From assembly GCF_029714325.1 (NCBI RefSeq), contig NZ_CP121666.1, positions 3,162,001 through 3,226,000 on the forward strand: a stretch of DNA of 64,000 nucleotides, read 5' to 3'. Both the position numbers and the translations under genes were made by a program. The notes below the pieces were generated by a model, which was given only the letters and a program-made list of their open reading frames with translations, did not search any database and was not told the DNA's origin. This document shows positions 1-64,000 of this stretch, in pieces (within the stretch, counting starts at the first letter, position 1; every line of letters starts with the position of its first letter). The stretch is from Bradyrhizobium sp. CB1717. Its GTDB lineage: Bacteria; Pseudomonadota; Alphaproteobacteria; Rhizobiales; Xanthobacteraceae.

Positions 1-831
1 CTTCATCATCGCGCTCTCGGACTTGGCATAGGTCTGCATCACGTAGCGCTTGGCGCCGGTGAACGTGCCCTGATAGCTCGGCTCCTCCTTGCGGCGCAGC
101 GCCCGTTTGACTTCGGCTGCGTTGTAGCCGGCATAGACCGGAACGGTCGGCTGCTCCTCGGTGAACAGGATCCAGTCGCGGTCCTTCTTCGGCAGCTCGC
201 GCCAGGGCTTGTCCACGTCGTAGCCCAGCGTCGTCAGGATGTCCCTTAAGTTCTGTCCCTGCCAGGCGCTCGGCCAGGCCGCGACGGCGCGCTCGCGGAT
301 CGTCTTGGTGTCGTCGGGCACCATGGATTTCTCGGTGACGTCGAGCATCCTGCCGATGCCGTGGCAGGTCGGGCAGGCCCCCTCCGGCGTGTTGGGAGAA
401 AACGACTCCGCATAGAGCATCGGTTGCCCCCGCGGGTAGTCGCCGGCGCGGGAATAGAGCATCCTGAGCAGGTTCGAGATGGTGGTCACGCTGCCGACGG
501 ACGATCTCGTCGTCGGCGCGCCGCGCTGCTGCTGAAGCGCGACGGCGGGCGGCAGGCCCTCGATGTCGTCGACTTCAGGGATCTGCATCTGGTGGAAGAG
601 GCGCCGCGCATAGGGCGAGACCGATTCCAGATAGCGCCGCTGCGCCTCGGCGTAGATCGTCCCGAAGGCGAGCGAGGATTTGCCGGAGCCCGACACGCCG
701 GTGAACACGACCAGGGCGTTGCGCGGAATCTTGACGTCGACGTTCTTGAGATTGTGCTCGCGGGCGCCCCGGACCCGGACGAAGCCGTCGTCCTGCATCA
801 GGCTCTCGGGTTGTCTCGGTCGGTCGTCCAT
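1..831 (-). CDS. UvrA-like excinuclease ATPase, N-terminal part (truncated by window edge)
   Basis: The reading frame is open from an ATG at 831 to the left edge (277 codons), so only the N-terminal part is visible. It starts with a region typical of UvrA proteins: Walker [10 protein letters not shown] at about residues 45-53, followed by the UvrA-type stretch around [11 protein letters not shown] and SPYARR. A CPTC pair sits near residue 153 ([10 protein letters not shown]), a zinc-binding type motif of the family. UvrA proteins are soluble ABC-class ATPases that recognise damaged DNA with UvrB. The [18 protein letters not shown] region resembles the shorter UvrA-like paralogs as much as housekeeping UvrA, so a paralog is possible. 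The rest lies outside the window. Confidence 0.85.
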
Positions 832-922
832 CTGGCTCCTCCAGCCCCGCTTGGGCATTAACGGCAAGATCGCAGGATGGGTCCTTTGATGCCAGCGGGC
901 CAGTTGCGTTCTTCACAAAGCG

Positions 923-952
923 AAGGCCCGCCGCGTTAATGCGACGGGCCTT
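923..952 (-). terminator. Hairpin terminator between the liv binding protein and the UvrA-like gene
   Basis: AAGGCCCG (923-930) and CGGGCCTT (945-952) form an 8-bp perfect outer stem, extended by an inner CGC/GCG after one mismatch, with a TTAAT loop. It lies 43 bases past the stop of the minus-strand binding-protein gene. The bases after the stem on the minus strand are moderately T-rich (CGCTTTGTG), so it is a plausible but not perfect intrinsic terminator. Confidence 0.55.
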
Positions 953-994
953 GCCGGGGACGTTTGGCTGCCGGGTGCGCGCCGGCGCCGGACG

Positions 995-2230
995 TTACTG
1001 CGACAGCTTCACGAAGTTCGGAAACTTCATCTTGCCTTCGGCGATCTTCTCCGGCCAGACCACGACCTGCTTGCCGTCCTGCCACTGGAAGACGAGGCCG
1101 GTGATCGTGCCCGGCCCGGACTTGATGCCGTGGGTGAACTCGTCGTTCTTGCCGTAGAACTGGATCTGGCCGATCGTGCCCTCGTAGTCGGTCTTCTCGA
1201 GCTCGGTGACCATCTTATCGGGATCGGTCGAGCCGGCGCGCTTGATCGCGTCGGTGATGATGTAGACCTCGTCATAGGCGGTGTAGCCGGTATAGGCCGG
1301 CGGCGAGCCGAACTTGGCCTTGAAGGCGGCTGCGAACGGCTTTGTCTTGGAGGTCACGGCGACGTCGGGCGTTGCCACCGCGAGCGACGGCACGCCGTCG
1401 GCGGCGCCATTGGTGTCCTTCCAGAAGGTCGGGCTCAGCGCCTGCGCGCTGATGCCGAACATCGGGATCGGCACCTGCTGGTTCTTCCACTGCACGGTCG
1501 GCTGCACGCCGACATGCGAGATGCCGGTCACGATCACGTCGGGCTTCTTGCCTTCGATGTTGTTGAAGATCGGTGTGAAGTCGGTGGTGTCAGGCGAGAA
1601 GCGCACATGCTCGACCACCTTGAGCCCGGCCTTGGGCAGGCAGGCCTCGTAGCCGACGTCGAGCGGCTTGGTCCAGGCGGCATCCTCGCTCATGATCGCG
1701 ACCGTCTTGAACTTGAGCTTGTCGACGAGGAGGTCCTTGGCGGCGTCGCAGACGAGCTGGGCCTGGGCGGCCGAGGTCAGATAGCCGTGGAAGGTGTACT
1801 TGTTCTTCTCGTAGTCGTTGTGGATCGCCTTGGTGATCTCGTTCGAGGCCGCACCGGGGGTGATCAGTGGCATCTTCAGCCGCGCCGCCCAGGGCTCGAG
1901 CGCCAGCACGACCTCGCTGATGTAGCTCGCGATCACCGCGGAGACCTTGTCCTCGCTCACCGCGCGCTGGAACGCTCGCACGGAATCGGCCGAGGAGCTC
2001 TTGTTGTCGTAGGTGACGATCTCGACCTTGCGGCCGAGGATGCCGCCCTTGGCGTTGATCTCGTCGGCGGCGATCTGCGCGCCGCCCGGCGTTGCCGCGC
2101 CCGCGATCGACTGCACCTCGGCGATGACGCCGATCTTGATCGGATCGTTCGACTGGGCGTAGGCGGGCGCGGCGAGGCACAATGCCAGCGCGGAGGCGAG
2201 GAAGCTGCTGCCGAGAACTGAAGGTCGCAT
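995..2230 (-). CDS. Branched-chain amino-acid type ABC transporter substrate-binding protein
   Basis: A 411-residue periplasmic binding protein of the Peripla_BP_6/LivJ-LivK type. A signal peptide with a hydrophobic core and an AYAQ cleavage region ends near residue 26. The mature N-terminus (DPIKIGVIAEVQS) is followed by GGAQIAADEINAKGG and KVEIVTYDNKSS, the usual family signature. The ATG at 2230 has AAAGGA upstream. It is the last gene of a minus-strand liv operon, 39 bases after the fused ATPase gene. Ligands of this family range from Leu/Ile/Val to urea, amides and aromatic acids, so the substrate is not assigned. Confidence 0.92.
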   Translation of the reverse strand: MRPSVLGSSFLASALALCLAAPAYAQSNDPIKIGVIAEVQSIAGAATPGGAQIAADEINAKGGILGRKVEIVTYDNKSSSADSVRAFQRAVSEDKVSAVIASYISEVVLALEPWAARLKMPLITPGAASNEITKAIHNDYEKNKYTFHGYLTSAAQAQLVCDAAKDLLVDKLKFKTVAIMSEDAAWTKPLDVGYEACLPKAGLKVVEHVRFSPDTTDFTPIFNNIEGKKPDVIVTGISHVGVQPTVQWKNQQVPIPMFGISAQALSPTFWKDTNGAADGVPSLAVATPDVAVTSKTKPFAAAFKAKFGSPPAYTGYTAYDEVYIITDAIKRAGSTDPDKMVTELEKTDYEGTIGQIQFYGKNDEFTHGIKSGPGTITGLVFQWQDGKQVVVWPEKIAEGKMKFPNFVKLSQ

Positions 2231-2269
2231 GGTCGTTTCCTTTCTATGTTTCTTGTTGATGTCGAGGAC

Positions 2270-3751
2270 TTACAGAAAATCGGCGCCGGCTTCGCTTGCG
2301 AAGCGGCCGGGATCGCCCTCCCAGACGATCCGGGCGTGTTCGAGCACATAGACGCGGTCGGCGTGCGGCAGCGCGAAGGTCACGTTCTGCTCGCCGAGCA
2401 GCACCGTGATCGCCGTGGTCTGCCGCAGCTTGGTCAGTGCCTTCGACAATTGCTCGAGGATGACGGGGGCAAGGCCCAGCGTCGGCTCGTCCAGGATCAG
2501 GATCTGCGGCTGCATCATCAGCGCGCGTCCGATCGCGAGCATCTGCTGCTCGCCGCCCGACAAGGTCTGTGCCATCTGGCCCTGGCGCTCCTTGAGGATC
2601 GGGAACAGCTCGAACAGCCAGGCGAGCTGCGCGGCGCGCTTGTCGTCGGCGAGGTGCTGGCCGCCGAGGTCGAGATTCTCCCGCACGCTCATCTCGCCGA
2701 ACAGCTCGCGCGATTCCGGGCACTGCACGAGCCCGCTGCGGGCGATCTTCGCCGGGCTGGTGCCGCGCAGCCTGTCGCCACCGCGGACGATTTCGCCGCT
2801 ATAGGGCAGGAAGCCGGAGATGGTGTTGAACAGCGTGGTCTTGCCGGCGCCGTTGAGGCCGACCACGGAGACGAACTCGCCCTCGTGGACATGGATCGAG
2901 ACGTTCTCCAGCGCCTGCGCCTTGCCGTAGAACACGCTGACATTCTCGACCTGGAGCAGCGGCACCTTGTCCTTGAAGCTGGTCTCGGGCCGGGCATGGG
3001 TCTCGATCGCGCCGCCGAGATAGACCCGGCGTACGGTCTCGTTTCGCATGACGTCCTCGGCCTTGCCGGTGACGATCTCCTCGCCGAGATACATCGCGAG
3101 CACGCGGTCGACGAGCGCGGCGACGCTCTTGACGTTGTGGTCCACCAGCATCACGGCGCGGCCGTCGTCGCGAAAGCTGCGGATCAGGTCGGAGAAGATG
3201 TCGACCTCGGCCCGCGTCAGCCCGGCAAAGGGTTCGTCCACCAGCACGACCTTGGGATCGCGGGCGATGGCTTTGGCGAGCTCGAGCCGGCGCAGGTCAG
3301 CGAAGGGCAGCGTCGGCGGGCGGCGGTTCATGACGTTGCCTAAGCCCACGCGCTCGGCGATCCATTTGGCGCGCTCGACCAGCGCCTTGTCCGGAAACAG
3401 CATGAACAGGCTGTCCGGCAAGAGCGCCACCATGATGTTCTCCAGCACGGTCTGCCGGTTCAGCGGCCGCGAGTGCTGGAACACCATGCCGAAGCCCTTG
3501 CGCGCGATCTTGTGCGCGGGCAGGCCGGCGACGTCCTCGCCCTCGAAGATCACTTCGCCCGAGGTTGGGCGCTCGATGCCCATCACGCTCTTCATCGCGG
3601 TCGACTTGCCCGAGCCGTTCGGTCCGATCAGGCCGAAGATCTCGCCGCTGTTGACCTCGAAGCCGAGGTTCTTCACCGCGGTCAGTCCGCCGAAGCGCTT
3701 GGTCAGGCCACGGACTTCGAGCACGGCGCGGTTTGAAAGCCTCATATCCAT
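2270..3751 (-). CDS. Fused two-domain ABC ATPase (LivG-LivF like)
   Basis: One 493-residue polypeptide carries two nucleotide-binding domains that are normally the separate proteins LivG and LivF. Domain 1 has Walker A GPNGSGKST at about 43-51 and Walker B VVLVDEP, but its signature region reads PFADLRRLELAKA instead of LSGGQ. Domain 2 begins near residue 250 with Walker A GLNGAGKTT and a canonical LSGGEQQMLAIGRA followed by ILILDEP. It would energise the LivH/LivM pair at the cytoplasmic face. The ATG at 3751 overlaps the livM stop (TGATG); a GTG one codon earlier is an alternative. The fusion is real unless a stop was lost by sequencing error. Confidence 0.92.
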   Translation of the reverse strand: MDMRLSNRAVLEVRGLTKRFGGLTAVKNLGFEVNSGEIFGLIGPNGSGKSTAMKSVMGIERPTSGEVIFEGEDVAGLPAHKIARKGFGMVFQHSRPLNRQTVLENIMVALLPDSLFMLFPDKALVERAKWIAERVGLGNVMNRRPPTLPFADLRRLELAKAIARDPKVVLVDEPFAGLTRAEVDIFSDLIRSFRDDGRAVMLVDHNVKSVAALVDRVLAMYLGEEIVTGKAEDVMRNETVRRVYLGGAIETHARPETSFKDKVPLLQVENVSVFYGKAQALENVSIHVHEGEFVSVVGLNGAGKTTLFNTISGFLPYSGEIVRGGDRLRGTSPAKIARSGLVQCPESRELFGEMSVRENLDLGGQHLADDKRAAQLAWLFELFPILKERQGQMAQTLSGGEQQMLAIGRALMMQPQILILDEPTLGLAPVILEQLSKALTKLRQTTAITVLLGEQNVTFALPHADRVYVLEHARIVWEGDPGRFASEAGADFL

Positions 3752-4677
3752 CACGAGCGAGCCTCGCGCGAGAGGGCCGCTCCGAGGAAGCCGCCGGGGA
3801 AGAACAGCACGACGAGCAGGGCGACCGCCGAGACGATGAAGGTCGCGAGCTCGCCGGTGGGCCTTAAGAATTCGCCGGCGACGATCAGGAAGATCGCACC
3901 CAGCGCCGCGCCGAGCACGGTGCGTCGGCCGCCGAGCACGGCCGAGACGATCACGTTGACGCCGACCGCGACGTCGACGACGGTGCCGACCGAGGCGGTG
4001 CCGAAGTAGAACACCAGCAGCGCCCCCGACAGACCCGAGAAGAACGCAGAGACGATGAAGGCCGCGAGCTTGTGCTTGACGATGTTGAAGCCGAGCGCGC
4101 CGGCCTGCACCGGATCCTGGCCGCTGGCCTGCAGCACGAGTCCAACGGGCGATTGCGACAGGCCATAGAGAATCGCGGCCGAGATGGTCATGAAGCCGAG
4201 CGCAATCCAGTAATTGGTGCCGGCATTGATGCTGATGACGTCGGGGATGGTGAGCCCGATCTCACCGCCGGTGAGGTCGGCGAACACGACGATGAAGTTC
4301 TGCAGCATCAAGACCGCGACCAGCGTGGTCAGGCCGAAATAGGGGCCTCGCACCCTGAGCGCCGGCAGCGCCAGCACGAGGCCCGCGACGACGGAGGCGA
4401 GCGCGCCGAGCAGGATGCAAGCATAGACCGACCAGCCGAACTGGGCGTTGAGGATGCCGGCAGTGTAGGCGCCGACGCCGATCAGGAAGGTCGGGCCGAA
4501 ATTGACCTCGCCGGCAAAGCCGAACAGCAGGTCCCAGGCCATCGCGAACACGCCGAAATAGAAGGCGACGGTGAGCAGGCCGAGCACGTAGCCGGAGACA
4601 TAGAGCGGCAACGTCGCCGCGATCACGACCAGCGCCAGCGAGATGAAGAACAGACGCGAGGTGAAGAAGGTGGACAT
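3751..4677 (-). CDS. livM: Branched-chain amino-acid ABC transporter permease, LivM type
   Basis: A 308-residue inner-membrane protein with about nine or ten hydrophobic segments. It contains the LivM-type motif GEVNFGPTFLIGVGAYTAG near residue 55 and the cytoplasmic coupling region near residues 180-200 (SPVGLVLQASGQDPVQAGALGFN). It should pair with LivH to form the channel. Its stop overlaps the ATPase start, and its own ATG is one base after the livH stop, so translation is probably coupled through the operon. Confidence 0.92.
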   Translation of the reverse strand: MSTFFTSRLFFISLALVVIAATLPLYVSGYVLGLLTVAFYFGVFAMAWDLLFGFAGEVNFGPTFLIGVGAYTAGILNAQFGWSVYACILLGALASVVAGLVLALPALRVRGPYFGLTTLVAVLMLQNFIVVFADLTGGEIGLTIPDVISINAGTNYWIALGFMTISAAILYGLSQSPVGLVLQASGQDPVQAGALGFNIVKHKLAAFIVSAFFSGLSGALLVFYFGTASVGTVVDVAVGVNVIVSAVLGGRRTVLGAALGAIFLIVAGEFLRPTGELATFIVSAVALLVVLFFPGGFLGAALSREARS

Positions 4678-4678
4678 C

Positions 4679-5554
4679 TCAGCGCCTCCCCAGAAGGCCC
4701 TGGGGCCGGATGTACATCACGAACACGAGCAGCAAGAGCGCCGGGATGGTGCGATAGGCCGGCGAGACCAGATAGGCCGTCAGCGTTTCGAGATAGCCGA
4801 CCACGAAGGCCGCAATCAGCGAGCCGGAGACGCTGCCGAGGCCGCCGAGCACGACGATCGAGAACGCGCTCGCGGTCAGCGGTCCCACGCTGTAGGAGCT
4901 GACGCCGAGGAACATGCCGAGCAGCACGCCGGCGATGCCGGCGAGGATGCCGTAGATCGCCCAGACCACGATGTAGATGTTGGTGAGCTCGAGGCCGAGC
5001 AGCGTCACGCCGCGCGGGTTCATCGAGGCCGCCAGCACCGCTTTGCCGGTGCGGGTGCGGTTCACCAGCAGCCACAGCAGCGCGATGACGAGGCAGCAGA
5101 CGATGGCGGTGAAGATTTCATTCCGCGGCGTGCGGACGCCGAGGATCTCGACCACGCCCTCGACGATCGGCAGTACGGTCTTGGCGTTGTTGGTGAAGAA
5201 ATAGGCGATCAGCTCCTGGATCATGATGCCCCAGAGCAGCGTTCCCGTGAGGACGAAGATCTCCTTCTCCTCGTTCGGGATGCGCCGGGAGTCCTGGATC
5301 GGCTTCACCACCGCGAAATAGGTGGCAAACGCCGTGAGGAGGGCGACACCGACGCCGATCAGCGCGCCAGCATAAGTGCCGACGCCGAGGATGCTCGCGG
5401 CGGCCCAGGCGGCGACGGCTGCAGCCACCATGATGGCACCATGGGAGAGGTTGAGGACGCCCGAGACGCCGAAGATCAGCGTGAAGCCGGTGGCACCGAG
5501 GGCGTAGAGAGCGCTGATGGCAAAGCCATCGATCAAGATCTGGAAAGCTCGCAT
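4679..5554 (-). CDS. livH: Branched-chain amino-acid ABC transporter permease, LivH type
   Basis: A 291-residue membrane protein. The N-terminus DGFAISALYALGATGFTLIFG followed by GVLNLSHGAIMV is the hallmark of LivH permeases, and the C-terminal RPQGLLGRR tail is also typical. It is the first recognisable transporter gene of the operon livH-livM-livGF-binding protein. The RBS in front of the ATG at 5554 is weak. A small ORF (5653-5787) and its promoter lie just upstream, so the operon may be transcribed through that ORF. Confidence 0.92.
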   Translation of the reverse strand: MRAFQILIDGFAISALYALGATGFTLIFGVSGVLNLSHGAIMVAAAVAAWAAASILGVGTYAGALIGVGVALLTAFATYFAVVKPIQDSRRIPNEEKEIFVLTGTLLWGIMIQELIAYFFTNNAKTVLPIVEGVVEILGVRTPRNEIFTAIVCCLVIALLWLLVNRTRTGKAVLAASMNPRGVTLLGLELTNIYIVVWAIYGILAGIAGVLLGMFLGVSSYSVGPLTASAFSIVVLGGLGSVSGSLIAAFVVGYLETLTAYLVSPAYRTIPALLLLVFVMYIRPQGLLGRR

Positions 5555-5652
5555 AGATGATTGACCAGGCAGACGAGCTGCCTCCTTGAGGGACGGTGCT
5601 GGATGGAGCGCATGTGAATGCTTCCAGGCTCACGCCCGGAGAGCAGTCCCGA

Positions 5653-5787
5653 TCAGCCTGTGATGGGTTTGACGAGGCTCGGAGGCCGGACGTTGGCCTT
5701 TGCGCCGGCCTTTGCGACGTGCTTCGGCACGCCGGTCGCGGTCATGTCGCACGCGATACGCAACGCAACAGAGAGTCGTTTCTTCAT
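5653..5787 (-). CDS. Small ORF, 44 residues, upstream of the liv operon
   Basis: The ATG at 5787 is preceded by AAGGGAGAG at ideal spacing, and a promoter-like pair lies about 50 bases upstream. The product starts MKKRLSVALRIACDMTATG and ends PSLVKPITG. It is basic, with no membrane segment and no domain I recognise. It ends 98 bases before livH on the same strand, so it is either a small protein co-transcribed with the transporter or a translated leader. It shows no run of Leu/Ile/Val codons like an attenuator. The quality of its RBS and promoter is the main support. Confidence 0.5.
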   Translation of the reverse strand: MKKRLSVALRIACDMTATGVPKHVAKAGAKANVRPPSLVKPITG

Positions 5788-5834
5788 CTTGTTCTCTCCC
5801 TTTGAACAGGCCTCTTATGAGCCATTGTGTCGCG

Positions 5835-5862
5835 ACTATACCGGCCGAGGCTTTCTCGGCAA
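5835..5862 (-). promoter_or_regulatory. Sigma-70-like promoter for the small ORF (and possibly liv)
   Basis: Read on the minus strand, TTGCCG (5862-5857) and TATAGT (5840-5835) are separated by 16 bases. The -10 element is 48 bases from the small-ORF start codon. Both hexamers are close to the housekeeping consensus. Confidence 0.45.
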
Positions 5863-6052
5863 GTGAAACTGCATTCAGGATTGTGGGAGGCGGACTAAAG
5901 TCTATCGCGGTGTAAATTGCAGGCAAAAGAGGCGCGAGACACTGATCGTGCGCAGGCATGCAGATTCCGTCGACGGGCATGCGTGAGTGTCAACGGCTGT
6001 GAACGATCGGCGCGCCGCGATGTCGTCAAGCGTTCAGCATGCTTGAAGCTCC

Positions 6053-6140
6053 TGTAGCCCGGATGGAGCGAAGCGCAATTCGGGGTTCTCACCAACGGGC
6101 ACTGAGGTCCCGGATTTCGCTTCGCTCCATCCGGGCTACA
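6053..6140. repeat. 88-bp imperfect inverted repeat (family A, palindromic intergenic element)
   Basis: Left arm (6053-6085, starting TGTAGCCCGGATGGAGCG) and right arm (about 6108-6140, ending CCATCCGGGCTACA) are near-perfect reverse complements over about 33 bases. About 22 bases lie between them. It sits in the otherwise gene-free stretch 5863-6161, downstream of the DAO gene stop. Similar elements are scattered in Bradyrhizobium genomes, and a degenerate partial copy lies at 11152-11180. It could act as a bidirectional terminator or be a non-autonomous mobile element. Nothing else was recognised in this gap. Confidence 0.75.
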
Positions 6141-6161
6141 AGAAAGCGAACTGTTGGCGGT

Positions 6162-7259
6162 TCAGCGTGCTTGCAGCAGGGATGGATCGAGCGGTGTCAG
6201 CCGGGCGGGATCGAATGGCGACAAATCAACCTCGCGCGTTGCGCCGTCGGCGATCAAGCCCGCCAGGGCTTCTCCGGTGGCGGGTGCGTTGAGGATGCCC
6301 CAGACATTGTGTCCGGTCGCAACATAGAGGCCTTCGCTCTGTGGCACCTTGCCGATCAGCGGCAAGCCGTCCTGCGTCACCGGACGGAAACAGGCTTGCT
6401 GCGCGATGATCCTTTCGGGACGGAACAGCGGTGACAGCCGCTCCGACATGCCTTGCAGCCGCGCGATCGCATCAGCGTCCGGCGTCACGGCGGCGGGATC
6501 GAGCGGCAGCGGTGCGATGTCGGACAGGGCCGTGATGTGCGTGCTGCCATCGGCGCGCGGAAAGACCTCGATCGAGACCGCGCTGCCGCCGTCCTCATAC
6601 TCCAGGAACAGCGCGTCGGCCGGCACGTCGGCGGCGGTGTCGTAGACGATGCTCGGGCTGCGCTGGCCGTAGACGGCGGGCAGGCTCATCCATTGCGCCG
6701 CGAGCAGCGACCACGGCCCCATGGCGATCACGACGGCATCAGCCGCGATGACGCGACCTTCGACCTCGACACCGGTCGCGCGATCGCCATCGCGCACGAG
6801 GCCGGTGACGCGGCCTGGGCGAAGCTGCGCGCCGAGCGCGAGCGCTGCGTCCATCACGGCCGACGTGAACTTGCGGGGATGAATGATCGCAGTCGTCTTC
6901 GTCGTGCCAATGCGCTGTGTGATGACGACACCGTCGCTGAGCCAGCCAAGCGCGGATGGTGCATCCCGGCGCGCGTCACCGTCGGACGCGACGAAACCGC
7001 TATAGGCGGCCATCGGCCGGTAGCCCCAGTCGCCCGCGATTTCCTCCGGCAATTGCGCGTGAAGCGCAAAGCTGCGCCGCGCGAAAGCATCGAGCGGCGT
7101 GCCGGCACACCAGTCGCGCGCCAGGAAGCCGCCGGCCTTGCCGGACGCGGCGGCCGCGACTTCGGTCCGTTCCACCACGATCACGTCGATGCCGCGGCGG
7201 CGCAGGAAATAAGCGGTGCAGGCTCCGATCACGCCGGCGCCGCAGACCACAACGCGCAT
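6162..7259 (-). CDS. FAD-dependent oxidoreductase, DAO (D-amino-acid oxidase) family
   Basis: A 365-residue flavoenzyme. The ATG at 7259 is chosen because it has GGGAG upstream and starts right at the dinucleotide fold (MRVVVCGAGVIGACTAYFL, GxGxxG at about 7-12). An upstream in-frame start would add 19 unfolded residues. ERTEVAAAASGKAGGFLA and the C-terminal GLYVATGHNVWGILNAP are typical of glycine/D-amino-acid dehydrogenases of the DAO superfamily. It stands alone, 58 bases downstream of ddl on the same strand. The substrate is probably an amine or amino acid, but this is not readable. Confidence 0.85.
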   Translation of the reverse strand: MRVVVCGAGVIGACTAYFLRRRGIDVIVVERTEVAAAASGKAGGFLARDWCAGTPLDAFARRSFALHAQLPEEIAGDWGYRPMAAYSGFVASDGDARRDAPSALGWLSDGVVITQRIGTTKTTAIIHPRKFTSAVMDAALALGAQLRPGRVTGLVRDGDRATGVEVEGRVIAADAVVIAMGPWSLLAAQWMSLPAVYGQRSPSIVYDTAADVPADALFLEYEDGGSAVSIEVFPRADGSTHITALSDIAPLPLDPAAVTPDADAIARLQGMSERLSPLFRPERIIAQQACFRPVTQDGLPLIGKVPQSEGLYVATGHNVWGILNAPATGEALAGLIADGATREVDLSPFDPARLTPLDPSLLQAR

Positions 7260-7317
7260 GATGGGCTCCCTGGCTCGCGTCAATTCCCGGGTCGCTTGGC
7301 TCCCGAGCGGAGACAAC

Positions 7318-8439
7318 CTAGCTCGCGTAACCCCGTTCCAGCGATTGCCGCTGCCGGTGCCGGTCCAGCGCCAGATCGACGAGGCGGGTCAGCAACTCGC
7401 CATAGGGGACGCCCGAGGCTTCCATCATCTTCGGATACATGCTGATCGACGTGAAGCCGGGGAGGGTGTTGATCTCGTTGAAGCAGAACTCTCCGCCCTG
7501 CCGGTCGAGGAAGAAGTCGACGCGCGCGAAGCCATTGCATTCGAGCGCCGCAAACACCCGCGTCGCCAGCGACCGCACGCGCTCCATCTGTGCTTCATCC
7601 AGCCTGGCCGGAAGGTCGACCCGGGCGCCGTCGGGATCGAGATACTTCGCCTCGTAGGAATAGAACTCGTGATGGGCATTGGGGTTCAGCTCGCTGGCGA
7701 GGCTCGCGAACAGCGTCTCGCCCTCGAGCACAGCGACCTCGATCTCGCGCGCGTCGATGCCCTGCTCGACCAGCACCTTGACGTCATAGCGAAATGCATC
7801 GTCGAGCGCGGCTGCGAGTGCATCCCAATCCTTCACCTTGTGAATGCCGACGCTGGAGCCCATGTTGCACGGCTTGACGAAGACCGGAAGGCTCAGGCCC
7901 TCGGCCGCCTTCGCAAGCGATGAAGATCGGTCCTGAACGAAGGTCTTGCGGGTGAGCACGCGATAGGGCGCGACCGGAATGCCGGCGAATTCAGCGAGCC
8001 GCTTGGCGACATCCTTGTCCATGCTGACGGCGGAGGCGAGAACGCCGGATCCGACATAGGCGACGTCAGCCAATTCCAGCAGGCCCTGCACGGTGCCGTC
8101 CTCGCAAAGCGGGCCGTGGATGACCGGAAAGACGACGTCGATTTCGAGCGGGTCCATCGTCCCTGCGGTTACAGGCATGAGAGCGACGCGTCCATCAGGT
8201 TCTCTGGCGAGCCGTATCTCCGGCGCGTTGGACAGGATCGGCAAGGACGTCGTCTGCGCCTGATCGAGCGAGCGAAGATCGTTCCATTGCCACCGACCTT
8301 CCTTGTCGATGGAGACCGGGATCACCTCGAAGCGGCTGCGGTCGAGATGCCTGAACACCGAGGCCGCCGATTTCAGCGAGACCTCATGCTCACCGGACCT
8401 GCCGCCATAGAGAACAACGACGCGAATTTTGTCTGCCAT
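7318..8439 (-). CDS. ddl: D-alanine--D-alanine ligase
   Basis: A 373-residue ATP-grasp enzyme that makes the D-Ala-D-Ala dipeptide of peptidoglycan in the cytoplasm. Seen: the N-terminal GGRSGEHEVSLKSA loop, PCNMGSSVGIHKV in the ATP-grasp domain, and the C-terminal metal/substrate site FARVDFFLD and FNEINTLPGFTSISMYP. Its length fits the longer DdlA-like class. It is not next to murC/murB/ftsQ here, so it may be a second copy beside a cell-division-cluster ddlB elsewhere. Whether such a copy exists cannot be seen. Confidence 0.95.
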   Translation of the reverse strand: MADKIRVVVLYGGRSGEHEVSLKSAASVFRHLDRSRFEVIPVSIDKEGRWQWNDLRSLDQAQTTSLPILSNAPEIRLAREPDGRVALMPVTAGTMDPLEIDVVFPVIHGPLCEDGTVQGLLELADVAYVGSGVLASAVSMDKDVAKRLAEFAGIPVAPYRVLTRKTFVQDRSSSLAKAAEGLSLPVFVKPCNMGSSVGIHKVKDWDALAAALDDAFRYDVKVLVEQGIDAREIEVAVLEGETLFASLASELNPNAHHEFYSYEAKYLDPDGARVDLPARLDEAQMERVRSLATRVFAALECNGFARVDFFLDRQGGEFCFNEINTLPGFTSISMYPKMMEASGVPYGELLTRLVDLALDRHRQRQSLERGYAS

Positions 8440-8574
8440 GGCTCAATTATCACGCGCTCCGTCCGGAAGTCACCTGCTGCCTGCGGAAGACCACCGCCCC
8501 CCAATTGGTGGACGCCCATCAGGAACTCTTCGCCACTACTCAATCAGCGCTTGGCCGCTCCGATGAAGCGAGCA

Positions 8575-9216
8575 CTACAATCCCGGTGATCTCGCCGCCC
8601 AAGCCTTGGTGGCCTGGCAACTTTCCATCGCTCGGGCGTAGGCAGGGCGTGCCGTCGTGCGAGCGAGATAGTCCCGCTCGGTAGAACCGGGGACGTAGTT
8701 GCCAGTTCGCAGGCCGAGCAGGAGGGCGTAGCTCACCGAGATATCGGCAGCAGTGAACCGGTCGCCGGCGAGATAGGGGCAATCCGCGAGGCGGCGGATA
8801 ACCAACCCCAGCCGGCTCTCGAAGGTCTCGAGTGCCCAGCAGGTAACCCGGGCATTTCGCTCGGCTTCGGGCGCCAGTTGGCGACCGACAAGGACGGCAT
8901 TCATCGGCCCGGCGAGCCCGGCCTCGCCTAAGTGGAGAAATTGCAGATAAGAAGCGAAGGCGGGATCATCAGGGGCGACGGCAAGCGAACCTGAGCCGTG
9001 GCGGGCGAGCAGGTACTCAAGAATCGCGATCGATTCGACCATGATCGTCTCGCCATCCTGCAGTGCCGGAATGAAGCCGGCGGGGTTGATCGCGAGGAAA
9101 TCGCGATCCTTCTCTGCCGCCAGCAGATCGACCGGCCGCAGCCGATAAGCCAACCCTAATTCCTCAAGCAGCCAAACAACACGGAAGCCACGACCTTCGC
9201 CATAGACGGTGAGCAT
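8575..9216 (-). CDS. Glutathione S-transferase family protein
   Basis: A 213-residue cytosolic protein with a thioredoxin-like N-terminal domain. The start MLTVYGEGRGFRVVWLLEEL, INPAGFIPALQDG (cis-Pro) and MVESIAILEYL (the glutathione-binding ES pair) are classical GST features. The C-terminal all-helical domain carries DRFTAADISVSYAL with the usual capping Asp. It probably conjugates or reduces electrophiles with glutathione, and the class is not assigned. It is on the same strand as ddl but 135 bases beyond its ATG, so probably a separate unit. Confidence 0.9.
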   Translation of the reverse strand: MLTVYGEGRGFRVVWLLEELGLAYRLRPVDLLAAEKDRDFLAINPAGFIPALQDGETIMVESIAILEYLLARHGSGSLAVAPDDPAFASYLQFLHLGEAGLAGPMNAVLVGRQLAPEAERNARVTCWALETFESRLGLVIRRLADCPYLAGDRFTAADISVSYALLLGLRTGNYVPGSTERDYLARTTARPAYARAMESCQATKAWAARSPGL

Positions 9217-9307
9217 AGTTAGGCGTTCCTAGATTGGGTTAGACGAGGTCATTGGACGGACGGTGACTGTCACTTCGTTATCTCCGTGAACGATCGGCTT
9301 CATATTT

Positions 9308-9337
9308 GAGGCGCCAGCGGGGGTGCGCTGACGCCTC
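9308..9337 (-). terminator. Stem-loop downstream of the SMP-30-like gene
   Basis: GAGGCGCCAGCG (9308-9319) pairs with CGCTGACGCCTC (9326-9337), 11 of 12 bases, with a 6-base loop. It lies 22 bases beyond the minus-strand stop at 9359. There is no T run, so the role as an intrinsic terminator is likely but not certain. Confidence 0.5.
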
Positions 9338-9358
9338 GTCGCATTCAGCTTGTATCGC

Positions 9359-10591
9359 TCAGCCCGGCCCCGCGCCTTGCGTCGCCGTATACACGGCATA
9401 GAGCGACTGGCTCGCGGCCATGAACAGGCGGTTGCGCTTGGGGCCGCCGAAGCAGACGTTGCCGCAGACTTCCGGCAGACGGATGCGGCCGAGCAGCTTG
9501 CCCTCCGGCGACCACACCGTCACGCCGCTGTAGCCGACGGCGCGGCCGGCGTTGCTGGAGGCCCAGAGATTGCCGTTGACGTCGCAGCGCAGGCCGTCGG
9601 GCCCGCACTTCACGCCGTCGATCACGCAATCGCTGAACTTCTTCAGGTTCGAGAGCTTGTTGTCCGTGCCGACGTCGAAGACAAAAATCTCGCCTTTGCC
9701 GCCCGGGCCGGTATCGCCGGGTCCCTTGCCGGTCGAGGCGATGTAGAGCTTCTTGTAGTCGGGCGAGAAGCACAGGCCGTTCGGATCGGGCACCTGGTCC
9801 TCGGTGACGACGAGATCGATGCGGCCGGAGGGATCGATGCGGTAGCAGTTGGTCGGCAGCTCGCGCTTGCCCGGCACGAAGCCGGCCGGCTGTCCGATCC
9901 GCGGATTGAGCTTGCCGCCCGCATTGCTCGGACCGCCCGCGACGTCAGGCTCGCCTTCGTAGAGCTGGCCGCCATAGGGCGGATCGGTGAACCAGTAGCT
10001 GCCGTCGGGATGCGCCGCGATGTCGTTCGGCGAGTTCAGCCGCTTGCCCTGATAGGAATCCGCCAGCACCGTGGCGGTGCCGTCATGCTCATAGCGTGTC
10101 ACCCGCCGCGTCAGGTGCTCGCAGGAGAGCTGGCGGCCCTGGAAGTCGAAGGAGTTGCCGTTGGAGTTGTTGGAGGGCGAACGGAATACGCTGACGCGGC
10201 CGTCATCCTCGGTCCAGCGCATTTGCCGGTTGTTGGGAATGTCGCTCCAGAGCAGGTACCGTCCCTGTGCGCTCCACGCCGGACCTTCCGCCCACAACAG
10301 GCCGGTATAGAGGCGCTTGATCGCGGTGTTGGGCTGCGCGAGATCGTTGAAGGACGGATCGACCGCGACGATGTCGGGGTCCCAGAAATAGGTGGTCGGC
10401 GCGCCGTTCGGGCCGAAATCGCGCGGCGGCGTCGTGATCGTCGTCGGCGGTGCGGCAGGCCCGGTCTGGGCCAGCGCGGGGCCGGCCATTGTGGCCGCGG
10501 CGCCGAGCGCCAATCCCCGGACAAGTGTTCGTCGTGAAAGCGCAGCATCCTGCGCACGCTGCTCCTGCTCAGGAGCCTCCTGGCGTGTCAT
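9359..10591 (-). CDS. SMP-30/gluconolactonase-like protein with Tat signal
   Basis: A 410-residue beta-propeller-type sugar lactonase family protein. The ATG at 10591 follows GAGGATGCG, and upstream in-frame starts lack an RBS. Residues about 18-45 form a twin-arginine signal (SRRTLVRGLALGAAATMAGPALA), so the protein is exported folded to the periplasm. Family features are LLWSDIPNNRQMRW, CEHLTRRVTRYEHDG, LNSPNDIAAHPDGSYWFTDP, DPNGLCFSPDYKKLYI and GPDGLRCDVNGNLWAS, including the metal-ligand Asn/Asp positions of lactonases. The natural lactone is unknown. It is transcribed divergently from the small gene at 10866. Confidence 0.88.
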   Translation of the reverse strand: MTRQEAPEQEQRAQDAALSRRTLVRGLALGAAATMAGPALAQTGPAAPPTTITTPPRDFGPNGAPTTYFWDPDIVAVDPSFNDLAQPNTAIKRLYTGLLWAEGPAWSAQGRYLLWSDIPNNRQMRWTEDDGRVSVFRSPSNNSNGNSFDFQGRQLSCEHLTRRVTRYEHDGTATVLADSYQGKRLNSPNDIAAHPDGSYWFTDPPYGGQLYEGEPDVAGGPSNAGGKLNPRIGQPAGFVPGKRELPTNCYRIDPSGRIDLVVTEDQVPDPNGLCFSPDYKKLYIASTGKGPGDTGPGGKGEIFVFDVGTDNKLSNLKKFSDCVIDGVKCGPDGLRCDVNGNLWASSNAGRAVGYSGVTVWSPEGKLLGRIRLPEVCGNVCFGGPKRNRLFMAASQSLYAVYTATQGAGPG

Positions 10592-10865
10592 CGCATCCTC
10601 CCGGTCGTGTTCGGCTGGCCGGTTGATCCGGCCAAGCGAGGCGAAGGTTAGTCCGGTCCGCGTCAGGTTGCGAGGGGCAGGTTCGCAGCCTCCGCGCGAT
10701 GCCGCGAGATCGCCGCAACATTGCCGCATTGCGGCTGCGCCTGATGCAGGGCGACAATTCGCCTCGCCCGCGGGCTGTTAACCGGGGCCGGTTTTGGGGT
10801 CTGTCAAGCCTTGACCTCGCGCGCGATGCTGGCAGAACGGGGCGGGGCAATTTCCGGAGTTCACT

Positions 10866-11129
10866 GTGTTAGCCGTTGTTGCACTGGTCATTGCGCTCGC
10901 CGTCGCGTTCGCCGCCGGCTATTTCACCCGCGATCGTGTCTCCCGCAAACGTCGGGCGGAGGCGCAGCGCTGGCGCGAATATAGCGAGCCGGACTGGTTG
11001 CGCGCCGCCGCGCCCGCCAACACCAACGAAGCTGCGAATTCCAACGCAGTTGCGAAGGTAGCCACCGGCGAACTCGGCCAGATGCTGGATCGCTGGGAGA
11101 GCAGGGCCCGCGCCCGCCGCGCGGGATAG
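10866..11129 (+). CDS. Small single-span membrane protein, function unknown
   Basis: An 87-residue ORF starting at GTG, with GGAG six bases upstream. Residues 1-20 (LAVVALVIALAVAFAAGYF) form one transmembrane helix, followed by a basic stretch RDRVSRKRRAEAQRW, which predicts a cytoplasmic tail. The tail ends in ELGQMLDRWESRARARRAG. No domain was recognised. The strong RBS and coding-like composition support it. Confidence 0.6.
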   Translation: MLAVVALVIALAVAFAAGYFTRDRVSRKRRAEAQRWREYSEPDWLRAAAPANTNEAANSNAVAKVATGELGQMLDRWESRARARRAG

Positions 11130-11151
11130 CTCGACGTTGCTCCCCAGTTCG

Positions 11152-11180
11152 GATGGAGCGAAGCACAATCAATCCGGGCC
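11152..11180. repeat. Degenerate copy of palindromic repeat family A
   Basis: CGGATGGAGCGAAGCACAAT followed by CAATCCGGGCC repeats the left arm of the element at 6053-6140 with changes and lacks the second arm. It lies just past the stop of the small membrane-protein gene. Confidence 0.55.
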
Positions 11181-11227
11181 TTTAGTATCGCGAGGACGCG
11201 GAGGCTATCGCGAACTCTCCTGTATCA

Positions 11228-11365
11228 CCGTCACCCTGAGGTGCGCGCCTTACGGCGCGACTGCGCCTCGAAGGGCGACGGCCCGGATACATCTCGGCCG
11301 TTCATCCTTCGAGGCTCCCGGCACGATGCTGATCGCATCGCGCCACTCGCACCTCAGGATGACGG
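11228..11365. repeat. 138-bp inverted repeat (family B)
   Basis: CCGTCACCCTGAGGTGCG at the left end matches the reverse complement of CGCACCTCAGGATGACGG at the right end with one or two changes. The inner parts CGCCTCGAAGGG and CCTTCGAGGC also pair. The centre is less symmetrical. It resembles a widespread intergenic palindromic element of Bradyrhizobium. It occupies most of the gene-free stretch 11130-11446, in which no ORF with an RBS was seen. Confidence 0.7.
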
Positions 11366-11447
11366 GGCTGATGGGACGCTTGCTGAGGGAGGCACGGGTC
11401 GACCTCCAACCAGGTCAGCCTTCCTGACCATCTTTTGGCGTTGCAGT

Positions 11448-11478
11448 TGCGCCCGTTTCTCGTCTAGAAACAGGCGCA
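11448..11478. other. Strong 13-bp inverted repeat upstream of the leuA leader
   Basis: TGCGCCCGTTTCT (11448-11460) pairs with AGAAACAGGCGCA (11466-11478) at 12 of 13 positions around the 5-base loop CGTCT. There is no T run after it on either side. It could be a terminator of whatever precedes it or a dyad operator for leuA. Confidence 0.55.
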
Positions 11479-11496
11479 TCGAGCCTCCCGGCAACC

Positions 11497-11535
11497 AACC
11501 GTCAACGGTTTTGACCGAGGATTTGAGGGCTCAAA
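11497..11535 (+). promoter_or_regulatory. Pair of small palindromes around a TTGACC motif in front of the leu leader
   Basis: AACCGT-CA-ACGGTT (11497-11510) is followed directly by TTGACC (11511-11516) and then TTTGAG-GG-CTCAAA (11522-11535). TTGACC could be a -35 box, but no good -10 stands 17 bases later. The dyads are therefore noted as candidate operators, with the promoter position left open. Confidence 0.35.
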
Positions 11536-11546
11536 AGGGTCTGGCA

Positions 11547-11663
11547 ATGCTGATTCGCGGCCAAATCGATGGGATTTCGAAGGAGGTGGCTCTGGCCGCC
11601 GCCACGATCCCGGCCGCGCTGCCCACCCTCCTTCTTGGCGGGCTTCTTCTTAGCTGCCCCTGA
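11547..11663 (+). CDS. Putative leucine leader peptide of leuA (38 codons)
   Basis: A short ORF begins at ATG 11547, or at an internal CTG 11592 or GTG 11586 near a perfect AAGGAGG. It ends with a leucine-dense run: codons 11628-11651 read CTC CTT CTT GGC GGG CTT CTT CTT, six Leu in eight codons. Five of them are CTT, which is uncommon in such GC-rich DNA. The stop TGA at 11661 lies inside the first stem of the following hairpin set. It stops 109 bases before leuA. This is the layout of a translated attenuator leader whose ribosome stalls when charged tRNA-Leu is scarce. The peptide itself is not expected to have a function. Confidence 0.6.
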   Translation: MLIRGQIDGISKEVALAAATIPAALPTLLLGGLLLSCP

Positions 11664-11749
11664 GGGCCGGCTGGGCGCAACGCGCCTGGGCGCTCAGGGG
11701 CTGGTCGAGATCACCGGACACCTCAGGCGCCCAGAAGACTGACGGCGCC
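11657..11749 (+). promoter_or_regulatory. Candidate leucine attenuator: mutually exclusive hairpins before leuA
   Basis: Stem 1 pairs CCCCTGAG (11657-11664) with CTCAGGGG (11693-11700). Stem 2 would pair CTGGGCGC (11686-11693), or its identical copy at 11671-11678, with GCGCCCAG (11727-11734). The 11686 copy overlaps the 3' arm of stem 1, so both cannot form at once. A third small stem uses GGCGCC at 11726-11731 and 11744-11749. No long T run follows, so the switch might act by Rho-dependent or translational means. The link to leucine comes from the Leu-codon run directly upstream and leuA directly downstream. Confidence 0.5.
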
Positions 11750-11772
11750 AAAAGCTCAAAAGGAAATTTGCA

Positions 11773-13335
<1,563 letters not shown>

Positions 13336-13357
13336 GAAGCACCGCTGCGAGTTGTTG

Positions 13358-13477
13358 CACCTCTCCCGCTTGCGGGAGAGGTCGACGCGAAGCGGCGGGT
13401 CAGGGTTCTCTCCTCGGAGAATGTCCCGGAGCGGAGACACCCTCTTCCCAGCCTTCTCCCGCAAGTGGGAGAGGGGG
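13358..13477. repeat. Palindromic repeat (family C) downstream of leuA
   Basis: It begins with the perfect hairpin CTCTCCCGC-TT-GCGGGAGAG (13361-13380) and ends with a related inverted copy, CTTCTCCCGCAAGTGGGAGAGG. About 80 bases lie between them. This style of paired CTCTCCCGC element is common between genes in Bradyrhizobium. Its first stem, 26 bases past the leuA stop, could also end transcription. The rest of the gap 13336-13622 contains nothing else recognised. Confidence 0.7.
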
Positions 13478-13622
13478 CGCACCAGCGCTTGCGGCGTTCA
13501 TCATGAATAGCTGCCCTGCTAAGGGCCAATAGCGGCTCCGTCTCCCAGCCGCTATTGATGCAGCCGGAGCAACGATTGGCCGCCTGCGCGCCGGGCGGCC
13601 CAAAAAACAACGGGGAGAGACT

Positions 13623-14627
13623 ATGCGCACCTTCGCGATCGCCGCGTCCATCGCGGTCCTGGCACTTGGCCTGACCGGGCCGGCACTGGCGCAGTCGCCG
13701 ATCATCATCAAGTTCAGCCACGTCGTCGCCACCGACACGCCGAAGGGCAAGGCGTCGGAGAAGTTCAAGGAACTCGCCGAGAAGTACACCGGCGGCAAGG
13801 TCAAGGTCGAGGTCTACCCGAACTCGACGCTGTACAAGGACAAGGAAGAACTCGAGGCGCTGCAGCTCGGCAGCGTGCAGATGCTGGCGCCGTCCAACTC
13901 CAAGTTTGGCCCGCTCGGCATCCGCGAGTTCGAGGTGTTCGACCTGCCCTACATCCTGCCCGACCTGAAGACGCTGCGGAAGGTGACGGAAGGCCCGCTT
14001 GGGCTCCGCCTTCTCAAGCTGCTGGATACCAAGGGCATCACCGGCCTTGCCTATTGGGACAACGGCTTCAAGCAGATGAGCGCGAACAAGAAGCTGATTG
14101 CGCCCGCCGACTATCAGGGCGTCAAGTTCCGCATCCAGTCCTCGCGCGTGCTGCAGGCCCAGTTCAAGACGCTCGGCTCGCTGCCGCAGGTGATGGCTTT
14201 CGGCGAGGTCTACCAGGCACTGCAGACCGGCGTCGTCGACGGCCAGGAGAACACCTGGTCGAACATCTATACCCAGAAGATGCACGAGGTGCAGAAGTAC
14301 ATCACCGAGACCAATCACGGCTACATCGGCTACGTCGTGATCGTGAACAAGAAGTTCTGGGACGATTTGCCGGCCGACATCCGCGACCAACTGTCGAAGG
14401 CGATGAAGGAAGCGACCGACTTCAACAACGCGCAGTCGCAGAAGGAAAACGACGACGCGCTCGCCGAGATCAAGAAGAGCGGCAAGAGCGAGATCATCAA
14501 GCTCACGGGCGCGCAGGACGAGGCGATGCGCAAGGCGATGGAGCCGGTCTACAAGGACGCCGCGGGCCGCGTCGGCCAGCCGCTGATCGACGAGTTCCTG
14601 AAGGAAGCCAAGAGCACGACGAACTGA
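13623..14627 (+). CDS. TRAP transporter substrate-binding protein (DctP family)
   Basis: A 334-residue periplasmic protein. A signal peptide ends at ALAQ, about residue 24. The mature start is IIIKFSHVVATDTPKGKASEKF. The family region GVKFRIQSSRVLQAQFKTLG near residue 164 contains the Arg that binds the ligand carboxylate in DctP proteins. GEVYQALQTGVVDGQENTW (residues near 200) is the DctP signature. No DctQ or DctM membrane subunits are adjacent; the gene is followed by a strong terminator, so it is an orphan or works with a membrane pair encoded elsewhere. Confidence 0.92.
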   Translation: MRTFAIAASIAVLALGLTGPALAQSPIIIKFSHVVATDTPKGKASEKFKELAEKYTGGKVKVEVYPNSTLYKDKEELEALQLGSVQMLAPSNSKFGPLGIREFEVFDLPYILPDLKTLRKVTEGPLGLRLLKLLDTKGITGLAYWDNGFKQMSANKKLIAPADYQGVKFRIQSSRVLQAQFKTLGSLPQVMAFGEVYQALQTGVVDGQENTWSNIYTQKMHEVQKYITETNHGYIGYVVIVNKKFWDDLPADIRDQLSKAMKEATDFNNAQSQKENDDALAEIKKSGKSEIIKLTGAQDEAMRKAMEPVYKDAAGRVGQPLIDEFLKEAKSTTN

Positions 14628-14662
14628 CGCGCGCGTGCGCGGATAAATAATGCATGAACAGA

Positions 14663-14692
14663 GGGCTTCCGTGTCGGCACGGAAGCCCTTTC
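14663..14692 (+). terminator. Rho-independent terminator after the TRAP binding protein
   Basis: GGGCTTCCGTG (14663-14673) and CACGGAAGCCC (14678-14688) form a perfect 11-bp stem with a TCGG tetraloop, followed by TTTCTGTT. It lies 35 bases past the dctP-like stop. Confidence 0.88.
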
Positions 14693-14836
14693 TGTTGCAA
14701 ATCATTTCAGTATGCATCTGAACGGACATTCACGGCAGTTACATCTGCGTAAGAACGCGCTCCCTGTCCAAGTTGTAAGTTGCGCGTCAGCCTCCTCGCG
14801 CTCATCCTTGCGGGCATCCTTCCAGAGGAGGTTCGG

Positions 14837-15445
14837 ATGAAGAAGTTCACCATCGCCGCCATCGCCGCGCTCAGCATTGCCGGCTCGGGCGCGGTTTATG
14901 CCCAGTATCATCGCCCGTGGATGGAGCACTTCCGCCACATCCGCATGAATCCGGAAGACCGCGCCGCCTTCGTCGACGCGCGGATCGCCGCCGTCCACGC
15001 CGGGCTGAAGCTCAACGCCGATCAGGAAAAGCTGTGGCCGCCGGTCGAGGCCGCCGTGCGCGACTTCGCCAAGCTGCGCATCGATCGCGCCAATGCGCGC
15101 ATGAATGCCGGCCCAGGTGACGCAAACAGGGATGCCGACAAGCCGGACGATCCGATCGCCCGCCTGCGCCAGCGCGCCGAGGACATGGGCGCCAGTTCCG
15201 CCGCCCTGAAGAAGATCGCCGATGCCGCCGACCCGCTCTACAAGACCCTGGACGAGGGCCAGAAGCGGCGCCTCGCCGTGCTGACCCGCCACCGCGGCCC
15301 GTTCGGCGGCGGCGAGGACGGCCCGCCCCACCACTTCATGGGACGCGGCATGGACCGGATGATGGAGAGGGGCATGGAGCACTTCCACCGGGACCGTTTC
15401 GACCGCGACGGCAGCCCGGACCGGGATCGCGAGGGCCGGCTCTGA
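14837..15445 (+). CDS. Spy/CpxP-like LTXXQ-motif periplasmic protein
   Basis: A 202-residue exported protein. The ATG at 14837 is preceded by GAGGAGG and begins MKKFTIAAIAALSIAGSGAVYAQ, a clear signal peptide. Two LTxxQ-like units are present, LKLNADQEKLWPPVEAAVRDF and LAVL-type helices near DPLYKTLDEGQKRRLAVL, the second close to residue 140. The tail is rich in His, Met, Asp and Arg (GPPHHFMGRGMDRMMERGMEHFHRD), which could bind metal. Members of this family act as periplasmic chaperones or metal-stress sensors. It is monocistronic, with terminators on both sides. Confidence 0.8.
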   Translation: MKKFTIAAIAALSIAGSGAVYAQYHRPWMEHFRHIRMNPEDRAAFVDARIAAVHAGLKLNADQEKLWPPVEAAVRDFAKLRIDRANARMNAGPGDANRDADKPDDPIARLRQRAEDMGASSAALKKIADAADPLYKTLDEGQKRRLAVLTRHRGPFGGGEDGPPHHFMGRGMDRMMERGMEHFHRDRFDRDGSPDRDREGRL

Positions 15446-15492
15446 GCCACCCCGTATTTTCCGAGGGATTTAACCTTGGATCAGCTTTGGCG

Positions 15493-15518
15493 AAGCCGCT
15501 GGAATCCAGCGGCTTTTC
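15493..15518 (+). terminator. Rho-independent terminator after the LTXXQ gene
   Basis: AAGCCGCTGG (15493-15502) and CCAGCGGCTT (15506-15515) make a perfect 10-bp stem with an AAT loop. It is followed by TTC and then CTTTTT a few bases later. Confidence 0.8.
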
Positions 15519-15626
15519 GCTTTTTGGGACCTTTGGAAGAACCTTGGAAAACATGCGCCACATCGCTTGCCAGACCCGGATCGCTTTGCTAAACGACCGG
15601 CCTCGCAAGGCTTTGACCGGCCTTTC

Positions 15627-15703
<77 letters not shown>

Positions 15704-15710
15704 TTTAAAG

Positions 15711-15732
15711 CCCTGCTGATGCAGGGTTTTTT
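15711..15732 (+). terminator. Rho-independent terminator of tRNA-Lys
   Basis: CCCTGC-TGAT-GCAGGG followed by TTTTTT, starting nine bases after the tRNA. The gap 15733-15957 that follows holds no gene I can support. Confidence 0.88.
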
Positions 15733-15957
15733 CATGCCGGACAGCAGGCAAAGTGCCGTCTCGTACGACGCTTTTTGTGGGCGGACGTCGCACGGTACGA
15801 TTGTTGTGCGACCTTATTTCTTTGCTTCTGTATCACCCCATTCGATAGAGCGCGCAGATGCGATGGTACAGGTCGATCATGTGCCCGTCGTAGAATGGGA
15901 TACTAGGGCGAGCAAAGCGGTGAACCTGATCGCACATCCTTGCGTTGATCATTGCCG

Positions 15958-16809
15958 TCATTCGGTCTCCACTATCACGCGAGCCAGCTCCGATGGATTC
16001 TCAACAGCTGAGAAGTGGCCGGTATTCTTGAGCGCCACCATCTGTGAAGCAGGAATCAGCGACTGTGTGCGTTCGCGTTCGTCCGGCCGAGACCAATCGC
16101 TATCGCCATAAATGAGCGTCACGGGCGCTGAGATCTGCCGATAGTAATCGCGTGCCTTGCTCCAGGATCGCCAGCCAGCCAGCACCTTGCGCGCGATCCG
16201 CTTGTATCCCGGACGGCGGGCCACTTCATTGAACTCGGCAAGCAAATCCGCCGGCAGTTTGCGTGGGTCGTGATATCCGCCGCCCATGATCTTGCCGAGG
16301 ACCATCTTGTTTTCGAGCGAAGCATTGATCGCGCCGAGCACCGGGATCTGCAGACTTCCGATGATGAAGTTCGCGAACCAGTTGCCGCGTCGAATGCCGT
16401 CGCCGTAGCGGGTCTCATAGTCGTAGGGGTTGATCGCAAAGACCCGCTTCACCCGCTGCGGAAGGGACGCCGCCACTGTGAGGGCCAATGCCCCGCCGAT
16501 CGATTCGCCAACGAGCGTCACGTCCGAGAGGTCCAGCTCCTCGATGAAGCGTATGACGGCCCGCCTGAAGTAGGGTTCATCGAAGCTTGCGCTTGGATCG
16601 ATGGGTGAGTGTCCGTGACCCGGAAGGTCAATGGCGTACACCGTGTGCGATTCGGCGAGGAGGGGCGCAAGACCGCGGAAATATTCGAGCTGCGTCCGGA
16701 TCGTATGTATGAGGAGCAGCGGAGGCCCGCTGCCGGTCTTTTGAAAACGTACGCTTAGCTCATCCGATATCTTCAGCAAACTTGGTTTGGCTTCAGTCAT
16801 GCTGAGCAT
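15958..16809 (-). CDS. Alpha/beta hydrolase
   Basis: A 283-residue protein. The ATG at 16809 is chosen because GGAGAG lies just upstream; an ATG at 16800 is also possible. Seen: oxyanion-side strand PPLLLIHTIRTQLEYF, AIDLPGHGHSP, nucleophile elbow GESIGGA (Ser), acid region YGDSDWSRPDE and a C-terminal His in NTGHFSAVENP, i.e. a full catalytic triad. The substrate is unknown. It lies 31 bases downstream of the TetR gene on the same strand, so it is probably controlled by that regulator together with the divergent pump. Confidence 0.85.
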   Translation of the reverse strand: MLSMTEAKPSLLKISDELSVRFQKTGSGPPLLLIHTIRTQLEYFRGLAPLLAESHTVYAIDLPGHGHSPIDPSASFDEPYFRRAVIRFIEELDLSDVTLVGESIGGALALTVAASLPQRVKRVFAINPYDYETRYGDGIRRGNWFANFIIGSLQIPVLGAINASLENKMVLGKIMGGGYHDPRKLPADLLAEFNEVARRPGYKRIARKVLAGWRSWSKARDYYRQISAPVTLIYGDSDWSRPDERERTQSLIPASQMVALKNTGHFSAVENPSELARVIVETE

Positions 16810-16840
16810 TCGATCTCTCCGTGCTTCGAGGGGCGCGCTT

Positions 16841-17419
16841 TCAAGCGGCAGCGACGTCGCGAACCTGTTCGGCAGCGGCATCCAAAAGCGCCTGAGCCAG
16901 ATCAGGGTCGTTGACGACGCGCGACAGCGTCACCGCGCCGACCATCGTTGCGAGAATGGCCATGGCCTTGCCGCGCGAGGCCTCCTCGCCGGTCCCGGCG
17001 ATGAAGCGGCCGATCACGTCAAGATGCGCTTTGATTCCCGCTTCGAATTCCGCCTTCACGTCAGGGCCTTGTCGGGCGGCATCTGCGCCGAGCGCCACGA
17101 TCGGGCAGCCGTCCATCTTCTCTCCGCGATGGTCGCCACTGAGGTAGAACCTAATCACCGCGCCGAGCGGATCGTCAGGATGTGCCGCAGCCGCGTCTGA
17201 CCATCGTCCGGATGCGCTCTCCAATGCACGCTTGGACGCCTCCACCGCCAGATCCTCTTTGGATGCGAACTGCTTGTAGAAGGCGCCTTGGGTCAGCCCG
17301 GCCCCCTTCATCAGGTCCTTCAGCCCGATGCCGTCAAAGCCGCGCTCCCTGAAGAGGCGACTGGCCACATTGATCACGGTTTGGCGGTTCTCGGCCGCCT
17401 GGGTGCGACTCACTCGCAT
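16841..17419 (-). CDS. TetR/AcrR family transcriptional regulator
   Basis: A 192-residue repressor-type protein. The N-terminal HTH spans about residues 10-55 (VINVASRLFRERGFDGIGLKDL, then AGLTQGAFYKQFASKEDL). The C-terminal part is a ligand-binding domain of the kind found in YcdC-like/TetR_C proteins (GCPIVALGADAARQG). It is divergent from the RND pump genes at 17624, and a dyad operator candidate stands 26 bases upstream of its start. The likely role is to repress both its own hydrolase operon and the pump, with release on binding a toxic compound. Confidence 0.92.
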   Translation of the reverse strand: MRVSRTQAAENRQTVINVASRLFRERGFDGIGLKDLMKGAGLTQGAFYKQFASKEDLAVEASKRALESASGRWSDAAAAHPDDPLGAVIRFYLSGDHRGEKMDGCPIVALGADAARQGPDVKAEFEAGIKAHLDVIGRFIAGTGEEASRGKAMAILATMVGAVTLSRVVNDPDLAQALLDAAAEQVRDVAAA

Positions 17420-17444
17420 CGTGGATCTCCATTTGGATTTCGTT

Positions 17445-17471
17445 CGACTTCTATATTCGATATAGAGTTCG
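17445..17471. promoter_or_regulatory. Candidate TetR operator
   Basis: TCTATAT-TCG-ATATAGA is a perfect 7-bp dyad (17450-17466), extended to 10 of 12 matching positions in 17445-17471. It lies in the divergent tetR/adaptor intergenic region in an A+T-rich stretch, where a repressor would cover the tetR promoter. Confidence 0.6.
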
Positions 17472-17623
17472 AGCGCAATCTATCAATCCCCAAGCCTGGA
17501 TTTGCAGCGTTTGACCAAAAGGGAATGGGGGTCACGTTCCCGTTAGCGATCAAAAATAGATTGCGGTCGACATCTAAGAGGATTATAGAGGTCATATGAA
17601 ATCTAATTCCAGAGGAGCGGGTC

Positions 17624-18727
17624 ATGAAGAGGGGTATTGCGGTATTAGCTGGTATTTTGGTGCCGGCGGGGGTGGCGACCTTCGTTGCTCTTGCGATTCC
17701 TGCCCATGAAGCCTCTGCGGTTAGCGACCCGCGGCAGGAGCCGCCGATGGTCCGTCTGGTGACGGCCGCGCGAGTCGGCGGATCCGAACGTGGCTTCACC
17801 GGGACCATCGGCGCCAGAGTGGAAAGCAATCTCGGTTTTCGCGTCGCCGGGAAGATCGTCGAACGACTCGTGAATGTCGGTGAGCAGGTCAAATCCGGCC
17901 AGCCGCTGATGCGGATCGACGAAACCGACCTCCGCCTGGCGGTCACAGCGAAGCGCAACGCCGTCGCTGCTGCGCGTGCAGTTGTCGTTCAGACCGACGC
18001 CGACGAGCGGCGCTACGCCAACCTGGTGAACGACGGATGGACTTCCAAACAGCGCTACGAGCAGGCGAAGGCCGCATCGGACACCGCCAAAGCGCAGCTT
18101 GCCGCTGCGGAAGCCGAAGCAGGCGTCGCCGAGAACCAGGCGACCTATTCCGTCCTGGTGGCGGATGCGGACGGAACCGTCACCCAAACGCTGGGCGAAC
18201 CGGGACAAGTGGTCTCTGCCGGCCAAGCGGTGGTTCGGCTGGCGCAGTCCGGTCCTCGCGAAGCTGTGGTCGCTCTTCCCGAAACGATGCGGCCGGCGAT
18301 CGGTTCGCTCGCCGAGGCAAGCCTCTATGGCAGCGACGGGCGCCGCTATACCGCACATCTTCGGCAGTTGTCGGATTCCGCCGATCCTCAGACCCGCACC
18401 TATGAGGCCCGCTACGTGCTCGATGGTGAGGCCGCTGCGGCACCGCTGGGCGCGACGGTTACCATTCGGCTTGCAAGCCAGGTTGGTCAGCCGGAAGTCC
18501 AGGTGCCGCTGGGCGCCGTGCTCGATGACGGCAGAGCGACCGGCGTTTGGGTCTTCGACAGCGCCACCTCGACCGTCCGCTTGCAGCCCGTCAAGCTTCT
18601 GCGAGTGACCAGCGAAACGGCCGTTATCTCCGGATCGAACTCCGGCGACCAGATTGTTTCATTAGGTGCTCATCTCCTGCATGAGGGCGCGCGCGTCAGG
18701 ACTGCCTCCGAAACCAGGAGCAACTGA
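17624..18727 (+). CDS. RND efflux periplasmic adaptor subunit
   Basis: A 367-residue membrane-fusion protein. The N-terminal hydrophobic segment (about 1-30) is a signal/anchor. The lipoyl half-motifs GARVESNLGFRVAGKIVERLVNVG and GEQVKSGQPLMRIDETD lie near 60-105. A helical hairpin follows from about 105 to 165 (DERRYANLVNDGWTSKQRYEQAK). The C-terminal beta-barrel and membrane-proximal domains complete it. It bridges the inner-membrane pump to an outer-membrane channel. RBS GAGGAG precedes the ATG, and its stop overlaps the permease start (TGATG). Confidence 0.93.
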   Translation: MKRGIAVLAGILVPAGVATFVALAIPAHEASAVSDPRQEPPMVRLVTAARVGGSERGFTGTIGARVESNLGFRVAGKIVERLVNVGEQVKSGQPLMRIDETDLRLAVTAKRNAVAAARAVVVQTDADERRYANLVNDGWTSKQRYEQAKAASDTAKAQLAAAEAEAGVAENQATYSVLVADADGTVTQTLGEPGQVVSAGQAVVRLAQSGPREAVVALPETMRPAIGSLAEASLYGSDGRRYTAHLRQLSDSADPQTRTYEARYVLDGEAAAAPLGATVTIRLASQVGQPEVQVPLGAVLDDGRATGVWVFDSATSTVRLQPVKLLRVTSETAVISGSNSGDQIVSLGAHLLHEGARVRTASETRSN

Positions 18728-21700
18728 TGAGCTTCAATCTTTCCGCGGTCGCTGTTCGCGAGCGGGCCGTCACCCTGTTCTTCATCCTGCTGTTGGCCGC
18801 CGCGGGCGCCTATGCCTTCTTCAAGCTCGGGCGGGCCGAGGACCCGTCCTTCACCATCAAGACGCTGACGGTCACGACGGTTTGGCCCGGCGCGACGGCA
18901 CGCGAGATGCAGGACCAGGTCGCCGAGCCCCTGGAGAAGCGGATTCAGGAACTGACCTGGTACGACCGGGTGGAGACGACCACGCGGCCCGGTTATGCGT
19001 ACATGACGGTAACGCTGAAGGACAGCACGCCGCCATCGAGCGTGCAGGAAGAGTTTTATCAGGCCCGCAAGAAGCTCGGAGATGAAGCGCGCAAGCTGCC
19101 TTCTGGCGTGCTGGGCCCGTTCGTCAACGACGAATATTCGGATGTGAGCTTCGGACTCTACGCCCTCAAGGCCAAGGGCATGCCGATGCGCGAACTTGCG
19201 CGGCAAGCCGAGGTCATCCGACAGGACCTCCTGCACGTGCCCGGCGTCAAGAAGATCAATATCCTCGGCGAGCGTCCCGAACAGATATTCGTCGAGTTTT
19301 CCTATGCCAAGCTGACGACCCTCGGCGTATCGGCAACGGATATCGTTGCCGCCTTGCAGCGGCAGAACACGTTGACCCCGGCAGGCTCGATCGACACCAA
19401 GGGGCCGCAGGTCTTCATCCGGGTGGACGGCGCTTATGACAGCGTCCAGGCGATCGCCGACACGCCGATCGTCGCTGCCGGGCGAACGCTGAAGCTTTCC
19501 GACATTGCCGAGGTGCGCCGCGGCTACGAGGATCCGCCCACCTACATCATCAGGCACCAGGGTGAGCCCACCATCATGCTCGCGGCGGTGATGCAGGAGG
19601 GCTGGAATGGTCTGGCACTCGGCAAGGCGCTGGAGGAGAGGTCCGCAGCGATCGCTGGGACATTGCCACTCGGGATGACCCTGGCCAAGGTCAGCGACCA
19701 GGCCGTCAACATCACCTCGGCGGTCGACGAATTCATGATGAAGTTCGCGATGGCGCTCGGCGTGGTGCTGCTGGTGAGCCTGCTCAGCCTCGGCTGGCGC
19801 GTCGGCATCGTCGTCGCGGCGGCCGTCCCTCTGACGCTCGCCGTCGTGTTCCTCATCATGCTGGAAACCGGCCGGTTCTTCGACCGCATCACGCTCGGCG
19901 CTCTCATCCTGGCGCTCGGTCTTCTCGTCGACGACGCCATCATCGCGATCGAGGTGATGGTGGTGAAGATGGAAGAAGGCATGGACCGCATCTCGGCGGC
20001 GGCCTATGCGTGGAGCCACACCGCCGCGCCGATGCTGTCCGGAACACTCGTGACGATCGCAGGCTTCCTGCCGGTGGGCTTTGCGCGCTCGACCGCCGGC
20101 GAATATGCCGGCAACATCTTCTGGGTCGTGGGGTTCGCCCTCATCGTCTCCTGGATCGTCGCGGTGATCTTCACGCCCTATCTTGGCGTCAAGATGCTGC
20201 CTGCGATCAAGCCGGTGGAAGGCGGTCATCACGCGATTTACGGCACACCCAACTATCAGCGCCTGCGAGGCCTCATCACCCTCGCGGTCCGTCACAAGTT
20301 CCTGACCTGCAGCATCGTCGCCGTCGCCTTCGCGCTTTCCGTCGTCGGCATGGGTGGCGTCAAGCAGCAGTTCTTCCCGACCTCCGATCGCCCGGAAGTG
20401 CTGGTGGAGGTTCGCCTGCCGGAAGGCACCAGCATCGAGACGACGACGGCCACCGTCGAGAAGCTCGAAGGTTGGCTGCACGATCAACCCGAGGCCAAGA
20501 TCATCACGAGCTATGTCGGTCAGGGTGCGCCGCGCTTTTTCTTCGCGATGGCGCCGGAACTGCCCGATCCGGCCTTCGCAAAGATCGTCGTGCTGACGCC
20601 CGACGCAGAGGCGCGCGAGGCTTTGAAGCACCGGCTCCGACAAACCGTGTCGCAGGGCCTTGCACCCGAGGCCAATGTGCGCGTCACCCAACTCGTGTTC
20701 GGACCTTACACGCCTTTCCCGGTGGAGTTCCGGATCATGGGGCCGGATCCCGCTCAATTATATGCCATCTCTCAGAAGGCTCTCAAGGTCATGCGTGGCG
20801 TTCACGACGCGCGGCAGGCAAATCGGGATTGGGGCGATCGCACCCCCGTGCTCCGCTTCATCCCGGATCAGGATCGCCTAAACCTGATCGGCCTGTCGCC
20901 GGCCGAGGTGGGCCGTCAACTCCAGTTCCTGCTCACCGGCATCGCCGTGACGCAGGTTCGCGAGGACATCCGCAATGTCCCGATCGTGGCACGCAGCGCC
21001 GGCGGCGAACGGCTCGATCCGGCGCGTCTGGCGGATTTCTCATTGATGAGCAGGGACGGCCGCGCGATTCCGCTCGACCAGGTCGGCCATTCGGAAATCC
21101 GGCTCGAAGAGCCGATCATGAAGCGGCGCGATCGCACGCCGGTCGTCACCATTCGCTCCGATATCAATGAGGCGACCCAACCCCCGGAGGTTTCCAAGGA
21201 GATCAAGACGGCCCTCCAACCGCTGATCGCATCCCTTCCGGCTGGCTATCGTATCGAGTTGGGCGGGTCGATCGAGGAAGCAACCAAGGCCAATGACGCG
21301 TTGGCGACGATCTTCCCGGCCATGATCGCCGCGATGCTGATCGTCGTCATGCTGCAGGTGCGATCCTTCTCGACGATGGCGATGGTCGTCCTGACCGGAC
21401 CGCTCGGCCTTGTCGGCGTCGTGCCTGCGTTGCTCCTCTTCAACCAGCCGTTCGGGTTCAACGCGATTCTGGGCCTGATCGGACTGGCCGGCATTCTGAT
21501 GCGCAACACTCTGATCTTGACCGAACAGATCAAGGAGAACCTTGCCGCCGGACTTGACGACTATCACGCCGTCATCGAAGCCACGGTGCAACGCACGCGG
21601 CCGGTGATCCTCACCGCATTGGCCGCCGTCTTGGCCTTCATCCCGCTCACGCATTCCGTTTTCTGGGGATCGATGGCCTATACGCTGATCGGCGGCACCG

Positions 21701-21837
21701 CGGTCGGAACGGTTCTGATCCTGCTGTTCCTTCCCGCGCTCTATGCCGCGTGGTTCCGGATCAAGCCGACTGCAGATGATATGCACGATGCTTCGCACGA
21801 TAAGCCGGAATTGCGATCAGCATTGGCTGCGGAGTAA
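18727..21837 (+). CDS. RND efflux transporter permease
   Basis: A 1036-residue inner-membrane proton/drug antiporter with the standard RND architecture of 12 transmembrane segments and two large periplasmic loops. N-terminal NLSAVAVRERAVTLFFILLL is followed by GRAEDPSFTIKTLTV. The proton-relay Asp pair is in LLVDDAIIAIE at about 402-403. A second repeat carries LIGLAGILMRNTLIL. It is closer to the shorter-named RND pumps with the EDPSFTIK motif than to AcrB/MexB. The substrate is unknown. No outer-membrane channel gene is adjacent. Confidence 0.95.
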   Translation: MSFNLSAVAVRERAVTLFFILLLAAAGAYAFFKLGRAEDPSFTIKTLTVTTVWPGATAREMQDQVAEPLEKRIQELTWYDRVETTTRPGYAYMTVTLKDSTPPSSVQEEFYQARKKLGDEARKLPSGVLGPFVNDEYSDVSFGLYALKAKGMPMRELARQAEVIRQDLLHVPGVKKINILGERPEQIFVEFSYAKLTTLGVSATDIVAALQRQNTLTPAGSIDTKGPQVFIRVDGAYDSVQAIADTPIVAAGRTLKLSDIAEVRRGYEDPPTYIIRHQGEPTIMLAAVMQEGWNGLALGKALEERSAAIAGTLPLGMTLAKVSDQAVNITSAVDEFMMKFAMALGVVLLVSLLSLGWRVGIVVAAAVPLTLAVVFLIMLETGRFFDRITLGALILALGLLVDDAIIAIEVMVVKMEEGMDRISAAAYAWSHTAAPMLSGTLVTIAGFLPVGFARSTAGEYAGNIFWVVGFALIVSWIVAVIFTPYLGVKMLPAIKPVEGGHHAIYGTPNYQRLRGLITLAVRHKFLTCSIVAVAFALSVVGMGGVKQQFFPTSDRPEVLVEVRLPEGTSIETTTATVEKLEGWLHDQPEAKIITSYVGQGAPRFFFAMAPELPDPAFAKIVVLTPDAEAREALKHRLRQTVSQGLAPEANVRVTQLVFGPYTPFPVEFRIMGPDPAQLYAISQKALKVMRGVHDARQANRDWGDRTPVLRFIPDQDRLNLIGLSPAEVGRQLQFLLTGIAVTQVREDIRNVPIVARSAGGERLDPARLADFSLMSRDGRAIPLDQVGHSEIRLEEPIMKRRDRTPVVTIRSDINEATQPPEVSKEIKTALQPLIASLPAGYRIELGGSIEEATKANDALATIFPAMIAAMLIVVMLQVRSFSTMAMVVLTGPLGLVGVVPALLLFNQPFGFNAILGLIGLAGILMRNTLILTEQIKENLAAGLDDYHAVIEATVQRTRPVILTALAAVLAFIPLTHSVFWGSMAYTLIGGTAVGTVLILLFLPALYAAWFRIKPTADDMHDASHDKPELRSALAAE

Positions 21838-21987
21838 GGCTCTGTTGCTCCAATGGATCGTTCGGTCCGAATGGGAAAAGAGCCCGAGTAATCAGCGCGA
21901 CGTAGGATGATCGTGCGACGAATGCCCATTCTCGGCGGAGAGGTCCAACGGTGCGACGGGCAAGTCATTGATTGTACTCAACCCGTC

Positions 21988-22038
21988 GCTGACTCTTAAT
22001 CAGCGGGTCCCAGGTTCGAGCCCTGGTGCGCCCACCAT
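21988..22038 (+). repeat. Second att copy: 3' fragment of tRNA-Lys (51-bp direct repeat)
   Basis: Identical to 15653-15703. It has the anticodon stem-loop, T arm, acceptor 3' strand and CCA, but lacks the 5' half, so it cannot make a tRNA. The gene-free stretch 21838-22245 contains this copy and nothing else I could identify. Confidence 0.85.
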
Positions 22039-22245
22039 AAAATCAGATGCTATCAGCATTTGTGGATCGGAACGCTCTCTTCGATTGGGGGGCCGGCTTG
22101 CTCCGTCTTGTTCCTCTCCGGAGGACAGATTGCGAAAGATCTCCGCGCTTTTTCGCTCATCGCACGGACCGGGTGCGGCGTGCGGGCTGAAGGTCGTTTT
22201 CGGGCGACGGGTATGACGGATGCAATGGGCATCGTCGAAGCCCGG

Positions 22246-25200
22246 CTAGACCGCATTGCGGTCGGGCGAAGTCGGCCGATGGCTTGATTTGAAAGCCGCT
22301 TTCGTGCGCTCGCGGACGCGTTGAAAGACCACATAGAGCATCGGCACCAGGAATATCCCGATCGAGCTTGCGGCCAGCATGCCGGCAAACACCGCCGTGC
22401 CCACCGCGCGACGGCTGAGCGCGGCAGCGCCCGTTGCGACGACGAGCGGCAGCAGGCCGAGGATGAAGGCGGCCGAGGTCATCATGACGGCACGAAAGCG
22501 CATATGGGCGCCCTGGACGGCGGCCTCATCGAGCGCCATGCCCGCCTCGCGCTGCTCCTTCGCGAATTCGACGATCAGGATGCCGTTCTTGGCGGCGAGG
22601 GCGATCAGGACCACCAGGCCGATCTGGCCATAGAGATCGAGGTTGAGTCCCGCGACCTTGATGCCGAGATAGGATCCGAGCACGCCGACGACGACCGAGA
22701 GCAGCACGGGGATGGGGATCACCGTGCTCTCATAGAGCGCGACCAGGAACAAATAGGCGAACAGGACGGCGAGCATCAGCACGATTCCGGTCTGGCCGGC
22801 GGCCTGTTGCTCCTGATAGGCGGTGCCGGTCCATGCGAACGTGTAGCCCGACGGCAGCACGGCATCGGAGATCCCGGTCATGGCAGCCATCGCGGTGCCC
22901 GAGGAGATGTTCGGCGCCGGGCTGCCGTTGACGGTCACCGAGCGGTAGTTGTTGTAGCGGGTGATGACCTGCGGTCCGGTGACGATCTTCAGCCCCGCCA
23001 GCGATCGTAGCGGCACCATCTCGCCGGTGCTGTTGCGCACATAGATCCGCCAGATGTCCGAGGTGTCGGCCCGGTCGAACGCCTCGCCTTGAAGATTGAC
23101 CTGCCAGGTCCGGCCGAACATGTTGAAATTGTTGACGTAGATGCCGCCGAGCGTGGCCTGCAACGCAGTGAAGATGTCGCTGATGGTGACGCCGAGTGCC
23201 TGGGCCTTGCGGCGGTCGATATCGAGATAGAGCGACGGGTTGGTCGCGGTGAATGTCGAGAACACGCGCGCGAGCCGTGGATCGGCATTGGCGGCGCCGA
23301 TCAGCGCGTTCGTCACGCTGGAAATCGCGGCCGGACTCTGTCCCTCCAGCGCCTGCAACTGATATTCGAATCCGCCTCCGGTCGAGAGCCCGATGATCGG
23401 CGGCAGGTTGAAGGGCAGCACGTTGGCCTGTCGAATCTGCGCACCGGCTGCAAACATCCTGGCAATCAGCGCCTGCGCCGAATCCGCCGCCGCCTTTCTG
23501 TCGGCGAAGGGTTTCAGCCGCGCCACCACCAGCGCGCTGTTCGGCTCGGAGGCGCCGTCGAGCAGCGAAAAGCCGATCACCGCCAGGACATGGTCGACGG
23601 CCGGTATCTGTTTCAGGATGTCCTCGACCTGCCGCGTGACCGCGCTGGTCCGCGCCACCGATGCGCCATCGGGCAACTGCACCGAGGTGAAGAAGGCACC
23701 CTGGTCCTCTTCCGGCAGGAAGCCCGTCGGCGTGACCAGCGACAGGCCGAAGATCCCGCCGGCAAAGACCGCCACGAGCAGCAGTGACAAGGCGGCCATA
23801 CGCACCAGGTGGCGGACGCCGCCGCTGTAGCGATCGCGCACCCAGTCGATCCCGCCGAGCACGCGGCCGATGAGGCCCCGACGCGGGCTGCCGTGGCGCA
23901 GCAGCAGGGCGCACAGCGCCGGCGAGAGCGTGAGCGCATTCAATGCCGAGATCATCATGGCGGCGCTGATGGTGACCGCGAACTGACGGAACAGCGTGCC
24001 CGAAATGCCGGGAATGAATGCGATCGGGACGAACACCGAGAGCAGCACCAGGGTAATGGCGATGATCGGCGCGGTGATCTGTCTCATGGCCTTCTTGCTG
24101 GCCTCCGCCGGCGACAGGTCGGGCTCTTCCGCCATGACGCGCTCGACGTTCTCCACCACGACGATGGCGTCGTCGACGACGATGCCGATGGCGAGCACCA
24201 TCGCGAGCAGAGATACGGTGTTGGCCGAATAGCCGAAGGTCAGCAGGACGGCGAAGGTACCCACAAGACTGACGGGTACGGCGACGGCCGGAATCGCCGT
24301 CGCGCGAAGGTTTCCGAGGAACAAATAGACCACGACCACCACCAGAACGAACGCCTCGCCCAGTGTCCGCAACACCTCCGCGATTGTGTCGCGGACGAAA
24401 CTCGTGGAGTCGTATTGCACGAGATAGCTGAGGCCTGCGGGAAACCGGGCGGACAGCCGCTGCATCGTCTCCGCCACCGCGCGCGCGGTGGTCACCGCAT
24501 TGGCGCCCGGCGCGAGATAGATCGCGACCGGAACGGCGGCGCGCCCGTCGATCCGCGCTTCGCTGTCGAGATTTTGCGCGCCCATCTCCACGCGGGCGAC
24601 ATCCTTCACCAGCAGCGATGATCCGTCCGGATTGGCGCGCAGCACGATGTTGGCGAATTGGTCGACGGTGGCGAGCCGGCCCAGTGTCTGCACGTTGAAC
24701 TGGAACTGCTGATCGTTGCTGATCGGACGCGCGCCGATACGGCCGACGGGAGCCTGGACGCTCTGCGCGCGAATTGCGGCGATCACATCGGCCGGGGTCA
24801 GGCCGAGACTGGTGAGCCGCTGCGTATCGAACCAGATCCGCATCGAATAGTTCATCTTGGCGAACAGATTGGCCTGGCCGACCCCTGGTGTGCTGGCAAT
24901 CGCGTCCAGCACGTTGATGATGGCGTAGTTGGTGATGAAGAGCGGATCCTGCTGGCCATCGGCGCTGTAGAGCACCAGAAACTGCAGGATCGACGAGGAC
25001 CGCTTCTGCACCGTCACGCCCTGCTGCTGCACCTCCGTGGGCAATTGCGACAGCGCGCTCTGCACGCGATTGTTGACGTTGACGGTGTTGATGTCGGGAT
25101 TGGTGCCGAGCGCGAACGAGACCGTCAGCGTGTAGCTGCCGTCGTTGGCGCTGGTCGATTTCATGTACAGCGCGCGGTCGACGCCGATGACCTGAGCCTC

Positions 25201-25398
25201 CAACGGCTGGGCGACGCTGCTCTCCACCACTTCGGCCGAGGCGCCGGGGAAGGTCGCGGCCACGGTGACCTGAGGCGGCACGATATCCGGAAACTGCGCC
25301 ACCGGAATCTGGGTGAGCGCCAGCGCGCCGGCGATGGTGATGATGAAAGCGATCACCATCGATAGCCGCGGGCGGTCGACGAAGACGTCCGATATCAT
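22246..25398 (-). CDS. HAE1-type RND multidrug efflux permease (AcrB/MexB-like)
   Basis: A 1050-residue inner-membrane pump. The N-terminus [18 protein letters not shown] and [16 protein letters not shown] are characteristic of the hydrophobe/amphiphile efflux-1 class. [18 protein letters not shown] near 403-418 has the Asp pair of the proton relay, and GSEP-type porter-domain regions follow. The C-terminal [17 protein letters not shown] carries the conserved Lys. It overlaps the adaptor by 4 bases (ATGA). It ends the long minus-strand gene train, 208 bases from the tRNA-Lys remnant. Confidence 0.96.
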
Positions 25399-26636
25399 GG
25401 GCTGCCGTCCGCCGGGCGTGTCGGGAGGCGGGTGCCGTGGTCGGCCGGTGGCTCCGGTCCGGTCGCTGCGCCCTTCATGCTCGACAGAATGAGTGCGCTT
25501 GCCGGATCCGGGGTGACGGTCTGGCCGGCACGAACCCGCTGCAGGCCTTCCGCGATCACCTTGTCGCCGGCCGCAAGCCCGTCGATGACCGCGGCAATCG
25601 TCGTTGTCGACTGTCCGAGCTGAATGCGCCGCTGCTCGGCCTTGTTGCCCGTGCCCACCACGAGGACGTAGTCGCCCCGTTGATCGGACAGCACCGCCGA
25701 GCGCGGGATCGCCAGCACCTCGATCGGCTGGACCCCTTCGAGCACGACGGTCACGAACTCGCCGTCCGTCAGCTCGTGGGTGATGACGCCTGCCGCGGAG
25801 GAGGCGCGCAGGATCGGATTGGCGATTTCGCCCCGCACCGTGATCGTGTCGGTGTTTTGCGCGATGCTGTTGTCGACGAAGTTCAACTTGCCGGACTGGC
25901 CGTACATGCGCCCGTCGGGCAGGCGCAATCGGATCACCACCGCCTCAAGTCCGCCTTGCGGACCGTATCGCTCGCGCAGCTCGAGTCCCTGGCGTAGCGG
26001 CACGGGAAACGTGACGTACATCGGATCCTGGCTGACGATGGTGGTCAGCACGCCGGACGAGGGGCTCACGATGTTGCCTTCCGTCACCGCCGTACGTCCG
26101 ATCTTGCCGTCGATCGCCGCGCTGATCACGGTGTAGTCGAGGTTGATCTGCGAGGCCTGGACCTGCGCCTGCGCGGCCTGCACCTGGGCTTCTAGGCTGC
26201 GCTGGTTTGCAATCGCGGCGTCATAGGTCGACTGCTGTCCGGCCGGTCCGCCCAGCAGAGTCCGTGCGCGCTCCGTCGTCAGCCTTGCATTCTCCAGCGT
26301 TGCCTCGAGCTGCGCCACCTGCGCCTTCTTGGCCGCAAGATCGGCTTCGAATGGACCGCGCTCGAGGCGATAGAGCTGGTCACCTTTCTTGATCTCGGCG
26401 CCCTCGTTGAAGAGCCGCTGTTCCAGAAAAGCGGTGACGCGGGCGGCAACGTTGACCCGGTTGATCGCCTCGATGCGGCCGAGAAACTCGCTGCTCTCGG
26501 TGATCGGCCGCCGTGTCGCTTCGACGATCCCGACTGAAGGCGCAGGAGCGGCAGGCTGCGTCCGGACGGCCCCGCCGGTCAGCACGATCATGAGACCTGC
26601 CGCCAGCAATCGGATCGGGACGTCCGCATGGTTCAT
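25395..26636 (-). CDS. RND efflux periplasmic adaptor (AcrA/MexA-like)
   Basis: A 413-residue membrane-fusion protein. It has an N-terminal signal/anchor ([16 protein letters not shown]), lipoyl motifs near 60-100 ([27 protein letters not shown] and [15 protein letters not shown]), and an Ala/Gln-rich alpha hairpin at about 100-170. The classical [21 protein letters not shown] and beta-barrel regions follow. RBS AAGGAG lies before the ATG. It works with the HAE1 permease at 22246. A small membrane protein gene lies 39 bases upstream in the same orientation. Confidence 0.94.
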
Positions 26637-26675
26637 CGTCCGCTCCTTGCTCCAGGCTCAGAACAGCGGACTGGG

Positions 26676-26930
26676 TCAGTCCCGCGCGGCCCTGTCGCTG
26701 CGCGCGGGTTCGTCGTAGCCCTTGCGCTGGCTGTAGAACATCAATGCGATCAGGCCGCAGCCCGACGCCAGGATGAGGACCGCGGCCCCGGCCAGGATGA
26801 CATTGCCGTAGACCGGCATCGCCGGCGTCGAGCGCCAGACCGATACGCAAAACCAGGTCGCCGCAACGAGAAGCGCGGCCAGCACGGCGGCGAGGACCCA
26901 TTGGTAATTGTTGCGCACGATTCCCTCCAT
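26676..26930 (-). CDS. Small two-span membrane protein, function unknown
   Basis: About 84 residues. Two hydrophobic segments (WVLAAVLAALLVAATWFCV and NVILAGAAVLILASGCGLIAL) are followed by a charged tail SQRKGYDEPARSDRAARD. The start is uncertain: ATG 26930 has AAGGTG, while GTG 26918 has a better placed GGAGGG. It sits between the Tat-signal protein gene and the RND adaptor with gaps of 24-40 bases, so it is probably co-transcribed and may be an accessory of the pump. No family was recognised. Confidence 0.65.
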   Translation of the reverse strand: MEGIVRNNYQWVLAAVLAALLVAATWFCVSVWRSTPAMPVYGNVILAGAAVLILASGCGLIALMFYSQRKGYDEPARSDRAARD

Positions 26931-26957
26931 CACCTTGGCAAGGGCCCGGGACGCGTC

Positions 26958-27278
26958 CTAGCGCCAGCGCCATCCGCAATGACGACGACCGCGATGCCAC
27001 CAGCACACCCAGCGGCGACGACGACGCGGCGGTGGGGGACGCCAACCGGGACGCGGTGGCGGCGCGCCCCAGCCCGGGCTGCCCCAGCCCGGACCGGGTC
27101 CCGGTCCCCACTGCGCCGGCATGACAGGGAGCGCTGACTCGCCGGCCCGTCCGGGATCGGGGTCGACCGGCATCGCCTCCGCGACGCCGATGAGGCGAGC
27201 GCCGACGGTGCCGATTGCGGCCGCGGCAATGGCATTCGTTGCAAGACCGAGGAAGGCACGGCGGTTGGGAGCAATCAT
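26958..27278 (-). CDS. Tat-signal protein with W/P/R-rich tail
   Basis: 106 residues. The ATG at 27278 overlaps the hdeD stop by 4 bases and has GGAGAG upstream. A twin-arginine signal (NRRAFLGLATNAIAAAA) ends near residue 35. The mature part is first Pro/Gly/Trp-rich (QWGPGPGPGWGSPGWG) and then a strikingly basic and aromatic end: five Arg in a row followed by Trp, two Cys and two His (WVCWWHRGRRHCGW). Similar short proteins occur in Bradyrhizobium, to my recollection without a known function. The Cys/His pattern could bind metal or heme, which is speculative. Confidence 0.7.
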   Translation of the reverse strand: MIAPNRRAFLGLATNAIAAAAIGTVGARLIGVAEAMPVDPDPGRAGESALPVMPAQWGPGPGPGWGSPGWGAPPPRPGWRPPPPRRRRRWVCWWHRGRRHCGWRWR

Positions 27279-27853
27279 TGTGCTTCTCTCCTTTGTGACT
27301 CGGCCGTCCGCAGCGAATGCAGCGCATAGAGCAACCATGCGAGGCCATGCGAGATCAGGTCGACACCGAGCAGGAAGCCAAGCGCCCAGACACTGATGTC
27401 GGGGAAGCCGAACAGGATGAGCACGCCGGCGATGACGCCAAAGATGCCGGAGATCAGCATCATCCAGCCGTTCTGATGCCAGTAGGCAAAACTCAGCACG
27501 CACCGAATGACGCCGGACGCGAACAGCACCGCGCCAAGGAAATAGGTCAGGATCAGCGCGCCGGAGGCCGGCTGGGTCAGCAGGATGAGGCCGAAGACGA
27601 GGTAGAGCGCGCCGAGAACGATCCGCCACAGGAAGCCGCCCCATTCCTTGGTCCAGAACGCATGCGCGATCTCGAATCCACCGGCGGCGATCGCGGTCAG
27701 TCCGATGAACTTGACGCTGATGATGGTGGCAAAGGCGAGGTCGCCGAGCGCAAAGAAGCCGGCGGCAATCAAGACCGCGCCGAGGAGAGCACAGACCCAG
27801 AGTGGCGGAGGGCCCAGCGCTGCGATGCCGGACCGGCTGTCATAGGCTGTCAT
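27275..27853 (-). CDS. hdeD: HdeD family (DUF308) acid-resistance membrane protein
   Basis: A 192-residue inner-membrane protein with six hydrophobic segments arranged as repeated helical pairs (LLGAVLIAAGFFALG, VLGALYLVFGLILL, LISGIFGVIAGVLILFG). The spacing and the GxxxxxxGxxxL repeats are typical of HdeD. In enterobacteria HdeD supports acid resistance at high cell density; that role here is transferred by family only. RBS GGGAGG precedes the ATG. It overlaps the next gene by 4 bases and heads the sub-operon leading to the RND pump. Confidence 0.85.
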   Translation of the reverse strand: MTAYDSRSGIAALGPPPLWVCALLGAVLIAAGFFALGDLAFATIISVKFIGLTAIAAGGFEIAHAFWTKEWGGFLWRIVLGALYLVFGLILLTQPASGALILTYFLGAVLFASGVIRCVLSFAYWHQNGWMMLISGIFGVIAGVLILFGFPDISVWALGFLLGVDLISHGLAWLLYALHSLRTAESQRREAQ

Positions 27854-28013
27854 GCGATCCTCCCGGACAACGATGGTTCCATCGACAGATGGTGAATCCT
27901 AGCGGCGAACCCGCGATGCCGACATCAGACGAAACCCTGAGCCGCCGGCCGGGAATGTTCGCATCCCCCTTCGGGTCTGTACCTGGTTGGACGCAAGATG
28001 ATCCCGCGGGACC

Positions 28014-29126
28014 TCACTGCAGGAATTGCCGGAAGCGACGCAGCGACAGGAAGAACAACAGTCCGCCGATCACCAGCAATGCCGCAAGCTGCGGCCACAC
28101 GACGGCGAGCCCGGCGCCGCGGAACAGGATGGCCTGGGCCATGACCACGAAATGGGTGTTCGGCGCGGCGAGCATGATGTTCTGGATGAGCTCGGGCATG
28201 CTCTCCCTCGGTGTCGTGGCGCCCGACAACATCTGCAGCGGCATCAGCACCAGCATCAAGAGCAGGCCGAACTGCGGCATCGTGCCGGCGGATGTGGCGA
28301 GAAAAATGCCCATGCTGGTGGTGGCAAAGAGATAAAGAGCGGTGCCGCACAGAAAGAGCGGGACCGAGCCGCCGATCCGGACGGCCAGCAGTCCCTGCAC
28401 GACAAAGATGAGCGACACGCTGGCCGCGACGAGAACGACCAGGCCCATCGACCAGATCTTGCTCGCCATCACCTCGAAGGGCGTCACCGGCATGACCAGC
28501 AGATGCTCGATCGTGCCGTGCTCGCGCTCCCGGATCAGGGCCGCCCCCGTCAGGATGATCGACAGCATCGTGACGGAGGAGATGATGTTGTTGATGGCAC
28601 CGAACCAGCTCTTGTTGAGTTCGGGATTGAAGCGTGCGCGCAGCGCCAGGTCGATCGGCAAGGGGGCAGCCGAACGATAGCGGGACAGGAACTCGCTGAC
28701 CTCGTCGCTGACGATGGACTGGATATAGCCGCTTCCTGTGAAGGCCTGCGACATCCGGGTGGCGTCCACATTGAGCTGGATGGCCGGCGATCTCCGCGCA
28801 AGCAGGTCGCGCTGGAAGTTCGGCGGGACGTTGAGCGCGAAGGTGTCGAGGCCCGCGTCCATGCGGCTCATCATGTCCGACTGCGATATCAGCCGCGGAA
28901 CCGCGAAATAGGGCGGGCTGAACGCCGTGATGATGCGCGTGGCGGCGGGCGATTTGTCCTCGTCGACGATGGCCAGCGCCGCCTGGTTGAGCGTCTCCGG
29001 CTGGGCCCTCGAGGCGGTGTAGATCGAGACGGTAAAGGCATAGATGATCAGTACGAGCATCATGGGATTGCGCCCGAGGCCGCGCAGTTCCTTGACGCCG
29101 AGCTGAACGATATTGCTGCTGCGCAT
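28014..29126 (-). CDS. yhhJ: ABC-2 type permease, YhhJ-like
   Basis: A 370-residue membrane protein. The first transmembrane segment is near residue 20 (NPMMLVLIIYAFTVSIY), followed by a large extracytoplasmic domain and five clustered C-terminal helices, the layout of ABC-2 exporters such as YhhJ/YbhR. The motif REREHGTIEHLLVMPVTPFE near residue 200 is the coupling region of this family. The gene starts directly after the RbbA-like stop with no spacer, and the order yhiI-rbbA-yhhJ is the same as in E. coli. The substrate is unknown. Confidence 0.88.
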   Translation of the reverse strand: MRSSNIVQLGVKELRGLGRNPMMLVLIIYAFTVSIYTASRAQPETLNQAALAIVDEDKSPAATRIITAFSPPYFAVPRLISQSDMMSRMDAGLDTFALNVPPNFQRDLLARRSPAIQLNVDATRMSQAFTGSGYIQSIVSDEVSEFLSRYRSAAPLPIDLALRARFNPELNKSWFGAINNIISSVTMLSIILTGAALIREREHGTIEHLLVMPVTPFEVMASKIWSMGLVVLVAASVSLIFVVQGLLAVRIGGSVPLFLCGTALYLFATTSMGIFLATSAGTMPQFGLLLMLVLMPLQMLSGATTPRESMPELIQNIMLAAPNTHFVVMAQAILFRGAGLAVVWPQLAALLVIGGLLFFLSLRRFRQFLQ

Positions 29127-31904
29127 CTAGTTCGCCTGCTTCTTGAGGAGCGCGACGCCGAGGGCGAGCAGCACCGGAATGGTGACGAGAAGCGCCAGGA
29201 ACGGTCCGGAGAGATCGCCGAAGTCGAGCCCCTTGGAGAAGGTGCCGCGCGTGATGGTGACGAAGTGCGCGGCCGGATAGATCCGCCCGATAATCGCGCC
29301 CGCGCCCTGGAGCGAGGACACGGGATCGACGAGTCCCGAATATTGCGTGGCCGGAATCATGGTGAGCAGCGCGGTCGCGAAGATCGCGGCGATCTGGCTT
29401 GTCATGAATGACGAGATCACCAGACCCATCGCGGTGGTGATGACGACGTACAGGAGCGCGGCCGACGTGAACGCGACGAAGCTGCCCGTGAAGGGGACAC
29501 GGAATATGAATACTGCGAAGGCCGTCAGCAGGAAGAAGTTCAGCATGGCGAGCGCGACGTAGGGAAGCTGCTTGCCGACCAGGAACTCGATCCGCGTCAC
29601 CGGCGTGACGTAGAAATTGATGATCGATCCGAGCTCCTTCTCGCGCACGACGCTCAGCGTCGCCAGGATCGCAGGAATGATCAGCAGCAGAATTGGGATC
29701 ACGGCCGGCGCCATCGCGACGATGCTCCGGATGTCGGGGTTGTAGAGGAAGCGGACCTCGAGCTGGAAGTCACCGGTGGTGGCGGCATTGCCATAGAGTT
29801 GCCGGGCGCGTTGCGCCAGCCAGGTCGCGTGCATCGCCTGCACGTAGCTGCGCACCGTCTCGGCCCGCGACGGCATTGCGCCGTCGACCCATACGCCGAT
29901 CTGGACGTTGCTTCCGCGCGCGACGTCGCGGCCGAAGCCCGGAGGAATTTCGATCGCGAGGCTGAGCTCGCCGCTGCGCATGCGGCGGTCGAGATCGTCA
30001 TAATCGGTGATCGGCGCGAGCTCGGTAAAATAGCGCGAGCCGGCGATCTGGAGGATATAGTCCCGGCTGACCGTGGTGTCGTCGCGGTCCATGGCGGCGA
30101 AGGAGAGGTCTTCGACGTCCATGTTGATGCCGTAGCCCATCACGAACATCAGGATGAGGCTGCCGAGGATCGCGAGGGTGGCGCGGATCGGATCGCGCTT
30201 GAGCTCGAGCGCTTCCCGTTGCGTGTAGGCGAACATGCGGCGTGGATCGAAGAAGCTCAATGCGCCATGCATCGCGCCGTGCGTCTTCGCGGTGCCGGTG
30301 GTTGCCATGTGCGGCGCGGGAGCGGCCCCGGTCGTCTCCGTCGCGGCGATCGCGTCCTTGAGGTAGGCGACAAAGGCCTCCTCGAGGCTTCCATTGCCGC
30401 GCCGTGCCGCGATCCGTTCCGGTGTATCGCTGATCATGACCTTGCCGGCATGCATGAGCGAGATGCGGTCGCAGCGCTCCGCCTCGTTCATGAAATGGGT
30501 GGAAACGAAGATCGTGACGCTGTCCTGTCGCGACAGGTCGGACAGGATCTGCCAGAAGCCGTCGCGCGCCACGGGATCGACGCCCGACGTCGGCTCGTCC
30601 AGGATCAGGATATCGGGCGCATGGATCATGGCGACGGCCAGCGACAGGCGCTGGCGGACGCCGAGCGGCAGGGCATCGGGCAGGGCGTCGATCACCCTGG
30701 TGAGATCGAAGCGTCCGGCCATGTCGCGGACTCGATCCTCGATCGTATCGGGTGCGAGCCGGAAAAGGCGCGCGTGCAGCTCGAGATTCTGGCGGACCGT
30801 CAGCTCCGAATAGAGCGAGAACGCCTGCGACATGTAGCCGACGCGATGCCGCACATCCATGTCCTTGGGATCGACCTCGCGCCCGAGCAGCCGGGCATCG
30901 CCCTCGCTGGCCGGCAACAGTCCGGTCAGGACCTTCATCGTCGTGGTCTTGCCGCAGCCGTTGGAGCCGAGAAAGCCGAAGATCTCGCCGCGGGCGATGC
31001 GGAAGCTGACATTGTCGACCGCCGTGAAGTCCCCGAATCTGACGGTGAGATGCTTGGCCTCGATCGCGATGTCATCGCCCCGATCGCTTGCGCGAGGCGG
31101 GATCACCACCTCCCTGTGGTCCCGTCGCTGCTGCTCGGGCAGCAGTGCGATGAAGGCGGCATCGAGATTGTCGGTGCCGGTCTGTCGCAGCAACTCGGCC
31201 GGCGTCCCGGTGGCGAGCACATGCCCGTCATTCATCGCAACCAGCCAGTCGAACCGTGCCGCTTCCTCCATGTAGGCCGTCGCGACGACGACGCTCATAC
31301 CGGGGCGATCCTTCCGGATCTCGTCGATCAGCTCCCAGAACTGGCGGCGCGAGAGTGGGTCGACGCCGGTGGTTGGCTCGTCGAGGATCAGCAGGTCCGG
31401 ATCGTGGATCAAGGCGCAGCAGAGCCCGAGCTTCTGTTTCATGCCGCCGGACAACTTGCCCGCGGGCCGGTCAGCGAACGGCGCAAGGCCGGTGTTCCCC
31501 AGGAGCTCCCGAATTCGCTCCTCGCGCTCGCGCCTGTCATGCCCGAACAGGCGGCCGAAGAAATCGACATTCTCGAATACGGAGAGCGTCGGGTAAAGAT
31601 TCTTGCCGAGGCCTTGCGGCATGTAGGCGATCTGCGGGCAGGTCCGCCGCCGGTGGGCGGCGTCGGCCATGTCTCCGCCGAGCACGTGAACGCGGCCGTC
31701 CTGGATTGCGCGCGCCCCGGCAACAAGCGACAGCAGGCTGGATTTGCCGACGCCGTCGGGCCCGATCAGACCCACCATGCGTGCCGAGGGAATCTCCAGG
31801 GAGATACGATCGAGTGCGCGGATCGCGCCGTAGGATAGGCCGACCGCCTCGAGGCGTATCACCGGCGCAAAGGAGGATCGAGGTTCGGGCGGCGCGTTGC
31901 TCAT
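29127..31904 (-). CDS. rbbA: RbbA-like two-ATPase/ABC-2 permease fusion
   Basis: 925 residues from ATG 31904, which overlaps the HlyD-like gene by ATGA; a longer upstream frame is a shadow. ATPase domain 1 has Walker [10 protein letters not shown] near 45 and [12 protein letters not shown]. Domain 2 begins near 290 with GSNGCGKTT, a variant signature [12 protein letters not shown] and [12 protein letters not shown]. The last about 370 residues are an ABC-2 membrane domain ending [13 protein letters not shown]. Length and order match RbbA/YhiH (about 910 residues in E. coli). E. coli RbbA has been described as ribosome-associated, but the membrane half and neighbours suggest an exporter. Confidence 0.9.
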
Positions 31905-32989
31905 TTGACCAGGCGTTCCGTCAGCTGTGCCGGCCATTCGGCATTGGGATCGATGCGGACGAAGGCGCGGCCGGGCAGGCCGGTTTTGACCTGCTCGATG
32001 TTTCGGCGCAGGAGCTCCGGCGAAATATGCGCCCTGACGCGGAACATCAGCTTCTGCCGCTCCTCCTCGGTCTCGACCGTCTTCGGCGTGAACTGGGCAA
32101 CGCTGGCAACGAACGTCGCCGTGGCGGGGATGACCCATTGCGGCGCGGCATCGAGGATGAGGCGGACCTCCGAACCGATCGCGACGCGGCCGGCCTGTGC
32201 CGTCGGCAGGAAGAAGGTCATGAAGACATCGCCGAGATCGACGAGATTGAGCACGCGTCCGCCGGCACTGAGAACCTCGCCCGGCTGGGCGACGCGAAAC
32301 TGGACGCGCCCGTCGCGGGGTGCGCGAAGTGTCGAATCGTTGAGATCGGCCTTGATGCTCTCGATAGCCGCCTTCGCTGCCTCGACCGCAGCCTCCGCAT
32401 CGACCACCTGCGCCTCGGCCGCACTGATGGCGGCGCCCGAGGCGGCGAGCTGGGCCTCCGCCGCAGCGACCGCTGCGCGGGCGCCGTTGGCGGCCGCGCG
32501 GTCGTCGTCGAGCACCTGCTGGGGCACGGCATTGGTTCTGATCAATTGCTCGGAGCGCTGCAGCTTTCGATCGGCGGCGTCCAGCTCTGCACCGCGCTGG
32601 TCGATGACGGCTGTTGCGGCCTTCTTCTCGGCCTGGCGCTGGGTCACGAGGCTCCTGGCGGTCTCGATGCCGATCGTGGCACGCTGCAATTGAGCCTGGG
32701 CCTGGCGGTACTGCGCCTCGAGCTGCACGGTATCCATCTGTGCGAGCGCCTGTCCCGCCGAGACCAGATCGCCTTCCCGCACCAGGATGTCGCGGATGCG
32801 CCCGGGCGTCTTGGTGGCGATGTCGATCTCGACTGCCTCGATGCGCCCGTTGCCACTGGCGAACCCGCTCGGAAGGCTGTCACCTCCAAGCGTCTGCCAG
32901 GCGAAGTACCCGCCTGCGCAGACAGCCGCGACGAGCAAGGCGATCACCCAGCGTTTTCGATTGCGTGTCATGGTCCATGTCGTTTTCAT
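31901..32989 (-). CDS. HlyD/membrane-fusion protein, YhiI-like
   Basis: 362 residues from ATG 32989; a second ATG at 32971 is possible and neither has a strong RBS. One N-terminal membrane helix ([18 protein letters not shown]) is followed by lipoyl motifs ([20 protein letters not shown] and [16 protein letters not shown] near 45-85). A long Ala/Gln-rich coiled-coil hairpin runs from about 85 to 200. It should connect the RbbA-YhhJ exporter to the periplasm or an outer-membrane channel. Its stop overlaps the rbbA start, and it follows the DUF992 gene by 23 bases. Confidence 0.9.
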
Positions 32990-33012
32990 CGAACCACCAG
33001 ACAGGATGCGGA

Positions 33013-33495
33013 TTATTGCGGGCCGCGCGGTCCCAACGTCAGATGGGTCACGCCAGCCGCGAGATTGAGCCCGATCGAACGTTCGATCGAGATCGGCTGC
33101 AGCATCACGCTCCTCCGCGAGCCGCCGATCAGGACGTTGGCGCCGAGGCCGGGACCCAATGCGAAATTGCCGCTCGCGCCGACATAGCTGCCGCGGAGCG
33201 TGCCGGGGCCAATCCGCGAATTCCGGGCGAAGACCGCCCAGGACAGCGTGCCGGCGCTGGTCACGCCGAGGTCTAGACCGACGCGCCTGATCCGACCCTC
33301 GTAGACGTATTGCCGCGGCGGACGTATCGCGCTGAACACGCAGCGCATCGCCTGCGTCGATCCCAGCACCAGCCCGACGCGGGGCTCGGAGAAGCACAGC
33401 AGCCTGCCAATCCTGAATCTCTCGGCGCGCGCGGACGTGGTGGTGCAAAGAACGGTCAACGCGCAGATGACCGCAACATAGCGCAATGTTCGCAT
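33013..33495 (-). CDS. DUF992 secreted protein
   Basis: 160 residues. A signal peptide (VAVICALTVLCTTTSARA) is cleaved near 24. The mature part contains the DUF992 pattern: GRLLCFSEPRVGLVLGS, MRCVF, YEGRIRRVGLDLGV and LSWAVFA, and later a Gly-rich stretch SYVGASGNFALGPGLGANVL. DUF992 proteins are small periplasmic alphaproteobacterial proteins without a defined function. The ATG has GGAGGG at good spacing and directly abuts the stop of the preceding membrane-protein gene, indicating co-transcription with the YhiI-RbbA-YhhJ genes. Confidence 0.85.
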   Translation of the reverse strand: MRTLRYVAVICALTVLCTTTSARAERFRIGRLLCFSEPRVGLVLGSTQAMRCVFSAIRPPRQYVYEGRIRRVGLDLGVTSAGTLSWAVFARNSRIGPGTLRGSYVGASGNFALGPGLGANVLIGGSRRSVMLQPISIERSIGLNLAAGVTHLTLGPRGPQ

Positions 33496-34095
33496 TCAAC
33501 CCTCCGTCTGGTGTTGGGCTCTCGACGTGCCGCGCGACGGGCGGCTGTCCTGGCGCAGCCAGAACGAGATCGCGAGACCGATCAGCAGCACGGCGCCGAG
33601 CAGGAAGAAGAAGATGGACTGCTTCAGCCAGGATATCGCCGGGACGGCCGCGCCCATCGCAAGGCCGAGAAAGGCGATCTGCAAAGACAGGAGGCTGATG
33701 CCCGCAAGGAACGTGCCGAGCGCAAGCAGCGTCAACAGCACGAGACCGGTCGCCGGAGTCGGAAGCATCTGCTGGACACCGGAGACCAGCATGATGTTCA
33801 TCGTGATCAGGACCGCGATCCAGTGCAGCGCCTGGGTCCACACCAGGCGGATCTGCATGTCCCTGCCTTCGGTCTCCGGCCATTTGGTGATGACGCAGAC
33901 GACGCCGATGGCAAGCGCCAGGAATTCCCAATAGCCGACCAGCGGTTGGTGCGAGACGTTCGTATAGGCGACGCCTGCGATGGCGAGCAGCAGCGCAACG
34001 GCGTATGGAAGCTGCTGCCAGAGAAAACGACCGGCCCCTGCGCGCGTCAGCGGAGGCTCGGGGGCATCGCGTTGCTGTGCATCGATTTCGCTCAT
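33496..34095 (-). CDS. Multi-span membrane protein, function unknown
   Basis: 199 residues with five or six hydrophobic segments (LPYAVALLLAIAGVAYTN, YWEFLALAIGVVCVI, LHWIAVLITMNIMLV, GLVLLTLLALGTFLAGISLL, SIFFFLLGAVLLIGLAIS). The N- and C-termini are hydrophilic and probably cytoplasmic. I recognise no family. It lies 6 bases from the AI-2E permease gene and 0 bases from DUF992, inside the long minus-strand train. Confidence 0.75.
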   Translation of the reverse strand: MSEIDAQQRDAPEPPLTRAGAGRFLWQQLPYAVALLLAIAGVAYTNVSHQPLVGYWEFLALAIGVVCVITKWPETEGRDMQIRLVWTQALHWIAVLITMNIMLVSGVQQMLPTPATGLVLLTLLALGTFLAGISLLSLQIAFLGLAMGAAVPAISWLKQSIFFFLLGAVLLIGLAISFWLRQDSRPSRGTSRAQHQTEG

Positions 34096-34101
34096 GGTGC
34101 G

Positions 34102-35241
34102 TCACTCACGATTTTCGGTTGCCGGCGTGCGGCCGTCGCCGAGATAGTCCTCGACATAGAACCGGATGATCGCGACCCGTCCGACGGCGACGAGCGGCAT
34201 CGCGAGCGCAATGCCCATGACGCCGAACAGGGCACCGAGCAGGACGATCGCAACCAGCGTCCAGGCGGGCGGTGTCTCGACCGCCCGGCGCTGGATCAAG
34301 GGACCGATCACGTAGCCTTCGATCGACTGGATGATGGTGTAGACGGCGACGGCCCAGATCAGCAGCGAGGCGCCGAGCGGCATCGCCACGAGCGCGATCG
34401 GGATCGCGGCGACGATCGGCCCGAGATAGGGGATGAAGTTCGACAAGCCCGCCTGCAGGCCCAGCAGGAACGGTCCCGGCAGTCCGATGAGATAGAGCGC
34501 GGGCCAGACGCAGAGCGTCATCAGGATGATGCGGATCAACTGGCCGACGAGCCACAGCCGCATGACGTTGCCGATTTCGTCCATCACGGCGCGCATGCGG
34601 GCGCGGTAGGATGGCCTGACCAGCACGACCAGGCTCTCGCGGTGGCTGGTGGGATCGAACGCAAAGAGAATCCCCAGGAACACGACCACGAGCACACCGG
34701 TCAGAAGGCTCGAGGCACCCCCCAGCAGGAATTGCGCGTGGCTGAGAAACCGGCCCTGATCGGCGAACAGCCATTGGGCGAAGTCGCGCCCCCATTCCGG
34801 GCCGAGCAGGTCCACGCCATAGGACAACAGGTGCTCTTGCAGAATATCGACCTGGGCATCCATGACCTTCAGCAGCAGGCGCGTCTGCTCCGGCAGCTTG
34901 CCGGCGCCCCAGACCAGTCCAAAGCCCGACAGGGCCGAGAGCAGCAGGAGAACGAATGTCAGACGCCAGATGCGGCTGAGCGGAAGGACCGGCGCCAGAG
35001 CCCGCGCCGCGGCATCCAGAAAGGCTGCGAACAGCACCCCCGCGAAGACGATGAGGAGGCTGGACACCGTTTGCCACACCAGGAACAGGGCAACGGCTGC
35101 AGCGAGCAAAGTGAGGCCGATCGCGAGGAGGCTCGGCCCTCCGGCTTGCCCGGATTCGTCGACGGGGCTCTCGTGCAGAACGACCCCGCGGGCCCGCTCT
35201 GGTCCGATCCTGGAATCGCTCATTGATCGGTCCGCCGTCAT
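34102..35241 (-). CDS. AI-2E family transporter (PerM-like)
   Basis: About 379 residues from ATG 35241; ATG 35223 is an equally possible start. Eight hydrophobic segments are visible. The paired N-terminal helices (LLAIGLTLLAAAVALFLVWQTV, LLIVFAGVLFAAFLDAA), a central region ending in VLVVVFLGILFAFDP, and the C-terminal GLSNFIPYLGPIVAAIP and VIGPLIQRRAVETPPAW are diagnostic of the AI-2E/PerM family. Members include the TqsA exporter and Na+/H+ antiporters, so the name does not prove a quorum-sensing role. Confidence 0.88.
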   Translation of the reverse strand: MTADRSMSDSRIGPERARGVVLHESPVDESGQAGGPSLLAIGLTLLAAAVALFLVWQTVSSLLIVFAGVLFAAFLDAAARALAPVLPLSRIWRLTFVLLLLSALSGFGLVWGAGKLPEQTRLLLKVMDAQVDILQEHLLSYGVDLLGPEWGRDFAQWLFADQGRFLSHAQFLLGGASSLLTGVLVVVFLGILFAFDPTSHRESLVVLVRPSYRARMRAVMDEIGNVMRLWLVGQLIRIILMTLCVWPALYLIGLPGPFLLGLQAGLSNFIPYLGPIVAAIPIALVAMPLGASLLIWAVAVYTIIQSIEGYVIGPLIQRRAVETPPAWTLVAIVLLGALFGVMGIALAMPLVAVGRVAIIRFYVEDYLGDGRTPATENRE

Positions 35242-35252
35242 GTCGCCATGTC

Positions 35253-35492
35253 TCAGGTGCGAACGCGGCGGCTGCCATAGTGCGGATGCTTGCCGCCGCG
35301 ATGACGCCAATAGCGGTGCTTGACCGGATTCGTATTGGTGTTGGGCCTTGCATCGCTCGGCGCGGCCGCGCCGGTCTGCTTCGGCGCCGCCACGGTGCCG
35401 TCCTTCGGCTGAGCCAGGGAAATGGTCGACGGTGCGGCGACGGCCACCACTGCGCTCAGGATCGAGGCTCGACACACGGTCCAGATGTTCAT
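35253..35492 (-). CDS. Small secreted protein with basic His/Arg tail
   Basis: 79 residues from ATG 35492, which has GGAGG six bases upstream. A signal peptide (SILSAVVAVAAPSTISLAQ) is followed by a low-complexity Ala/Pro/Asn middle and a basic end (HRYWRHRGGKHPHYGSRRVRT). No domain was recognised. It lies between the APC permease and the AI-2E gene with gaps of 30 and 11 bases, so it belongs to the same transcript. Confidence 0.6.
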   Translation of the reverse strand: MNIWTVCRASILSAVVAVAAPSTISLAQPKDGTVAAPKQTGAAAPSDARPNTNTNPVKHRYWRHRGGKHPHYGSRRVRT

Positions 35493-35522
35493 ACTCGCCT
35501 CCATGCGGTCAGCGACAATCGG

Positions 35523-36956
35523 TCAGATCAAGATGGCTCCGACAGCCAGCCCATAGATTCCGGCGCCCGCGGCGATGGCGATCGCCCCGAACAGGACGGA
35601 CTCGACCGGCCTGAACAGCCTCTCCTTGCGCTCGCGCTTGGCGATCAGGAACAGCAGCGTTCCCGGCGCGTAGAGGATTGCGGACAGCAGGAGAAATTTC
35701 GGTCCGCCGGCGTAGATCATGCCGGCCGCGTAGAGCGTCGCGACGGCTGCGACGATCCCGTCGGTGGTGCGGGCGCGCTCGCCGGCATCATAGGTCGCGC
35801 CGGTCGATGCGAGCTTCAGGCCGTACGTCGCGACGAGAAAATACGGGATCAGCGTCATCGCGCTCGTCATCTTCAGGGCGAGCGTGAAGGCATATTCGGC
35901 GAACCAGCTCACGAGGAGAAATGCCTGTATCACGCAATTCGTGAGCCAGAGCGCCCCGACAGGAACCTTGTGCGCGTTCTCGCGCGCGAGAAAGGCCGGC
36001 ATGGTGCGCTGGTTCGCCGCCGAGTGCAGGATCTCGGCCGCAAGCAGCGACCAGGACAGGTAGTTGCCGAGGATCGAGATCAGCAAGGCGATGCTGATGA
36101 ACACGCCGCCCCAGCGGCCGACCATCGCTTCCATCACGCCCGCCATCGACGGTGTCGGCAGGTCCGCGAGACCGCTCCGCGGCAGGATGCCGTAGGACAG
36201 GAGCGTCACGAGCACGAGAAGACAGAGCACCGTCAGAAAGCCGGTCACCGTTGCGATGCCGATGTCGGCACGCGTCCTGGCATAGCGCGAATACACGCTC
36301 GCGCCCTCGATGCCGACGAACACGAACACGGTGAGCAGCATCGTGCCACGGACCTGGGACAGCACGTCCCGGGCGTCCAGCCGCTCCGCACCCCAGAAAT
36401 TCCCGGAGAATACTTCGCCGTTCAGGGCGATCGCGGCCACGATGATGAACAGCACGATCGGAATGATTTTCGCGAAGGTCGTGGCGGTATTGAGCGCGGC
36501 AGCCCCCTTGATGCCGCGCAGCACCAGGACGTGGACGCTCCACAGCAGCAGGGACGCCGAGGCGATCGCGATCGGCGTCGTGCCGTCGCCGAAGACGGGG
36601 AAGAACTGCCCGAGCGTGGCCTTGATCAGGATGAGGCAGGCGACGTCTGCGAGGCAGCAGCCGATCCAATAGCCTACTGCAGAGGCAAAGCCGATATAGT
36701 CACCGAAGCCGTCCTTGGCATAGGCGTAGATACCGGCGTCGAGTTCCGGCTTGCGCCGGGACAGCGACTGGAACACGAAGGCCAGCGTCAGCATGCCGGT
36801 GCCGGCAATCACCCAGGCGATGATCGCGCCGAGCGCGCCGGTGGTGCGTCCGAACTGGGCCGGCAATGCGAAGATGCCGGAGCCGACCATCGACCCGATC
36901 ACAAGCGCAATCAGCGCGTTGCGCGAGAGTTTCTGATCGGCCTCGTTCGCCGCCAT
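35523..36956 (-). CDS. APC family amino-acid permease (arginine/ornithine antiporter type)
   Basis: 477 residues from ATG 36956 with about 12 transmembrane segments. [22 protein letters not shown] near residue 15 is the APC substrate-binding loop. [38 protein letters not shown] and SWSLLAAEILHSAA are shared with basic amino-acid/polyamine antiporters of the ArcD/YjdE class. It is a clear paralog of the permease at 43864 (same length and motifs in the same order), which is next to arginine deiminase. It heads the minus-strand gene train. Confidence 0.92.
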   Translation of the reverse strand: MAANEADQKLSRNALIALVIGSMVGSGIFALPAQFGRTTGALGAIIAWVIAGTGMLTLAFVFQSLSRRKPELDAGIYAYAKDGFGDYIGFASAVGYWIGCCLADVACLILIKATLGQFFPVFGDGTTPIAIASASLLLWSVHVLVLRGIKGAAALNTATTFAKIIPIVLFIIVAAIALNGEVFSGNFWGAERLDARDVLSQVRGTMLLTVFVFVGIEGASVYSRYARTRADIGIATVTGFLTVLCLLVLVTLLSYGILPRSGLADLPTPSMAGVMEAMVGRWGGVFISIALLISILGNYLSWSLLAAEILHSAANQRTMPAFLARENAHKVPVGALWLTNCVIQAFLLVSWFAEYAFTLALKMTSAMTLIPYFLVATYGLKLASTGATYDAGERARTTDGIVAAVATLYAAGMIYAGGPKFLLLSAILYAPGTLLFLIAKRERKERLFRPVESVLFGAIAIAAGAGIYGLAVGAILI

Positions 36957-37118
36957 GACGGATGGCCTTCCAATCCAAGACGGCCGCGGTTGCAGCGGCC
37001 GCCTCATGCGCGGACCTTAGAGGGCCGCACCCCGTGCGCCCATCAGGGATTCTCTGTAGGGAGCAGGGCAGGAAATCGGCGGGCGCGGAGCGTCAGTTGC
37101 GGACGTCAGGTGCTGGCG

Positions 37119-37343
37119 TCAGGACTTGGGACGCAATGCCTCGTCCTCGCTCGCGGAGCAGGCGAGGAACTCCGTAGCCCGGGCAACGAGCACGACACTG
37201 CCGCGGAAGAATTCGCCGGCCTTGGCAAGCTCGGCGGCAAGGCGGCTGGCATGCAGGACGGCTGCGTCCTGCCCGGCATACTCGCATCCGATCCGGTCGG
37301 TCGAGACACCGTACTTGTCGGCGATATGGAAGAAGAAACGCAT
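37119..37343 (-). CDS. DUF6894-type small protein
   Basis: 74 residues from ATG 37343, preceded by a GGGGG RBS. The start MRFFFHIADKYGVSTDRIG followed by YAGQDAAVLHASRLAAEL fits the small DUF6894 family common in Bradyrhizobium and relatives. These are soluble proteins of unknown role. It is transcribed divergently from the BI-1-like gene at 37609, and a longer upstream extension of the frame has no RBS and looks non-coding. Confidence 0.75.
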   Translation of the reverse strand: MRFFFHIADKYGVSTDRIGCEYAGQDAAVLHASRLAAELAKAGEFFRGSVVLVARATEFLACSASEDEALRPKS

Positions 37344-37608
37344 GCCCCCGATTAGGCCGGACCGCGCCGGGCCTCCAGTGACAACGGTGTAAGGTGCCTC
37401 CGCCAAAAGACTTAAGGGCGGCAGACGGCGGTTCCCGACTTGCGGATTGGTCGTGAACGCGGGCGCCGCGGCCGCTCCGGCGCCGCCGCGCAATTTGCAT
37501 CGGAAGGCGGTGGTTTTCACCGATGGGCCTCGGGGGATTGACCGATGTTGGTCGGCAGGTTCGAAGGCTAGCGTGACCACACTCGGCGAGCGCCAGAGGA
37601 GGCAAGCG

Positions 37609-38319
37609 ATGTCGAACTATGATCACAACCTGACCGCCACCGATGCCGCCGGCGGCTCGATCGCGGTGGATACCGGGCTGCGCGATTACATGCTGCGGAT
37701 CTACGGCTACATGGCCGCCGGTGTCGGCTTGACCGCCCTCGTCGCCTGGGTGACCTATCAGGCCATCGGCCCCGAGTTGCTCCAGAGTCCCCTGATGTGG
37801 GTCTTCATCCTGGCGCCGCTCGCCCTGGTGTTCTTCATCGGCTCGCGCATCAACACGCTGTCGGTGTCCACGGCACGGATCCTGTTCTTCGTCTATTCGG
37901 CCCTGGTCGGCGTATCGCTATCGATATTGCTGCACATCTATACGAGTTCGTCGATCACCCGCGTCTTCTTCATCGCGGCCGCAATGTTCGGCGCGCTCAG
38001 TATTCTCGGTTACACGACCCGGCGCGACCTTTCGGGATTGGGCACCTTCCTGTTCATGGGCCTGATCGGAATCATCATCACGAGCCTGATCAACCTGTTC
38101 CTGGGGTCGACCGCACTCGACTGGCTGATCTCGATCGTCGGTGTCGGCGTGTTTGCCGGCCTGACGGCCTACGACACCCAGCGGATCAAGGGGATGTACG
38201 ACATCTCTGATGACCACGCCGCCGCGGGCCGCAAGTCGGTCGTTGCCGCGCTGTCGCTCTATCTCAATTTCCTCAACCTGTTCATGATGCTGCTGCGACT
38301 TGCCGGCGGCCGCCGTTGA
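37609..38319 (+). CDS. Bax inhibitor-1/YccA-like membrane protein
   Basis: 236 residues from ATG 37609 with AGAGGAGG upstream. Seven hydrophobic segments; the motifs VDTGLRDYMLRIYGYMAAGVGLTALVAW, a central STARILFFVYSALVGVSLS and the end GLTAYDTQRIKGMYD...SLYLNFLNLFMMLLRL are typical of the BI-1 family. The Asp in AYDTQ is one of the family's pH-sensing calcium-leak residues. The bacterial role is unsettled; links to FtsH-type membrane quality control and ion leak are known for family members. It stands at the centre of the divergent stress block. Confidence 0.92.
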   Translation: MSNYDHNLTATDAAGGSIAVDTGLRDYMLRIYGYMAAGVGLTALVAWVTYQAIGPELLQSPLMWVFILAPLALVFFIGSRINTLSVSTARILFFVYSALVGVSLSILLHIYTSSSITRVFFIAAAMFGALSILGYTTRRDLSGLGTFLFMGLIGIIITSLINLFLGSTALDWLISIVGVGVFAGLTAYDTQRIKGMYDISDDHAAAGRKSVVAALSLYLNFLNLFMMLLRLAGGRR

Positions 38320-38329
38320 GACGCGGGTG

Positions 38330-38349
38330 CCGGCGGCTCATGCCGCCGG
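38330..38349. terminator. Convergent hairpin between BI-1-like and DUF1269 genes
   Basis: CCGGCGGC-TCAT-GCCGCCGG, a perfect 8-bp stem overlapping the DUF1269 stop at 38338. It may serve both convergent genes, although there is no T run. Confidence 0.45.
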
Positions 38350-38841
38350 TCGCTCCACGCTACTTGCGAGCGCGTCGCGCAGCGCCGCTTCCTTGGTCTC
38401 ATCGAGCGAGGTCTTGAGCACGACGCCGCCGGCGTCCTTGATCTCCTTGATCACCTTGTCCGCGGTCATGTGCTTGATCAGGACGAACAGGGCGGCGTTG
38501 CCGGGCTGGAGATTGGCCGACAGGTTCTTCATGAAGGAATCGTCGATGCCGAAGTCGGACAGCGCGCCGCCCAGCGCGCCCGACGCGGCGCCCACGGCAA
38601 CCCCGAGGATCGGATTGAGAAAGAGGACTCCGATGAGGAGGCCCCAGAAACTCCCGGTCATCGCGCCCATGGCAGTGGTATTGACGAGCTGATTGAGCTT
38701 GATGCCGCCCGAATCCGTCTTCACGGCGATCACGGCGTCGCTGATCGTGATCAGATATTCCTTCTGCAGCTTGAGCAGCCGCTGACGCACTTCTTCCGCT
38801 TTTGCCTCGGACGGATACACGATCGCGACCAGATCGGACAT
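38338..38841 (-). CDS. DUF1269 protein
   Basis: 167 residues from ATG 38841 with GGGAGG upstream. The start SDLVAIVYPSEAKAEEVRQRL is followed by LITISDAVIAVKTDSGGIKLNQLVN. Then comes a hydrophobic Gly-rich hairpin (GAMTGSFWGLLIGVLFLNPILGVAVGAASGALGGAL) that resembles a membrane or glycine-zipper insertion. This is the DUF1269 layout, found in many stress clusters and without a defined biochemical function. It is convergent with the BI-1-like gene. Confidence 0.88.
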   Translation of the reverse strand: MSDLVAIVYPSEAKAEEVRQRLLKLQKEYLITISDAVIAVKTDSGGIKLNQLVNTTAMGAMTGSFWGLLIGVLFLNPILGVAVGAASGALGGALSDFGIDDSFMKNLSANLQPGNAALFVLIKHMTADKVIKEIKDAGGVVLKTSLDETKEAALRDALASSVERPAA

Positions 38842-39046
38842 GAAGACCTCCCGTTGGATCGAAAATGCGGACCAAAATGTTGGTGCGGACGGTATCCCGC
38901 GGGCGGCACCTCCGGGATCAGAGGAAACCCTGCCTCGGGTGGATGAATGTCCCAATAGGTGCACCCGCTTTGGAGGTCGGGCGGCGCGAGACGACGGGAA
39001 AATCGTCTAGCGACGCCCGACCGGCGAGGTCTGGACGAGCCGAGCC

Positions 39047-39253
39047 CTATTGCCCCGAACGATGATTCCGAACACAGGTACCGTTTCGTCCGCTGATGGA
39101 TGCGCGGCATTGTTGGCGCGTCGAGTACATGCAGTTGGTCATTCCCTTGATCTTCGTGCACCACGCCAGATCTTGCGCGCGTCCTGGCGCAGCCGCGCCC
39201 ATGACGCCAAGCGTCATGGTGATCGCGGCTGCCAGCAAAGCCAGCTTTTTCAT
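39047..39253 (-). CDS. DUF3551-type small secreted cysteine protein
   Basis: 68 residues from ATG 39253 with AGGAGG upstream. A signal peptide (LALLAAAITMTLGVMGAAAPGRAQ) is followed by a mature part with four Cys (LAWCTKIKGMTNCMYSTRQQCRA, then GTCVRN) that probably form two disulfides. This spacing fits the DUF3551 family of Bradyrhizobium-type small exported proteins. The function is unknown. It is divergent from the RND adaptor at 39574. Confidence 0.8.
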   Translation of the reverse strand: MKKLALLAAAITMTLGVMGAAAPGRAQDLAWCTKIKGMTNCMYSTRQQCRASISGRNGTCVRNHRSGQ

Positions 39254-39573
39254 GGGGAGTCCTCCTGTCCTCGAGTGAAGCGTCCGGAGCCCGAGCAACC
39301 CGCTCCGTCGCGCGCCGGCGGTCTTGGCGGACGCAGGTCGCGCCACCATGACGGCCGGTGCAGGTGTTATGCGCCGCCCGTGACGCTCTTGCTATTGGGT
39401 GATTGCCTGACGCGGAAGAGGGAATCATCCAGTCCTCGTCGCGCGCTCGATCATGTGTCGGGCAAGAAGCGTCGATCACGATTGTATCCGCGGGCGCTCA
39501 GTAGATTTACCGATACAAGGACGATGGCTCCTCGGCAAAATCAGGTCCGGGGAAGTCGATCGGTGATCATCTC

Positions 39574-40656
39574 ATGCCGACGCTCAGGACAGTGGTTATT
39601 GCCGGCGCGGCATCGCTGCTGCTGGCGGCCTGCGAAAGGGAAGCGGCCAGCGACGTCGCGCCGGCGCCACGCCCGGTTCGCACGGCGACGATCGAGAAGC
39701 GGGAGTCGCCGACGCCCTTCGTCTTCACCGGACATGTCGAAGCCGAGGACGAGATCAGCGTTGCGTTCCGAATTTCCGGGCGGCTGCTCGCGAACAACAC
39801 CAGGCTCGGCGAGCGCGTCGAGGCCGGCCAGCTTCTGGCGCAACTGGAATCGCAGAACGAAGTGAACGCGCTGCGCCAGGCGCAAGCGGCTCTCGCCGCC
39901 GCGCAAGGTCAGCTCACCCAGGCCCGCAATCATTTCGAACGTCAGCAGACATTGCTCGCGCAGGGATGGACCACGCGCGCCAATTTCGAGACGGCAACGC
40001 AGGCGCAACAGACGGCCCAGTCCCAGGTCGACGCGGCCGAGGCCCAGTTGAGTGCCGCCCACGACCAGGTCAATTTCACCGAGGTGCGCGCCGATGCGCC
40101 TGGCAAGATCACCGAGACGGGCCCCGCCGCCGGCGAGGTGATCCAGGCCGGACAGACCATTGCGCGGATTGCGCGGCAGGATGGCCGCGACGCGGTCTTC
40201 GAGGTCCCTGCCCAGCTGGTGCGAGCGGCTCCCGCCAATCTGCAAGTGACCGTCAGCCTGACGGACGATCCGGCAGTGACCGCGCAAGGGCGCATCCGGC
40301 AGGTTGCCGCGCAGGCAAACCCGGTCACACGGACCTTCGAGGTGAGGGTGGGACTCAGCGATCCGCCCGCCGCGATGCGGCTGGGGGCCACGGTGGTCGG
40401 TCGCGCCGAGGCGAGCGCCGGACCGATGATCGACATTCCCGCAACTGCGCTGACCAGGATGAACCAACAGCCGGCCGTCTGGATCCTCGATCCCCTGACC
40501 AAGACGGTCTCGGTTCGGAACGTCGATGTGCTGCGGTTCGATCAGGCACAGGTCATCATCTCGCGAGGGCTTGACGCTGGCGAGATCGTCGTGACCGCGG
40601 GTGTTCAGGCGCTTCACCCGGGCCAGAAGGTACGCGTGCTCGGGTCGGAGCCATGA
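39574..40656 (+). CDS. RND efflux adaptor, lipoprotein type
   Basis: 360 residues. The N-terminus has a lipobox (ASLLLAAC, Cys near residue 16), so the protein is probably acylated in the inner membrane. Lipoyl motifs (FTGHVEAEDEISVAFRISGRL and ERVEAGQLLAQLESQ) lie near 50-90. A helical hairpin follows from about 90 to 150, then EVRADAPGKITETGPAAGEVI. The C-terminal beta-barrel part ends VLGSEP. It overlaps the permease by 4 bases (ATGA). No strong RBS was seen before ATG 39574. Confidence 0.92.
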   Translation: MPTLRTVVIAGAASLLLAACEREAASDVAPAPRPVRTATIEKRESPTPFVFTGHVEAEDEISVAFRISGRLLANNTRLGERVEAGQLLAQLESQNEVNALRQAQAALAAAQGQLTQARNHFERQQTLLAQGWTTRANFETATQAQQTAQSQVDAAEAQLSAAHDQVNFTEVRADAPGKITETGPAAGEVIQAGQTIARIARQDGRDAVFEVPAQLVRAAPANLQVTVSLTDDPAVTAQGRIRQVAAQANPVTRTFEVRVGLSDPPAAMRLGATVVGRAEASAGPMIDIPATALTRMNQQPAVWILDPLTKTVSVRNVDVLRFDQAQVIISRGLDAGEIVVTAGVQALHPGQKVRVLGSEP

Positions 40657-43600
40657 CCGGCTTCAACCTCTCGCAATGGGCGCTCGAGCGCCGCTCGCTC
40701 GTCATCTATCTCATGCTCGTTGCCGTGCTCGCCGGCGGACTGTCCTATGTCCGCCTCGGCCGGAACGAGGACCCTGCATTCACCATCAGGACCATGGTCG
40801 TCCAGGCGGCGTGGCCAGGGGCGACGGCGGCGGAGACGATGAAGCAGGTGACGGAGCGGCTCGAGCGTCAACTGCAGGAGACGCCGCATCTCGACTTCCT
40901 GCGCAGCTTCACCCGGCCCGGTCTCACCACGATCTTCGTGAACCTGAAGGGGAGCGCCAACGCACGAGATGTCTCCGACACCTGGTATCAGGTGCGGAAG
41001 ACGATCGGGGACATCCGCCATACGCTTCCTGCGGGCGTTGTCGGCCCTGCGTTCGACGACGATTTCGGCGACACCTTCGGCATCGTCTACGGCTTCACCA
41101 GCGACGGGTTTACCGAGCGCGAGCTGCGTGACCGGGTCGAGGCGATCCGATCGCGTCTCCTGGGCGTGCCCGACGTTGCGAAGATCGAGCTGCTGGGCGC
41201 GCAGGACGAAGTGATCTTCGTCGAGTTCTCCAAGAAGGAGTTCGCAAATCTCGGCGTCGATCGGACAGCGCTGATCGCCGCTCTGCAGGCTCAGAATGTC
41301 GTGATGCCGACCGGGACGATCCAGACCGGGTCCGAGAGAATTTCGCTTCGGGTGTCGGGAAGCTTCCAGTCCGAGCAGGACATCGCCGGCATCAACTTCG
41401 CGGCCGGCGGTCGCATGCTCCGCTTGAGCGATCTTGCGACGGTGCGGCGCGGCTATGCCGATCCGCCGCAGCCGCTGTTCCGGGTCAACGGCCATCCGGC
41501 AATCGGACTTGCGATCGCCATGCGCGACGGCGGCGATATCCTCGCTCTCGGCAGGAACGTCAAAGCTGCGATGGCAGCCATCACCGTCGACCTGCCGATC
41601 GGAATCGAGCCGAGCCTGGTTGCCGATCAGGTCGTCGTGGTGGGCAAGGCGATCGGCGAGTTCATGACCTCGCTGGTGCAGGCGATGGCCATCATTCTCG
41701 CGGTGAGTTTCGTCAGCCTTGGCCTGCGTCCCGGCCTCGTCATCGCACTGGCGATTCCGCTCACGCTTGCCATCGTGTTTCCGAGCATGGGGCTTCTTCA
41801 CATCGACATGCAGCGAATATCGCTTGGTGCCCTCATCATCGCACTCGCGCTGCTGGTCGACGACGCCATGACGACGACAGATGCCACGCTCAACCGGTTG
41901 GCGCTGGGCGACAGCAAGATGGCGGCTGCGAGTTACGCTTTCCGCACCCACGCGCTCGCCATGCTGGCCGGTACGCTGGTGACCATCGCCGGCTTCATTC
42001 CGGTCGGCTTTGCCGCTAGCTCCGCCAGCGAATACACGTTCTCACTGTTCGTGGTCGTTGCGATCGCGCTGCTGGCATCGTGGTTCGTCGCGGTCATCTT
42101 CGCGCCGCTGCTGGGCGTCGCCATCCTTCTGCCGCCCAAGCAGACCGGCGCTCCGGCTCCCGGAGCGGTCTTCCGGCTGTATCGGCGCTTTCTGGTGCAG
42201 GCGATCCGCGCCAAATGGCTGACGCTGGGCGGGACGGCAGCGCTCTTCGTCGCATCCGTGCTCGCGCTCCCGCTGATTCCGCAGCAGTTCTTTCCCTTGT
42301 CCGACCGGCCGGAGCTGCTCGTCGACATCAGCCTGCCGCAGAATGTCTCGATCCACGCCAGCGAAGCCGCGGCCAGGCGCCTGGACGAGGCGCTGACCGG
42401 CGATCCCGACGTCGCGCATTGGAGCAGCAATGTCGGCCGCGGTGCGATCCGCTTCTATCTGCCTCTCAGCGTCGAGCTGCCGAACGAGTTCTTCACCCAG
42501 GCCGTCGTCGTCGCCAGAAACGTTGCGGCGCGCGAGCGCTTGCGTGCAAAGCTGGAGCGGTTCCTGGCGAATGAATTCCCGAACGCGATCTCGTCGGTTT
42601 CGCCGCTTGGCCTCGGCCCCCCGGTCGGATGGCCGTTGCAATATCGCGTCAGCGGCCCCGACGTCGAGCGGGTCCGCGACATCGCGCTCGAGGTGGCGCG
42701 GATCCTCGCCTCCGATCCGAGCGCCAGAAGCACGAACTTCGACTGGATGGAGCCGGATCGCCAGGTGCGCATCCGCGTCAATCAGGATGAGGCACGCCTT
42801 CTCGGTCTGAGTTCGCAGGCGATCTCCATCGTCCTGAACACCGTGATCTCCGGTACACCCGTCACGCAGGTTCGGGACGACATCTATCTGGTCAACGTGG
42901 TGGTTCGCGCGACCGACGAACAGCGTGTCTCGTTGGCGAGCTTGCGAACGCTGCAGGTGCCGATCCCCGGTGGGCGGACCGTTCCGCTGAGCCAGTTTGC
43001 CTCCTTCGAGTACGATCAGGAATTCCCCCTGATCTGGCGGCGCGACCGCGTGCCCACCCTGACGGTGCGAGCTGCCATTCCCGACGGGTTACTGCCGGAG
43101 AGGATCGTCAATACGCTGGCGCCCGCCATCGCCAAGCTGAGGACGACGCTGCCGCCGTCCTACGATGTCGTGGTCGGCGGGACCGTGGAGGAGAGCCGGA
43201 AGTCCCAGGCCTCCGTCATGGCGGTCGTGCCGGTGATGCTGTTCGTCATGTTCACGGTCCTGATGGTCCAGGTGCAGAGCTTCCCGCGTCTATTGATGGT
43301 CGTCAGCGTTGCACCGCTTGGCCTGATTGGCGTGGTCGCGGCACTGCTCCTGTCAGGACGGCCGCTGGGTTTCGTCGCCATTCTCGGCGTCCTCGCGCTG
43401 CTCGGCATGATCAGCAAGAATGCGGTGATCCTGATTGGGCAGATCGAGGCCGAACGCGCGCAAGGGAAGGGACCGTGGGAGGCCGCGGTCGATGCCAGCA
43501 GCTCCCGCTTTCGTCCGATCATGCTGACGGCGGTCTCCACTGTCCTCGGCATGATTCCGATTGCGCCGACTGTCTTCTGGGGGCCGATGGCCTTTGCGAT

Positions 43601-43700
43601 CATGGGCGGGCTGCTCGTCGCAACCGTTCTGACGCTCGTCTTTCTGCCGACCTTGTATGTGGCCTGGTCGGGCGGAAAGGAAACCGATCGCGGCTGCTGA
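40653..43700 (+). CDS. RND efflux transporter permease
   Basis: 1015 residues with 12 predicted transmembrane segments and two porter loops. N-terminal WALERRSLVIYLMLVAVLAG and GRNEDPAFTIRTMVV. The Asp pair is near 400 in ALLVDDAMTTTDATLNRL, where the following residues differ from the AcrB VVVENVE. LALLGMISKNAVILIGQIE lies near the C-terminus. It is more like the pump at 18727 than the HAE1 pump at 22246. The substrate is unknown. It is followed after 163 bases by the ArcD-like gene. Confidence 0.95.
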   Translation: MTGFNLSQWALERRSLVIYLMLVAVLAGGLSYVRLGRNEDPAFTIRTMVVQAAWPGATAAETMKQVTERLERQLQETPHLDFLRSFTRPGLTTIFVNLKGSANARDVSDTWYQVRKTIGDIRHTLPAGVVGPAFDDDFGDTFGIVYGFTSDGFTERELRDRVEAIRSRLLGVPDVAKIELLGAQDEVIFVEFSKKEFANLGVDRTALIAALQAQNVVMPTGTIQTGSERISLRVSGSFQSEQDIAGINFAAGGRMLRLSDLATVRRGYADPPQPLFRVNGHPAIGLAIAMRDGGDILALGRNVKAAMAAITVDLPIGIEPSLVADQVVVVGKAIGEFMTSLVQAMAIILAVSFVSLGLRPGLVIALAIPLTLAIVFPSMGLLHIDMQRISLGALIIALALLVDDAMTTTDATLNRLALGDSKMAAASYAFRTHALAMLAGTLVTIAGFIPVGFAASSASEYTFSLFVVVAIALLASWFVAVIFAPLLGVAILLPPKQTGAPAPGAVFRLYRRFLVQAIRAKWLTLGGTAALFVASVLALPLIPQQFFPLSDRPELLVDISLPQNVSIHASEAAARRLDEALTGDPDVAHWSSNVGRGAIRFYLPLSVELPNEFFTQAVVVARNVAARERLRAKLERFLANEFPNAISSVSPLGLGPPVGWPLQYRVSGPDVERVRDIALEVARILASDPSARSTNFDWMEPDRQVRIRVNQDEARLLGLSSQAISIVLNTVISGTPVTQVRDDIYLVNVVVRATDEQRVSLASLRTLQVPIPGGRTVPLSQFASFEYDQEFPLIWRRDRVPTLTVRAAIPDGLLPERIVNTLAPAIAKLRTTLPPSYDVVVGGTVEESRKSQASVMAVVPVMLFVMFTVLMVQVQSFPRLLMVVSVAPLGLIGVVAALLLSGRPLGFVAILGVLALLGMISKNAVILIGQIEAERAQGKGPWEAAVDASSSRFRPIMLTAVSTVLGMIPIAPTVFWGPMAFAIMGGLLVATVLTLVFLPTLYVAWSGGKETDRGC

Positions 43701-43863
43701 AGCGGCGAGCGCGGCCTGAGCGTCGGGCCGCGAGGGTAATCCCGGACTCCGACTAGGTAATCACCTGATAGGCCGCCTTCATATCAGCGCGCATGGTTCG
43801 GCCTCGGAATGAGCAGGCCGATCGGTCACGGCATCGGTCATCGTTCGCGGTTCGAGGTCCTCC

Positions 43864-45297
43864 ATGACTGCGACGCCAACGGTCCAAAAGCTTTCGTTGT
43901 TCGCACTGACGGCAATGGTCGTCGGCTCCATGGTCGGCTCAGGCATCTTCTCGCTGCCGCGGACGTTCGGTATCGCCACCGGCCCGTTCGGCGCCATCTT
44001 CGCCTGGTGCATCGCAGGCGGCGGCATGTACACGATGGCGCGCGTATTTCAGACTCTGGCCGAGCGAAAGCCGGATCTCGATGCCGGCGTCTACGCCTAC
44101 GCGAAGGCCGGTTTCGGCGATTATCCCGGCTTCCTGTCGGCGCTTGGCTACTGGACCGGCAGCTGCATCGGCAACGTGTCCTACTGGGTCCTGATCAAGT
44201 CGACGCTTGGCGCGTTCTTTCCCGTATTTGGCGACGGCAATACGGTCACCGCGATCATCGTCGCCTCGATCGGGATCTGGCTGTTCCACTTCATGATCCT
44301 GCGTGGCGTGCAACAGGCCGCCGCGATCAACACTATCGTCACCGTCGCCAAGATCGTGCCGATCCTGATCTTCATCGTCATCCTGGCGTTTGCCTTCAAG
44401 GCTGACCTGTTCGGCGCCAATTTCTGGGGCGGCGAGGGGATGCCGGACAAGGGTCTGTTCGATCAGATCCGCGCGACCATGCTGGTCACGGTGTTCGTCT
44501 TTCTCGGGATCGAGGGGGCCAGCGTCTATTCCCGCTACGCCAAGGAGCGGTCCCATGTCGGCGTCGCGACGATCATGGGCTTCGCGGTCGTCACGAGCCT
44601 CATGGTGCTCGTGACGATGCTGCCCTATGCCGCGCTGCCGCGCGCCGAGATCGCCGACGCGCGGCAGCCGTCGATGGCGACGGTGCTCGAGGCGGTGGTC
44701 GGGCATTGGGGCGCCGTGTTCGTCAGCATCGGACTTCTGGTCTCGGTGCTCGGAGCCTATCTCGCCTGGTCGCTGATCTGCGCCGAGGTGCTCTCCGCCG
44801 CCGGCCGGACCAGGGATATGCCGCGCGTGTTCGGCACCGAAAATGCCAACAAGGTGCCGGCCGCAGCGCTCTGGCTCACCAATATCGTCGTGCAGCTGTT
44901 CGTCATCAGCACCTACTGGTCGCGGGATGCCTTTGCGTTGATGCTCAATTTGACGAGCGTCATGAACCTCATTCCGTTCTTCCTGGTGGCCGCTTACGGG
45001 CTCCTGCTGGTCAAGCGGGGCGAGACCTACGAAAAGAGCCCGGGCGAACGGCGACGCGACCTGATCTTCACCGGCATCGCCGTCGTCTACACGCTGTTCC
45101 TGATCTATGCCGCCGGGATGAAATATCTGCTCCTGTCGGCGATCCTCTACGCTCCCGGCACGGCGCTGTATTTCTGGGCGCGCCTCCAGCAGAAGGCGAA
45201 GATCTTCACGTCGATCGATTGGGTCATCTTCATCATAGCCGTGATCGGCGCCGTGGTCGGGATTCATGGCCTGGCCACCGGCTACATCACCATCTAG
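43864..45297 (+). CDS. Arginine/ornithine-type APC antiporter next to arginine deiminase
   Basis: 477 residues, 12 transmembrane segments. [72 protein letters not shown] and [20 protein letters not shown] are all shared with the paralog at 35523. Its neighbour is arginine deiminase 14 bases downstream on the same strand, which makes arginine/ornithine or arginine/citrulline exchange the likely role. A true ArcD function is an inference from this context. Confidence 0.92.
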
Positions 45298-45311
45298 GCG
45301 AGGCATCTCCC

Positions 45312-46577
45312 ATGGCGACAGCACAGGCGTCGGATTCAAGGATCCCGTTCGGTGTTCATTCGGAAGTCGGTCAGCTGCGCAAGGTGATGGTCTGCTCGCC
45401 GGGCCGCGCGCATCAGCGCCTCACGCCCACGAACTGCGATACTTTGCTGTTCGACGACGTGCTGTGGGTCGACAATGCCAAGCGCGATCATTTCGACTTC
45501 GTGCAGAAGATGCGCGACCGCGGCGTCGATGTCGTCGAGATGCACAATCTGCTCACCGACACCGTGGCCATTCCAGAGGCAAGGAAGTGGATTCTCGACA
45601 ACCAGGTGGTTCCCAACCAGGTCGGGCTCGGGCTGATCGACGAGCTGCGCAGCTATCTGGAAAGCCTCAAGCCTCGCGAGCTGGCGGAGACCCTGATCGG
45701 CGGACTGTCGACCCACGATTTTCCCGAGGCGCATGGCGGCGAGATGCTTCGGCTGATCCGGGAAGCGGCGGGCATGACCGAATATTTGCTGCCGCCGCTT
45801 CCGAACACGCTGTATACGCGCGATACCACCTGCTGGATCTATGGCGGCGTGACGCTGAACTCGCTGTTCTGGCCGGCCCGCCATGAGGAGCCGATCCTCG
45901 CCGCTGCCATCTACAAGTTCCATCCGGATTTCGCCGGCAAGGTCAATGTCTGGTGGGGAGATCCGACGCAGGATCACGGCCTCGCCACGCTGGAGGGCGG
46001 TGACGTGATGCCGATCGGCAAGGGCAACGTTCTGATCGGGCTCAGCGAGCGAACCTCGCGGCAGGCGATCAGCCAGCTTGCTGCGGCGCTGTTCAGGAAG
46101 AAGGCGGCCGAGCGGGTGATCGTGGCGGCGATGCCCAAGCTCCGCGCTGCGATGCATCTCGATACCGTCTTTACCTTCGCCGACCGCGATTGCGTCCTGC
46201 TCTATCCCGATATCGTCAACAACATTACCGCATTTTCCTATCGGCCGGCCGACAATCCGGCCGGCCTCGAATTGCGCAAGGACGAGAAGCCCTTCGTCGA
46301 CGTCGTCGCAGAAGCGCTCGGTCTGAAGAAGCTGCGTGTCGTGGAGACCGGCGGGAACGCGTATCTGCGCGAGCGAACCCAGTGGGACAGTGGCGCCAAT
46401 CTCGTCTGTGCGTCCCCCGGCGTCGTATTCGCCTATGACCGCAACACCTACACCAACACGCTGTTGCGCAAGGAGGGGATCGAGGTGATCACCATCGTCG
46501 GCGCGGAACTCGGACGGGGGCGCGGCGGTGGTCATTGCATGACGTGCCCAATCATCAGGGACGCGGTCGACTACTAG
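45312..46577 (+). CDS. arcA: Arginine deiminase
   Basis: 421 residues. Hydrolyses arginine to citrulline and ammonia in the cytoplasm. Seen: [19 protein letters not shown] at the start, [52 protein letters not shown] (catalytic His/Asp region) and [12 protein letters not shown] with the nucleophilic Cys at about 409. The start ATG 45312 has GAGG about 10 bases upstream. Ornithine carbamoyltransferase and carbamate kinase genes are not adjacent, so the complete ADI ATP-forming pathway is not encoded here. Ammonia production for acid defence, or supply of citrulline, is possible. Confidence 0.95.
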
Positions 46578-46609
46578 ACGTGCGCGATCTGGCGGTCTGC
46601 ACCGACGCT

Positions 46610-46626
46610 GGTTGATTTGATCAACC
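46610..46626. promoter_or_regulatory. FNR/FixK-like dyad with one-base-short spacer
   Basis: GGTTGAT-TTG-ATCAACC is a perfect 7-bp inverted repeat. The halves TTGAT and ATCAA match FNR/FixK half-sites, but the spacer has 3 bases instead of 4. It lies between arcA and the outer-membrane protein gene, 93 bases before the latter. Confidence 0.35.
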
Positions 46627-46718
46627 GGTGATTTCAAAGTGTGACATTAACACGCCACAATCTTTGCACAGCGTGACGCAAAAACCCGGTCTGCGCAGCA
46701 GCATCGGAGGTGGGCGCG

Positions 46719-47558
46719 ATGCGAAGCTCTGGATTCCTTCTGCCGATCGTCGGCGTGCCCGTCCTCGGCTTACTCAGTGCTGGCACGGCCGCGGCGGCAG
46801 ACCTCGATCTCACCGAATTCAAGACGAGCCCGATTGCCGCTGTACCCTATTATTCCGCGCCGTCCTGGAGTGTCGTCGGTTCCATCTCGCCGACCTTCAC
46901 CGACAACGCGCTTTTCACCCGCGACAACCGCAAGTCGGACATCTACTACGAGCCGGACGTCAGTGTCCGGCTCGACGGAAACCTGACCAACGATCTGTCC
47001 TACCGGCTCTACGCACGGGCCCAGTACGAGGCCTTTTCGCGGGAGAAGGACGGCAACTTTGCCGTGGCGCGCATGGGCGCGCGTCTGACCGAGAATTGGA
47101 ACGGCTGGCGCTTCTCTGCAATCTATGAAAACCGCTATGATTTCGACGGAGTTTACCGCGACCTCGCATTCACGTCCCATGATGTGATGGGCTCGGTGGC
47201 GCGCGACTTCCGCATCGACAACACGATTTTCTCGCCGCTGCTGCTGCTGACCTATCGGTTCTCAGACCTCGCGGAAGCGCGTCGCTGGCGCTTTGACGCT
47301 GTGCTCGGTATCGAGGTCAAGCTCGATCCCAGATGGTCGATCGTGAGCACGCCGCTGTTCGAGGCCTACTGGTTCACCGATGGGCTCAACAGCGGCCGGC
47401 AGGATCAACTCTATTCGGTCGATGTAGGCCTCAAGTATAATTTCGCCGGCAATGTGTCGCTCACGACCACTGTGCTATACGAGGCGCGAACGTCGAACGT
47501 TCCGTTGCGGCGGTACAGGGACGTTCGCATCGGCCCTCGCCTGGATTTCGCCTTTTGA
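46719..47558 (+). CDS. Outer-membrane beta-barrel protein
   Basis: 279 residues from ATG 46719, which follows GGAGG; an earlier GTG is not needed. A signal peptide ends near TAAAADLD. The mature part alternates aromatic/hydrophobic and polar residues in strands of about ten residues, separated by short turns (YRLYARAQYEAFSREKDG, WRFSAIYENRYDFDG, and others). It ends in Phe (RIGPRLDFAF), the recognition signal for outer-membrane assembly. About ten to twelve strands are expected. No specific porin family was recognised. Confidence 0.75.
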   Translation: MRSSGFLLPIVGVPVLGLLSAGTAAAADLDLTEFKTSPIAAVPYYSAPSWSVVGSISPTFTDNALFTRDNRKSDIYYEPDVSVRLDGNLTNDLSYRLYARAQYEAFSREKDGNFAVARMGARLTENWNGWRFSAIYENRYDFDGVYRDLAFTSHDVMGSVARDFRIDNTIFSPLLLLTYRFSDLAEARRWRFDAVLGIEVKLDPRWSIVSTPLFEAYWFTDGLNSGRQDQLYSVDVGLKYNFAGNVSLTTTVLYEARTSNVPLRRYRDVRIGPRLDFAF

Positions 47559-47572
47559 GTGAGACCTGAAAG

Positions 47573-47821
47573 ATGCCCGCAAGACGCCTGTTGACGCTGA
47601 GCTGCATCGTCGCCGGAAGCCTTGCGGCATCGATGGCGCTCGCCGATCCGCGCGACGCGGTGGATCGAGGCCAGCGTCTCGATACCGATGCGCTTCGGGA
47701 TGATGCCGCGATACACCGTCTGCAGCAGCCGTCGCATCCTCTCGATATTGCGCCGCCTCGCCCCGCACCAGCGGCGAAGGCAGCGAGGAAGAAGAAGTCG
47801 GGCGCGAGCAGCAGCCGCTAG
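47573..47821 (+). CDS. Small secreted basic protein
   Basis: 82 residues starting 14 bases after the barrel-protein stop, so co-transcribed. A signal peptide (LLTLSCIVAGSLAASMALA) is followed by DPRDAVDRGQRLDTDALRDDAAIHRL and a Pro/Ala/Lys-rich tail (AAKAARKKKSGASSSR). The Lys-rich end may interact with the acidic cell surface or outer-membrane protein. No family was recognised. Confidence 0.6.
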   Translation: MPARRLLTLSCIVAGSLAASMALADPRDAVDRGQRLDTDALRDDAAIHRLQQPSHPLDIAPPRPAPAAKAARKKKSGASSSR

Positions 47822-48211
47822 GCTGGTCGTGCACGTGCCCGACGGACCGCCGCGCGCCGGGAATGGTGCCAGTGAATTGGGGTAGGTGTGCTGCTGTGTA
47901 TTGGTGCACCACGTTGCCGCAATCACCTCGCGGCTACCCACATCTTGATTTTGAATCTCTGTTGCATCGGATTTGACGTCGCGGGCGTGGCACAAACTGC
48001 ATATCGCCCGCCGCGGAAAACATGTCTCACGACTTCGAGATTTCAATCTGTAAATAATACTACCTTATGGTGTGGCCGCGCGGCGAGGTGTATGATTGGT
48101 CGGCCCCAATGGCGTGCGTCTTCCGGATCCGGTGGCGGATGTCTCGCCGGTGGGGCGGGGAGGGGACCTGCGATATCGTCGCCAACATCGGGCGTCGCCG
48201 GAACATAGTGA
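47822..48211. other. Intergenic stretch without a recognisable gene
   Basis: The 390 bases before the histidine kinase gene hold no ORF with an RBS. The part around 48020-48070 is clearly A+T-richer than its surroundings (for example CTGTAAATAATACTACC), which is where a promoter for the kinase operon may lie. No clear hexamer pair was found. Confidence 0.5.
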
Positions 48212-49414
48212 GTGCGTACCGTGAAGCCACATGGCTGCCCCGACAGTGAGTCGGATCGAACCGGTCTGAAGAACTGGTTGCGCATAGGTTCGCAAGAATC
48301 GATCGACGAGCTCTATTGGACGTCTTCGGCAGATCTGCTCTTCGCCGCGCGTCCGTCGTTCCGCGGACACTTCGCCTATGAGGGAATCAATCCGGCATTC
48401 GAGTCCGAGCTCGGCGTATCGTCGGAAGACGTCAGCGACATGGACGTCTTCGATTGCATGAGTGCGGACGACGCAAGGTCCGTCTGCGAGGCGCTTCAGG
48501 CCGGCCTCGCGGAGGGAACGGAGGTCAGGATCCGCCAGCGGCTCGCGCTCGGCGGGTCGCCGCGGGCGATGGAAACGACGGTTACGCCGATCGTGGACGG
48601 CGGCGTGGTCCGGTTGATCGGCAGCCACCGCGAGCTGCGCAGCGGTCCTTTCGAGCACGCCGCCGCACGCGACGACAGGCTCGATATCGACGTCGGCCTG
48701 CTCGCCATTCAGGAAGGCATCCAGCAACGGATCGCCTCCGATCTGCACGATTCGACCTGTCAGCATCTGATCGCCGCCAGCCTGGGCCTGATGCGGATGC
48801 GGAGCAATCTGGGCGATGCGGCGCTGGCGGAGCGGATATGCGACGACATCGACGCGTCGATCGATGAAGCCCTCCGGGAGCTCCGCGCCTTTGCCTATCT
48901 CCTGCATCCGCGGAATCTGGCGGGTGAGGGATTGAAGGCCGCGATCGAGCGATACGCGGAAGGATTTGCGGCGCGCACTTCGTTGCGCGTGACCGTGAAC
49001 ATCGTGCCGGATGTCGATCGGCTGCCGTATGAAACGAAGCGTTCGCTGCTGCGCGTCGTTCAGGAGGGGCTCACGAACGTCTATCGCCATGCGAAGGCGA
49101 CGGAGGTGGCCATCGTCATCGACCTTGCCGACAGCCGTTTCGTGCTGACGATCAGTGACAATGGACGCGGTCTTCCCGATGTGGTCGGGCGCGGCCACAA
49201 GGCGGTATCAGTCGGGGTCGGCATTCCCGCGATGCGGGTGAGGCTGCATGAGATTGGAGGTACGCTGGACATCCGGTCCGGCCGGACCGCGCCACTTTCC
49301 GGAACCGTCCTGTGCGCGAAGTTTCCGCGTCGTCTCGCGGCGAACAGGCGGAACCGGCGAAGAGCCACGACCATCATGAGGGCCCACAGCACACGATCAG
49401 CGAAAGAACACTAG
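48212..49414 (+). CDS. Soluble NarX/DesK-class sensor histidine kinase with PAS-like domain
   Basis: 400 residues from a GTG at 48212; the start is not certain, as GTG 48221 is near. No transmembrane segment is seen, so it is cytoplasmic. A PAS-like domain occupies about 25-150 (FAYEGINPAFESELGVS to ETTVTPIVDGGVVRLIGSHREL). A HisKA_3 dimerisation helix follows, with the phosphorylated His in SDLHDSTCQHLIAAS near 180. The ATPase domain has QEGLTNVYRHAKA near 285 and DNGRGLP near 316. It should phosphorylate the LuxR-type response regulators encoded downstream (60 bases to the first). Confidence 0.9.
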   Translation: MRTVKPHGCPDSESDRTGLKNWLRIGSQESIDELYWTSSADLLFAARPSFRGHFAYEGINPAFESELGVSSEDVSDMDVFDCMSADDARSVCEALQAGLAEGTEVRIRQRLALGGSPRAMETTVTPIVDGGVVRLIGSHRELRSGPFEHAAARDDRLDIDVGLLAIQEGIQQRIASDLHDSTCQHLIAASLGLMRMRSNLGDAALAERICDDIDASIDEALRELRAFAYLLHPRNLAGEGLKAAIERYAEGFAARTSLRVTVNIVPDVDRLPYETKRSLLRVVQEGLTNVYRHAKATEVAIVIDLADSRFVLTISDNGRGLPDVVGRGHKAVSVGVGIPAMRVRLHEIGGTLDIRSGRTAPLSGTVLCAKFPRRLAANRRNRRRATTIMRAHSTRSAKEH

Positions 49415-49474
49415 CCCGCGGCGGCAGGCCGGATGGGCGGCCGAACCGCCGTGAAGGATTGGGAGCGTGCTGCC

Positions 49475-50104
49475 ATGAAACGAATTCTCATAGCCGACGA
49501 TCACGAAGCGGTGCGGTCTGGTTTGCGTGCGGTGCTCGAACAGCGGGCGGATTGGGAGGTGGTGGCCGAGGTCACCGATGGCGGCCGGGCGGTCGCTGCG
49601 GCGATCGAGAGCCAGCCTCACGTCGCCATCCTCGATTTCTCGATGCCCCGCATGACCGGCGTGGAGGCGGCGCGGCGGATCAAGGACCATCCATTGCAGA
49701 CCGAGGTCCTGATCTTCACCGTGCACAATTCGGGCCTGATCGCGCAGCAGGCATTCGAGGCCGGAGCGCGTGCGTTCCTGGTGAAGTCGGACGCCAACAA
49801 GCTGCTGGTTGCGGCGGTCGAGGCGTTGCTGTTGCACCGGACGTTCTGCACCACGAGCTGCGTGACGGAATTCGACCGCGGGGCGGGTGCTGGTGGCGAG
49901 CGGCATCACGAGCTGACGGCGCGCGAGCAGCTCGTGGTCAAGCTGGTTGCGGAAGGCTACAGCAACAAGGGGATCAGCGCGATCCTCAATCTCAGCGTCA
50001 AGACAACCGAGGCGCATCGGGCGGCTGCGATGCGCAAGCTCGAGGTGAATTCGACGGCGGGCCTCGTCCGATACGCGGTCCGGACCGGGCTGGTCGAGGC
50101 CTGA
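49475..50104 (+). CDS. NarL/FixJ-family response regulator (first copy)
   Basis: 209 residues from ATG 49475, which has GGGAG upstream. The receiver domain has ADDH near 8-10, phospho-acceptor Asp54 in AILDFSMP, and Lys in LVKSDAN. The C-terminal LuxR-type HTH (about 145-205) reads LTAREQLVVKLVAEGYSNKGIS and NLSVKTTEAHRAAAMRKL. It is paired with the kinase immediately upstream and nearly duplicated by the gene at 50273. Confidence 0.93.
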   Translation: MKRILIADDHEAVRSGLRAVLEQRADWEVVAEVTDGGRAVAAAIESQPHVAILDFSMPRMTGVEAARRIKDHPLQTEVLIFTVHNSGLIAQQAFEAGARAFLVKSDANKLLVAAVEALLLHRTFCTTSCVTEFDRGAGAGGERHHELTAREQLVVKLVAEGYSNKGISAILNLSVKTTEAHRAAAMRKLEVNSTAGLVRYAVRTGLVEA

Positions 50105-50179
50105 ACGGTGACGTCGGCGAGCCGACCCTGGGCGTCAGTACCTTCGCCGGGACATCTCAGGGTTTTGTTGGATAACGCT

Positions 50180-50217
50180 GGCCGTAGGGCGCCGTATGAT
50201 CGTTCGACCCTACGGCC
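50180..50217. other. 10-bp inverted repeat between the two response-regulator genes
   Basis: GGCCGTAGGG (50180-50189) and CCCTACGGCC (50208-50217) are perfect reverse complements with an 18-base centre. It could be a terminator of the first regulator gene or an operator for the second. No T run follows. Confidence 0.5.
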
Positions 50218-50272
50218 GGTCACTGCCGTTGTCCGCCCGGTCGGATAGGAGCCGGCAAACGGGAACGATGTC

Positions 50273-50908
50273 GTGAAACGCATCTTGATTGCGGATGATC
50301 ATGAAATCGTACGCTCCGGCCTTCGCGCGATCGTTGGAACGCGGTCCGACTGGATCGTGAGCGGAGAGGCCACCAACGGCGAGCAGGCCGTCGCGCTGGC
50401 GCTCGAAACCCGACCGGACATCGTGATTGTCGATTACTCCATGCCGATCATGAACGGCCTGGAGGTCAGCCGTCGCCTCAGGACGCTGCATGTGCGAACG
50501 GAGGTGCTGATCCTGACCATGCACGAAAGCGAGGAACTCCTGACTGAGGCCATCCTGGCCGGCATTCGCGGCTTCCTGTTCAAGTCCGATGCCCGCAAGC
50601 ATCTGATTTCCGCTATCGAAGCCTTGCTCGACGGCAGGCCCTACTTCACCAGCGTCCTCCTGGAGAAGCTCCTGCATGATTACCAGGCGAACAAGCAGAA
50701 CCGGGCCGACATGCTGCTGACATCACGCGAGCAGAGCGTGGTCCAGCTGATCGCGGAAGGGAACACCAACAGATCCATCAGCGCGATCCTGAATCTGAGC
50801 GTGAAGACCGTCGAGACCCATCGCGCCTCGGCCATGCGCAAGCTCAGAATGTCGTCCACCGCCGAGCTGGTGCGCTATGCGGTCCGCAAGAAGCTGGTCT
50901 CGCCCTGA
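50273..50908 (+). CDS. NarL/FixJ-family response regulator (second copy)
   Basis: 211 residues with the same layout as the preceding regulator: MKRILIADDHEIVRSGLRAI, Asp54 in VIVDYSMP, Lys in FKSDARK, HTH LTSREQSVVQLIAEGNTNRSIS and NLSVKTVETHRASAMRKL. The two are tandem paralogs with conserved HTH surfaces but differing middle regions, suggesting one kinase may feed two outputs. Start GTG at 50273 (line GTGAAACGC) with GGGAACGATGTC upstream. Confidence 0.92.
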   Translation: MKRILIADDHEIVRSGLRAIVGTRSDWIVSGEATNGEQAVALALETRPDIVIVDYSMPIMNGLEVSRRLRTLHVRTEVLILTMHESEELLTEAILAGIRGFLFKSDARKHLISAIEALLDGRPYFTSVLLEKLLHDYQANKQNRADMLLTSREQSVVQLIAEGNTNRSISAILNLSVKTVETHRASAMRKLRMSSTAELVRYAVRKKLVSP

Positions 50909-50962
50909 ACGGATGCTGATGTGGCGCGCCAGATCCCGCTTCGGTGCGCATGATGACCTTTT

Positions 50963-52288
50963 CTAGAAGTCCGAGACCTTTCCGACCGCAAGTCCGGCAA
51001 AGCGATCCGGCCGATAGGATTGAGGATCGACGATCGGCGCGGCGCCGGTCACAATATCCGCGATGAGGTGCCCGGCTCCCGGACCGATACCGAAGCCGTG
51101 GCCGCTGAAGCCCGCGGCCAGGACCAATCCAGGCAGGCCGGACGTCTCTCCGATGACCGGCACGCCATCGGGCGTCGAGTCGATGTAGCCGCCCCATGCG
51201 GCGGTGATCCTGGTGTCCTTCAGGGCGGGCAACAGTTCGACCGCGCGCCGATGCGTGAGCTCGATCGTGTTCCGATCGGGCGTGGGATCCAGAATGCGCA
51301 TGCGCTCCATCGGTGTCGGCTCGCTCACGCGCCAACGTTGGAGCGTTTCGTGTCCGGACCTGACGCCTTCGAGGCCGCCCGGGAGCAGACTGCGCCAGCG
51401 CCGCAGAAACATCGGCAGAAATTGCGGGGCGAAGCGCAGCTGCTGCGCGGTCGGATCGACCCGGCCCCGGCCGCTGATGGCGAGCGTGTAACCGCCATCG
51501 ACGCGTTTCGTCACCGAAACAGCGGCAGTGTGGAGTGCATCCGGCAGGCCTTTCGCACCTTGCGACACCGACAGGATGGACGAGCGGATCGAGGCGAGTG
51601 GCAGACGGATGCCGGCCTGATGGCAGAACGACGACGACCACGCGCCGCCCGCCAATATGGCAACACGTGTGCGAATCGTGCCGCGCTCCGTCACAACCGT
51701 GCTCACGCGGCCGCCCTCGGTCTCCAGCCCGCGCGCCGCGCACATCTGATGCACCGTGCCACCGCGCCTGAGCATCGCCCGCGCCACCGCCGGCGCAGCC
51801 TCGGCGGGATCGGCGATACCGTCGGTTGGCGAGAACACGCCACCCTTCCAGCCGCGTCCCGTCGCCGCGCCGCGCTGGGTTGCCGCGGTCGCATCGAGCA
51901 TGTGCGTGGTGACGCCGGCCGTCCGAGCGAAGTCGCGCCAGCGCGCCCAGCCCTCGAGCTCCGCCTCGTCGTTGCTGAGATACAGAAGGCCGCAGCGGGA
52001 GAAGCCGGTGCTCTCGCCGCTCTCACTGCCGAACTTCTCCCACAGGTCCAGGCTCTGCGTGGCCATCGGCAGCTCGCGGGCATCGCGATTTTGCTGCCGG
52101 CACCAGCCCCAGTTGCGGCTGGACTGCTCGGCCCCGATTCGTCCCTTCTCCACGAGGGCGACGTCAAGCCCGCGCAGGGTGAGATAGTATGCCGCGAACA
52201 CCCCGATGATGCCGCCTCCGATGATCACCACGTCGGCGCTACGGGGAAGATCCGGTGAGGTCTCGATATGGCTGAGTGGGGCAGGCAT
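50963..52288 (-). CDS. FAD-dependent oxidoreductase, DAO family
   Basis: 441 residues. The FAD fold starts at SADVVIIGGGIIGVFAAYYL (GxGxxG near 25), followed by VEKGRIGAEQSSRNWGWCRQQNRD, a pattern typical of DAO proteins acting on amino-compound substrates. The C-terminal GLPGLVLAAGFSGHGFGIGPGAG is also a family mark. It is divergent from the Lrp/AsnC gene and an Lrp-box-like dyad lies in between, so it is probably induced by its amino-acid substrate. The substrate is not identified. Confidence 0.9.
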   Translation of the reverse strand: MPAPLSHIETSPDLPRSADVVIIGGGIIGVFAAYYLTLRGLDVALVEKGRIGAEQSSRNWGWCRQQNRDARELPMATQSLDLWEKFGSESGESTGFSRCGLLYLSNDEAELEGWARWRDFARTAGVTTHMLDATAATQRGAATGRGWKGGVFSPTDGIADPAEAAPAVARAMLRRGGTVHQMCAARGLETEGGRVSTVVTERGTIRTRVAILAGGAWSSSFCHQAGIRLPLASIRSSILSVSQGAKGLPDALHTAAVSVTKRVDGGYTLAISGRGRVDPTAQQLRFAPQFLPMFLRRWRSLLPGGLEGVRSGHETLQRWRVSEPTPMERMRILDPTPDRNTIELTHRRAVELLPALKDTRITAAWGGYIDSTPDGVPVIGETSGLPGLVLAAGFSGHGFGIGPGAGHLIADIVTGAAPIVDPQSYRPDRFAGLAVGKVSDF

Positions 52289-52363
52289 CGTGGTTTCCTA
52301 GATTTCGCTCCACACAGGGTAAATCGCCCATCGGCGCGAGCGGCACTGGATTTGATGGTAGTC

Positions 52364-52378
52364 CAGCATTTTATGCTG
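52364..52378. promoter_or_regulatory. Lrp-box-like operator
   Basis: CAGCATTTTATGCTG fits the E. coli Lrp consensus YAGHAWATTWTDCTR at 14 of 15 positions, and its outer six bases are perfectly palindromic. It lies between the DAO gene (start 52288) and the Lrp/AsnC gene (start 52523), where autoregulation and control of the flavoenzyme are expected. Confidence 0.6.
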
Positions 52379-52522
52379 TATCCTCAAGGCATCGCAAAAC
52401 CACGTTTTTCTCGAATAATATGCCTTCGATGGAAACGACGGCTGCGGGCAAGGTGAGCCTTTAGCTCATTGCACCAAATTTTCTGTTGTGCCTTCTGGCG
52501 CCTGCTCGATGGAGAGAGACCA

Positions 52523-52999
52523 ATGAAGCTGGATCGGATCGACATCAAGATCCTCCACGAACTCCAGAAGAACGGTCGCATCACCAATGTCGAGCTTGCC
52601 GAGCTGGTGAATCTGTCGCCCAGCCCGTGTCTCATGCGCGTGAAGAGATTGCAGGCCGAGGGCTACATCGAGGGGTATTCCGCCCAGATCAATGTGCGCA
52701 AGCTGGGACAGACGCTGACAGTGTTCACCGAAGTGACGTTGAAGAACCATCGACAGATCGACTTCGCTCGTTTCCTGTCAGCGGTCGACAAGGTCGACCA
52801 GTTGATCGAATGTCATCTGGTTTCTGGAGGGTACGACTACATGCTGAAGTTCGTCACCGCCAGCATCGGCGAATACCAGACGATCATGGAACGGTTGACG
52901 GACATGGATATCGGTATCGACAAGTATTTCAGCTTCGTCGTCCTCAAATCGCCCATCGTCCGGTCGCAGATGCCGCTGACCAGCCTGTTCCCGGCTTGA
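52523..52999 (+). CDS. Lrp/AsnC family transcriptional regulator
   Basis: 158 residues from ATG 52523 with GGAGAG upstream. N-terminal winged HTH (LDRIDIKILHELQKNGRITNVELAELVNLSPSPCLMRVKRL) and a C-terminal RAM/AsnC ligand domain (VTLKNHRQIDFARFL; HLVSGGYDYMLKFVTASIGEYQTIM). Dimers and octamers of this family bind amino acids and bend DNA. The adjacent flavoenzyme, importer and aminotransferase genes suggest it controls the amino-compound catabolic cluster. It is convergent with, and only 12 bases from, the ABC ATPase gene, without a hairpin between. Confidence 0.94.
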   Translation: MKLDRIDIKILHELQKNGRITNVELAELVNLSPSPCLMRVKRLQAEGYIEGYSAQINVRKLGQTLTVFTEVTLKNHRQIDFARFLSAVDKVDQLIECHLVSGGYDYMLKFVTASIGEYQTIMERLTDMDIGIDKYFSFVVLKSPIVRSQMPLTSLFPA

Positions 53000-53011
53000 T
53001 GCCGGCTGCGC

Positions 53012-54673
53012 CTACGGATGGCCATAGGCCCGTACCTGTTCGGCATCCCGTTCCAGATTGTCGAGCCAGCGGGTATCGAGCTTGGGCACCGAAGAGAACA
53101 GCAGCCGCGTATAAGGGTGCTCCGGTGCTGCCAGACGGGTCGAGGCGATCTGTTCGACCTTCTGACCGCGATACATCACGATGATTTCGTCGCAGATCGC
53201 CTCGACCACCGACAGGTCATGGCTGATGAAGATGTAGGAGATGCCGAGCTCGCGCTGCAACTCCTTCAGCAGCTCGACCACCGCGGCCGCCACGACCGTG
53301 TCGAGGGCCGACGTGATCTCGTCGCACAGGATGAGCGTCGGCTCGGCAGCGAGTGCCCGGGCAAAGTTCACGCGCTGTTTTTGACCGCCTGACAGCTCTC
53401 CCGGCAGTCGATGCCGCACGGATTTGGGCAGCCGAACCAGATCGAGCAGCTCGTTGACGCGCGCATCGCGCGCCTTGCCTCTCATGCCGTGGTAGAAGGC
53501 GAGGGGACGCCTCAGGATGTCTTCCACCGACTTTGCCGGGTTGAGCGCGGTGTCCGCGTGCTGGAACACGATCTGGATCTCGCGGAGCTCGTTGCGGGTG
53601 CGGTTGCGGCCGGCCTTTCCCAATTCGCGCCCGTTGAAGATGATGTCGCCCGCATGGGCCGGCAGGATGCCGGCAATCGCGCGGGCAAGCGTCGACTTGC
53701 CGCAGCCGGATTCGCCGATGATGCCGAGATTCCGGCCCTGATCCAGCTTGAGGCTGACCGCCTGCACGGCCTTGATCAGCGGCTGTCCATCGCGCGAGCG
53801 AGGTCCGTAGCCGACCGTGAGATTGTCGACCTCCAGCAACGGGCGCTTCGTCGCGCTCTCGTCGTCAGGCTGCCGCTGCTGGGCCTTTGGCCTGAACGCG
53901 GCCAGCAGCTCCCTGGTGTAGGGGTGCTGGCCCCCCTCGAGGATATCGTTGGTCGCTCCCATTTCCTGGACCGTACCGTCCTTGAGCACGACGATCCTGT
54001 CGGCGATCTGGGCAACGACCGCAAGATCGTGCGAGACGTAGACGCCGGCGATGTTGTGCTGCGCCGTGACGGACTTGAACGCCCGCAGCACCTCGACCTG
54101 CGTCGTGACATCGAGCGCCGTGGTGGGCTCATCGAAGATGACCACCTTCGGCTGACCGATCAGGGCCGTCGCGGCGGCGAGGCGCTGCAGCTGACCGCCG
54201 GAGACCTGGTGCGGGTAGCGGTTGCCGATCGTTTCGGGCTGCGGCAGCGACAGGGCCTTGAAGAGCAAGAGGGCTTTCGCCTGCGCCTCAGTGGCCGACA
54301 TGAGTCTGTGGATCCGCGCCACCTCGATGACCTGGTCCATGATGGTGAGTGCAGGGTTGAACGCGGCCGCGGCGCTCTGCGGTACATAGGCGACGCCCGT
54401 TCCGCGAATGCTGGCGCGTTCCGCTTCCGAAAGCTTCACCATGTCGACGCCGCCCACCCGCACCTCGCCATCGGTGATCGCGCAGCCCTGCCGGGCGTAG
54501 CCCATCAGCGTCATGGCAATCGTGGTCTTGCCCGAGCCGCTCTCGCCGATGAGGGCGACGATCTCGCCTTCGGCAATGTCGAGGCTGACGCCCTTGATGA
54601 TCTCGACCCGCCTGCCGGCGTCGGTCGTTGCTTCAACCCTGAGATTGCGGATCTCGACGAGGTTTCCCGTCAT
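53012..54673 (-). CDS. Fused double ABC ATPase of a peptide/opine-type importer (DppDF-like)
   Basis: 553 residues with two ATPase domains of the DppD/DppF type in one chain. Domain 1: GESGSGKTT near 42, VSGGQLQRLAAATALIG, VIFDEPTTALD. Domain 2 starts near 280: GESGCGKST, LSGGQKQRVNFARALA, ILCDEITSALD (Ile replaces Pro in Walker B DEP). It ends with the C-terminal HPYTRLLFSSVP of oligopeptide transporters. It overlaps the permease gene by 4 bases. It energises the permeases at 54670 and 55521. Confidence 0.95.
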   Translation of the reverse strand: MTGNLVEIRNLRVEATTDAGRRVEIIKGVSLDIAEGEIVALIGESGSGKTTIAMTLMGYARQGCAITDGEVRVGGVDMVKLSEAERASIRGTGVAYVPQSAAAAFNPALTIMDQVIEVARIHRLMSATEAQAKALLLFKALSLPQPETIGNRYPHQVSGGQLQRLAAATALIGQPKVVIFDEPTTALDVTTQVEVLRAFKSVTAQHNIAGVYVSHDLAVVAQIADRIVVLKDGTVQEMGATNDILEGGQHPYTRELLAAFRPKAQQRQPDDESATKRPLLEVDNLTVGYGPRSRDGQPLIKAVQAVSLKLDQGRNLGIIGESGCGKSTLARAIAGILPAHAGDIIFNGRELGKAGRNRTRNELREIQIVFQHADTALNPAKSVEDILRRPLAFYHGMRGKARDARVNELLDLVRLPKSVRHRLPGELSGGQKQRVNFARALAAEPTLILCDEITSALDTVVAAAVVELLKELQRELGISYIFISHDLSVVEAICDEIIVMYRGQKVEQIASTRLAAPEHPYTRLLFSSVPKLDTRWLDNLERDAEQVRAYGHP

Positions 54674-55524
54674 TCGGCGCTCCGGTCGCGGATCCTGCGC
54701 GGCAGGTTATCGATCAGAAGGTTGACGCTGATGGTGAGACTTGCGATCGCGAGCGACGGGAAGATCACCGCCGGCGCGCCGAAGGGCAGCCCGCCGATGT
54801 TCTCTCGAACCAGCGCGCCCCAGTCCGCGTAGGGCGGTTGCACGCCGAGCCCGAGAAAGGACAGGCCGGAGAGCAGCAGCACGATGAAGACGAAGCGCAG
54901 GCCGAGATCGGCGAGCACGGGGCCGAGAATGTTTGGAAGAATCTCGGAGGCGATGAGATAGGGCAGGCGTTCGCCTCTGATACGGGCGACCACCATGAAG
55001 TCCATCGTATTGACGTTGACGGCGAGGGCACGAGCGAAGCGATAGGCGCCGGGCGTGTAGATCACCGAGAGCGTCGCAATGAGTGCCGGGATCGACGAGC
55101 CGACCGCGGCGACCACGACGAGGCCGAACAGCTTGCTGGGAATAGAGTTGAGCGCATCGAGAAACCGGCTCAGCATGCTGTCGCACCAACCTCCGGCGAC
55201 TGCTGCAGTCATGCCGAGCGCGACGCCGCTGAAGCAGGCAATGGAGACGGCCGCAAGCGAGATGCCGAGCGTATAGCGCGCGCCCATCAGGATGCGCGAG
55301 AAGATATCCCGGCCGAGATAATCGGAGCCGAACCACAGGTCCCGGCTCATGGGGCCAAAATAGTCGGCGTCGACGATCTCGCCCACGGAATGCGGGATGA
55401 TCTGCGGAGCGAACAGGGCGACGCCGGCCCAGAGGAGGATGATGCCAAGGGCCGACACGCCCACGAGATTGAAGCGATAGCCCAAGCGCATGCTGAGCCG
55501 GCCTGACGAGGTCGGATTCGTCAT
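54670..55524 (-). CDS. Peptide/opine ABC transporter permease, DppC type
   Basis: 284 residues with an N-terminal helix (LVGVSALGIILLWAGVALFAP) and five C-terminal helices. FGSDYLGRDIFSRILMGARYTLGISL near residue 70 is the hallmark of DppC/OppC proteins, and ILPNILGPVLADLGLRF belongs to the coupling region. Overlaps both neighbours by 4 bases. Confidence 0.94.
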   Translation of the reverse strand: MTNPTSSGRLSMRLGYRFNLVGVSALGIILLWAGVALFAPQIIPHSVGEIVDADYFGPMSRDLWFGSDYLGRDIFSRILMGARYTLGISLAAVSIACFSGVALGMTAAVAGGWCDSMLSRFLDALNSIPSKLFGLVVVAAVGSSIPALIATLSVIYTPGAYRFARALAVNVNTMDFMVVARIRGERLPYLIASEILPNILGPVLADLGLRFVFIVLLLSGLSFLGLGVQPPYADWGALVRENIGGLPFGAPAVIFPSLAIASLTISVNLLIDNLPRRIRDRSAE

Positions 55525-56471
55525 CGGAGCCTCGGATTGGACACGACGGCAATGATGTCGGCGGCTGTGATCAGTGCCAGATAACCCAGGCAGAAGATCA
55601 TCGCGCAGGTCTGGATCAGCGGCAGGTCACGGGTCGAAACGGCATCGACCATCAGCTTAGCCACGCCGGGATAGTTGAAGATGGTCTCCACGATGATGAC
55701 GCCGCCGAGCAGGTACGACAGCGAGAGCGCGACCGCATTGACGATGGGGCCGAGCGCATTGGGCAGGGCATGTCGCAGCACGAGCCGGGGACGCGAGGCG
55801 CCCTTGAGCAGCGCCATCTCGACATAGGGTGTGTTCAATGTTTCGACCACGGCGGCGCGTGTCATGCGGATCATTTGGGCCGAAACGCCGAACGTGAGTG
55901 TCATGACCGGCATCGCGTAGATCCGCACCAGGTCGTGGAACGACTTGACCTCGTTGGTGAGAGAAAGCGCCGGCAGCCATTTGAGGTAGACCGCGAAGAG
56001 CAGCACAGCCAGCGTTGCGATCATGAACTCCGGCACCGAGATGATGCCGATGGTTCCGACGGTCACGATGCGGTCGTACAGCGTGCCGCGCCACATCGCA
56101 GCGGTGATGCCGAGCGTCAGCGCGAGCGGCACGGCAATCGCAGCGGTCAATCCCGCAAGCTTCAACGTGTTGACGAACCGTCCGCTGATCAGAGTGGCGA
56201 CCGGGACGTTGTTTGCGTAAGACTTGCCGAAATCGCCCTGGAACAGGCCGGCGACCCATCTCAGGAAGCGGATGATGGCGGGATCGTCGAGATGCATGGC
56301 CTTACGCAGGCCCTCGACAGCTTCAGGCGTCGCGGACTGCCCGAGCAGGATGGTGGCAGTGTCGCCGGGCAGGAGCGCCGTCGCAAAGAAGACGGCGAAG
56401 GAAACGATCACGAGCGTGATCAAGGCGATGAGTAGCCGCCTCACCACAAGCGACGAAACTTGTCCTCTCAC
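55521..56471 (-). CDS. Peptide/opine ABC transporter permease, DppB type
   Basis: 316 residues with six transmembrane segments. VVRRLLIALITLVIVSFAVFFATALLPGD at the start, then YANNVPVATLISGRFVNTLKLA, and RLVLRHALPNALGPIVNAVALSLSYLLGG near the C-terminus are all DppB/OppB signatures. It forms the channel with the DppC-type protein and is 87 bases downstream of the binding-protein gene. Confidence 0.94.
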   Translation of the reverse strand: MRGQVSSLVVRRLLIALITLVIVSFAVFFATALLPGDTATILLGQSATPEAVEGLRKAMHLDDPAIIRFLRWVAGLFQGDFGKSYANNVPVATLISGRFVNTLKLAGLTAAIAVPLALTLGITAAMWRGTLYDRIVTVGTIGIISVPEFMIATLAVLLFAVYLKWLPALSLTNEVKSFHDLVRIYAMPVMTLTFGVSAQMIRMTRAAVVETLNTPYVEMALLKGASRPRLVLRHALPNALGPIVNAVALSLSYLLGGVIIVETIFNYPGVAKLMVDAVSTRDLPLIQTCAMIFCLGYLALITAADIIAVVSNPRLR

Positions 56472-56558
56472 ATTCGTCCTCCACGCCCCGCCCCGTCATT
56501 TCATTCAGCTCGGGCTCCGATCTCGGGATCCCGAGCCGGGACCTCGCCTTTGCGCCGG

Positions 56559-58163
56559 TCAGGCGGTAAGCCAGACATATTCGGCGAAGGCGTAGCCCAT
56601 CATGCCGCCCAGCGGGTTGGGCTGCAGTCCCTTCAGCTTGGCGGTGATGGCGTCCACGTTGGAGATATAGGCCGGGATGATGGTGCCGGCGTGCTCCGAC
56701 ACCAGGACCTGCATTTCATTGTACATCTCGCGCCGCCTGGCTTGATCGAGCGAGCCACGGGCCTCGACCAGCATCCTGTCGAATTTCTCCGAGACGAAGC
56801 GGCTCTCGTTCCACGCCGCATCCGACTTGTAGAGCAGGGAGAACAGGATGTCGGGTGTCGGACGCGGGTTGATATTGCCGAAATGGATCGGCGCCTTCAG
56901 CCAGTAATTGCTCCAGTAACCATCGGAGGGCACGCGCTTCACATCGAGCTTCATGCCGATCTGGGCGGCGCTTGCCTGGACGATCATGGCCATGTCGATC
57001 GACGAACCGGCCGCCTCGGAAGCGATGACCTCGATGGTCTGACCCAGCACGCCGGCCTTCTGGAAATGGAATTTTGCCTTGTCCGGATCGAACGATTTCG
57101 GCTTGAGGGCCGCATTGTGGTAGGCGTTGGCGGGCGAGACGGGTTGGTCGTTGCCGACGACGCCGAAGCCGCGCAGAGCCGATTTGACGATCTGCTCGCG
57201 GTTGACAAGGTATTTCATGCCCTCCACGAAATCGCTGACGTTGCCGGGCGCCATGTCCATGCGGATGTTCAGGTCGGTGTAGGTGCCCGACGTGGTCGTC
57301 GACAGCGCAAGGCCATCCTTGCCGTCGAGGAGGCGCACCGATCGTGGGTTGATCGAGGCGGCGAGATGAATGTCCCCGGACAACAGGGCATTGATCCGGG
57401 CGTTTTCGTCGGGAATCGCGAAGAACTCGAATGAATCGACATTCGGCCCTCCCTTGAAGTAGTTCGGATTCCGCACGCCGATCGAGCGCTCGCCGGGGGT
57501 GAACTGCTTGCACGTGAACGCGCCGGTGCCGTTGCCCGAGGAGAAGTCGGTGGTGCCGTCGGCCACGATCATGAAGTGATGCATGGACAGGATCGTCGGC
57601 AGGTCTGCGTTGGGATTCGCCAGCGTCACCTCGAGGGTGCTTTTGTCGACGGCCTTGAAGCCGGTCATCTGAGACGCGATCGCGGCGACCTTCGATCCGG
57701 TCGCCTTGTCCAGATGGCGCTTCAGCGAGAAGATGACGTCGTCGGCGCTCAGCTCCTTGCCGTTGTGGAAGGTGACGCCCTTCTTGAGCTTGATCGTCCA
57801 GGTCTTGGCATCGCCGCTCTCGATCGATTCGGCGAGCTCCATCTGGGGCACGCCGGTCTGGTCGAGAAATGTCAGGCGATTGTAGAAGGAGCAGCAGCGA
57901 ACATAGTCGGTCGAGAGCGAGGCCTTGGCCGGGTCCAGCGTGTCGGCGGTCGACGAGGACCATGCCGCGGCTTTCAGGGCGCCGCCTTTCACGGATGTCG
58001 CCGCCACCGCGTCCGACGCGCGGCCGAAGATCGTGCCGGCTGCCGCCATAGCCACGCCATTGGCGAGCATCAGCTTCAGAAGATCGCGGCGCGAAGCCCC
58101 GCGCCGAATGGCGTTCTCGATCGTGGCATCGTCTGAACAGGACCAGTTCGTCGTGTCGCTCAT
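56559..58163 (-). CDS. ABC transporter substrate-binding protein, family 5 (Tat signal)
   Basis: 534 residues. A twin-arginine-type signal (GASRRDLLKLMLANGVAMAAAG) at about 22-45 precedes KGGALKAAAWSSSTADTLDPAKAS, and the usual lobe features follow (LTFLDQTGVPQMELAESIESGDAKTWTIKLKKGVTFHNGKELSADDVIFSLKR). SBP family 5 proteins bind peptides, opines, nickel or other amino compounds; the ligand is unknown. RBS GAGGGG before the ATG. It heads the importer operon, with a dyad 45-64 bases upstream. Confidence 0.94.
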   Translation of the reverse strand: MSDTTNWSCSDDATIENAIRRGASRRDLLKLMLANGVAMAAAGTIFGRASDAVAATSVKGGALKAAAWSSSTADTLDPAKASLSTDYVRCCSFYNRLTFLDQTGVPQMELAESIESGDAKTWTIKLKKGVTFHNGKELSADDVIFSLKRHLDKATGSKVAAIASQMTGFKAVDKSTLEVTLANPNADLPTILSMHHFMIVADGTTDFSSGNGTGAFTCKQFTPGERSIGVRNPNYFKGGPNVDSFEFFAIPDENARINALLSGDIHLAASINPRSVRLLDGKDGLALSTTTSGTYTDLNIRMDMAPGNVSDFVEGMKYLVNREQIVKSALRGFGVVGNDQPVSPANAYHNAALKPKSFDPDKAKFHFQKAGVLGQTIEVIASEAAGSSIDMAMIVQASAAQIGMKLDVKRVPSDGYWSNYWLKAPIHFGNINPRPTPDILFSLLYKSDAAWNESRFVSEKFDRMLVEARGSLDQARRREMYNEMQVLVSEHAGTIIPAYISNVDAITAKLKGLQPNPLGGMMGYAFAEYVWLTA

Positions 58164-58207
58164 GTCAATCCCCTCGCTGGCTAAGGCTACGACCCGTATT
58201 GCGGTGA

Positions 58208-58227
58208 GCGGCAGATTGTTCTGCCGC
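58208..58227. promoter_or_regulatory. 8-bp dyad upstream of the binding-protein operon
   Basis: GCGGCAGA-TTGT-TCTGCCGC is a perfect inverted repeat with a 4-base centre, 45 bases upstream of the binding-protein start. It is either an operator for the importer operon or a hairpin in its leader. The gap 58164-58437 holds nothing else recognised. Confidence 0.45.
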
Positions 58228-58437
58228 GCCGTTGTGGTGGATGCCGACGTGGTCCGTCGTAACGACGGTGCCGTGTCTCCACTCAGAACTGCACTTCCTT
58301 CCTGCGATCAAAGTCTCGCAGGATAGTTCCGCGGCTTTGGCCGAAAAAACCGCGAGCGGCGGCACAAAATTGCGAAGATGTCTCTGTTTCCAGTGTTTCG
58401 GACCTGCCTCCAGCCGGCTCGTTGTGCATGCCTATTA

Positions 58438-59817
58438 TTATCGCAGTGCGGCGCGAACTTCGGCATCAGCCAACGTATCGTCCAGTGTCCGGGCGGTGCG
58501 CTCGATGATGGCGTCGATCTCCGCCTCGGAGCAGCAGAGCGGCGGCGCGTAACCCAGTACGCCGGTGGGGAAGGCCCGGATGACGAGGCCGTTCTTCCAG
58601 GCCCGGTCGAAGATGCGCTTTGCTGGCTCGGCCGCTGCAGGAAGCGGCGTCTTGCGTTGCTTGTCGGTGACGAGTTCGACGGCGGCCAGCATGCCGCGGC
58701 CGCGCACGTCTCCAACCAGGGGATGATCCCTGAGCGATTGAAGCCCAGCGATCAGACGGGCACCCGCTCTCGCGCCATTCTCGAGCAGGCCGTTTTCGTA
58801 GAGGCGCAACACTTCCAGGGCGACCGCGGCGCTGACCGGATGGGCGGAGTAGGTGTAGCCGTGGCCGACGGCGGTCGCGCCCGCCGCATCGGCGATCGTG
58901 TCGTAGACGTGATCCGACATGAAGACCGCACCCATCGGGACGTATCCCGAGGTCAATCCCTTGGCGACCGTCATGAGGTCGGGGATGATGTCGTCCTCGC
59001 TGCATGCGAACAGCGGCCCGGTTCTGCCGAACCCGGTGATGACTTCATCTGCGACGAAGAGGATGCCAAGCGCCTTGCACCGTGCGCGCATGGCCTTCAT
59101 CCAGCCCTTCGGGGGGACGAGCACGCCGCCTGAACCCTGGATCGGTTCGGCATAGAACGCGGCGACGCGTTGCGCGCCGCCGATCTCTTCGATCTTCGCG
59201 TCGAGCGCGACGAGCGAGGCTGCGATGATGGCGTCGTCGTCCTCGCCGGCCGGATTGCGATAGACGTAGTGCGAGGGAATCCTGTGCTGCCAGCTGAGTG
59301 GCACGCCGAATCCGGCGTGGAAGGCGGGCAGGGCCGTCAGCCCGGCGCCGACCGTCGAAGATCCGTGATAGCCCTGTTCGACCGAGATGAAATGCTCGCG
59401 CAGCGGCTCGCGCCGAGCGTGCCAGTAATAGCGGACGAAGCGGACCGTGCTGTCGACGGCATCCGAGCCGCCGAGCGTGAAGTAGACGTGGTTGAGATCG
59501 CCGGGCGCGCGCTGCGCCAATTCGGCTGCGAGCCGGATCGCGGGCTCCGAGCCAAGGCTGAAATAGCCCGTCGCGTAGGGAAGCTCCCGCATCTGGCTGG
59601 CAGCGGCCGCAACGATGCTCTCATGCCCGTAGCCGGCATTGACGCACCAGAGTCCGGCGAAGCCGTCGATCAACTGATGTCCGGAAGCGTCCGTCACGGT
59701 CGCTCCCCTGGCCGACTTCAGCACCTTGACGCCGGCCGCTTCGTGGCCCCGGTACGATGCGACCGGGTGGATGAGGTGAGCCCGGTCGAGCTCGACGAGC
59801 GAATTGCTCAGCATCAA
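58438..59817 (-). CDS. Class-III aminotransferase (omega-aminotransferase type)
   Basis: 459 residues. PLP-dependent enzyme that transfers an amino group, typically from an omega-amino acid or diamine to pyruvate or 2-oxoglutarate. Seen: GLWCVNAGYGHESIV near 55, YFTLGGSDAVDSTVRFVRYYW near 105, GYHGSSTVGAGL, ILFVADEVITGFGRTG (Asp binding the PLP nitrogen) and MTVAKGLTSGYVPMGAV with the Schiff-base Lys near 285. Close relatives act on beta-alanine, putrescine or GABA, but the exact substrate is open. It is 9 bases downstream of the GNAT gene. Confidence 0.94.
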   Translation of the reverse strand: MMLSNSLVELDRAHLIHPVASYRGHEAAGVKVLKSARGATVTDASGHQLIDGFAGLWCVNAGYGHESIVAAAASQMRELPYATGYFSLGSEPAIRLAAELAQRAPGDLNHVYFTLGGSDAVDSTVRFVRYYWHARREPLREHFISVEQGYHGSSTVGAGLTALPAFHAGFGVPLSWQHRIPSHYVYRNPAGEDDDAIIAASLVALDAKIEEIGGAQRVAAFYAEPIQGSGGVLVPPKGWMKAMRARCKALGILFVADEVITGFGRTGPLFACSEDDIIPDLMTVAKGLTSGYVPMGAVFMSDHVYDTIADAAGATAVGHGYTYSAHPVSAAVALEVLRLYENGLLENGARAGARLIAGLQSLRDHPLVGDVRGRGMLAAVELVTDKQRKTPLPAAAEPAKRIFDRAWKNGLVIRAFPTGVLGYAPPLCCSEAEIDAIIERTARTLDDTLADAEVRAALR

Positions 59818-59826
59818 AGTCTCCGT

Positions 59827-60669
59827 CTATCCAAAAGCTTGGCTGGCGAGGGCGAATGTCGTGAATGTGGAAGGACTGGACCCCACCCCGACGGGGCGCT
59901 GCATGGCGATGCCGTCGCCCACCTGGACCAGCCCTTGCTCCGAGAGCCAGGCGCTCAATTGCGAGGTTTCGGTAGTATCGACGCGAACGAAGCGTCCCTC
60001 GCTTCGGGCCATGAAGAAGCTGAGCAGGGCTCTTCCGTCATCGGCATTCGCTGCAACCACGGGTCCGATCACTTCACCTCTGCCGAAGGCGCGCGACGCC
60101 GCAAATCCGGTGATCCCGTGGCCACGATCGAGTACGGCGAGTTGGCCGACCTCCGCGAGCGTCCGCAGCAGACATCTGCGGTCGGCGCCGAACGCGCTTC
60201 GGTCGAGCTCGAGGATGCCGAAGATATCGTGCGACTCGGCCGGCCGGACATCGGCGGGCGCAGCGACGGGCAAGGCCAGTCCCTGGTGCTGGATGATCGT
60301 TCCGGTGCTGTGAAAGCCGAGATTTTGATACAGCGGCAGGCCCTCGCCGGTCGCAACCAGCCTCAGCGTGCGCGATCCTGCCTGCTCGATGATGGCTTCC
60401 ATGAGCCGGCGTCCCAATCCGCGGCCACGGGCGGCTTCGTCGACGATGACCATGTTGACGGTTGCGACGTTCCGCTTGTAGGGCGTCATCAGGATCGTTC
60501 CGACGACGGTTGAAGCATCCGTATTCAGGGCGACTACCCCCGCGCTGAGATCGAGCGCCAATTGCCAGTCCTCGAGGCGGTGCGGCCATCCGGCTTGGCG
60601 CGAAAGACGTAACGCGCCTTCGAGATGGTCGGGCCGAAAGGCCGTGAGCGATATGGTGCTCTGGGTCAT
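59827..60669 (-). CDS. Double-GNAT acetyltransferase
   Basis: 280 residues. The N-terminal GNAT domain has the acetyl-CoA site VIVDEAARGRGLGRRLMEAIIEQAG near 75-95 and LYQNLGFHSTGTIIQHQG. A second, degenerate GNAT_acetyltr_2-type half follows (about 145-280: GITGFAASRAFGRGEVIGPVVA). The acceptor is unknown. It sits between the catabolic aminotransferase and the divergent HAD gene and probably modifies an amine intermediate or a toxic analogue. That role is only inferred from context. Confidence 0.88.
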   Translation of the reverse strand: MTQSTISLTAFRPDHLEGALRLSRQAGWPHRLEDWQLALDLSAGVVALNTDASTVVGTILMTPYKRNVATVNMVIVDEAARGRGLGRRLMEAIIEQAGSRTLRLVATGEGLPLYQNLGFHSTGTIIQHQGLALPVAAPADVRPAESHDIFGILELDRSAFGADRRCLLRTLAEVGQLAVLDRGHGITGFAASRAFGRGEVIGPVVAANADDGRALLSFFMARSEGRFVRVDTTETSQLSAWLSEQGLVQVGDGIAMQRPVGVGSSPSTFTTFALASQAFG

Positions 60670-60789
60670 TGACTCGTGTTCCTGTCCGGCACCAGTTTCC
60701 TATCTTGGTGATGTGCAGATCGTCTGAAGGGCCCGGCGCGAACGATATCTTCCACCGCAGCCGGCGAAAAAGCCGCATCTTATGCCGCG

Positions 60790-60818
60790 TTGACGTTCTA
60801 TGGTTGCAGCCTTGATAT
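60790..60818 (+). promoter_or_regulatory. Sigma-70-like promoter of the HAD-DAO operon
   Basis: TTGACG (60790-60795) and TGATAT (60813-60818) are 17 bases apart. The start codon at 60844 lies 25 bases downstream, so the leader would be short. The promoter is in the divergent region with the GNAT gene. Confidence 0.45.
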
Positions 60819-60843
60819 TGCGCGAGCGCACCAGGATAGGATG

Positions 60844-61512
60844 ATGAGCCAGTTTCGCCCGAAATACGTGACCTTCGACTGCTACGGTACGCTGACGAAT
60901 TTCCAGATGGCGGAAGCGGCGCAGGATCTCTATCGCGCGCATCTTCCTGAAGCGCAAATGACCGCGCTGGTGCGCGATTTCGCGGCGTATCGACTCGACG
61001 AGATTCTCGGCGACTGGAAGCCCTATGCCGACGTGATCCACAATGCGCTGGAGCGTGCGTGCAAGCGCAACGGTGTCGCCTTCAAGTCCGAGCATGGGCA
61101 GATGGTCTATGACCGCGTGCCGAGCTGGGGACCGCATCCCGACGTTCCTGCCGGACTTGCCAGGGTCGCCAAGGAGATTCCGCTCGTCATCCTCTCCAAC
61201 GCCATGAATGCGCAGCTTCCGTCCAACGTTGCCAGGCTCGGGGCGCCTTTTCACGCCGCGCTCACGGCCGAACAGGCCCGGTCCTACAAGCCTCGCATGA
61301 AGGGCTTCGAATTCATGCTCGATACGCTGGGCTGCGGGCCTGAGGACGTCGTGCACTGCTCCTCGTCCTTCCGCTACGACCTGATGACCGCGCACGACCT
61401 CGGCATCAAAAACAAGGTCTGGGTCAATCGGGGGCACGAGCCCGCCAACCCCTATTACGGCTATGTCGAGATCAAGGATATCGGCGGCCTGCCGGGCGTG
61501 TTCGGACTCTGA
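60844..61512 (+). CDS. Haloacid dehalogenase, type II (HAD family)
   Basis: 222 residues from ATG 60844 (an ATG three bases before is equally placed; AGGA upstream fits 60844 better). HAD motif I is VTFDCYGTLTNF with the nucleophilic Asp; motif II ILSNAMN; motif III Lys in ARSYKPRMKGFEFMLD; motif IV HCSSSFRYDLMTAHDLGIKNKVWVNR. Members near FAD oxidoreductases are often annotated as haloacid dehalogenases, but phosphatase-type activity on a pathway intermediate is as likely. It is 16 bases from the DAO gene. Confidence 0.9.
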   Translation: MSQFRPKYVTFDCYGTLTNFQMAEAAQDLYRAHLPEAQMTALVRDFAAYRLDEILGDWKPYADVIHNALERACKRNGVAFKSEHGQMVYDRVPSWGPHPDVPAGLARVAKEIPLVILSNAMNAQLPSNVARLGAPFHAALTAEQARSYKPRMKGFEFMLDTLGCGPEDVVHCSSSFRYDLMTAHDLGIKNKVWVNRGHEPANPYYGYVEIKDIGGLPGVFGL

Positions 61513-61528
61513 GCCGGCGGGATCTGCG

Positions 61529-62803
61529 GTGAAATACGTCTCCTATTGGCACGATACCGCGCCGCGCTTTTCCGGCGGCGCCGAAGGCCCCGTCGAAGGG
61601 CATTATGACGTCGCGGTGATCGGCGGTGGCTTCACTGGCCTCGGAGCTGCGCGTCAGCTTGCCAAGGCGGGAACGAAGGTTGTCGTGCTCGAGGCGGACC
61701 GGGTGATCGGCGGCGCATCGGGCCGGAACGGCGGTCATCTCAACAATGGGCTCGCCCACAGCTATCTCGCCGCCAAGGCGGAATTAGGCAAGGAGCGAGC
61801 CGTCGCGCTCTACCACGCGCTCGATGCCTCGATCGACACGCTCGAGGCGCTGATCGCGGAGGAGGGCATCGCATGCGATTTTCGCCGCGCCGGCAAGCTG
61901 AAGCTCGCCTCCAAGCCGAAGCATCTCGACGCCATCGCGCGCAATTTCGAAGCGGTCCATCGCGAGGTCGATCCGGACACCGCATTGCTGTCCGTCGGGG
62001 ATCTCGGCGCCGAAATCGGCTCGCCCTTCTTTGGCGCGATGCTCTCGAAGAAGAGCGCGATGATGCATATGGGGCGCTATGGCGTCGGGCTGGCGGAGGC
62101 CGCCAAGCGCCGCGGCGCGATCGTCTTCGAGCAGGCACCGGTCACCGCACAGGCGCGCGAAGGATCGCGCCATCGCCTGACGACGCCCCGCGGCAGCGTC
62201 ACCGCCGATCAGGTGCTGCTGGCGACCGGCGCCTACACCACGCCCAATTTCGGTTACTTCCGGCGACGCCTCGTCGCCGTCGGCAGCTTCATCATCGCGA
62301 CCCGTCCGCTCGATGCGGCTGAAATCGCGGCCACCATGCCCGGCAATCGCACTTGCGTCACGTCGATGAATGTCGGCAACTATTTCCGCCTCGCGCCCGA
62401 CAACCGTCTGATCTTCGGCGGACGGGCGCGCTTCTCGGCGACATCGGACCAGCGTTCCGATGCCAAGAGCGGGGCCATTCTCGTCGACGGTCTCACGCGA
62501 ATCTTCCCGCAGCTCGCCGGCATCGAGATCGACTATTGCTGGGGTGGGCTTGTCGACATGACCAGCGACCGCTTCCCGCGCGCAGGCTATCAGGACGGGC
62601 TGTGGTATGCGATGGGCTATGCCGGTCACGGCGCGCAGCTGTCGACCCATCTCGGCATGATCATCGCCGATGCGATGCTCGGACGCGAAGATCGAAATCC
62701 GATGAAGGGCCTCGACTGGCCCGCGGTGCCCGGTCACTTCGGCAAGCCGTGGTTCCTGCCGCTGGTGGGACTATACTACAAGATGCTCGATCGCGTGCAG
62801 TAG
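61529..62803 (+). CDS. FAD-dependent oxidoreductase (DAO family, gamma-glutamylputrescine-oxidase-like)
   Basis: 424 residues from GTG 61529. The start VKYVSYWHDTAPRFSGGAEGPVEGHYDVAVIGGGFTG is typical of DAO proteins that act on amine substrates, with GxGxxG near 30 and ADRVIGGASGRNGGHLNNG. C-terminal MGYAGHGAQLSTHLGMIIAD binds FAD. Family relatives include PuuB/ordL-type oxidases that oxidise gamma-glutamyl-putrescine or similar amines. The neighbouring aminotransferase and succinate-semialdehyde dehydrogenase would fit such a route. Substrate not proven. Confidence 0.9.
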   Translation: MKYVSYWHDTAPRFSGGAEGPVEGHYDVAVIGGGFTGLGAARQLAKAGTKVVVLEADRVIGGASGRNGGHLNNGLAHSYLAAKAELGKERAVALYHALDASIDTLEALIAEEGIACDFRRAGKLKLASKPKHLDAIARNFEAVHREVDPDTALLSVGDLGAEIGSPFFGAMLSKKSAMMHMGRYGVGLAEAAKRRGAIVFEQAPVTAQAREGSRHRLTTPRGSVTADQVLLATGAYTTPNFGYFRRRLVAVGSFIIATRPLDAAEIAATMPGNRTCVTSMNVGNYFRLAPDNRLIFGGRARFSATSDQRSDAKSGAILVDGLTRIFPQLAGIEIDYCWGGLVDMTSDRFPRAGYQDGLWYAMGYAGHGAQLSTHLGMIIADAMLGREDRNPMKGLDWPAVPGHFGKPWFLPLVGLYYKMLDRVQ

Positions 62804-62828
62804 GGCGAAAGGGCTACGCCTTTCGCCC
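62803..62828. terminator. Bidirectional terminator between DAO and SSADH genes
   Basis: GGGCGAAAGG-GCTACG-CCTTTCGCCC, a perfect 10-bp stem starting in the DAO stop codon, between two convergent genes. There is no clear T run. Confidence 0.7.
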
Positions 62829-62836
62829 GCTGCCGC

Positions 62837-64000
62837 CTAGCCCAGCCCACCAATGTGGAAGGCCTTGGTCTCGAGATATTCCTCGATCCCGACCTGCGCG
62901 CCCTCACGCCCCAGGCCCGATTGCTTGATGCCGCCGAACGGGGCCACCTCGGTCGACACCATGCCGGTGTTGAGGCCGACCATGCCGGCCTCGAGCGCCT
63001 CCGCAATGCGCCAGGACCGCTTCAGATCGCGCGTATAGAAATAGGCGGCGAGGCCGAAGGGCGTCGCATTGGCGATGGCGATCGCCTCCTCGTCGGTCTC
63101 GAAGCGGAAGAGAGGCGCTACGGGACCAAATGTCTCCTCATGCGCCAGCACCATGTCGGTGGTCGCCCCGGTCAGGACGATCGGCGCGGTGAATTGCGGA
63201 CCCTTCGGCAAGTCCGCCGGTCGCGCGGCGATACGGGCGCCCTTGGACAGCGCGTCGGCGACATGGCGGTTGATCTTGCTGATCGCCGCTTCGTTGATCA
63301 TCGGCCCGATCGCCACGCCCGGCTCGAGTCCCGATCCCACCTTCATGGACTTGACGCGGGCGACGAGCTTGTCCGCAAAGGCATCATACACGCCGGCCTG
63401 CACGAGGATCCTGTTGGCGCAGACGCAGGTCTGGCCGCCATTGCGAAATTTCGACATGATTGCACCCTCGACCGCGAGGTCGAGGTCGGCATCGTCGAAG
63501 ACGATGAAGGGCGCATTTCCGCCGAGCTCGAGGCTGACGCGCTTGATGCTGTCAGCGGCACCGCGCATGAGCAGCGAGCCGACGCGGGTCGAGCCGGTGA
63601 AAGAGATCTTGCGCACCGTCTCGTTGGCCATGAGCTCGGCGCCGATCTCGGTCGGCAGGCCGGTGACGATGTTGATGACACCGGCGGGAATGCCGGCGCG
63701 CTCGGCCAGCACGCCGAGAGCCAGCGCCGAATAGGGCGTGAAGTCCGATGGCTTGATCACGACGGTGCATCCCGCCGCGAGGGCGGGCGCCACCTTGCGG
63801 GTGATCATCGCGTTCGGGAAATTCCAGGGCGTGATGATCGCACACACGCCCACCGGCTCCTTGAGCACGACGATGCGCCGGTCCGGTGTGGGCGAGGGGA
63901 TCGTGGTGCCAGCGATCCGCCGGGCTTCCTCTGCGAACCATTTGACGAAGGAGGCGCCGTAGCGAATCTCGCCCTTAGCCTCCTCCAGGGGCTTGCCCTG
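62837..64000 (-). CDS. gabD: NAD(P)-dependent succinate-semialdehyde dehydrogenase-like aldehyde dehydrogenase, C-terminal part
   Basis: The frame is open to the right edge (388 codons), so the N-terminus is outside. Seen: [29 protein letters not shown] and [14 protein letters not shown] (NAD binding), [16 protein letters not shown] (general base Glu) and [11 protein letters not shown] with the catalytic Cys. [22 protein letters not shown] and the [26 protein letters not shown] end are typical of GabD. It oxidises succinate semialdehyde or a related semialdehyde to the acid. In context it would finish the amine catabolic route. Confidence 0.94.

Follow-up and report, generated by a model that had tools for sequence, protein, structure and literature searches.

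A leucine-codon leader with a stop-codon hairpin upstream of leuA in Bradyrhizobium and other Alphaproteobacteria: a candidate attenuator without an intrinsic terminator

Introduction

The enterobacterial leu operon attenuator, which we take to be the Rfam family Leu_leader (RF00512), combines Leu codons in a leader ORF with mutually exclusive stems, and it shares both features with the leuA leader of Bradyrhizobium sp. CB1717 described here. The latter differs, however, in having neither a U-tract terminator nor an Rfam match, and in placing its stop codon inside the first stem. The closest described system, as far as the accessible parts of the literature go, is instead the LEU element of actinobacteria. 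According to the available portions of two papers (PMC1262725, and PMC8079986 on Streptomyces leuL1), this element likewise has a leader ORF with a Leu run before leuA and no terminator. In the former paper, again from its accessible parts, a base stem joins the Leu run to the leuA Shine-Dalgarno (SD) sequence, with alternative internal structures; in the present case alternative structures are likewise seen, and a comparable stem is predicted across genera but is weak inside the genus. Two differences should be kept in mind. First, the core of the LEU element is described in the same portions of PMC1262725 as a conserved pseudoknot, whereas in Alphaproteobacteria the core consists of a hairpin whose 5′ arm contains the stop codon. 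Second, the two systems belong to different phyla. The accessible text of Seliverstov et al. 2005 (PMC1262725) favours a binding protein for the LEU element and leaves the mechanism unsettled.

Leader peptides of amino-acid operons are known from the same class as CB1717, namely Sinorhizobium trpL/rnTrpL and the alphaproteobacterial ilv leaders, as described in the available portions of PMC10117765, PMC1273637 and PMC4117421. For a leuA leader of Alphaproteobacteria we found no description in those parts of the literature that were accessible, although the proteobacterial survey of Vitreschak et al. 2004 may mention one. The main texts of two Bradyrhizobium transcript papers, to the extent available, do not mention leuA, and the same holds for the accessible main text of a survey of premature terminators (PMC2965389).

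Results

The leader was analysed in a window of 64,000 nt of Bradyrhizobium sp. CB1717 (contig NZ_CP121666.1, forward strand), and all coordinates are positions within this stretch (Table 1). The gene behind the leader is leuA, with two NCBIfam equivalog models, TIGR00973 and NF002087, both scoring above their cut-offs. Read directly from the sequence, the leader ORF starts with the ATG at 11547 and stops with the TGA at 11661–11663. Its Leu codons are CTC at 11628 and CTT at 11631, 11634, 11643, 11646 and 11649, so that an earlier note on this DNA, which counted six Leu codons in eight (11628–11651), mostly CTT, was exact; five of the six are CTT. That note also called CTT rare, and it truly is, since it makes up 6.6% of the 1560 Leu codons in the usage reference, a set of 30 long, GC3-rich ORFs from the window, and none of the 33 in leuA.

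Table 1. Features of the leuA leader region of CB1717, with positions in the 64,000-nt window.
Feature	Position	Strand	Basis
Promoter-like TTGCAG-17-CTAGAA, possible leuA leader promoter	11441..11469	+	By eye; similar sequence in relatives
5′ UTR dyad AACCGTCAACGGTT, conserved	11497..11510	+	Core CCGTCAAnGG kept in relatives
Leader ORF, 38 aa, MLIRGQIDGISKEVALAAATIPAALPTLLLGGLLLSCP, stop UGA	11547..11663	+	Direct reading; conserved in relatives
First Leu triplet CTC CTT CTT	11628..11636	+	MFE fold pairs it with the SD region 11758–11764; weak in genus relatives
Second Leu run CTT CTT CTT and A	11643..11652	+	CTTA conserved across leaders
Hairpin A, outer stem CCCCUGAG/CUCAGGGG, inner stems GCC/GGC and GGCGC/GCGCC	11657..11700	+	Folding, alignment, covariation
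3′ arm of A, alternative partner 11721–11749 (structure B)	11682..11700	+	Duplex and ensemble modelling
Partner of B, or local hairpin C (GGCGCCCAG 11726–11734 / CTGACGGCGCC 11739–11749)	11721..11749	+	Folding
leuA SD sequence AAAAGGA	11758..11764	+	Sequence; accessibility modelled
leuA, 2-isopropylmalate synthase	11773..13335	+	TIGR00973 695 bits (cut-off 598.7); NF002087 874 bits (cut-off 729)

Upstream of the ORF, where three dyads had been pointed out (11448–11535), the region takes in the promoter-like sequence and one conserved dyad, AACCGTCAACGGTT. A promoter scan gave no consensus hit for the former. For the latter, 74 of 81 sequences of the genus retain the core, as do 18 of the 78 sequences from elsewhere in the family, representing 9 of 36 genera, and none of the 46 loci from the order and class searches has it; the dyad is possibly a regulator site or a hairpin of the 5′ UTR.

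The leader is widely conserved. Near the query, 79 of 80 leuA loci of the Bradyrhizobium type have the leader ORF, 78 by the Leu-run pattern and one (L073) as an in-frame version with a single Leu-to-Phe change. A second leuA copy in a B. glycinis assembly (L084) is without this leader yet has a similar start context, AAAAGGAATTTC. Within the family, 80 upstream stretches were taken of 113 match places, and 79 contain a Leu-rich leader ORF, the remaining one being a truncated contig. In alignment A1, which holds CB1717 and 66 of these stretches (of the other 14, 13 were omitted for thinning, and one, L156, is the truncated contig), 31 of 71 columns are invariant. A covariance model built from the Leu run and the hairpin (R1) matched 115 of 150 genomes of the order, at one match per genome, and 25 of 192 of the class. 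Among the 137 R1-matched genomes, 53 loci were inspected, made up of the best 30 order matches and all 25 class matches, two being shared, and taking in the own genome and three congeners; every one of the 53 lies upstream of a leuA homologue, which is 57–100% identical to the query at 47 loci and ~27–28% at six. The retrained model R2 matched 88 of 289 genomes of the class (E 0.01) and 34 of 199 genomes in a sample of the phylum, all 34 within the class. Its 20 weakest class matches lie before a leuA homologue in 18 cases and elsewhere in two (L264, L270). The CB1717 genome has a single match to the leader model. Homologues that keep neither the Leu codons nor the pairing would, according to the earlier note, have spoken against its idea; what the homologues keep is both, the Leu codons and the stop-codon hairpin.

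Several observations belong beside these counts. At some loci (L182, L187, L188, L193, L194, L198, L273) the leuA homologue behind the leader has just ~27–29% identity to the query, which may mean that different synthases have retained or acquired the same RNA. One genome of the genus (G094) has neither a leuA match at E 1e-150 nor a leader match, and its leucine pathway may use another synthase. Antisense matches were set aside: at E up to 0.05 the model gave 85 matches over 63 sources, and the 22 extra ones are weak second matches, nearly all of them the hairpin read on the opposite strand; with the cut-off lowered to 5e-5, 63 matches remain. A search with all 4227 Rfam families found nothing above the gathering threshold at the leader, either in the CB1717 window or at 18 class loci, and the weak matches fell far below the cut-off.

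The leader stop had been placed inside a first stem, CCCCTGAG (11657–11664) with CTCAGGGG (11693–11700), and it does lie within it. The fold to which this stem belongs, hairpin A, is by its energy alone modestly unusual against shuffles (z −1.9 and −2.2), which is insufficient in itself; the leader and its hairpin stand beyond chance because they are conserved and covary. Thus, in 60 distinct class sequences 97.9% of the cells of hairpin A are standard pairs, and 10 of its 16 pairs have changed on both sides, with double changes in 55 cells. None of 500 shuffles reached the pairing or covariation values, and slid structures drop to 27–55% paired, all of these statistics being favoured by the model-fitted alignment and by the inclusion of some genera more than once. 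L225 and L217 show clear partner changes. Inside the family the arms are nearly invariant (A1), which leaves little room for covariation; the covariation that had been proposed as a check is found class-wide for the stop-codon hairpin and to a small extent inside the family. With one leader per genus (88 leaders), 81 have UGA as the stop triplet in the 5′ arm, three UAG and two UAA, and two have none. The exceptions noticed are L259 and L262, by eye, and L146 and L150, in which TGG replaces the stop within hairpin A and the ORF ends three codons later at TGA. Judged from the aligned sequences, the stop-codon hairpin is the class-wide core of the leader.

The absence of a clear T run had already been remarked. 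Indeed, there is none before leuA in CB1717, and most relatives are alike: from hairpin A to the leuA SD sequence, 189 of 205 leaders have no window of eight bases with five Ts, so the doubt then expressed about a classical output was well placed. Of the 16 T-rich exceptions, at least three (L102, L212, L213; by eye) have a T-rich stretch close behind hairpin A. In the window, a scan found no terminator-like site behind the leader. Two other leaders of the same genome provide a comparison. The ilvB leader (L239, G000:C1:3095459), MRNIITKLLIAVVPRHTAGDG by eye, has a hairpin followed by TTTTTT, and the trpEG leader (L247, G000:C1:2265696) has a leader ORF with Trp-Trp, ending RLWWRTS, and a hairpin with a T-rich tail; by its sequence, the latter is a trpL-type attenuator. 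Unlike both, the leuA leader has no T-rich stretch, and it is therefore of another kind. The ilvB leader also contains, ahead of its hairpin, CTCCTTATC and the Leu pair CTC CTT followed by A.

A second stem had been proposed on the grounds that CTGGGCGC occurs twice, at 11671 and 11686, and has a partner, GCGCCCAG, at 11727; all three positions are exact. The two stems were said to exclude each other. As drawn they share one base (11693); they are mutually exclusive because the folded stem 1 reaches inward to 11682–11700. Structure B includes the proposed stem (11686–11693/11727–11734), and its duplex energy in CB1717 is −29.1 kcal/mol, with no loop cost, against a fold energy of −31.3 for hairpin A. 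When compared with shuffled linkers, the 3′ arm of A is complementary to the linker at z < −2 in 18 of the 37 genera of the family and at none of 39 loci from the order and class searches. Structure B is thus a family addition, and the second stem is supported at that level, with no excess of complementarity outside the family. For hairpin C, self-folding of the linker was no better than in shuffles (mean z −0.05 in the family and −0.24 at other loci). The tests of the linker and of structure B, like the early pairing tests below, used several leaders per genus, and their ‘class’ sets included one family (L177) and one genus (L236) sequence.

Early tests, in which a genus could contribute several leaders, spoke for pairing of the Leu run with the SD sequence. 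They were repeated with one leader per genus, for 51 genera outside the family and 37 within. Leaders scored −18.0 with their own start region against −15.3 when permuted (outside) and −19.6 against −18.4 (family), and Leu runs scored −9.3 against −7.9 (outside) and −10.3 against −9.0 (family) with the SD segment; none of 500 permutations matched any of these four scores, deeper relatedness between genera being ignored. The pairing probability of the Leu run with the SD sequence is 0.35 outside the family, as opposed to 0.16 for synonymously recoded runs (p = 0.0017), and 0.25 against 0.08 inside it (p = 0.11, not significant). In the 42 leaders where pairing is likely, the paired codons are mostly the fifth to seventh before the stop. 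Long stems between the Leu run and the start region were seen in L255, L261, L262, L269, L271 and L272, which come from 30 new loci with L259 and L266 excluded. Within the genus, pairing was no better than permutation (23/200, 77 distinct leaders), and a probability above 0.5 is reached by nine of 81 leaders, or 15 of 81 when the first triplet is counted. With a wider target, recoded runs bind equally well or better (50/50 in the genus, 46/50 in the family and 29/50 in the rest), and the middle linker is almost as good a partner for the Leu run as the SD segment is (−8.6 vs −9.6). As modelled, the complementarity between Leu run and start region appears to hold across genera and is weak inside the genus.

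A ribosome covers about 15 bases on either side of its P site. With such a mask at the fourth codon from the stop, the predicted SD accessibility rises from 0.37 to 0.51 in the family (37 genera; up in 21, down in two) and from 0.30 to 0.43 outside (51 genera; up in 28, down in seven); an equal mask farther upstream had no consistent effect (p 0.63, 0.93). With the mask at the stop codon, accessibility is 0.49 in the family and 0.42 outside. The site is then almost as free as with the stall, so a working switch would require the ribosome to leave promptly. In the free ensemble of CB1717, hairpin A has a probability of 0.99 and the SD accessibility is 0.34 (0.38–0.44 with shorter 5′ context); with a stall at the fourth codon from the stop, A falls to 0, B reaches 0.71 and the accessibility 0.88, compared with 0.86 for a stall at the stop codon. 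As the footprint is an approximate general figure and the energy models are rough, these masks show consistency rather than mechanism.

Of 205 leaders, 204 (84 of 88 by genus) have CTT as the fourth codon before the stop, and 200 have an A after it, giving CTTA, where the free counts are those of the codon's third base and the following A, because the regular expression that located the leaders fixed the C-rich bases and CT. This expression missed four of 209 loci (L084, which is without a leader, L217, L221 and L225). The A begins codons for differing residues. In the distant members L255, L262 and L269, CUUA pairs with UAAG before leuA; where pairing of the Leu run with the SD sequence is likely, however, its bases are paired just 0.24–0.49 on average. 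The near-invariance of CUUA is thus partly explained by pairing, and the simplest guess for the remainder is a slow or well-placed stall codon. In L213, L222 and other distant leaders (8/205) the Leu codon before the conserved CTT is replaced by CGA (Arg), giving CGACTTA, and in L059 the Leu run is tandemly duplicated (TLIIGELLLIIGELLLSCP), which doubles the sensor codons. A programmed frameshift at CUU-A was considered and rejected: in 85 of 86 leaders the +1 frame stays open across the hairpin, but its length is that of shuffled linkers (mean 34.1 vs 35.5 codons under the same cap), and in 24 of 88 it shares the leuA frame.

Discussion

The locus had been called a candidate attenuator. A Leu-sensing leader with alternative structures is borne out by its conservation, its covariation and the kept Leu codons; the output is likely to be access to the leuA ribosome-binding site through pairing of the Leu codons, which the earlier note did not contain. 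On a narrow balance, therefore, we favour a ribosome-sensed attenuator without an intrinsic terminator, most probably acting on the initiation of leuA translation. Stalling, the direction of control and translation as its level are what we infer from sequence and modelling.

Such a leader would work as follows. When leucine is plentiful, ribosomes would complete the 38-codon ORF and depart at the UGA. After their release hairpin A would close, and the Leu codons, which resemble an anti-SD sequence (CUCCUU/CUUCUU), could pair with the leuA ribosome-binding site. When leucyl-tRNA is scarce, a ribosome would stall on the Leu codons, chiefly on the near-invariant CUU, the fourth codon before the stop. 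With both the Leu run and the CCCC of hairpin A covered by this ribosome, the leuA site would be freed. In the family, the freed 3′ arm of A may be captured by the downstream linker, forming structure B.

A Rho-dependent mechanism, which we consider unlikely but worth taking seriously, would use the same leader differently. Rho would load on the C-rich linker after ribosome release at the UGA, and a stalled ribosome together with structure B would block it. This would suit the lack of a U tract in most leaders, the ability of family linkers to pair in alternative ways, and their composition (C 36.5%, G 28.8%, T 10.5%), measured on the linkers alone. Some linkers are, however, AT-rich (L207, L217), and Rho leaves the complementarity between the Leu run and the start region unexplained.

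It is improbable, in our judgement, that a protein or another factor binds the RNA, as proposed for the LEU element, with the peptide being incidental. The 3′ arm and CUUA are near-invariant beyond base pairing, which speaks for a bound factor, yet the Leu run is kept as in-frame codons while the peptide upstream of it varies. Slightly less probable again is a classical transcription attenuator in which hairpin C would be an intrinsic terminator working without a U tract. Although CB1717 allows 1:2, 2:3 and 3:4 pairings to be drawn, ilvB and trpEG of the same genome carry T-rich tails, the linker folds on itself no better than shuffles, and outside the family the complementarity of B does not exceed that of shuffles. 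That the leader ORF is a gene for a small functional protein is hardly credible: its N-terminus, MLIRGQ, is kept in most genus loci, but the peptide outside the Leu run is unconserved between genera, nucleotide changes in the genus are spread fairly evenly over codon positions 1, 2 and 3 (18, 14, 20 and 14, 14, 21 in two length classes), and a search of NCBIfam with the peptide gave no match.

Having set out these alternatives, we return to the ribosome-sensed attenuator acting on leuA translation. A wider proposal, which we would rate a little short of even, is that the leader represents a class-wide alphaproteobacterial RNA family of translational leucine attenuators, in which the sensor codons would double as a decoy anti-SD sequence, the stop would sit in the switching hairpin and CUUA would be a placed stall site. 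It would then be a counterpart of the LEU element, by descent or by convergence.

If true, this would add a sizeable RNA family that is missing from Rfam, and would offer a second, tractable system for the unresolved mechanism of the LEU element. It also suggests that terminator-less amino-acid attenuators escape searches requiring a U tract (compare PMC2965389, in its accessible parts). For the organisms themselves, it would explain how leuA responds to leucine in a large class of bacteria that includes nitrogen-fixing symbionts.
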